Source: a virus. From it: DNA of 25,805 bases. The notes under the pieces are model-generated. The model ran no database searches. It was given only the letters and a program-made list of their open reading frames with translations, and was not told the origin of the DNA. Below, piece after piece: positions 1 through 25,805 of the stretch. The translations under genes were made by a program, and so were the position numbers. Where the stretch lies: positions 1-25,805 of the IMG/VR virus record IMGVR_UViG_3300017730_000068, one strand, 5' to 3'. Within the stretch, counting starts at the first letter, position 1; each line of letters begins with the position of its first letter.

Positions 1-157
1 ACACGCCTTGGCAATAAAAGTAATACTAGATAATCCTAGAGGCTTTCACGATCACGATGCTATTTATGAGGCTGTCGAAGCTCAACTAAAACTTTTGGTC
101 GAGTCTAATGATTATTTAGAAGGGCTTTCATATGTGCGAGAGTACGTAGAAACGTAA
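1..157 (+). CDS. C-terminal end of an unidentified protein (partial)
   Basis: An open frame enters from the left edge (codons from base 2) and ends at TAA 155-157, giving 51 residues. It reads as ordinary protein with mixed hydrophobic and charged residues, including HALAIKVILDNPRG near the edge and SYVREYVET at the end. The stop shares one base with the ATG of the next gene (TAATG), the same coupling seen throughout the minus-strand operon, which supports real translation. With its neighbour it is the tail of a plus-strand operon that probably holds early or DNA-metabolism genes outside the window; that placement is inference. I do not recognise the family. Confidence 0.6.
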   Translation, partial: HALAIKVILDNPRGFHDHDAIYEAVEAQLKLLVESNDYLEGLSYVREYVET

Positions 158-378
158 TGAAAGACGCAACAATAATAGGGTTTCGGGTATTGATAGACTC
201 AGAGGGCTTGTTAGTTACTGAGCAGACTGAACTGCCAGATGAACATATAGCCAAGGTCTTTCGGGAGGAAGAATCTCAAGTATTAATTCGTGCGGCTATT
301 AGAGCCTTTAAAGAAATTACTGGAGATGTACATTCTAAACTGGAGACAGAGATAGACGCCATCAACAGGGTTTGCTAA
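157..378 (+). CDS. small hypothetical protein, last gene of the plus-strand operon
   Basis: This 73-residue protein starts at an ATG that overlaps the preceding stop (TAATG), so it is probably translationally coupled. It is mostly helical in appearance, with an acidic middle (FREEESQVLIRAAIRAFKEI) and no membrane segment, signal peptide or catalytic motif that I can see. It ends 17 bases inside the 3' end of the convergent minus-strand gene, so two opposite transcription units meet here. A minus-strand reading of the same bases exists but shows a less protein-like composition. Function unknown. Confidence 0.65.
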   Translation: MKDATIIGFRVLIDSEGLLVTEQTELPDEHIAKVFREEESQVLIRAAIRAFKEITGDVHSKLETEIDAINRVC

Positions 379-664
379 CATCCATTGCGGATGAGATAAG
401 CCCACCTGTATCAGCCCTATGGCGAGCAGTTTTCTTTGCAATCTTCTTAGGTTGCTTTGAAAATTGCTTGCCTTTTTTTGTGTCTTCTCTTTTCTTTGCA
501 GACGTTGCGGCATACTCTGCGGAGGACAAAGATTCTCTAGCACTCTTAGGAAGATAGCGTTCACCTGTAGCCTTTGAGCCTTGTGTAGAAGGCTTACCAG
601 ACTTAGTACCCCAATCTTCTTTTGTCCAATCCTTTAAGGATTGCTGAGACTTTTTAAGTGCCAT
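362..664 (-). CDS. small lysine-rich basic protein, last gene of the minus-strand operon
   Basis: This 100-residue protein is very rich in Lys, Ser and Thr. The N-terminal third reads SQQSLKDWTKEDWGTKSGKP, followed by TGERYLPKSARESLSSAEYA around residues 33-52 and KKGKQFSKQPKKIAKKTARH around residues 63-82. From memory this layout is common in small proteins of marine phage contigs; I know of no proven function. The charge would suit binding to nucleic acid or to the packaged genome (inference). The ATG at 662-664 overlaps the stop of the gene before it (TAATG). The TGA lies inside the end of the plus-strand gene, giving a tail-to-tail overlap of 17 bases. No other gene follows on this strand within the window. 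Confidence 0.75.
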   Translation of the reverse strand: MALKKSQQSLKDWTKEDWGTKSGKPSTQGSKATGERYLPKSARESLSSAEYAATSAKKREDTKKGKQFSKQPKKIAKKTARHRADTGGLISSAMDVSKPC

Positions 665-873
665 TAAGTATAACCCCCACCCTTAGCTTTATATTGCTTG
701 GCTAACATCTGGGCTTTGCGTCCAGACCATTGACCGGGATCACCCCCTTTACCACTTGCTTTAATCTTGTTAAAAAGGTTTTTTCGCATTGTTGGCTTAG
801 TGTAGTTTCCTGCCTCATTAACTTTACTTCCTTTGTTATACATTTGTCTTTCTAGATCAAAGATACTTTTCAT
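664..873 (-). CDS. small basic Gly/Lys-rich protein ending in an RKAQMLAKQYKAKGGGY motif
   Basis: I take the ATG at 873 as the start (69 residues) because GGAG lies 8 bases upstream; an in-frame TTG two codons earlier is possible. Residues 1-18 read KSIFDLERQMYNKGSKV after the first Met and contain the recurring motif YNKGSKV (residues 12-18). The C-terminal third, PGQWSGRKAQMLAKQYKAKG, is a motif I recall from many marine phage and some large eukaryotic-virus small proteins of unknown function. The stop overlaps the ATG of the next gene (TAATG). KSIFDLER at its start echoes KSVFDMER at the end of the preceding protein. Probably a virion or genome-associated basic protein; that role is inference. 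Confidence 0.75.
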   Translation of the reverse strand: MKSIFDLERQMYNKGSKVNEAGNYTKPTMRKNLFNKIKASGKGGDPGQWSGRKAQMLAKQYKAKGGGYT

Positions 874-875
874 CG

Positions 876-1217
876 TCAACGCTCCATATCAAAGACAGAC
901 TTGTATGATACTCTACCGCCTTTAGAATACTGCTCTTTTCCTTTGTCAGCTTGGGCTAAAGGATGTTTACGCTCCAGTTGATTTATACTCATGCCTTTAC
1001 TTTTGCCGCCTCGCCCTCCTCTTGAGTCACTAGAAAGTGTTGGAGTATCTGGTGTTGTGGGCATCGCCCTGTTGGGGCCAAAGCTAGAGCCTTGGTTCAA
1101 ACTACGTATAAATTGACCAGCGGGGCTAATATCTGATATTACTTTAGCAACTTGCCCAAATACTTCTATTGGTCTAATTTTAGCTAGTGTACTTGCGTTT
1201 ATTTTTTGTTTAGCCAT
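876..1217 (-). CDS. small basic hypothetical protein with YSKGGRV motif
   Basis: A 113-residue protein that begins at ATG 1215-1217, with GGAG six bases upstream. The N-terminal 40 residues look like an amphipathic helix region (KIRPIEVFGQVAKVISDISP). A Ser/Pro/Gly-rich linker follows (residues 43-72), then a basic C-terminus holding YSKGGRV at 97-103 and ending in KSVFDMER. The motif recurs in four other proteins of this operon and the last eight residues recur at the start of the next protein. No enzyme or membrane signature is visible. It lies between the 88-aa gene and the 69-aa basic gene with gaps of a base or two, so it belongs to the same transcript. Confidence 0.7.
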   Translation of the reverse strand: MAKQKINASTLAKIRPIEVFGQVAKVISDISPAGQFIRSLNQGSSFGPNRAMPTTPDTPTLSSDSRGGRGGKSKGMSINQLERKHPLAQADKGKEQYSKGGRVSYKSVFDMER

Positions 1218-1218
1218 C

Positions 1219-1485
1219 TTAATCTCCGGGCGGTAACGCCAATAATTTTTCGTTTGAAATTATCCAAGCCTTTGGAATCGCTATCTCTGCATCACCCTGC
1301 ACAGCCTTACCATCTTCAAGCAACATATGAGGACATATAATTATAAGGTCATCGTCCTCATGGATTACCATACCGCAAGAAACTGCTATAGCGGCTGTAA
1401 TCTGTTTGAGTTCGTTGATATCCCTCCAGCCCATGTTTGAGCCTCCAGAGGCATCGTGCCATACAATCTTACTGAGCGTTACCAC
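1219..1485 (-). CDS. small hypothetical protein with GTG start
   Basis: An 88-residue acidic protein. The first codon is GTG at 1483-1485, overlapping the last seven bases of the 1490-aa gene, with AAGG four bases upstream; no internal ATG preserves the conserved-looking start TLSKIVWHDASGGSNMGWRD. It looks like a compact alpha/beta domain: a W-rich opening, a helix (residues 24-35), a strand-turn-strand around GMVIHEDDDLIIICPHML, and an IPKAWII strand near the C-terminus. I have the impression of similar small proteins next to phage structural genes but cannot name a family. It has no cysteine pair or catalytic motif. It is probably coupled to the upstream gene by the overlap. Confidence 0.7.
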   Translation of the reverse strand: MVTLSKIVWHDASGGSNMGWRDINELKQITAAIAVSCGMVIHEDDDLIIICPHMLLEDGKAVQGDAEIAIPKAWIISNEKLLALPPGD

Positions 1486-4400
1486 TTGACCTTATCAGCC
1501 CAATAAGCCGCAGACATATTTCCACGCTTGATGTTCTTTCTGTGACGGGCTTTGAAGCTCTTGCGCTTGGCCTTCATACGCTTGGACTCACCAGACTTTG
1601 GCTTGCCAGCAGTCTTAGCGCCTTGTTCACCAAATCGTATAATCTTTTCTTTACCGTCTTTGCAGGCTTTGACAACATGAGACTTCTTAGGATGGTTAGG
1701 TGTGCGCTTAGGCTTGTTGCAGGCCATCTTCTTCTTGTCGATCTTGCCACCCTTGGCAACAGCAAAGCGTCTTGTAACACCGCCTGTGCTTTTACCAAAC
1801 CTTTCTACTAAATTTTCTTCTACAAAACTTTCAAATACGGCAGGATCTCCTTGAGCTTTATCATATAAATTAAAGCCCATAAAGTTGTTTTGTCTGTCGC
1901 CCGTTGCGCCATGAAAGCCGGTGTCCCCAAAAGCCTGTTGAACATATTCTTTACCCTGTAAAGCGGCTCTGGCTAAACTGTTATCGCCTGCCATCTTAGC
2001 TAATAACATATGATTAGCGGCGTTAAATACATCTCCAGCCAGCACACGCCCATCTTCAACCTTTACTCTTTCTCTTTCGTGTAAAGAGCCTTCATCAACA
2101 AGACGATTTACAAGCGCCATAGCTTCTGCTTCGTTTCGTCGTAGATCTTCTGCTCCGACACCAAAAAACTTTTCTGCGCCTTCTTCCATCAAACGAGAAA
2201 CCTTTGTTAAAAAACTACCGCCCTCTGCAAAGCCTGAACGATCTTCTTCGTCTGTAAAAGCTCCACCAGCCTGTTCAATATAAGGTCTTCCTGTCATCTT
2301 ATCTATGCGCTCATCAGGCTCATCAGGCGCTTGAGGTATTAAAACTTCTCCACCCTTTTTAAATGCGCTTCTGCTTGGCCCTTCTTCTTCATCAACAGGA
2401 ATTAAACGGGTGTATATGGCCTTGTCCCTAGCCTGTATTACTTCTGATTGATACCGCATAGCTTCTTCAGCCGTTACGTCTTTGAGTTTTAAAAACTCTT
2501 CTAGCTTTGGAACTTCTGGTAAATAGAATCTATTTCCTAAAATAGTATCAGCCGCTTTTTTACCAATCTGATCTGCAAGAAGGATACGCGCTTCATTTGG
2601 CTCCATGCGAGTCAGCACAGCATTCATCGTCATGTATAGGTCTTGTTGATATTTATAAAGATTTTCGTAGCGCGTCCTCATGTCTTCAACATAATCTTCG
2701 CCTTCAACGTCTGCCGCCAGCTTAGGCCGTGTCGTTTCTGATGCTTTATTTTTGTAGCCATCGCCTGCAAAATAAATGGCTTGTTCAGGTCGCATAAGTT
2801 TTGTAGGGATGCCTAACGCATTTCGTATGACTTCTGTTTCCAAATCTTTCTTTGGTGTGCGTACACCCGGATAAAGCTCACCGTCTGCGGCAATGCCTAT
2901 GTTTTGGAGGCTTGTTATGGTTCCCGGCACAAAGGCTTCAAACATATGATAAGCTATGTTTCCTAAAGCTTTTTCTGGATCGTCTGCTGGAATTAATTGT
3001 TGTCCAGTAGACGTTCTACCGTCTCCTGCGTAAGCCGTAATAATATCAGTAAAGGCTTCTGTAATAATTGCTTGATCTGTGTAAGGCGTTAAAGATTTTG
3101 CAACCCCCTCTAATATACCTACACCTATAGATTTAAGCTGGTTCTCGCCTTTTATTTCACCACGCATAATTCTGTCTGCCATCACCATAAAAGGTTCTTT
3201 GACAGTACTGTAAGAATCAATAAACTGCGTATCAATAGTTACAATTTCATCTCCCCAACGCACAGGAATTTTTGGAGCCTTAGACCACGGAGTATGTGAC
3301 ATTTCCTGTATAGCTTCGCTTTCTTCTTCGCTTAGTCCCATTGCCACTGCACCGATTTTGGCAGAGGTTGCCCAAAGACTATTTGTTGCTATGTATCCAC
3401 CAAGTCTTTGCATTCCACGGCGTTTAATAACAGGATTATCACTATTAATTTCTTTATGTCCCTGCTTTATAATGTTCCAACTGGTTCTAACAATTTCAGC
3501 AGGAAACGAAACAAAACTACCCACTGGCAAGAAGCGCAAAGATTTAATTCCGTTTGGAACTTTGTCATAGTTTGGAAAAGTATCTTGAACAATACTAGCG
3601 GCTTCTTTTTTGAGGTCATCTATAGGCGCATCAGGCATAGCCCTCCTTAAAAAATCAAGCTCTTTTTCAAAAGCATGTATCTTAAAGAAGTCATCAGTGC
3701 CTCTGTAAAGCTCTTCAGCGGCCTTATAAGTTTTAGATGCCCCACCCAATACTACTTCATCAGCCACATCCACAGCTTTTCCGACACGCCCGTAAGTAGC
3801 ATCTATTTTTGCAGTCTTATCGCCTGCTCGCATCCTAGCGGCATCATCAAAAAGAGTTCTAAATTCATTTAGGCGAACATTGGTGTTGATAATACCCAGC
3901 CCTAAATACTCTTCGTAAAGGCTGTCGAGTCCTTTATCGCCTCGTTTAGCGGCGGCGTTCATAAGAGTATTAAATACTTTTGCTTCTCCAATAGGAGAAA
4001 TACCATTAGCCAATCCAAACTGCACACCACCCATTAAGTTTCTCACATGAGTAGTCCAGCTACCAACAGTTTTCATAGCCTGTGATGTGGCTTTAGCAGA
4101 AGCAAAGAGCCTGACGCCTGCCATATCCTCATAACTTTCAAGGCGTGATTGTCGCCCAGCAATAGCAGTAGCAATCTCAGGCGTTGTGTACTTCCCATCT
4201 AGTGCCGTGCCAGTGCCTTCAATCTTTGTGTTGTAAAATATTTTACCTTTTCCATCACTAGTACCAAAAACACGTTTTTCATCAAAAATATAACTACCAC
4301 GAGCAGACTTCAAAAGATTTGCACCGAACTCAGCATTTTCTGCAAGTTGAGCCATTTTACTAATAGTAAGTACAATATTTTCTGTTGGGTTTTCAACCTC

Positions 4401-5951
4401 TCCTAACAACTCTCTAATTTCTTTAGGAAGCGTTTGATCTTTTCTTTTTAAAATGTCTCTGTTTATTTGAACATTCTTTGAATAAAAATCAAAAACATCT
4501 TCACTGCTGGTAGACTGCTCTAAAATTTCTTGAACTTTAATATATGCTTGCTCAAAGGCTTTGCCGTCTTCCAAGGTTTCATCTGCGTTCATCATTGCAG
4601 TTTGAATATACTTTGTAGCGTTGTGGATAACACTTTCAGAAGGGACGTAACCACCGTCTTCATAGGCACGATAAGAACGAGTCATATACTGTCCTACGTT
4701 CTGTCTAATAACTTCTCGTGCTTCATCGCTAGGAACAGTAGAGTTATATATTCTGGCTGAAAGATCATCAATCATTTCTCTAGCACGAACAATATCTGAA
4801 GCTACTTCTTGTGGAATATTTAAATCTGCCGCCACCCATTCAACCTTTGCGTCAAAAGAAGCTACAGGAGAAAACTCAAAGTCTTGAGTTAATGCACGAG
4901 TTAGTTTGCCTTCGTCTAACTGATCTACAGGAAGCTCATCAAGCGCCATGTTTAAGCGCGTTGCAATATTTTCTGCTTCACGAATAGTTTGTCTTTCTGC
5001 ATATTGCTTACCACGAAACATATTGTCTGCTTCTTCTGTCCAATAACCGCGAGAAGAAAACATCTGATTTAAAAATCTTTTGTACCACTTGCTATTTTGT
5101 TGTTCGACTTGAGCAACACTATTTGGGTTTGGACTAAACTCTACATCAGCGTGAATAGCAGAAGGAGCTATTTCAATTTCATTTTTGTTTTCGTCTATAA
5201 ATGTTAAAAGTTCGTCAGCCTGCTCATCAACACTGCTGTTTCTGTTAGGCATAAACTTTTTACCAACAATACCAACACCACTTAAAAATTTTTCAACGGC
5301 CCCACCTAAGATAACACCTTCAAGGCCCACCTTAAATCTTTGAGTTAGTACACTATCGCCTTCGTCTGTTGAAAGATATTCAATAGTATCTTTTAAAAAC
5401 TGACTTTCAATATCAAAAGAGTCTTCAATGCCCCTTGCTAGGTTGCCTTCGCCCTCTTGAAAATATAATTCTTCTGCAATTAATCCACTAGTCACACCTT
5501 TTTTAAAATCAGATATGTTGCTAACTCTATCTAGGGCTTTGAAGGCTCCTGCACCGCCAGCAACCAAAGTTCCAAGCTCTCCTACAGGGCCAGCAACGGT
5601 TGAATAGTCTTGATACTCTCCGCTTTCTGTAAGAACATCTTTTGGCTTAACACCCAACAAGGGCGCAAGGCCCTGAATAAATGTTTTTCTCATGTTAGTT
5701 CGCATTTCTGCATCAATAACATCATCTTCAGCGCCCAATGCTTTTGCCACAGGATTAACAAGAAAATCACTAATTACACTTACAGGCCCTTCTCCAGCCT
5801 TTGATAAAACCTGTGTCATATCAGTACGAAAATTACCTTCAGGCTCTTCATATTCTGTAGGTACAGGCGTAGGCGGCTTTACCGCTTCTTTAAAGGGGTC
5901 AAAGACACCTACTGTGTTTGGCTGTGCAAACGGATCATAAATATCAGCCAT
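1479..5951 (-). CDS. large internal virion / ejection-type protein (1490 aa)
   Basis: The longest gene here. A mostly helical 1490-residue protein without signal peptide. By size and place, last of the large virion genes after the tail and lysis modules, it matches the large ejected inner-core proteins of podoviruses (the T7 gp16 position), but I see no transglycosylase catalytic motif, so enzymatic activity is not claimed. Residues 700-1000 hold the best conserved-looking part, with KSLRFLPVGSFVSFPAEIVR near residue 860. The C-terminus is modular: FKKGGEV at 1197-1203, a patch ending YIEQAGGAFTDEEDR, a helical region at about 1270-1370 with H1314 and D1352/N1355/N1356, AVAKGGKI at 1397-1404, then an 82-residue Lys-rich tail beginning with Met 1409. 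The ATG overlaps the preceding stop (TAATG). Confidence 0.8.
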   Translation of the reverse strand: MADIYDPFAQPNTVGVFDPFKEAVKPPTPVPTEYEEPEGNFRTDMTQVLSKAGEGPVSVISDFLVNPVAKALGAEDDVIDAEMRTNMRKTFIQGLAPLLGVKPKDVLTESGEYQDYSTVAGPVGELGTLVAGGAGAFKALDRVSNISDFKKGVTSGLIAEELYFQEGEGNLARGIEDSFDIESQFLKDTIEYLSTDEGDSVLTQRFKVGLEGVILGGAVEKFLSGVGIVGKKFMPNRNSSVDEQADELLTFIDENKNEIEIAPSAIHADVEFSPNPNSVAQVEQQNSKWYKRFLNQMFSSRGYWTEEADNMFRGKQYAERQTIREAENIATRLNMALDELPVDQLDEGKLTRALTQDFEFSPVASFDAKVEWVAADLNIPQEVASDIVRAREMIDDLSARIYNSTVPSDEAREVIRQNVGQYMTRSYRAYEDGGYVPSESVIHNATKYIQTAMMNADETLEDGKAFEQAYIKVQEILEQSTSSEDVFDFYSKNVQINRDILKRKDQTLPKEIRELLGEVENPTENIVLTISKMAQLAENAEFGANLLKSARGSYIFDEKRVFGTSDGKGKIFYNTKIEGTGTALDGKYTTPEIATAIAGRQSRLESYEDMAGVRLFASAKATSQAMKTVGSWTTHVRNLMGGVQFGLANGISPIGEAKVFNTLMNAAAKRGDKGLDSLYEEYLGLGIINTNVRLNEFRTLFDDAARMRAGDKTAKIDATYGRVGKAVDVADEVVLGGASKTYKAAEELYRGTDDFFKIHAFEKELDFLRRAMPDAPIDDLKKEAASIVQDTFPNYDKVPNGIKSLRFLPVGSFVSFPAEIVRTSWNIIKQGHKEINSDNPVIKRRGMQRLGGYIATNSLWATSAKIGAVAMGLSEEESEAIQEMSHTPWSKAPKIPVRWGDEIVTIDTQFIDSYSTVKEPFMVMADRIMRGEIKGENQLKSIGVGILEGVAKSLTPYTDQAIITEAFTDIITAYAGDGRTSTGQQLIPADDPEKALGNIAYHMFEAFVPGTITSLQNIGIAADGELYPGVRTPKKDLETEVIRNALGIPTKLMRPEQAIYFAGDGYKNKASETTRPKLAADVEGEDYVEDMRTRYENLYKYQQDLYMTMNAVLTRMEPNEARILLADQIGKKAADTILGNRFYLPEVPKLEEFLKLKDVTAEEAMRYQSEVIQARDKAIYTRLIPVDEEEGPSRSAFKKGGEVLIPQAPDEPDERIDKMTGRPYIEQAGGAFTDEEDRSGFAEGGSFLTKVSRLMEEGAEKFFGVGAEDLRRNEAEAMALVNRLVDEGSLHERERVKVEDGRVLAGDVFNAANHMLLAKMAGDNSLARAALQGKEYVQQAFGDTGFHGATGDRQNNFMGFNLYDKAQGDPAVFESFVEENLVERFGKSTGGVTRRFAVAKGGKIDKKKMACNKPKRTPNHPKKSHVVKACKDGKEKIIRFGEQGAKTAGKPKSGESKRMKAKRKSFKARHRKNIKRGNMSAAYWADKVKW

Positions 5952-7453
5952 TATTGAATTCCGTATGTTTGGAAATAGTAGTCTTTTAATGCTTGCTCAG
6001 AAATACCTTCGTTTTCAGGCCGCGCTTTAGCCGCCTCTAAAAATTCTTCTAGAGTAGGGACTGCACGAGTTGGCGCTGACACGGCAGATGCTGGGCTTTC
6101 TAAACCTTGTGGTCTATTTGCTTGTGGTAGATTTACAGCTTCCTCGCGTAGATTTCTTGCATAGTCTGCAAAAGCTCTGTCATACTCTTTTCGCAATTCA
6201 GTAGTATCTTCTCCACGCCCTTCAGCCGTTTTTATTCTACTTAAAATCTTTGAGCCGTCTCCCTTCTCATCATGCCACCACCTAATACCATTATCAAAAA
6301 ATATTTTTCCTGCCTCTCCCAATTTATAGTTTGATGCGATTGATGCTACATCCATAAATATTTTAGTAAAAGTTTTATACTCTTCGTCAGTATCAATTTC
6401 AGCTAGAGTACTAATACCCGCATCTCCTAACCTACTAAATATTTGAGAGGTAGCATTGCCAATCAGATTTTTTTCAGAAAAGTCTGCCCAATTAAAAGAT
6501 TTCATGTTAGCAGTTACACGATCTTTTTCAGTAGATAGATCTAATTCTAAAGGCTCACCATTTTCACCCCTCATTATTTCTCGTGAGGGTTGTCCAAATT
6601 GAGTCCTTTTTCCGTCTGACCCAATATCGTAAGTTGTTTTTACTTTTATTCGGATTACTTTTTCGCCTGCTGTTATAAAGTCTTCAGTCTCAATAAGTTC
6701 TCTGCCTAATTTTGGATCAGATCTGTTTGACATAATATCATCTGCATACTGACTTGCTTTTGTAAAGTCTCTACTTCTCTGATACTCTTCGCCCAAGTGC
6801 TGAAATTTTCTAAGTAAATAACCACGGCTTGTAGGATCTTGATCGTCTATATACTCTTTTAATGATAAGATTTCTCTTTGGTCAGTATCTTCAATACCAA
6901 AACCTGAAAAAAAGCCTGTAAGCTTTCCAAGTAAAGCGTCTCTTACATTACTGGGTCTAGTTTCTTTTGCAATAGTATTTAACCTTTGTTGATCTTTACC
7001 TAAACTATTATCTTCAATAAAGGCTCTCATTTTAGTCAAGGCGGCTAGTTCTTGTTCAGCCATTTCTTTAGCGGCTTTATAAATAGTGCCTTGATAATGT
7101 TGTGTGCCTCTATCCTCAAAAGGTGTTTCATTTTTTATTTCTTCTTCAACAATAGGCGTATGCTTTTTAATTAAGAATTGAAGAGGTGTAGTACCAGAAG
7201 TATTTATTTGTTCCCAGACTCTAGCGTTTTCTGCGGCAAGAGTATCTGCCTTGCCAGCAATAGCATACCCTGACTTAAACTCAGTACTGTTCATAAAATC
7301 TTGGGTTCGTTGTGCTAAAACTTTATTGCCGATTGTAACACCAAGCCCCATAAGTGCTTTTTGCAAGACAGATCTTTCTTGTTCTTTTTGACGCTGTCTA
7401 TTCCGCTCACGTTGTTGAGCAAGTAAAGACTCTCCAAATGCTTCAATACCCAT
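5951..7453 (-). CDS. putative internal virion protein (500 aa)
   Basis: A 500-residue protein starting at ATG 7451-7453 with GAGG seven bases upstream. The first 35 residues are a very basic, Gln-rich helix (QQRERNRQRQKEQERSVLQK), followed by helical, strongly charged sequence without membrane segments until a short GKLTGFFSGFG stretch near residue 185. The C-terminal 40 residues are Pro/Ala-rich then helical, ending KDYYFQTYGIQ. No catalytic motif stands out. It lies between two other presumed internal virion genes with gaps of zero to two bases, and the stop shares a base with the next start. The assignment rests on position, length and helical composition. Confidence 0.65.
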   Translation of the reverse strand: MGIEAFGESLLAQQRERNRQRQKEQERSVLQKALMGLGVTIGNKVLAQRTQDFMNSTEFKSGYAIAGKADTLAAENARVWEQINTSGTTPLQFLIKKHTPIVEEEIKNETPFEDRGTQHYQGTIYKAAKEMAEQELAALTKMRAFIEDNSLGKDQQRLNTIAKETRPSNVRDALLGKLTGFFSGFGIEDTDQREILSLKEYIDDQDPTSRGYLLRKFQHLGEEYQRSRDFTKASQYADDIMSNRSDPKLGRELIETEDFITAGEKVIRIKVKTTYDIGSDGKRTQFGQPSREIMRGENGEPLELDLSTEKDRVTANMKSFNWADFSEKNLIGNATSQIFSRLGDAGISTLAEIDTDEEYKTFTKIFMDVASIASNYKLGEAGKIFFDNGIRWWHDEKGDGSKILSRIKTAEGRGEDTTELRKEYDRAFADYARNLREEAVNLPQANRPQGLESPASAVSAPTRAVPTLEEFLEAAKARPENEGISEQALKDYYFQTYGIQ

Positions 7454-7455
7454 TT

Positions 7456-8046
7456 TTACACCTCGTTTTCAGGTTCTGCTAAAAGGCTTGCTGGGCCTTC
7501 TTCTTCTTCTACACCTTCTTCAATATCCATTTCTTCAGCGGTAGGAAGACCTTTTATCTTACCCTGTTCTTCTAAAGAAATATAAGGCAGTCTAATTCCA
7601 AGCTCTTTAAACTTTTTAATATTATTAAGTTTTTCTTCTTTCATAGAGTTACCAAAGAACATTTCTTCTTCAACTTCTTCAGTTCCTTCGCCTCTAAAAA
7701 TAGTTGGATCAATACCCGCCCTTTCTGCGAGTGCTAAAATAATGTATGCCGTAGGCTCTGCAAGAAGCATCATTAAATCAACAGTCCACTTTCCTTGAGT
7801 AAAGCCCTTAAATAAGAAAACTTGAGCAATATCCATAACAGGCATATCATCAAGTAGAACCTCTATAAGTTGCTCATAGTTTTCTTCTTGAATAAACTGA
7901 GTAAAAATCCACTCTGTTGCTTTGTGTATAGTTGTATACTCAGGAGGTTGCTCGTAGGGGGCAGGGTTATCAGGATCAGACGTAAGACTCTGTCCCGGTA
8001 TAGCCCGACCACCGTTGATTAGTACATCAAAATATTGTTCATTCAT
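7456..8046 (-). CDS. phage structural protein (196 aa)
   Basis: A 196-residue acidic protein. Its N-terminal part, GRAIPGQSLTSDPDNPAPYE then PPEYTTIHKATEWIF, and the middle LLDDMPVMDIAQVFLFKGF followed by TQGKWTVDLMMLLAEPT, strongly remind me of a virion-associated protein found in marine cyanophages and related contigs; that is memory, not a search result. The final 25 residues are almost all Glu, Gly and Ala. No signal peptide; residues 110-130 are hydrophobic but look like a buried helix more than a membrane span. It sits between the 431- and 500-aa genes and its ATG overlaps the stop of the former (TAATG). Confidence 0.7.
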   Translation of the reverse strand: MNEQYFDVLINGGRAIPGQSLTSDPDNPAPYEQPPEYTTIHKATEWIFTQFIQEENYEQLIEVLLDDMPVMDIAQVFLFKGFTQGKWTVDLMMLLAEPTAYIILALAERAGIDPTIFRGEGTEEVEEEMFFGNSMKEEKLNNIKKFKELGIRLPYISLEEQGKIKGLPTAEEMDIEEGVEEEEGPASLLAEPENEV

Positions 8047-9341
8047 TAGCCTAACGCCCTTTGCATATACTCAGGATAAATATTAAAAAAGTTTGCTGTA
8101 GCCCCATAAGCATTAGAAGCCATTTGACCTCTGTAAGCATTAAAGAACTGCTCTGGCTGGCCCGTGTTTAACTCTTGACCAATACTGGTTGTTGAACCCA
8201 TATCAAGCGCCGGTACTGCAATAGCGTACTGGTTGTATTGATACTCAGGAACGTCTTCTAGTCCTATAGCTTGCATACCTTTACTTAGTACACCTTCAGC
8301 AACAGTTCTTGGCGCACCAGCTATAAGATCCCCAACGCCTGCTCTAGCTTCTGCTATATTGCCTGCAACATCTCGACCAGTTACAAATTCACTGGCCTTC
8401 TCTAAGAAAGACTTGTCTGGGGCTACTGCCGCTTTACCAGAAGCAAAGAAAGGGTCTGCCGCCGTACCTGAACCACCCTGTTGGGCAATATTTTCAGCTA
8501 AGGCTTCTGCAATATTTCCAGCACTACCAGAAACAGGGGCCTTTGCTACAGCTTGCATATTCTGAAAACCCATATTAAGATCTCTTGATAGCAAAGACGA
8601 TGATGGTGGCCCCATTTCATAAGTTATACCGCCAATTTCACCAACAGGCCCAAAAGGATCTGGAGAAAGGTTTGGCGCTCTAACAACTGTTTCGCCTATT
8701 GGACTTGTAACATCAAAAGCTGTTGCAGAATCAATCTGTCCTTGCAAGCCTTCAGAAACTTCTGTTATGTTACCCATCTGGTCTTGAGCTAAAGCTGTAG
8801 CTGTAGGATCACCAACAGGCTGAGAGATATCAAAAATACTTTTACCCGCTTCTGTTATGTTTCCAAAAGACTTTTGAGCATTTGTAAAAACTCCTCCCCA
8901 ACCATCAACATCCATATTAACACCAAGCTTACTTAATCCCTGACCAAGTGTACTGTCAACGGTGATTCCAAGATTTTTAGCCGCCGCACCAATTGTATCC
9001 CCTACAACCTGTGTAACGCCATCAGTAATACTACTAAAAAACTTACCAGTATTAGAAGCAACCTTTACAGCGCCTTGAATAAAACTAGAGGCCGCTTGAC
9101 CAACAGCACCCATGCCCTGTAAACTTCCTGCAAGCCCACCAACAACTCCGGGCGTTGTACCTACCAACATTCCCGATAGGATTTGCCCGACCCCCGGCAG
9201 GACTAGAGCAAGACCAATTTGACCAATAATGCCAATCTTACCCATAAATTTTCCAATAGACTTAAAGGCACTTTTAATTCCTTTGCCAATCTTTTTAAAG
9301 ACTTTCTTTACGCCTTTAAATATTTTTTTAAAAAATCCCAT
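8046..9341 (-). CDS. virion protein with cationic amphipathic N-terminus (431 aa)
   Basis: The protein starts at ATG 9339-9341 behind a strong GGAGG. Residues 3-35 have Lys every three to four residues (12 Lys in the first 35) between Phe/Ile/Val positions, the pattern of a membrane-active amphipathic helix. Residues 36-62 (IGIIGQIGLALVLPGVGQIL and onward) are hydrophobic and Gly-rich, enough to insert in a membrane. The remainder is Gly/Ala/Ser-rich, low in charge and without known domains; it ends with NIYPEYMQRALG. Place and composition suggest an internal protein ejected with DNA and able to contact or cross the host membrane, which is inference. It is flanked by the repeat-rod gene and the 196-aa gene. 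Confidence 0.7.
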   Translation of the reverse strand: MGFFKKIFKGVKKVFKKIGKGIKSAFKSIGKFMGKIGIIGQIGLALVLPGVGQILSGMLVGTTPGVVGGLAGSLQGMGAVGQAASSFIQGAVKVASNTGKFFSSITDGVTQVVGDTIGAAAKNLGITVDSTLGQGLSKLGVNMDVDGWGGVFTNAQKSFGNITEAGKSIFDISQPVGDPTATALAQDQMGNITEVSEGLQGQIDSATAFDVTSPIGETVVRAPNLSPDPFGPVGEIGGITYEMGPPSSSLLSRDLNMGFQNMQAVAKAPVSGSAGNIAEALAENIAQQGGSGTAADPFFASGKAAVAPDKSFLEKASEFVTGRDVAGNIAEARAGVGDLIAGAPRTVAEGVLSKGMQAIGLEDVPEYQYNQYAIAVPALDMGSTTSIGQELNTGQPEQFFNAYRGQMASNAYGATANFFNIYPEYMQRALG

Positions 9342-9343
9342 GC

Positions 9344-12300
9344 TTATATACCTCCACCCGGACTCGTGAACAAGCTATCAATCATATTAGTTAGTGTACT
9401 TATAGTTGTATTACTACTATTTCCAGCCGCCGCCTCATTACCAAGAGCCACAGCATACAACTGAGTCTGTCTAGTTTGGTTATTTTCATATGCTTGATTT
9501 ACATAGTTAGCCTCATCTCTTACGGTCTGCCAAGTATTTTGTTGCTGTTGCATAGTAAGTGCAAAAGCATTCTGAGCATTTTGCTGGGTCATAGCATTAT
9601 CAGCGGCTGTCTCAGCCAAAGCAACTTGACGCCTCCAAGCAATATCAGATTGAGCAATAGCATTCGCGTTTGCCGCATTAAACTGTTCGCGGTTAAAGTC
9701 TTGGGCAGAATTAAACTGTTCAGCCTGTAAAGTCATTTGAGCGGTTGCAATTCTTTCAGAACTACTAGCGCGTAATTGTGCGGCCTCAACTGCCGCACTA
9801 GCACCTATTCCAGCACTTTGTACTTGAGCATCAGCACCAATCTGAGTAGTTGTTATGCGTGTTTCTGCATCTAAGTCAGCAAGCTTTTGTCTATTAAGTG
9901 CATCAGCATTGTACTGCGACATAGCATTTGCTTGTTGAGCATTAAACTGTCTTATCTGTGCCGCCAGATTTTCATTAAACTGATTAATTTGATTTGTACT
10001 TTGAGCATTGAATTGCTTTGCGGCATTGCTCATAGACTGATTAGACAACAAAGTTTGTTGCATCATTTGAGCATCAAGTACTACTGCCTGTTGACGGTTG
10101 TTTAAGTTTGTCATATCCATCTGCAAAAAGGCTTGAGCATTTTGAGAGGCAAGTCTTGTTTGGTTATTAGCATTAGTAAGATCTAAAGACGCCATTGCCG
10201 CCGCATTTTGCATAGCCGCCTGTTGACGATTATTTAAATCTTGCATAGTCATAGACTGCATAAACTTGCTGTTAGCCATAGCAACCTGTTGTTCTGCACT
10301 AAACTGAGCCAGATCCACTTTTGCAACCATTGAAGCATTTTGAACAGCACGTTGCTGATCTACATTCAATTGTGCAACATTCATTTGACTTGCTATCTGA
10401 GCCTGAAGCATATTAGTCTTCATACGAGAATCAAGATTTGCAAGTCTTGTTTGTTGTTCAGCCGTCAGGTTTTCTGAGCTTGCTTGATTTAAAGCAGTCA
10501 GATTTGCAAGTTCCATTTGCTGTTCGTTACTAAGGTTTGCCAACTCCATCTGTTGCTTAAAGCCTGCATTCTTAGCAAGAAAGTCTGCGGCAGTCTGCAT
10601 CTCAACAAGCCGTGACTGATTCTCAGCAGACATATTCGCCGCATTAGTTTGGAACTCAAACTGAAGATTAGCTAATTCAGTCTGCTGTTCATTACCTAAG
10701 TTTTGAGCATTGATGGCCTGTTGGTTTTGAACATTCTGTACTGCTGATTGCTGACGATTCTGAAGGTTCGCCATTCTAGTCTGCTGTGCTTGAGCCGCAG
10801 TAGCAATCATTGCGTCTTGTGCAAACTGACTCTGAAGCACTGACATTTGCTGTGCCATCTGAGCCGTCTGAGAAGCCGCTGTCTGACGATTAGCAGTGTT
10901 TTGTAGCCTTCGCTGTGCGTCTAAGTTAGCTTGCTGTACATTGGCTTGTTGCTCGTTTGAGAGGTTCTGAGCAGACCTTTGCTGTAGTGCTTGTGCATTA
11001 GACTGAGCAATAGGCATAGCACTTTGAATAATAGAATTTAAAAGTGCATCACGGCCTACTGTAGAAGCCGTCAAGCCTCTTTGCTCTAGCATTCTATTTA
11101 CTTGTTCTACTGCTGGTCTAGCCCATACAGGAACTTCACCATCTTCAATGCCTCCAAGCAGTGTCTCCATCTGTGAAGATACAAGAGCCTCTGTCGGTAA
11201 AGCCGCTACAGCCGCTTGTATTTCTATAGGTTCGTCATCTATTTGAGCTTCAACAGTTTGAGGATCTTCAACGATGGTTGCGCTAATTTCTGGAGGAAGT
11301 TCTCCAACTTCTGCGACCATGTCTGCCGCCGCACCTTTAGCCGCCGTACCTTTTACTTGACGTACTTGAGCCGCTTCATAATTTAAAGTTTCTAAAATCT
11401 GAGCGGCTTCTGCATCTTCAGCGGCTTTACCAATAATTGCTCTACGTTGAGCAACTTCTGCTTCTTTTGTAGGCGCAACCTCTGTGGTCTTGCCCGTGAC
11501 TTTATCAACATAAGCACCGTCAGAAATTTCGTACTGTGCGGCTACTGCTAGTGCCGCCTGCTCTTGTGCGGCATCTCTTCCTGCCGCTACAGCCCTTTCA
11601 GTTAAAGCCTGTGGTTGAAACTGAGCAATAGCGCCTTCGCTGAGTTCGCCTTGCTGTGCTTCGACAGTCGGTACATCTGCCTCATCAATAAGTGTTGCAT
11701 CATACGTATCGACTTCTACAGTATTAGGCGCATCTACGTCTGTAAGCCCAGCTTGAGCAACACCTGACTCTGTAAGTGTTGGGTCTACGCTAGGTGGTGG
11801 CGGCGGCATCACAGTGCTTGTTTCTGGCGATGCTGGCCTTGGCCCCCCCGTTGTGGGTATTAAAGCGCCTTGTTGCCTTCCGGGTGGAGGAGGCATTACG
11901 GTGCTTGTTTCTGGTGGCCTTGGCCTTGGCCTTGGTCTTCCTTCTGCTTCTAATAGAGCGCCCTGTTGCATTCCGGGTGGGGGAGGCATAGACGCATCTT
12001 TTTTACTTTGTTCGGCCTGTAATTTTTTCATATCTGCGATTGCTTGAGGACTCATCATCCTACCGCCTGTTTGAGCCGCATAACGAATACCGCCTTTTCT
12101 AGCACCATCACGACCTTCTTCGTCTTCTTCTTTTTTTTCTTCTTCTTTATATAAGTCTGGCATTGAAACTTTACGAATGTTTTCTTCTTTCATTTCTGTA
12201 AAAGGAGTAGTAGATAAATTAGGATCGTCTACATTTACTTTTTTTAATGTAGGTTTAAATTCTTCAGACAAATCTTCTACTGTAACAGGATCAGGATATT

Positions 12301-12583
12301 CAAAACTTTCCCATACAGAAGAGCCGGGAGATTTAGGACGATTAGGATCTTTAGAGGGTATATAAGGTGTACCATCTTCTGTCTGTGTGCTAGTAAGCGC
12401 CCCCTGACCAAGTTGCCCCTTAATCTTGCTGGTGTCCATATTCAAATAGAATTTTTCGCCATTTACCATCATATAGGGCTTACCGTCCTCATCAATCTGA
12501 ATATTAGGCAAACCTGAAAATGCCTTAACTCTTTGAGGCTTTTTATGTCTAGCGACTTTTCTTGCTTTTTGCTTTTTAGCCAT
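9344..12583 (-). CDS. 1079-aa Gln/Asn/Ala-rich coiled-rod structural protein
   Basis: Starts at ATG 12581-12583 with GAGGA eight bases upstream. Layout: a basic N-terminus (MAKKQKARKVARHKKPQRVK), an acidic segment to residue 160, two Pro-rich direct repeats (199-264), an Ala/Glu-rich segment (290-480), a short conserved-looking block near 495-530 (VPVWARPAVEQVNRMLEQRG), then 46 to 47 perfect-length 11-residue units to residue 1046 and a 33-residue tail ending FTSPGGGI. Eleven-residue periodicity is the mark of a hendecad coiled coil, giving a long straight rod. I recall Q/N-rich proteins like this in marine phage structural modules without a proven role. It may be a fibre, a core rod or an ejected tube; position among internal virion genes favours the last two. 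Confidence 0.75.
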   Translation of the reverse strand: MAKKQKARKVARHKKPQRVKAFSGLPNIQIDEDGKPYMMVNGEKFYLNMDTSKIKGQLGQGALTSTQTEDGTPYIPSKDPNRPKSPGSSVWESFEYPDPVTVEDLSEEFKPTLKKVNVDDPNLSTTPFTEMKEENIRKVSMPDLYKEEEKKEEDEEGRDGARKGGIRYAAQTGGRMMSPQAIADMKKLQAEQSKKDASMPPPPGMQQGALLEAEGRPRPRPRPPETSTVMPPPPGRQQGALIPTTGGPRPASPETSTVMPPPPPSVDPTLTESGVAQAGLTDVDAPNTVEVDTYDATLIDEADVPTVEAQQGELSEGAIAQFQPQALTERAVAAGRDAAQEQAALAVAAQYEISDGAYVDKVTGKTTEVAPTKEAEVAQRRAIIGKAAEDAEAAQILETLNYEAAQVRQVKGTAAKGAAADMVAEVGELPPEISATIVEDPQTVEAQIDDEPIEIQAAVAALPTEALVSSQMETLLGGIEDGEVPVWARPAVEQVNRMLEQRGLTASTVGRDALLNSIIQSAMPIAQSNAQALQQRSAQNLSNEQQANVQQANLDAQRRLQNTANRQTAASQTAQMAQQMSVLQSQFAQDAMIATAAQAQQTRMANLQNRQQSAVQNVQNQQAINAQNLGNEQQTELANLQFEFQTNAANMSAENQSRLVEMQTAADFLAKNAGFKQQMELANLSNEQQMELANLTALNQASSENLTAEQQTRLANLDSRMKTNMLQAQIASQMNVAQLNVDQQRAVQNASMVAKVDLAQFSAEQQVAMANSKFMQSMTMQDLNNRQQAAMQNAAAMASLDLTNANNQTRLASQNAQAFLQMDMTNLNNRQQAVVLDAQMMQQTLLSNQSMSNAAKQFNAQSTNQINQFNENLAAQIRQFNAQQANAMSQYNADALNRQKLADLDAETRITTTQIGADAQVQSAGIGASAAVEAAQLRASSSERIATAQMTLQAEQFNSAQDFNREQFNAANANAIAQSDIAWRRQVALAETAADNAMTQQNAQNAFALTMQQQQNTWQTVRDEANYVNQAYENNQTRQTQLYAVALGNEAAAGNSSNTTISTLTNMIDSLFTSPGGGI
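9446..10996 (-). repeat. 33-bp-period repeat encoding 46-47 hendecad units
   Basis: Reading the minus strand, residues 530-1046 of the 1079-aa protein divide into 11-residue units with no insertion or deletion. Typical units are LSNEQQMELAN, LTAEQQTRLAN, LQNRQQSAVQN, LNNRQQAAMQN and FSAEQQVAMAN. A 22-residue super-period is visible where LNNRQQ-type and AxxMxSxDLTN-type units alternate. Position 1 is usually Leu, Ala or another hydrophobic residue and position 11 is mostly Asn. The bases have diverged well beyond the protein pattern, so selection acts on protein length and spacing. The repeat lies wholly inside the gene. Confidence 0.85.
11792..11989 (-). repeat. Pro-rich tandem duplication inside the 1079-aa gene
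   Basis: Two consecutive segments of about 30 residues, each running from MPPPPG through QQGAL to PETSTV, followed by a third MPPPPP start. In DNA this appears as near-identical stretches of about 90 bp. The copies differ in the middle (RPRPRPRP against TGGPRPAS). It is probably an extended flexible linker between the N-terminal part and the helical rod. Confidence 0.8.
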
Positions 12584-12594
12584 TTATATATTCC

Positions 12595-12954
12595 TCAGTA
12601 CGACCAGATTGCAGGAGATGGAAAAACTTCTTCTGCCATATCTAAGTGTATAAATCGTCCTTTTCCTTTTTGATTAACACCTATTCTTTTTACACCATGC
12701 TTCATGGCGACCTCAAGAACCTTTAAAGCTTTATCTCCGCTTACAGCTATATCAACTGCACACCCTGTTGTATGTGCGCCTACGCGACTTTTAGAAGCCT
12801 CTATAGGGTGTTCAACACATCTGTAACCAGAGCTAATAACAAAAGGAAAATCACATTCTTCTCTAATGTTATTTAAAACCTTTAAAAATTCGTCATCAAA
12901 CTTATAAGTACCGCAGTGTTGACAACTCAACTCTTCTTTTGTAAAGTAACTCAT
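12595..12954 (-). CDS. M15-type peptidase, candidate endolysin
   Basis: A 119-residue protein with the hallmarks of the D-Ala-D-Ala carboxypeptidase-like M15 fold (Hedgehog/DD-peptidase superfamily). It has SSGYRC at 41-46, AHTTGCAVD at 60-68 (zinc ligands H61 and D68) and FIHLD at 101-105 (third ligand H103). The expected Glu/Asp base before the last His is not obvious to me. The N-terminus has CQHCG at 11-15, a small two-Cys motif seen in phage members of this family. It is short for the family but complete. It would cut peptidoglycan cross-links or stem peptides for lysis. It follows the holin gene by one base, which supports that role. No signal peptide, so it would depend on the holin for access to the wall. 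Confidence 0.85.
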   Translation of the reverse strand: MSYFTKEELSCQHCGTYKFDDEFLKVLNNIREECDFPFVISSGYRCVEHPIEASKSRVGAHTTGCAVDIAVSGDKALKVLEVAMKHGVKRIGVNQKGKGRFIHLDMAEEVFPSPAIWSY

Positions 12955-12955
12955 T

Positions 12956-13351
12956 CTAGTCTCTAGCGACTTTTTTAGTTTTCTCTACAGTTCTCATAGC
13001 TCCTAAACCCAACATACCCAAAAGTACTGGCATCATTTCAGAGATATCTAAATTAGGCATGACAACATCTATGCCAGCCAAAGCACAACCAAAGTTACCG
13101 ATAGGCACGATAATAAAATTAAACCCCATACCGGCAACACAAATCCAACCTGTCGCTGGACGCCATCCAGACACAAAGATACTAGAGTGTTTAGCTTCTT
13201 CACGATTAATTGATATTTGTTCTTTAGCCAATTCATGGGCGTGTCTTGTAGCCATTGTAGAAATTTCATGAGCTAACCTCGCTTTTTCATCCGCATCAGG
13301 AATGAATTTGTCTAAAAGGCCCGAAATCGGGCCTACTAGCATTTCTAACAT
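12956..13351 (-). CDS. holin of the 3TM gene-transfer-agent type
   Basis: A 131-residue membrane protein. Residues 20-55 form a charged amphipathic helix (DEKARLAHEISTMATRHAHE). SGWRPATGW at 61-69 is the signature I associate with the 3TM holin family of gene transfer agents and marine phages. Hydrophobic spans follow at about 68-85 and 107-121, with a weaker one around 86-98, and the tail is basic (EKTKKVARD). It would permeabilise the inner membrane to release or activate the adjacent peptidase. AAGG lies nine bases before the ATG. It is directly upstream of the M15 peptidase on the transcript, the classic holin-endolysin order. Confidence 0.85.
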   Translation of the reverse strand: MLEMLVGPISGLLDKFIPDADEKARLAHEISTMATRHAHELAKEQISINREEAKHSSIFVSGWRPATGWICVAGMGFNFIIVPIGNFGCALAGIDVVMPNLDISEMMPVLLGMLGLGAMRTVEKTKKVARD

Positions 13352-13356
13352 TTTAC

Positions 13357-13737
13357 TTAGCCTTCCCAGCCAGCATCGTTTTCGTCGTAAACACCATCAC
13401 TATTGGTGTCACAGAACCTCTTCCACGCCTGCATATTAAACGTGAAACCTTCGTGCCACGGCACATAGGCTTTGCACCATGCGTGTGACCCTACCGTCAT
13501 ATCGTCAGTTCCGTCTTCATCTGGAACATAATCACGCGTTGACCAAGGCTTTTGAGCATAGAATAAAGTATTTTTGTTATTCATTAATTTACGCGTAAAC
13601 AAAGTACTAGCTTCACTAGCGATGTAAATCTCTTGACCATCTTCTAGAGTATATGTAGAACCATCATCATAGTTGATAACAGTTTCTGCATACGCAGAGC
13701 CTACAAAGAAAGCTAAAAACATAAGAAAGTATTTCAT
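13357..13737 (-). CDS. secreted small protein with C-terminal EF-hand-like loop
   Basis: 126 residues behind a good AGGAG (8-base spacing). The first 17 residues are a textbook signal peptide (Lys2, hydrophobic core, AYA before E18), with no lipobox Cys, so the mature protein should be soluble in the periplasm. The mature part begins with VINYDDGSTYTLEDGQEIYI, a beta-like segment. C88 and C109 could form a disulfide. The last 17 residues hold a calcium-loop pattern: D110, N112, D114, D118 and D121 in DTNSDGVYDEND. It lies between a coiled-coil membrane protein and the holin, hence in the lysis cassette. Possible roles are periplasmic help in lysis or a change to the infected cell surface; neither is shown by the sequence. 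Confidence 0.75.
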   Translation of the reverse strand: MKYFLMFLAFFVGSAYAETVINYDDGSTYTLEDGQEIYIASEASTLFTRKLMNNKNTLFYAQKPWSTRDYVPDEDGTDDMTVGSHAWCKAYVPWHEGFTFNMQAWKRFCDTNSDGVYDENDAGWEG

Positions 13738-13748
13738 AAAATTTTCTC

Positions 13749-14033
13749 CTATTTAAACATATAAACAACCACAGAGGCTGTTGCTGTAATGATAACCCAA
13801 AACAAGCGTTCAATACTACTACTTGTTTTAGAATTTAAAAGGACACTATTACTTAAATCTTTTAAATCATCTTCTTGATCGTCCAACCTTTTTTCGTGTC
13901 TATCAAGTCTTTTAAATACAGACAACATACGCTCTTCAATACGTGCTAAATCAGAGACTGTATCAGATAATTTATCTAACTTTTCTTCTATGCGCTCAAG
14001 GCGCGAATCTGGAATCATTACAGCCACCACCAC
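13749..14033 (-). CDS. tail-anchored coiled-coil membrane protein in lysis cassette
   Basis: Up to 94 residues. The longest reading starts at GTG 14031-14033 immediately after the preceding stop; an ATG five codons in (14016-14018), with GGTGG nearby, is an equal candidate. Residues 9-75 are a highly charged heptad-like coiled coil (SRLERIEEKLDKLSDTVSDL, HEKRLDDQEDDLKDL) and residues 77-93 are a single C-terminal membrane helix ending MFK. The architecture resembles XhlA-type lysis accessory proteins and other small phage membrane proteins. With the holin two genes downstream, a lysis accessory role is plausible. An inner-membrane spanin is another option, but no lipoprotein partner is visible. 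Confidence 0.7.
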   Translation of the reverse strand: MVVAVMIPDSRLERIEEKLDKLSDTVSDLARIEERMLSVFKRLDRHEKRLDDQEDDLKDLSNSVLLNSKTSSSIERLFWVIITATASVVVYMFK

Positions 14034-14507
14034 TTATCTCCCAAAAGTTTGAATAAAACTAACGGTTCCCATAAGGATACCACCAGCTACCATCAACCCT
14101 ATAATAATGGCTGATACATCTAACATTCTTCTTTGTCTACGTCTTTGTTTATAAATCATACGTTCTCTTTTAGCTCGTATGTCTCGACGCATTTGCATCA
14201 TTTCTTTGTAAGTTTCTTTACCGTAAGCCCAAGTAATTAATTCTCTTACTTGCTTTTCTTGTTCTTCTATTTTCTTTTTAGCAATAACAGCATTAAGTGC
14301 TTGTTCCTCTACTGAACCACCATCAAACATCTTTTTAAATAATGGTGGGTTTTCTGCTTCCTTTTCAGCCTCTTTTATGTCAGAAACTAGACCGTACCAG
14401 TGGCCTAGTTTTTGTGCTACGTGTTCAATTTCAGCGCCTTTAGATACAAGTATCTGTACACCTTTGAACGTAGTAGACGCCATTGCTACCAAAGATATAG
14501 GGTCCAT
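14034..14507 (-). CDS. basic membrane-anchored phage protein (157 aa)
   Basis: The N-terminal region MDPISLVAMASTTFKGVQIL is mildly hydrophobic. Residues 34-62 include LGHWYGLVSDIKEAEKEAEN and PPLFKKMF, followed by a long charged helix (65-127) that becomes strongly basic (RRDIRAKRERM, QRRRQRR), and a C-terminal membrane helix at about 130-153. Arg-rich sequence just before the span puts the bulk in the cytoplasm. I recall closely similar proteins from marine phage contigs next to lysis or tail genes, with no known function. ATG 14505-14507 directly follows the TGA of a 43-codon gene, so it is probably translated by coupling. Candidate pinholin or lysis regulator, unproven. Confidence 0.75.
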   Translation of the reverse strand: MDPISLVAMASTTFKGVQILVSKGAEIEHVAQKLGHWYGLVSDIKEAEKEAENPPLFKKMFDGGSVEEQALNAVIAKKKIEEQEKQVRELITWAYGKETYKEMMQMRRDIRAKRERMIYKQRRRQRRMLDVSAIIIGLMVAGGILMGTVSFIQTFGR

Positions 14508-14639
14508 TCATTTCTGACCTAAAAGTTTTTTAATTTTTTCTTGTTGCTTTAAAATTTCTTCTTGTTGTTTTTGTAGTTTTAAAAATTGTTTATCTATAAG
14601 TGATAACTCTGGCAACAGCACTACATTATTTTTTTTCAT
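14508..14639 (-). CDS. 43-residue coiled-coil micro-protein
   Basis: A reading frame of 43 codons fills what would otherwise be a 128-base gap. ATG 14637-14639 overlaps the TGA of the chaperone-like gene (ATGA) and its own TGA (14508-14510) abuts the ATG of the 157-aa gene. The protein begins MKKNNVVLLPELSLIDKQFL and continues with a Lys/Gln/Glu/Leu helix (LQKQQEEILKQQEKIKKLL). The perfect packing at both ends and the regular i, i+3/i+4 Leu/Ile pattern argue for a real gene, though A/T-rich DNA also favours Lys codons. It may simply carry ribosomes across to the next gene. Confidence 0.65.
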   Translation of the reverse strand: MKKNNVVLLPELSLIDKQFLKLQKQQEEILKQQEKIKKLLGQK

Positions 14640-15133
14640 GGCTTTGTAGGCCATGTGATAGTACCGGGAAAATCTGTCTGCTGTGGCACATCACGCAAAG
14701 CCTGCCTGTAAGTCGCCATATCTGCCGACATGGTTACATCAGACAACCCGTAGTGGTCTGTAGCCTTTAACAGTTCGTCCCGTTTAGAGCGTTCTAAGGC
14801 CGCTAAAGAAGCCTTGTCAGCCGCAGTCTTGGCGTCCTTCTGAGCCTGCACAGTGACAGTGTTGCCGTCATCGTCTGTGTACTCAGTAAACATCTCACGC
14901 TCTGTCCAAGCCTGCACCCAGTTGCCGTTAGCGTCCTGCTCTACGCCGTTGCGTACAACCATTTTAAAGTCGGCAGAAGGTTCTGGCTTAGGTGATGCTA
15001 GTACAGGATCAATTCCAAGTGTTTCGTTTACGTTGTCATTCCAGACTTTTGGTAATGACACATTTGAGTTGTCGCTTCGGATTTGGCCTTGAGATTTGAC
15101 CTCACCCGTTGATCTAATGCGATATTCCGACAT
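14636..15133 (-). CDS. tail assembly chaperone-like protein
   Basis: 165 residues with AGGAG eight bases before ATG 15131-15133. The C-terminal third carries the pattern I know from phage tail-fibre assembly chaperone families: KRDELLKATD (117-126), a spacer, TYRQALRDVPQQ (141-152), FPGTI and the terminal WPTKP. The middle has an Ala/Lys-rich helix (101-116). The N-terminal 100 residues (RNGVEQDANGNWVQAWTERE) are a variable, beta-like region. It lies just downstream of the 648-aa fibre gene, the normal place for a fibre-folding helper. It probably binds the fibre tip during trimer assembly and may not be in the mature virion. This is the best-supported function in this part of the operon after the lysis pair. 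Confidence 0.8.
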   Translation of the reverse strand: MSEYRIRSTGEVKSQGQIRSDNSNVSLPKVWNDNVNETLGIDPVLASPKPEPSADFKMVVRNGVEQDANGNWVQAWTEREMFTEYTDDDGNTVTVQAQKDAKTAADKASLAALERSKRDELLKATDHYGLSDVTMSADMATYRQALRDVPQQTDFPGTITWPTKP

Positions 15134-15144
15134 AGTTGATGCTC

Positions 15145-17091
15145 CTATGCGATTGCGTAGAAAAAGTACGTACCACCAGATTTGTTCATTGAGTAATCAC
15201 TGTTATCTGTTGGTGCTGATGATGTGATGGTAAAACCGCTGGCTAGTGGGTCTATGTAGTCTGTGTTAGTAGTGTGAGCCGCTGTTGTATTTAAAACTAG
15301 ATAGGGATCATTACCAGCAACAATGCCACGCACAGAGTCCCATACCATCCAGTAACCAGCTTGATCTACACGCTTAATTAGTACAAACCTAGCGCCAGCA
15401 CTAAAACCACAATCAATATTTTGAGCCGACCCTGTTCCTGCATAAGTTCCTAGCTTTGAGATGCCGTCTGCTGATGCAAATAAATAAGCTATGTAGTTGT
15501 AGCCCGAACCGCCGATTTCATTATTTTGACCTATCCTAAATTCAGTGGCTGTTGGAAGGGTTGGAAAGTATTGATTCGCATTATTTGTTATGTACTCGTT
15601 ACCTTCATCAAGGTGTAAGCGGGAAGAAGTCCCTCCCCCTGTGGTAAAGACATTCCAGTATTCAGCGATATCCCTACCTTTACAGATAATCATCTCAGGA
15701 ACCACGCCTAAGTTATGATTATGCCAAACAGCACTTCCTGTTCCCTTGTAACAAACCACATCAAAGAAGCCCGGGGCGCGTCTCCACATCCATCCAACTT
15801 CATCAGCGTTAGTTGACGAACCACCCTCTTTGAAGCCGGTGCTGTAGTCATATTCAGGAGTACCCTCTTCAACAACTCTAGCCGATGTATACAGTTGTTT
15901 ACCAGTAAGACGAGACGATAATGAAGTATATCCCGACTCATCTACAGTGTTTGCAAGGCCCATATCAACAGGAAAACCACTAACAAAGTTGGGAACACTT
16001 GCTGATGCTGATGTTGTGTTATTGTCTACTGCAAACAAAGCAGTAGCCGCAAACTCTGATGCTGGCTTGTGTGGCCTGCGGATGGCTACGTAGACGTATG
16101 TCTCGCCGCTTCTGTTGCAAGAAAGATTGCTTTCAGATATAAAACCAAATCCGGTACTTCTTGTCGTAATACGCGCACCACCCGCACCACTGGTTTGTTC
16201 AGCGTCAGACGAATTGGCTCTTATTAAAGCCGCATCAAACGCAGAGGTATCAACCAAACCGCGCATTACATCAACCACAAACCAATCCGTACTACTGCTA
16301 CTTGTGTTTTTTATTAATACCCATTGCGCTTCAAAACCTACATCAATTGTTTGAGAGCCGCTGTTACCCGTGTAAGTCCCACACTTAATAATGCTCTCGT
16401 CTTCGTCTGTGCCAAAGTCTTGGGCGTCGTGGGCGAATATGTAGGCTACGTAGGTTGCGCTTGAAGTGTTTGCAGTAGATGCAGGATAAAACTTGTCTGA
16501 ATGAAACATCGTGCCGCTTACCGCCTGCAAGCCATCGTTTGATACTGCGGCCCCTGTTGAGTTGAGCTTGAGCATTTGGCTGGAGCCCACTGACCTATGA
16601 AAAACGTACCAATCTTGGGAGGAATCCGTGCGCTTAATAACAATCATGCCCGGAGCGTTTTTTAATCCATGATCCACTCCAGCGTGATCGCCGCCTGTAC
16701 CCGTATACGTTACAATGTCAAAAAAGCCCGGTTGCTTGCGGAATGTCCAGTTGACAAAGTCATTGCCAGAGTCGTTAAAAAAGTTACTACCACTGGCCTG
16801 TGTGTGTCCGTTGGAATTGAAGGTCACATTTCCTTGGCTTGCTTCGCCAGCGTATGTGTCATCTGACTCCAGCCTGTATCCGCTGACAGTATCAGTTAAT
16901 TGATTTGATACGGCTGACGTTCTAGATTTAGTCCAAACCAAACCACCTTCGCCAGACAAGTCAATGCCAGTTACGATGTTTAGGCTACTTCCAGTACCTG
17001 CATACAAAAACGTAGAAAACACATCGTCAACGTAAACAGGATCGTCTTTAGCACCAGCGCCTGCGAGTAGTCTTAAGGCTCCGTTACTCAT
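15145..17091 (-). CDS. tail fibre / receptor-binding protein built from duplicated modules (648 aa)
   Basis: The protein is beta-rich, poor in Lys and full of Gly, Ser, Thr and aromatics. Two related module types repeat. Type A: PGFFDIVTYTG...YVAYIFA (about 120-221) and PGFFDVVCYKG...YNYIAYLFAS (about 440-540). Type B: CGTYTGNSGSQTIDVGF...TYVYVAIR (about 237-338) and LGTYAGTGSAQNIDCGF...TYFFYAIA (about 547-648). The linkers before each A also correspond (NWTFRKQPGFF, GWMWRRAPGFF), so the gene looks like one A+B unit doubled. I recall such modules from marine phage fibre proteins. The ATG overlaps the preceding stop (TAATG), and a tail chaperone-like gene follows. It likely forms the distal host-binding fibre; the receptor is unknown. 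Confidence 0.8.
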   Translation of the reverse strand: MSNGALRLLAGAGAKDDPVYVDDVFSTFLYAGTGSSLNIVTGIDLSGEGGLVWTKSRTSAVSNQLTDTVSGYRLESDDTYAGEASQGNVTFNSNGHTQASGSNFFNDSGNDFVNWTFRKQPGFFDIVTYTGTGGDHAGVDHGLKNAPGMIVIKRTDSSQDWYVFHRSVGSSQMLKLNSTGAAVSNDGLQAVSGTMFHSDKFYPASTANTSSATYVAYIFAHDAQDFGTDEDESIIKCGTYTGNSGSQTIDVGFEAQWVLIKNTSSSSTDWFVVDVMRGLVDTSAFDAALIRANSSDAEQTSGAGGARITTRSTGFGFISESNLSCNRSGETYVYVAIRRPHKPASEFAATALFAVDNNTTSASASVPNFVSGFPVDMGLANTVDESGYTSLSSRLTGKQLYTSARVVEEGTPEYDYSTGFKEGGSSTNADEVGWMWRRAPGFFDVVCYKGTGSAVWHNHNLGVVPEMIICKGRDIAEYWNVFTTGGGTSSRLHLDEGNEYITNNANQYFPTLPTATEFRIGQNNEIGGSGYNYIAYLFASADGISKLGTYAGTGSAQNIDCGFSAGARFVLIKRVDQAGYWMVWDSVRGIVAGNDPYLVLNTTAAHTTNTDYIDPLASGFTITSSAPTDNSDYSMNKSGGTYFFYAIA

Positions 17092-18926
17092 TAACCCATT
17101 GCCTGACCGGCAGTAAAGCCGTAGTAAGTAGTGCCGCCGTCTATTGTGAAGAAGACAAAAACGTCTACTCCATTATTAGTAGCGGTTAGTGTTGGTGCTG
17201 TAGCCGCCGCCCAATCAACGCTTCCCGGCCAAGTAATTGTCCTTGCGGAACTGTCTTGAATTACCTTTAAAACAAATATAGAGGCTTTGCCGCTTGCCGC
17301 AGGATTGCTAAATGTATAAGTGACATTCTCAGTCAGGTCGTGCAGAAACGAATTACCATCACGCAGATTAAGTGTCGCCGCATTTGAGCTAGACGTAATT
17401 GTCGTAGACTCGTCAATCGTCCCGTTGTCAAACGTCACCACGCCATTGGCATCCGCCGTTACCGCCTTAGATGCCGCTGTTAATCCAAGCGTAGCAATGT
17501 CTAAGTAGTTAATCTCTGCTGTAGTGGCTGTAACACCATCCAAAATATTTAGTTCTGCGGCAGTTGATGTAACCCCATCAAGGATATTTAACTCTGCCGC
17601 AGTACTGGTAACGCCGTCTAAAATATTAAGTTCGGCTGTAGTGCTAGTAATACCATCAAGAACATTTAGCTCAGTAGCTGTTGCACTAATAGCTACATCT
17701 TCGTTGAGCTTAGGAGATGTAAGTCTTTTATTAGTTAGTGTGTCTGTTGTTGCACGACCTACTAAAGTATCAGTAGCCGCTGGAAGTGTTAAAGTTACAT
17801 TTCCGCTGTAATCAGCGTGTGCGGCTGACTGAAGCTGAGTGTAGTGTGCGTTACTAGACTCACAATAAAACTTAATGTTAGATACAGACCCAGCATTTTT
17901 AAGAACAATTTCACCAGACTGAATATCTACATTACCATCAAGCCTTACAAGACCTGTACCGTTAGGAGTAATAGTTATATTACCGTTTGATACACTAACA
18001 ATATCTTGACCATTTACGTCAAGACTACCGCCTAGCTGTGGTGTAGTATCTTCAACAACATTTGAAATTTCTGATCCAGACAAAATGCCTGCTGTTAATG
18101 TGGCCCTAGTAACTTTCTTTAGCCCACCACCAGAAGTATCTACAGCTAAAAGAACATCATCATTTGCAATTGTAGATATTTCTGAAAGATCTCCTACGGC
18201 TGTAGGATTAAAGTTTGTTCCATCAGCAATAAGAAGATGACCAGCAGTATTTGTAGCCATTACGAGATCATCACCACTAATAGTAAGATCGCCTGTAATA
18301 GTTAGGTTACCGCTGATTGTATCAATTGCAGACTCAAAATATGTTTCAAAGTCTGTAAGAGCTACCTGTTTCATTGTGCCGTTGTCATTTACAATAACAC
18401 GATCAGCATCAGCAAGCGTTGTAGCTGTAGCGGCTGTGTCGCCGTCTATTATGTTTAATTCAGTTGCTGTGGCTGTTACACCATCAAGAATATTAAGTTC
18501 TGCGGCAGTCGATGTAATAGCAGTTCCGTTAAAATTAATTGCGTCTACATAAGCCGTACCGTCTATATACAGATCTTTAAACTCAAGGGAGGCTGTTCCT
18601 AAATCAATATCATCATCTGTTACAGGAACTACTGCACCATCTTGAATACGAATCTGTTCTACTGCACTGCTAGAGACTTCTACAAAAAAACCTATGCGGT
18701 TATTTGAACCATCGACTGTAATCTTATTTAAAAAATCTAAATCACCAATGGTGGGAACATTGCCGCCTTCTCCAGCAGTGCCATCATGTCTATGGCCTGT
18801 AGAAGATGCAGATGAACTAGAGTATGCAAAAGCATTGAGAAGCTGATTATATTCGTTATTAAACAACGCGGCAGTAATTGTATCGCCATCTGAAAATGTA
18901 CTTTGTCGTGTATAACTTTGGGCCAT
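17091..18926 (-). CDS. tail fibre protein with 13-residue tandem repeats (611 aa)
   Basis: Starts at ATG 18924-18926 with AGGAG six bases upstream. Residues 1-60 (FSDGDTITAALFNNEYNQLL, TGHRHDG) match the N-terminal virion-attachment segment common in marine podovirus fibres. Residues 60-410 are beta-rich repeats (LTITGDLTISGDDLV, NVTLTLPAATDTLVGR) typical of trimeric fibre shafts. Thirteen-residue repeats with core TAAELNILDG occur at 137-162 and 413-477. The C-terminal domain (about 500-611) contains ENVTYTFSNPAASGKASIFV and TITWPGSVDW, and ends YYGFTAGQAMG. It is probably the fibre shaft that joins the tail hub to the 648-aa fibre; TAATG overlap ties the two genes. Confidence 0.85.
   Translation of the reverse strand: MAQSYTRQSTFSDGDTITAALFNNEYNQLLNAFAYSSSSASSTGHRHDGTAGEGGNVPTIGDLDFLNKITVDGSNNRIGFFVEVSSSAVEQIRIQDGAVVPVTDDDIDLGTASLEFKDLYIDGTAYVDAINFNGTAITSTAAELNILDGVTATATELNIIDGDTAATATTLADADRVIVNDNGTMKQVALTDFETYFESAIDTISGNLTITGDLTISGDDLVMATNTAGHLLIADGTNFNPTAVGDLSEISTIANDDVLLAVDTSGGGLKKVTRATLTAGILSGSEISNVVEDTTPQLGGSLDVNGQDIVSVSNGNITITPNGTGLVRLDGNVDIQSGEIVLKNAGSVSNIKFYCESSNAHYTQLQSAAHADYSGNVTLTLPAATDTLVGRATTDTLTNKRLTSPKLNEDVAISATATELNVLDGITSTTAELNILDGVTSTAAELNILDGVTSTAAELNILDGVTATTAEINYLDIATLGLTAASKAVTADANGVVTFDNGTIDESTTITSSSNAATLNLRDGNSFLHDLTENVTYTFSNPAASGKASIFVLKVIQDSSARTITWPGSVDWAAATAPTLTATNNGVDVFVFFTIDGGTTYYGFTAGQAMG
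17496..17690 (-). repeat. five tandem 39-bp repeats in the fibre gene
   Basis: Five consecutive 13-residue units encode variants of [IV]TSTAAELNILDG (residues 413-477). The two central units have identical protein sequence but different codons, so the array is kept at protein level and is not a recent slippage product. The last unit is diverged (EINYLDI). Units probably form regular turns in the fibre shaft. Confidence 0.85.
18441..18518 (-). repeat. two further copies of the 39-bp fibre repeat
   Basis: Residues 137-162 of the same fibre carry ITSTAAELNILDG followed by VTATATELNIIDG, the unit found in tandem about 250 residues downstream. They frame the central shaft at both ends. Confidence 0.8.
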
Positions 18927-18928
18927 TA

Positions 18929-20539
18929 TTATCTCCTACCTGATGGCATATAATCTATATAAAAACCATTTACACCATACGGGCTACTTGTATCGTTTGA
19001 TCGTAGGCGTATACTGAATGTGTTGCCACTGCCTGTAACTGTTTGTCGGAACATAGGATCAGATCCCGCCCCAAATGAAGCCACGCCAAAAACAGCATCA
19101 CCAAATGTCCCCGGAAGAGGTATAGTTGATAGTGTTATATCTGAAGGCTGTGGTATGTCTAAATCTTTGTAATCATACCGCAACCTTAAAACTGGCTGTA
19201 ATGTTCCTTCAGGTGAAAATGATGTGCGAATATATTTTAAAGTTTTACGTGTCCCTATATCTCCACAATCAATGTCAGGTGTTTCATAAGTCGCTAAGAT
19301 ATTAGCTTCACTACCGTCATGTAGAAATGAATCGCCTGTATCGTGGTTATAAACGTATCCATCTTTGTCACCATGAAAAGCAACTTCTACTACATCTTTA
19401 TTAAAGTCTGACGTAATGCCTAATGCTTGTATACCTAAAGTTTCTGACCACTCAAACCCCTGACCTGTAAATGTTCCTATAACGCCTTTTGCTACTCCGG
19501 GTTCTTGAGAGGTTGTAGAATAAAATAAACGATATTGGGATTTAGATCGAAGCACAGCACTTGTAATAACAAACTGTCCTGCTCGTGATGCTAAAGAACT
19601 TATAATATCTTGTATCTGTCGAGATACAGAACTTAACTCAACGTCACCAATACGGGCTGTACCAGCAATAGTGCGGATACCGTCTGGTGCTAAAAAGACT
19701 AGATCACCCCCTACTTCTTGAATAGAGTAGTGTGAAAGACACCCTACATTTTCTGTAATTGGATCTATGCGAATATTTGAGCTATCATTTATATTTATAA
19801 GTTTTTGAATACTATTTTTAGAAAAAACAATTAGATTTTCACGGAAGCTCTTGACACCCTGTACTTGATCTGTTATGGCTACAGAACCAGAACCACTACC
19901 ACTAAAGTCATCAATGTCATTATAGACACTATAAAACACAGTGTTTAAATTATCTTCTACTCCAGCGGCAATTAAGTGATGATCGTGAACCGTTACATAC
20001 TTTACGCCTTTAGTTCCTGTAACAGTAATTTCAGACGCAAAGAAAGTTCTTGAACTAACTGCACCGCCTGTGCCTTCCATTCTAAATAAAAATGGTTTAT
20101 TGCTTCCATCAGCGATTACTATCTCGCCATAATCAAAGTCAGCACCTTCAAACAAAGCAAATGTGCATTGGCCTTGAGTAGAGCGTGTAAGAACTGAGCG
20201 GCCTGTAAATGTTGTGTGGTTGTCGCCACTACCTGAAACACTATCCCTGTTTATTTGTAACCAGCTTGTGCCGTTGTTACTAAAAAATATATCAGTGCCA
20301 GAGCAAACAATAACGCCATCACCATATGCCGCCAGACCTAAAATAGGATTAGAGCTATTAGGTTGTGCAGAAGAACCACCACCGTAGGCTGTAAAGCCAT
20401 TTACACGGCGATAGCCACCATCAGGATCAACCTCAAAGTTTTCTAGTACTTTGGCAAAACCCGGCTGACCTAATACCTCAATAGAGTTTAAGTTTGTGTT
20501 AAGCCCACCTCTACATGAAAACCCAAAAGCCTGAGACAT
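18929..20539 (-). CDS. tail tubular protein B-like / tail hub beta-propeller protein
   Basis: A 536-residue beta-rich protein. N-terminal GGLNTNLNSIEVLGQPGFAK then LENFEVDPDGGYRRVNGFTA is the opening I associate with podovirus tail nozzle proteins (T7 gp12-like or P22 gp10-like). The rest consists of repeated strand patterns ending in G-x-G turns (GLAAYGDGVIVCSGTDIFF, KSFRENLIVFSKNSIQKL, DLVFLAPDGIRTIAG, KYIRTSFSPEGTLQPVLRL), as expected of a beta-propeller. It should form the distal hexameric tail tube to which fibres attach. It lies between the connector gene and the fibre genes, as in podoviruses, with a TAATG overlap to the connector. Confidence 0.8.
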   Translation of the reverse strand: MSQAFGFSCRGGLNTNLNSIEVLGQPGFAKVLENFEVDPDGGYRRVNGFTAYGGGSSAQPNSSNPILGLAAYGDGVIVCSGTDIFFSNNGTSWLQINRDSVSGSGDNHTTFTGRSVLTRSTQGQCTFALFEGADFDYGEIVIADGSNKPFLFRMEGTGGAVSSRTFFASEITVTGTKGVKYVTVHDHHLIAAGVEDNLNTVFYSVYNDIDDFSGSGSGSVAITDQVQGVKSFRENLIVFSKNSIQKLININDSSNIRIDPITENVGCLSHYSIQEVGGDLVFLAPDGIRTIAGTARIGDVELSSVSRQIQDIISSLASRAGQFVITSAVLRSKSQYRLFYSTTSQEPGVAKGVIGTFTGQGFEWSETLGIQALGITSDFNKDVVEVAFHGDKDGYVYNHDTGDSFLHDGSEANILATYETPDIDCGDIGTRKTLKYIRTSFSPEGTLQPVLRLRYDYKDLDIPQPSDITLSTIPLPGTFGDAVFGVASFGAGSDPMFRQTVTGSGNTFSIRLRSNDTSSPYGVNGFYIDYMPSGRR

Positions 20540-21309
20540 TAGACAAGCCTCATGCGATCATCTTTGATGTACTTGGGTGCTGGAAACATTAGAGCATTCT
20601 TCATAAGTCGTAAGCCTCTACGATATTCTTCTAAGGCTAGTGCGGCTGGCTGAATATTTTCTTTAAACTGATGCACGTAATATCTAGCTCGTGCAAGTAA
20701 AACAGTTTTGTAAATATCAGGGAATACAATTGTATCGCCATGCGCTGATAGTTGTGTAGGCTGATTAAAAGCAAAAAAATGAACTTTGTATACTTTGTCA
20801 GGTATAGGACTTAATCCAAAATTACGCCCATCGCTACTACGAAAAACTCTGCGAGGTTCACCACCATTAGCATCGCCAGCATCGTCTTGATTTTCTTTAG
20901 CACGATGATAGTCTTTCCATTCTTCTAAGGTTATAAACTTTAGGTTTTGACTGACGTAGGGGGCTGTTTCGCCTGATACGCCTACTGTAGTCATATAAAA
21001 GTCATCCCAATCTACATAACCGTAATCATCCACCAAAGACGAACTAGCGGCTTTGATTTCGTACCAGCGTTGATTGGCAACAGTTTCTACAGTTACATTA
21101 CCATACAGCGGATCTGTTGAGCCGCTTTCACCTACAGAAAGAAAAGGCCACTGAGGTTCTTCAAGAACAATGTCAAGGTATGCTCTGTTGACACAATCTT
21201 GAGCGTGTGCTTGAAGACCAATAGCAGAAGAAAAATTACTAGAGGTTAATACAACCTCGTTCATTTCTCTTAGTAATTCATTTGTAAGCTGTAGGTATGT
21301 AGTCGCCAT
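20539..21309 (-). CDS. head-tail adaptor, tail tubular protein A-like
   Basis: 256 residues. N-terminal TYLQLTNELLREMNEVVLTS and CVNRAYLDIVLEEPQWPFLS correspond to the start of T7 gp11-type and P22 gp4-type adaptor proteins: an N-terminal helix bundle followed by a beta-rich middle (LKFITLEEWKDYHR, VFRSSDGRNFGLSPIPDKVY). The C-terminal segment ALALEEYRRGLRLMKNALMF is a helix that packs on the portal in that class. It should form the ring beneath the portal. It follows the capsid and neck micro-genes and precedes the tail hub gene, which fits exactly. The ATG overlaps the stop of the 48-residue gene before it (TAATG). Confidence 0.8.
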   Translation of the reverse strand: MATTYLQLTNELLREMNEVVLTSSNFSSAIGLQAHAQDCVNRAYLDIVLEEPQWPFLSVGESGSTDPLYGNVTVETVANQRWYEIKAASSSLVDDYGYVDWDDFYMTTVGVSGETAPYVSQNLKFITLEEWKDYHRAKENQDDAGDANGGEPRRVFRSSDGRNFGLSPIPDKVYKVHFFAFNQPTQLSAHGDTIVFPDIYKTVLLARARYYVHQFKENIQPAALALEEYRRGLRLMKNALMFPAPKYIKDDRMRLV

Positions 21310-21455
21310 TATTTTTTATGAACCTTTTGTATTTCAAAATTAGCGTTTAGCGTTGCGCCTTTGTGGGGCTTAAACTTACCTGTATGCTTCATAAGTTTAT
21401 AGCCACCCTTAGACTGTTTCATCCAGTGATACCCTTTAGGCGCGGCGACTTTCAT
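21309..21455 (-). CDS. 48-residue basic micro-protein with GYHWMKQ motif
   Basis: ATG 21453-21455 has AGGAG seven bases upstream. The product starts MKVAAPKGYHWMKQSKGGYK and ends with HKGATLNANFEIQKVHKK; it is strongly basic. From memory, proteins with APKG-x-HWMK and KPHKGA recur in marine phage neck regions; the function is not known. The first 20 bases overlap the end of the preceding micro-gene in another frame, and the TAA shares a base with the ATG of the adaptor gene. Confidence 0.8.
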   Translation of the reverse strand: MKVAAPKGYHWMKQSKGGYKLMKHTGKFKPHKGATLNANFEIQKVHKK

Positions 21456-21600
21456 CAGGGTTCTCCTGTTCGTTTCTGAGCTTTGGGTACTTTTGATCTC
21501 CTTGCTTTAAATAAGGAAACTGATTTTTTGTCATTTCAGCACACATACGCTCTTTTTCTTGGATAGACTTGTATTCTCGTTTTTCAACTTGAGTGGTCAT
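21436..21600 (-). CDS. 54-residue charged micro-protein
   Basis: ATG 21598-21600 overlaps the stop of the 63-residue gene (TAATG). The product begins MTTQVEKREYKSIQEKERMC and continues AEMTKNQFPYLKQGDQKYPK; it is highly charged and probably helical, with a Pro/Tyr-rich middle. It ends with TAA 21436-21438 after overlapping the next micro-gene by 20 bases. Its own coding contains the ribosome-binding site of the next gene. I know no function. Confidence 0.7.
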   Translation of the reverse strand: MTTQVEKREYKSIQEKERMCAEMTKNQFPYLKQGDQKYPKLRNEQENPDESRRA

Positions 21601-21791
21601 TAGTTTGCTCCAGCTTTAGGCATAGCATCTGCTACAGTGCTTCCGTATACAGGCTGTGAGCCTGAGTGAACTTTACTGCCTTTTATATACATTGACCGTC
21701 CCATGTTGGCTTGCTTGCGATCCATCTTCGCCTCAGAACCATACATCATGCCGCTACGCTTTTTCTTTTTTTTGTCCATCCCGTAATCCAT
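21600..21791 (-). CDS. 63-residue Lys/Met/Gly-rich micro-protein with YIKGSKV motif
   Basis: The reading frame is open 21 codons further upstream, but ATG 21789-21791 has AAGGAG with a seven-base gap, so I start it there. The product is basic and Met-rich (MDYGMDKKKKKRSGMMYGSE), includes YIKGSKV at residues 35-41, and ends YGSTVADAMPKAGAN. The upstream part of the longer frame overlaps a well-formed 47-codon gene, another reason for the short start. Probably a minor virion or assembly protein, by place only. Confidence 0.75.
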   Translation of the reverse strand: MDYGMDKKKKKRSGMMYGSEAKMDRKQANMGRSMYIKGSKVHSGSQPVYGSTVADAMPKAGAN

Positions 21792-21792
21792 A

Positions 21793-21936
21793 TTACTTCT
21801 CCTTCTTTCTAAAAATACGATCATAGTTATCTTCGTACTTTTTACGGTTTTCATACTTAAGGTACTGACCGCTTACCTTAGTTGTTCTTTTAGGACTCAT
21901 TCTAATTGGCTGTTGTTCACTTCCAATCTGTGGCAT
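21793..21936 (-). CDS. 47-residue basic micro-protein
   Basis: ATG 21934-21936 has GGAG seven bases upstream and is the first start after the capsid terminator. The product begins MPQIGSEQQPIRMSPKRTTK, continues SGQYLKYENRKKYEDNYDRI and ends FRKKEK. The TAA is one base before the ATG of the next micro-gene, whose ribosome-binding site (AAGGAG) lies inside this gene's last codons. Net basic, no membrane segment. Family not recognised. Confidence 0.7.
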   Translation of the reverse strand: MPQIGSEQQPIRMSPKRTTKVSGQYLKYENRKKYEDNYDRIFRKKEK

Positions 21937-21949
21937 TACTTATCTCCAG

Positions 21950-21980
21950 AAAATAAAAGGGGGAGTATTTCATCCCCCTA
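21950..21980 (-). terminator. intrinsic terminator after the capsid gene
   Basis: Reading the minus strand, GGGGGA (plus 21973-21978) and TCCCCC (plus 21959-21964) form a perfect 6-bp stem with an 8-base loop, followed directly by TTTTATTTT (plus 21950-21958). It lies just downstream of the capsid stop and before the micro-gene cluster. Partial readthrough is expected, because the tail genes have no other promoter that I can recognise. Confidence 0.9.
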
Positions 21981-21986
21981 TTAGTT

Positions 21987-22976
21987 TTAGTCGATGCCGT
22001 AGAAGGCAGAGACAATTGACTCGCCACGCAGAACCTTAGCACCATAAACGTGCAGGCCGCGAACGATATCACCAAAGCTAGACGGATCACGAATCACTTC
22101 TGTATTCACAATAGTCTGTGCAGTACAGGTGGATGAGATGTGTCCAGCAAGACACTTACCAGCCGCGTTAGAGGTCGATGCAATGTTGTTGGTCTTGTAC
22201 ATATCAAAACCACGCAACTTACCAGAGCTTACCAAACCATTACGGATGGAGCCTTGGCCTGCATTGAAATCAACGCTCAAGAGCTTAGAGCTACTTTGTA
22301 CAAGTTGCTCATAGAACTCAGGATTAGCAAGGAACCAACGACCCTCTTCAGGTACGTTCTGCTCATCAAGCAGACGCGCCATGTGTGAAAGTACGTCGAT
22401 AGGATCATGCTCACCAGAAGCGTAGCCAATGTCGAGGTTACCAGTACCGTCGAAAGTACCAGCCGCCAAGTCAGTAGCGTTATCAGAACCAAGGATATGG
22501 TTCGGAGAAGACGCAGGAACGCCAGCAAACATAGTGGCAATTACACCCTCATCAAAAGCATCACGCAATGCGTAAGCGGCTGAAGAAGATGCAACTTCCT
22601 TAAAGTTGACATGAGACATAGAAGTTTCGATATCGTCAACGATGAACTTGAATGCGTTCGCCGTATCGACAACGAGGTTGACTTCCTGATCGGTCAACTT
22701 AGTTTGAGTTACGTCCTGACCACGCTCATATTGGTAAACGGTGATTACCGGCTCTTTAATGATACGTACTGTATCGCCGTAAGCAGTAATTTCACCAGCA
22801 TAGTCGGTGTTAGTGATTGCTTCCGCTACTGAAGACTTCCGAAAGAAGTTGAGTACCTTCTTGGAATAGACAGCAGGAAGGAAGTACGAGTTAGTCTGAC
22901 CCGCTACAGAGTTGCCAAAGTTCGCATCTGTATCTGTAGACGGCTCAAAGTACTGATCTGATTGGTTATAAGCCAT
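21987..22976 (-). CDS. major capsid protein
   Basis: A 329-residue protein with AGGAG nine bases before ATG 22974-22976. The N-terminal arm (SVAGQTNSYFLPAVYSKKVL) is followed by NFFRKSSVAEAITNTDYAGE and DTVRIIKEPVITVYQYERGQ, then the DQEVNLVVDTANAFKFIVDD segment and a helix starting NFKEVASSSAAYALRDAFDE. This is the pattern of the HK97-fold capsid proteins of marine podoviruses. A loop around 155-190 (SPNHILGSDNATDLAAGTFD) separates it from the WFLANPEFYEQLVQSSSKLL segment, and the end reads LRGESIVSAFYGID. It follows the scaffold gene by 27 bases and is followed by a strong terminator, as expected for the most abundant virion protein. Confidence 0.9.
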   Translation of the reverse strand: MAYNQSDQYFEPSTDTDANFGNSVAGQTNSYFLPAVYSKKVLNFFRKSSVAEAITNTDYAGEITAYGDTVRIIKEPVITVYQYERGQDVTQTKLTDQEVNLVVDTANAFKFIVDDIETSMSHVNFKEVASSSAAYALRDAFDEGVIATMFAGVPASSPNHILGSDNATDLAAGTFDGTGNLDIGYASGEHDPIDVLSHMARLLDEQNVPEEGRWFLANPEFYEQLVQSSSKLLSVDFNAGQGSIRNGLVSSGKLRGFDMYKTNNIASTSNAAGKCLAGHISSTCTAQTIVNTEVIRDPSSFGDIVRGLHVYGAKVLRGESIVSAFYGID

Positions 22977-23003
22977 ATTAAAAATCTCCTAAAAAGACAA
23001 GTG

Positions 23004-23822
23004 TTATCTTGCTACCCGTCCTTCTTCGATGGCACGATCAATTTCTGATTCGTAACGATCATACTCATCCATAGACAGGGAAGCAATTTCCCGTTGTGTC
23101 CAAATCTTGGCTTCGCGTGGTTCAACGCCGGTAGTCTTTGTTGATACCATATCAGCCGCATTGGACTTTGAAAGTTGTGACGGACGAGAAGATTTTTTAA
23201 TAGCAATATTATTTTCCATCTTATAAAGATCTATTGCACGACTAGCTAATCCAACATTATCTGGGTTTTTGTAGATCCAACGCTGAATTTCTTCAGGCTG
23301 AGTCTTAGCCCATTCATGAAAGTTGTCATCACCCCTGATATCTTCAAAGTCAGGATGTCGATCTCTGAGAGCCGTTTCAGCATCACGCTTTGACATTTCT
23401 GCCTCACGCATTTCAATTACTGATAGCTTTTGTTGAAGAGCGTTCATCTGCTCCTCGCTTCTCATATGAGCAACTGTTTCGACAGTATCATATAGATCTG
23501 GATACTCTGATTTAAAGCGTTCAAGATCTTCAGCACTTTTTGGCGGTTGATACTGCGGTTGAGCAGATCGTGCCATAGCCTCTAGTTCTTGTTCACGTTG
23601 TTTAAACTCAGAGATCTTAGTATCGTAATGTTTTTTTAGATCGTCATACCTTTTTTTATAATTGGTACGAGGACGCTTTTCATCTTGAGGGGTTCCGGTA
23701 TTTTCGGAAGTAGCCTCTTGTTCCTCAAAAAATAATGAATCTGCACTGCTAGTAGTTTCAGCATCATCTTCATGCCAAGATTTCTTTGCGTTGTACGGAT
23801 TCGCTTGCTCTTCTTCACTCAT
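23004..23822 (-). CDS. scaffolding protein
   Basis: I use ATG 23820-23822 (272 residues) because AAGGAG lies seven bases upstream; an in-frame ATG 12 codons earlier would overlap that site. The protein is hydrophilic and very charged. It has an acidic disordered start (MSEEEQANPYNAKKSWHEDD), a long coiled coil (about 65-90, RYDDLKKHYDTKISEFKQRE; and 120-155), a region EIQRWIYKNPDNVGLASRAI, and a C-terminal helix ending YESEIDRAIEEGRVAR that would bind capsid subunits. Position directly before the capsid gene and this layout are typical for scaffolding proteins that drive procapsid assembly and leave before DNA fills the head. Confidence 0.85.
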   Translation of the reverse strand: MSEEEQANPYNAKKSWHEDDAETTSSADSLFFEEQEATSENTGTPQDEKRPRTNYKKRYDDLKKHYDTKISEFKQREQELEAMARSAQPQYQPPKSAEDLERFKSEYPDLYDTVETVAHMRSEEQMNALQQKLSVIEMREAEMSKRDAETALRDRHPDFEDIRGDDNFHEWAKTQPEEIQRWIYKNPDNVGLASRAIDLYKMENNIAIKKSSRPSQLSKSNAADMVSTKTTGVEPREAKIWTQREIASLSMDEYDRYESEIDRAIEEGRVAR

Positions 23823-23953
23823 GTCACTTCTCCTTTCTGGGGCTTGTTGTCTCTTCAAGGTGGCTGTGTTATTGCGCTTCTAACACAGGGTCTTGATACT
23901 ACAAGGTGGCCTCAAGGTTATAAAATGATAAGGGGCTAGAGTTCTAGGTAGCC
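23823..23953 (-). other. 131-bp intergenic leader of the scaffold-capsid unit
   Basis: The only sizeable non-coding stretch in the minus-strand operon. In transcript order it holds a weak 5-bp hairpin just after the preceding stop (GGCTA/TAGCC, plus 23934-23953), a TATAAC-like hexamer with no convincing -35 box, a CTTGA/TCAAG pair, two direct copies of GCCACCTTG (plus 23856-23864 and 23902-23910), a perfect 8-bp hairpin (annotated separately), and the AAGGAG of the scaffold gene. It could carry a promoter or a 5' regulatory structure; no complete promoter is recognisable. Confidence 0.5.
23864..23888 (-). promoter_or_regulatory. perfect hairpin upstream of the scaffold gene
   Basis: CTGTGTTA and TAACACAG form an 8-bp perfect stem around the 9-base loop GAAGCGCAA, about 40 bases before the scaffold ATG. 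No T-run follows, so it is not an intrinsic terminator. It lies between the two GCCACCTTG direct repeats. It may be an RNA processing site, a stabilising 5' structure or a protein-binding palindrome. Confidence 0.5.
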
Positions 23954-25300
23954 TTATCGGTTCATTAAGCTAGGCATACGGCTTGAATAAAGCATTTGAC
24001 GTTCAATATCCTCTTCTCCATCCTTTGGAACTCCATACATTTCTTCAGGATTTACGAAAGGGTTTGTGCCAGCTTCACCGCCATTTGCCATGCCCATAAG
24101 ACCGCCATCATAAGCACGTTCAGCATCGTCCATCATTGTTTGGAGATTGTCTGCGCCTATTTGGTCAGTCGCTTTTCTGGTGATTACAAACTCACCATCC
24201 GATAGCCTCGCGGGTATCGAATCTGATATGCCAGTACCGGGGCCTTCAACTTCCCCAGAACCAGCAAATTCTGTTGCATTAAGAATTACTTTATCTAAGA
24301 TCCCTTCTAGTCTTGGATCTTCGTCTAGAACCTTAAATAAATATTCTTGCTCTTCGGGTTCTAATACTTCTTCTGCTACATAGTCTACAAACTCTTCTTC
24401 CATCTCATCGTCTGGAAGCATATCTTCAGCCTGTTGCATTTCTTCTTCTGGGCTGATGTTGTCGTAGGTATCTACGGGCATAGGGCCACCGTCAGCCTTT
24501 ACTTCTCTTGGGCCTAGCGTTGCACCCATATTTGGAAGATCTGCACCGAAAATTTCTAGATCTTCGTCCGAAAGATTTTCCATAAACTGTCTAGCGCCTT
24601 TAGCATCAAGCCCTTCAGCATATTCAAAAATATCTTCAATGCTATTAAACATTTCAAGCTTTTTAGCTACGTCTGCTGGAGCCATACCACGAGCCATCTC
24701 AACCATATTATCTAAAGGCTCATCTGCCATTCCCATCTTTGCGGCTTGGCTTTGAGGCAGTTTAGAAACGACCATTTCATAATCTTCGTCTGAAAGTTCG
24801 TCTAATACTCTTGGGTTGTCTTCAACCATTTTAGATAGGTCTTGAAGAGCCTTTTCTTCGCCTACCATTTTTTTCTTAGCTGATTTGGTTTGTTTGCCTG
24901 TAAGGGCCGCTACAAGGTCTAGAATTGCACCACCTTTACCATATGCTTCACGCTCTGGAGGAACCATTAAAGATCCTCCCGCAGACAAAGGTTCTCTTGG
25001 AATGTGATAATAACGACTAGAGCCGTCTTCATCTTTAATTAAAACTCTTTTATATTTAGCATCAAACTCTCGTTGAAGTTTTGCATTTTCTTCTAAATCA
25101 CCTATAAATGCTTTTCGTCTATTTTTAATTTTTTGTAATTCTTTTTCATTTTTTGCTTTTGACTCAGACAATTCAAATTCATTTAAAAGAGTTGCATATT
25201 TATCAACTTCGCCACCATCATTAAAAACTCCACGACCCTTTAGTACGTCTGCCTGAGTCACTTTACCATCGCCTGTTAGGTCTGGGAATTTTTTAGCCAT
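23954..25300 (-). CDS. acidic head-module protein with N-terminal EF-hand-like loop (448-449 aa)
   Basis: Two ATGs lie six bases apart; the second (25298-25300) has GGA at a proper distance and gives MAKKFPDLTGDGKVTQADVL. Residues 7-18 fit a calcium loop (D7, T9, D11, K13 backbone, T15, D18). FNDGGEV at 26-32 matches the motif shared with four other proteins. The middle is extremely acidic, and the C-terminal quarter contains DSIPARLSDGEFVITRKATD, a segment I recall from marine phage virion proteins. Its place between portal and scaffold suggests a head or assembly role, perhaps a second scaffold-like or internal head protein. No protease triad is visible. The start overlaps the end of the 77-aa gene. 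Confidence 0.7.
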   Translation of the reverse strand: MAKKFPDLTGDGKVTQADVLKGRGVFNDGGEVDKYATLLNEFELSESKAKNEKELQKIKNRRKAFIGDLEENAKLQREFDAKYKRVLIKDEDGSSRYYHIPREPLSAGGSLMVPPEREAYGKGGAILDLVAALTGKQTKSAKKKMVGEEKALQDLSKMVEDNPRVLDELSDEDYEMVVSKLPQSQAAKMGMADEPLDNMVEMARGMAPADVAKKLEMFNSIEDIFEYAEGLDAKGARQFMENLSDEDLEIFGADLPNMGATLGPREVKADGGPMPVDTYDNISPEEEMQQAEDMLPDDEMEEEFVDYVAEEVLEPEEQEYLFKVLDEDPRLEGILDKVILNATEFAGSGEVEGPGTGISDSIPARLSDGEFVITRKATDQIGADNLQTMMDDAERAYDGGLMGMANGGEAGTNPFVNPEEMYGVPKDGEEDIERQMLYSSRMPSLMNR

Positions 25301-25526
25301 CGTCATTATCCTTTCGTCTTTGATTTACTTGTTCTTTTAATGTAAGGAGGTTAGCCAGAGAACTCGCTCTCCCCTGCCTGCGGAACAGCTCCGGTTCCGA
25401 TGTTTCCATCGCCAGTGCCTGTAACTCCAACATCCGTAGGTTCTGAAGGTGTTCCTTCAAGGGTTCCCATAACGTCTGGTTGTTCACTAATGGGGCCAGA
25501 CTGTTCGCCAGTTGCTTGTCCAACAT
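25293..25526 (-). CDS. 77-residue helical protein overprinted on the portal C-terminus
   Basis: ATG 25524-25526 has AGGAA nine bases upstream, inside the portal gene in another frame; 176 of its 234 bases overlap portal. The product reads as a compact helical protein: QTLWEPLKEHLQNLRMLELQ, then TSEPELFRRQGRASSLANLL and LKEQVNQRRKDNDDG. The pattern W-x2-L-x3-L...ELFRRQGR...L is one I recall from small proteins next to podovirus portals. The portal frame over the same bases is Gly/Pro/Thr-rich and looks disordered. The stop overlaps the next gene's start by a few bases. Confidence 0.7.
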   Translation of the reverse strand: MLDKQLANSLAPLVNNQTLWEPLKEHLQNLRMLELQALAMETSEPELFRRQGRASSLANLLTLKEQVNQRRKDNDDG

Positions 25527-25805
25527 TATTTTGCATTCCTATAATCTGTGCGGCTATTGCCGCTTCTTCGGGATCGTTGAGGATTTCGTCAGGATCAAGA
25601 TCCAAACTATACGCCAGTTCGCTAATAAGCTTTGACATCTTAACGAACGGTGCAATAGCTGGGTTTTGAGCCGTCTGAAGAAACATCGTCAACCGCTGAC
25701 TTCTTACTTCTTTTTGCATGAGACTATTTGTACCCATAGCCTTAATCTCTAAATCACCAGCAGTCTTTAGATCTCCGTCAAAGAACTGCATATTCCATTG
25801 AAAAT
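25351..25805 (-). CDS. portal protein, C-terminal part (partial at right edge)
   Basis: The frame is open from the right edge to TAA 25351-25353, about 151 residues. The start lies outside, so internal Met codons should not be taken as starts. It opens FQWNMQFFDGDLKTAGDLEI and continues KAMGTNSLMQKEVRSQRLTM, resembling the late part of podovirus portal proteins of the P22-like class; LISELAYSLDLDPDEILNDP follows. From about residue 100 of this fragment the sequence becomes a low-complexity Gly/Pro/Thr/Ser/Glu tail that is overprinted by the 77-residue gene. It forms the head vertex ring for packaging and ejection. The terminase should lie further right. Confidence 0.75.
   Translation of the reverse strand, partial: FQWNMQFFDGDLKTAGDLEIKAMGTNSLMQKEVRSQRLTMFLQTAQNPAIAPFVKMSKLISELAYSLDLDPDEILNDPEEAAIAAQIIGMQNNVGQATGEQSGPISEQPDVMGTLEGTPSEPTDVGVTGTGDGNIGTGAVPQAGESEFSG

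What the first reader, a model, noticed from the sequence alone, without database searches (positions are those of the whole stretch)
8046..9341. Antimicrobial-peptide-like N-terminus on a virion protein
Twelve Lys in the first 35 residues alternate with Phe/Ile/Val in a helix-compatible pattern, followed by a Gly-rich hydrophobic span. Podoviruses need proteins that cross the host envelope during ejection; this layout would suit membrane insertion from the virion side. It is adjacent to the hendecad rod protein, so the two may form one ejection device.
Basis: partly seen in the sequence, partly recalled or inferred. Interest (0 to 1): 0.5.

Follow-up and report, generated by a model that had tools for sequence, protein, structure and literature searches.

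The report
Phage injection protein with peptide-like tip
A marine short-tailed phage carries, in the gene block where related phages keep their DNA-injection proteins, a protein that begins with a strongly conserved, positively charged, membrane-seeking helix followed by an oily stretch; some SAR11-phage relatives place a fatty-acid-attaching enzyme gene directly beside it.

Summary
On the minus strand (9341->8046) a 431-aa protein ('X') starts with 12 Lys and no acidic residue in 35; helical hydrophobic moment 0.73 against 0.19 for shuffles. A hydrophobic Gly-rich span follows. The pattern is conserved: 93 of 99 readable slots found through the neighbouring gene met fixed criteria, 3 missed narrowly, 3 lacked it. 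G37, G40 and P49 are (nearly) invariant.
X lies in a syntenic block (hendecad rod, X, acidic 196-aa, 500-aa, 1490-aa protein) of HMO-2011-type podoviruses, resembling SU10's five ejection-protein genes. Best explanation: an ejection protein whose N-terminus inserts into a host membrane. Virion location and activity are inferred. Against universality: 17 of 21 cultured relatives keep the block without X.
Unexpected: in SAR11-type phages an HlyC-family acyltransferase gene lies between rod and X (20 of 49 HlyC contigs); the family is in 15 of 25 such records and 0 of 37 of the window's type and X-less relatives. X may be lipidated there. The HlyC catalytic His seems absent. Resemblance to tape-measure proteins was compositional.

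The parts
8046..9341 (-). X: 431-aa cationic/hydrophobic N-terminus protein (P0001)
   Evidence: 51 IMG/VR relatives; 105 non-redundant relatives at 90%
9237..9335 (-). residues 3-35, cationic amphipathic helix
   Evidence: moment and charge; AlphaFold2 helix; conservation; purifying selection
9153..9236 (-). residues 36-63, Gly-rich hydrophobic span; G37 and G40 invariant, P49 in 99%
   Evidence: hydropathy; AlphaFold2 weak here
8832..9104 (-). residues 80-170, predicted helices 80-123 and 147-170 (confident from about residue 100); T106 nearly invariant
   Evidence: no fold match
9344..12583 (-). 1079-aa Q/N/A-rich rod; hendecad repeats at residues ~500-1000
7456..8046 (-). 196-aa acidic partner gene (net charge -27), overlaps X by one base; helical domain about 20-115
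   Evidence: used as anchor for the census
5951..7453 (-). 500-aa fourth protein of the block
1479..5951 (-). 1490-aa giant fifth protein of the block, C-terminus phrog_7595
18929..20539 (-). nozzle/stabilization-like tail protein (phrog_5107/3287), shared with HMO-2011-type phages
20539..21309 (-). SU10-type adaptor protein
   Evidence: Pfam PF24175

Best explanation
X is most likely an internal virion (ejection) protein of an HMO-2011-type podovirus, stored in the head and released through the tail with its block partners (rod, acidic 196-aa, 500-aa and 1490-aa proteins). Outside the head its 33-residue lysine helix would bind the anionic outer or inner membrane surface and its Gly-rich span (36-63) would enter the bilayer, anchoring or opening the membrane end of the conduit that the rod and giant protein extend. 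SHOWN: helix pattern, hydrophobic span, conservation, synteny, block membership. INFERRED: virion location, membrane insertion, order of action, contact with the rod.
For: Charge and moment far above shuffles; 93 of 99 readable slots reached through the neighbouring gene pass (only 8 of those 93 start MGFFKKIF), against 1 of 438 other plus-strand ORFs. The N-terminal 50 residues are the most conserved part (entropy about 1.1-1.3 against about 2.6-3.2 beyond residue 150), G37/G40 100%, P49 99%; pN 0.18 against pS 0.67. Block order rod-X-196aa-500aa-giant conserved; adaptor and nozzle-like genes of SU10/HMO-2011 type. In SU10 gp20-24 are in virions and absent after release (PMC9509320, passages). 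DEV gp73, a pore-forming ejection protein, is also strongly basic with a predicted TM helix (PMC10925440, passages). An HlyC-family acyltransferase gene lies immediately upstream of X in SAR11-phage relatives.
Against: No proteomics seen for any member. No detectable homology of X or its partners to T7 gp14/15/16 or SU10 gp20-24 (single-sequence templates). 17 of 21 cultured relatives lack X yet keep the block. The hydrophobic span is interrupted by Gly/Pro and poorly modelled. Rod C-termini are not significantly more hydrophobic in X-less phages (7 against 48 rods, p = 0.11), so no compensating membrane part was found.
Confidence: 0.58

Rival explanations
1. The lysine helix is a docking element: it packs by charge and hydrophobic face against the acidic rod or 196-aa protein inside the head, and X is an assembly or adaptor piece with no membrane role.
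For: Rod net charge -38, 196-aa protein -27 in the window; strict co-occurrence with both in X loci; the 3-4 residue spacing of the hydrophobic face also fits a coiled coil.
Against: Rod and 196-aa homologues persist in 17 of 21 cultured relatives without X, and the 196-aa family is acidic throughout (-34 to -7 over 57 members, with and without X); the invariant hydrophobic Gly-rich span is unexplained; acyltransferase linkage points to membranes.
Confidence: 0.18
2. The lysine helix binds packaged DNA, placing X among the genome coils or on the leading DNA end.
For: Net +12 and no acidic residue in residues 5-36; T7 gp15 and gp16 bind DNA in vitro (PMC8954989, passages).
Against: A continuous Phe/Ile/Val face and a following hydrophobic span are not needed for DNA binding; moment and hydropathy are kept while sequence diverges.
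Confidence: 0.12
3. X is not in the virion but acts late in the producing cell as a membrane-active lysis or host-weakening protein; the holin and M15 peptidase genes lie close by.
For: Holin and M15 peptidase genes lie at 12595-13351, just before the rod; AMP-like chemistry.
Against: X is packed between block genes (one-base overlap with the next) and moves with the block, while lysis genes vary in place.
Confidence: 0.08

Closest known systems
Outer-membrane ejection proteins of podoviruses (T7 gp14, P22 gp7, Schitoviridae DEV gp73)
   Same: Position in an ejection-type gene block; basic and hydrophobic membrane-entering character (DEV gp73: basic, predicted TM helix, forms pores; PMC10925440, passages).
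   Different: No homology to T7 gp14 (P22 gp7 and DEV gp73 not compared by sequence); X is 310-514 aa against about 200; the charge is packed in one N-terminal helix.
SU10 (Kuravirus) ejection proteins gp20-gp24
   Same: Five consecutive genes near the nozzle gene, ending in a 551-aa and a 1473-aa protein as 500 and 1490 aa here; adaptor of the SU10 Pfam family; gp21/gp22 are Q/N-rich like the rod (seen by eye).
   Different: No pairwise homology by hhalign; none of gp20-24 has a cationic N-terminus (net charge of first 40 residues -1 to +2).
HMO-2011-type morphogenesis module
   Same: 196-aa and nozzle-like genes match HMO-2011, CRP phages, pelagiphages, CHOED, phiM6 in the same order.
   Different: Most cultured members have a short or unrelated non-cationic gene instead of X.
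Cationic alpha-helical antimicrobial peptides such as cecropin (recalled)
   Same: Lys-rich amphipathic helix, then Gly-containing hydrophobic segment.
   Different: Part of a 431-aa phage protein; convergence in chemistry, not kinship.
HlyC/ApxC lysine acyltransferases (partner gene in relatives only)
   Same: PF02794 at 58.2 and 54.6 bits (cut-off 25); ApxC 4whn E 1.6e-8.
   Different: No toxin gene seen alongside; catalytic His (recalled) apparently not kept; not in the window.

Membership tests
Podovirus ejection (internal virion) protein | gene in the late block with other ejection proteins, near tail/nozzle genes | tested here: inconclusive
   place and gene sizes fit, but the block's other members are themselves ejection proteins only by analogy
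Podovirus ejection (internal virion) protein | present in virion, absent after DNA release | not testable with these tools
   needs virion proteomics; none found in the papers read
T7 gp14 / SU10 gp20-24 families | sequence/profile homology | tested here: not met
   X against T7 gp14-16 and SU10 gp20-24, best listed probability 0.2%; templates were single sequences, so distant kinship is not excluded
Tape measure protein | homology beyond composition | tested here: not met
   47 of 98 members hit phrog_1272; but reversed sequences hit tape-measure PHROGs with E down to 5.4e-5 (5 of 5 reversed with at least one hit at E<=0.05)
Cationic amphipathic alpha-helical membrane peptide | net positive, high helical moment, continuous hydrophobic face | tested here: met
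Cationic amphipathic alpha-helical membrane peptide | binds or permeabilises membranes | not testable with these tools
   leakage assay needed
HMO-2011-type module | homologous nozzle-like and 196-aa genes in order with rod and giant genes | tested here: met
HlyC acyltransferase (partner in relatives) | PF02794 above curated cut-off | tested here: met
   two proteins; 15 of 25 records over cut-off
HlyC acyltransferase (partner in relatives) | catalytic His and Asp (recalled from ApxC/HlyC work) | tested here: inconclusive
   acid kept as D or E; the His lies outside the local alignment, and by ungapped extension an invariant Tyr stands there
HlyC acyltransferase (partner in relatives) | acylates lysines of a neighbouring membrane-active protein | not testable with these tools
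   adjacency only

The most novel reading that the evidence does not exclude
In a lineage of SAR11 phages the ejection protein X is lipidated: an HlyC-family enzyme encoded between rod and X attaches acyl groups to the lysine-rich (or N-terminal MG) segment of X, so that it inserts into the host envelope on release. The window's lineage would do the same job with the unmodified cationic helix. This would be a virion protein activated in the way RTX cytolysins are.
Probability: 0.27. Interest if true: 0.85.

Novelty: new variant of a known kind. Interest (0 to 1): 0.6.

Why it matters
How short-tailed phages cross the envelope of abundant marine bacteria is little studied, and the proteins of this block are mostly annotated as hypothetical in the records opened, although 383 IMG/VR stretches carry a relative of the 196-aa protein. 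A compact, strictly conserved cationic helix gives a directly testable membrane segment. The linked HlyC-type gene offers a concrete, cheap test (intact-mass shift on co-expression) of whether phages lipidate injection proteins, which the papers found here do not mention.

Tried and rejected
Search bias: the first 51 relatives came mostly through the pattern MGFFKKIF, so they could not test the pattern. I re-anchored on the 196-aa neighbour. That sample is still not the whole group: one search kept the best 80 of 383, its query was built from X-bearing loci, and several contigs occur in both sets.

Tape-measure kinship: many PHROG hits, rejected by the reversed-sequence control.

Rod C-terminus as substitute membrane part in X-less phages: not supported (p = 0.11).

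The acidic 196-aa protein as a dedicated neutralising chaperone of X: it persists without X.

Fold searches: X against viral models and the 196-aa protein against the PDB gave nothing with E <= 0.001. PDB sequence hits of the X profile (rotavirus VP4 and others, best E 0.0028) start at profile position 61 or later and look compositional.

Homology to T7/SU10 ejection proteins: none. P22 was fetched but not compared.

Prophage or host link: one relative in genome contigs, a Sphingobacteriales MAG contig, possibly a binned virus.

Criteria changes: hydropathy cut-off 1.2; 1.0, chosen after seeing three near misses; one search also lowered the length limit to 100 aa.

Full report
WHAT IS THERE. 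The window is an IMG/VR virus record of 25,805 bases. The named ORF is on the minus strand, 9341->8046, 431 aa. Its first 35 residues hold 12 Lys, no Arg, no Asp/Glu, 6 Gly and 14 large hydrophobics; the rest of the protein has only 11 more Lys. Chance by composition is 8.6e-9, and 0 of 20000 shuffles show such a window anywhere. The helical hydrophobic moment of residues 2-33 is 0.73 (shuffles 0.19 +/- 0.10) and peaks at 99 degrees. Hydropathy then peaks at 1.94 over residues 42-60. AlphaFold2 on 98 sequences gives one helix 3-35 (block pLDDT 79-88 for residues 1-30), a poorly modelled 31-90, confident helices at about 100-170, and little else (mean 62.7, pTM 0.32).

SURROUNDINGS. Adaptor (Pfam SU10_adaptor) and nozzle-like genes, fibres, holin and M15 peptidase precede a block of five genes: rod (1079 aa), X (431), a 196-aa acidic protein, 500 aa and 1490 aa. 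X and the 196-aa gene overlap by one base, as do the 500- and 1490-aa genes. The rod's 11-residue repeat is real (lag-11 identity 0.233 against about 0.10). In 51 IMG/VR relatives of X the rod is found in 50 and the 196-aa protein in 46; the missing ones lie at cut contig ends. The 196-aa and nozzle-like proteins find the HMO-2011-type podoviruses among cultured phages: 23 and 29 records.

IS THE PATTERN A PROPERTY OF THE FAMILY? The first relatives were mostly selected by MGFFKKIF, so they are circular evidence. I anchored on the 196-aa neighbour instead: 113 loci, of which 99 had a readable slot. With fixed criteria (net charge at least 8 in 40, 18-mer moment at least 0.55, a 19-mer of hydropathy at least 1.2 within the first ~110 residues, at least 150 aa) 93 passed, three missed on hydropathy alone (1.12-1.19), and three, HMO-2011 itself and two close relatives, lacked it; 14 were too short. 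Of the other plus-strand ORFs of at least 150 aa in these loci, 1 of 438 passed. Only 8 of the 93 begin MGFFKKIF, so charge and moment persist while letters change. In 105 non-redundant members (of 143 pooled) the first 50 columns are the most conserved, with G37 and G40 in 100% and P49 in 99%. Over 666 pairs pN is 0.18 and pS 0.67 for codons 2-47 (37 of 43 sequences given had the window's register and were used). Several contigs occur in more than one sample, and one search kept 80 of 383, so the 93 of 99 describes the relatives nearest to the X-bearing type.

WHERE IT IS ABSENT. All 21 distinct cultured phages found by the 196-aa protein were opened (two further records are RefSeq duplicates). 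Four carry X: HTVC103P, HTVC104P, HTVC115P and Slicky01 (hydropathy cut-off relaxed to 1.0). Seventeen have something else between rod and 196-aa gene: 60-75-aa proteins or a short unannotated ORF (HMO-2011, CRP-1, -212, -235, -345, -738, three Rhizobium phages, phiM6), 114-147-aa proteins (CHOED, MQM1, Aeromonas 1233, HTVC033P), or a transglycosylase-domain protein, an annotated cell wall hydrolase or other 300- and 147-aa genes (CRP-13, CRP-603, CRP-2). X is thus a module option. I looked for compensation in the rod C-terminus and found none.

WHAT IT PROBABLY DOES. In SU10, whose adaptor family this phage shares, five proteins gp20-24 are in the virion and gone after release, and are called ejection proteins (PMC9509320, passages read). 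The block here has the same number of genes and similar terminal sizes (551/1473 aa there, 500/1490 here), but hhalign found no homology for any of the five against SU10 or T7 proteins, so this is analogy of layout. In the N4-like phage DEV the pore-forming ejection protein gp73 is basic with a predicted transmembrane helix, and its authors suggest that the basic residues bind lipid A (PMC10925440, passages). A lysine helix plus hydrophobic span at the very N-terminus of X fits the same task. Steps shown: sequence pattern, conservation, position. Steps inferred: in the virion, released, bound to anionic membrane, span inserted, joined to rod and giant protein. I put this at 0.58.

AN UNEXPECTED NEIGHBOUR. 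In HTVC115P a gene annotated toxin-activating lysine-acyltransferase lies between rod and X. Pfam HlyC (PF02794) matches it at 58.2 bits and a metagenomic counterpart at 54.6 (cut-off 25); ApxC is the solved relative (E 1.6e-8). Among 49 IMG/VR contigs with this gene, 20 have it immediately before an X (1-15 nt between; a rod-like C-terminus before it where the sequence reaches), 25 have it beside small genes like those next to it in HTVC103P, where a putative ssDNA-binding gene follows, and 4 before a large tail protein with a hydrophobic N-terminus (HTVC103P and siphophage-like examples). The 49 include near-identical contigs. Over whole records the family is over cut-off in 15 of 25 records (21 of the 29 loci plus HTVC103P, HTVC104P, HTVC115P and Slicky01): by the places beside X and three elsewhere (HTVC103P, HTVC104P, one contig). 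Of the 10 without, 9 are contigs of 15.6-42.1 kb and the tenth is Slicky01. It is in 0 of 37 records of the window's type and of X-less cultured relatives (nothing rang in that call, but the same model rang). All six INPHARED hits are Pelagibacter phages. HlyC enzymes acylate lysines of pore-forming toxins (recalled); here the neighbour is the lysine-rich protein X. Against: the enzyme's recalled catalytic His is apparently not kept (an invariant Tyr by ungapped extension), the acid is D or E, and in some genomes the gene lies in an early region. I give lipidation of X in that lineage 0.27. It does not apply directly to the window, where no such gene was found; the record may be a fragment.

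CONTROLS THAT CHANGED MY MIND. Members of the family hit tape-measure PHROGs in numbers (47 of 98 for phrog_1272), which looked like a link to siphophage membrane-spanning tails; reversed sequences hit tape-measure families too, with E down to 5.4e-5. I withdrew the link.

LITERATURE. Ten searches of the held library (listings and abstract starts only) and passages of nine papers (PMC10386132, PMC6918029, PMC9509320, PMC10925440, PMC8954989, PMC13320782, PMC8528129, PMC10504331, PMC7029224; passages only) showed no description of X or of an acyltransferase linked to ejection genes. [quoted passage not shown] Subscription papers are mostly not held.

VERDICT. New variant of a known kind, with a bolder acylation hypothesis in one lineage.

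Noticed in passing
L180:2193-2642 and 20 of 49 loci L191-L239: HlyC-family (PF02794) acyltransferase gene directly upstream of X in SAR11-type phages; other copies lie in early regions.
   Followed up: partly
L241:8001-8387, L242:7986-8399, L196, L197, L238, L239: In small SAR11 siphophage-like genomes the HlyC-like gene lies between a minor tail protein and a large tail protein beginning with MG and a hydrophobic N-terminus.
   Followed up: partly
window 1479-1763: Basic C-terminus of the 1490-aa protein (residues 1405-1490) matches phrog_7595, a 96-position family; matches in SIO1, S-CBS2, CRP phages and others cover only this part, so here it seems fused to the giant protein.
   Followed up: no
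window 362-664 and 664-879; L053:8379-8984: Small basic proteins resembling genes that in HTVC104P lie between X and the 196-aa gene; seen by eye.
   Followed up: no
window 1479-5951: Giant protein weakly matches genes annotated as virion-associated RNA polymerase (E 3e-7, OR838459) and ADP-ribosyltransferase (E 7e-37, OR779980) in other phages.
   Followed up: no
L185:3071-4012, L182:3611-4489: Some X-less Roseobacter phages carry an annotated cell wall hydrolase or a transglycosylase-domain protein in the slot of X.
   Followed up: no
L243: One relative of X in a Sphingobacteriales MAG contig (44.8 kb), possibly a binned phage.
   Followed up: no
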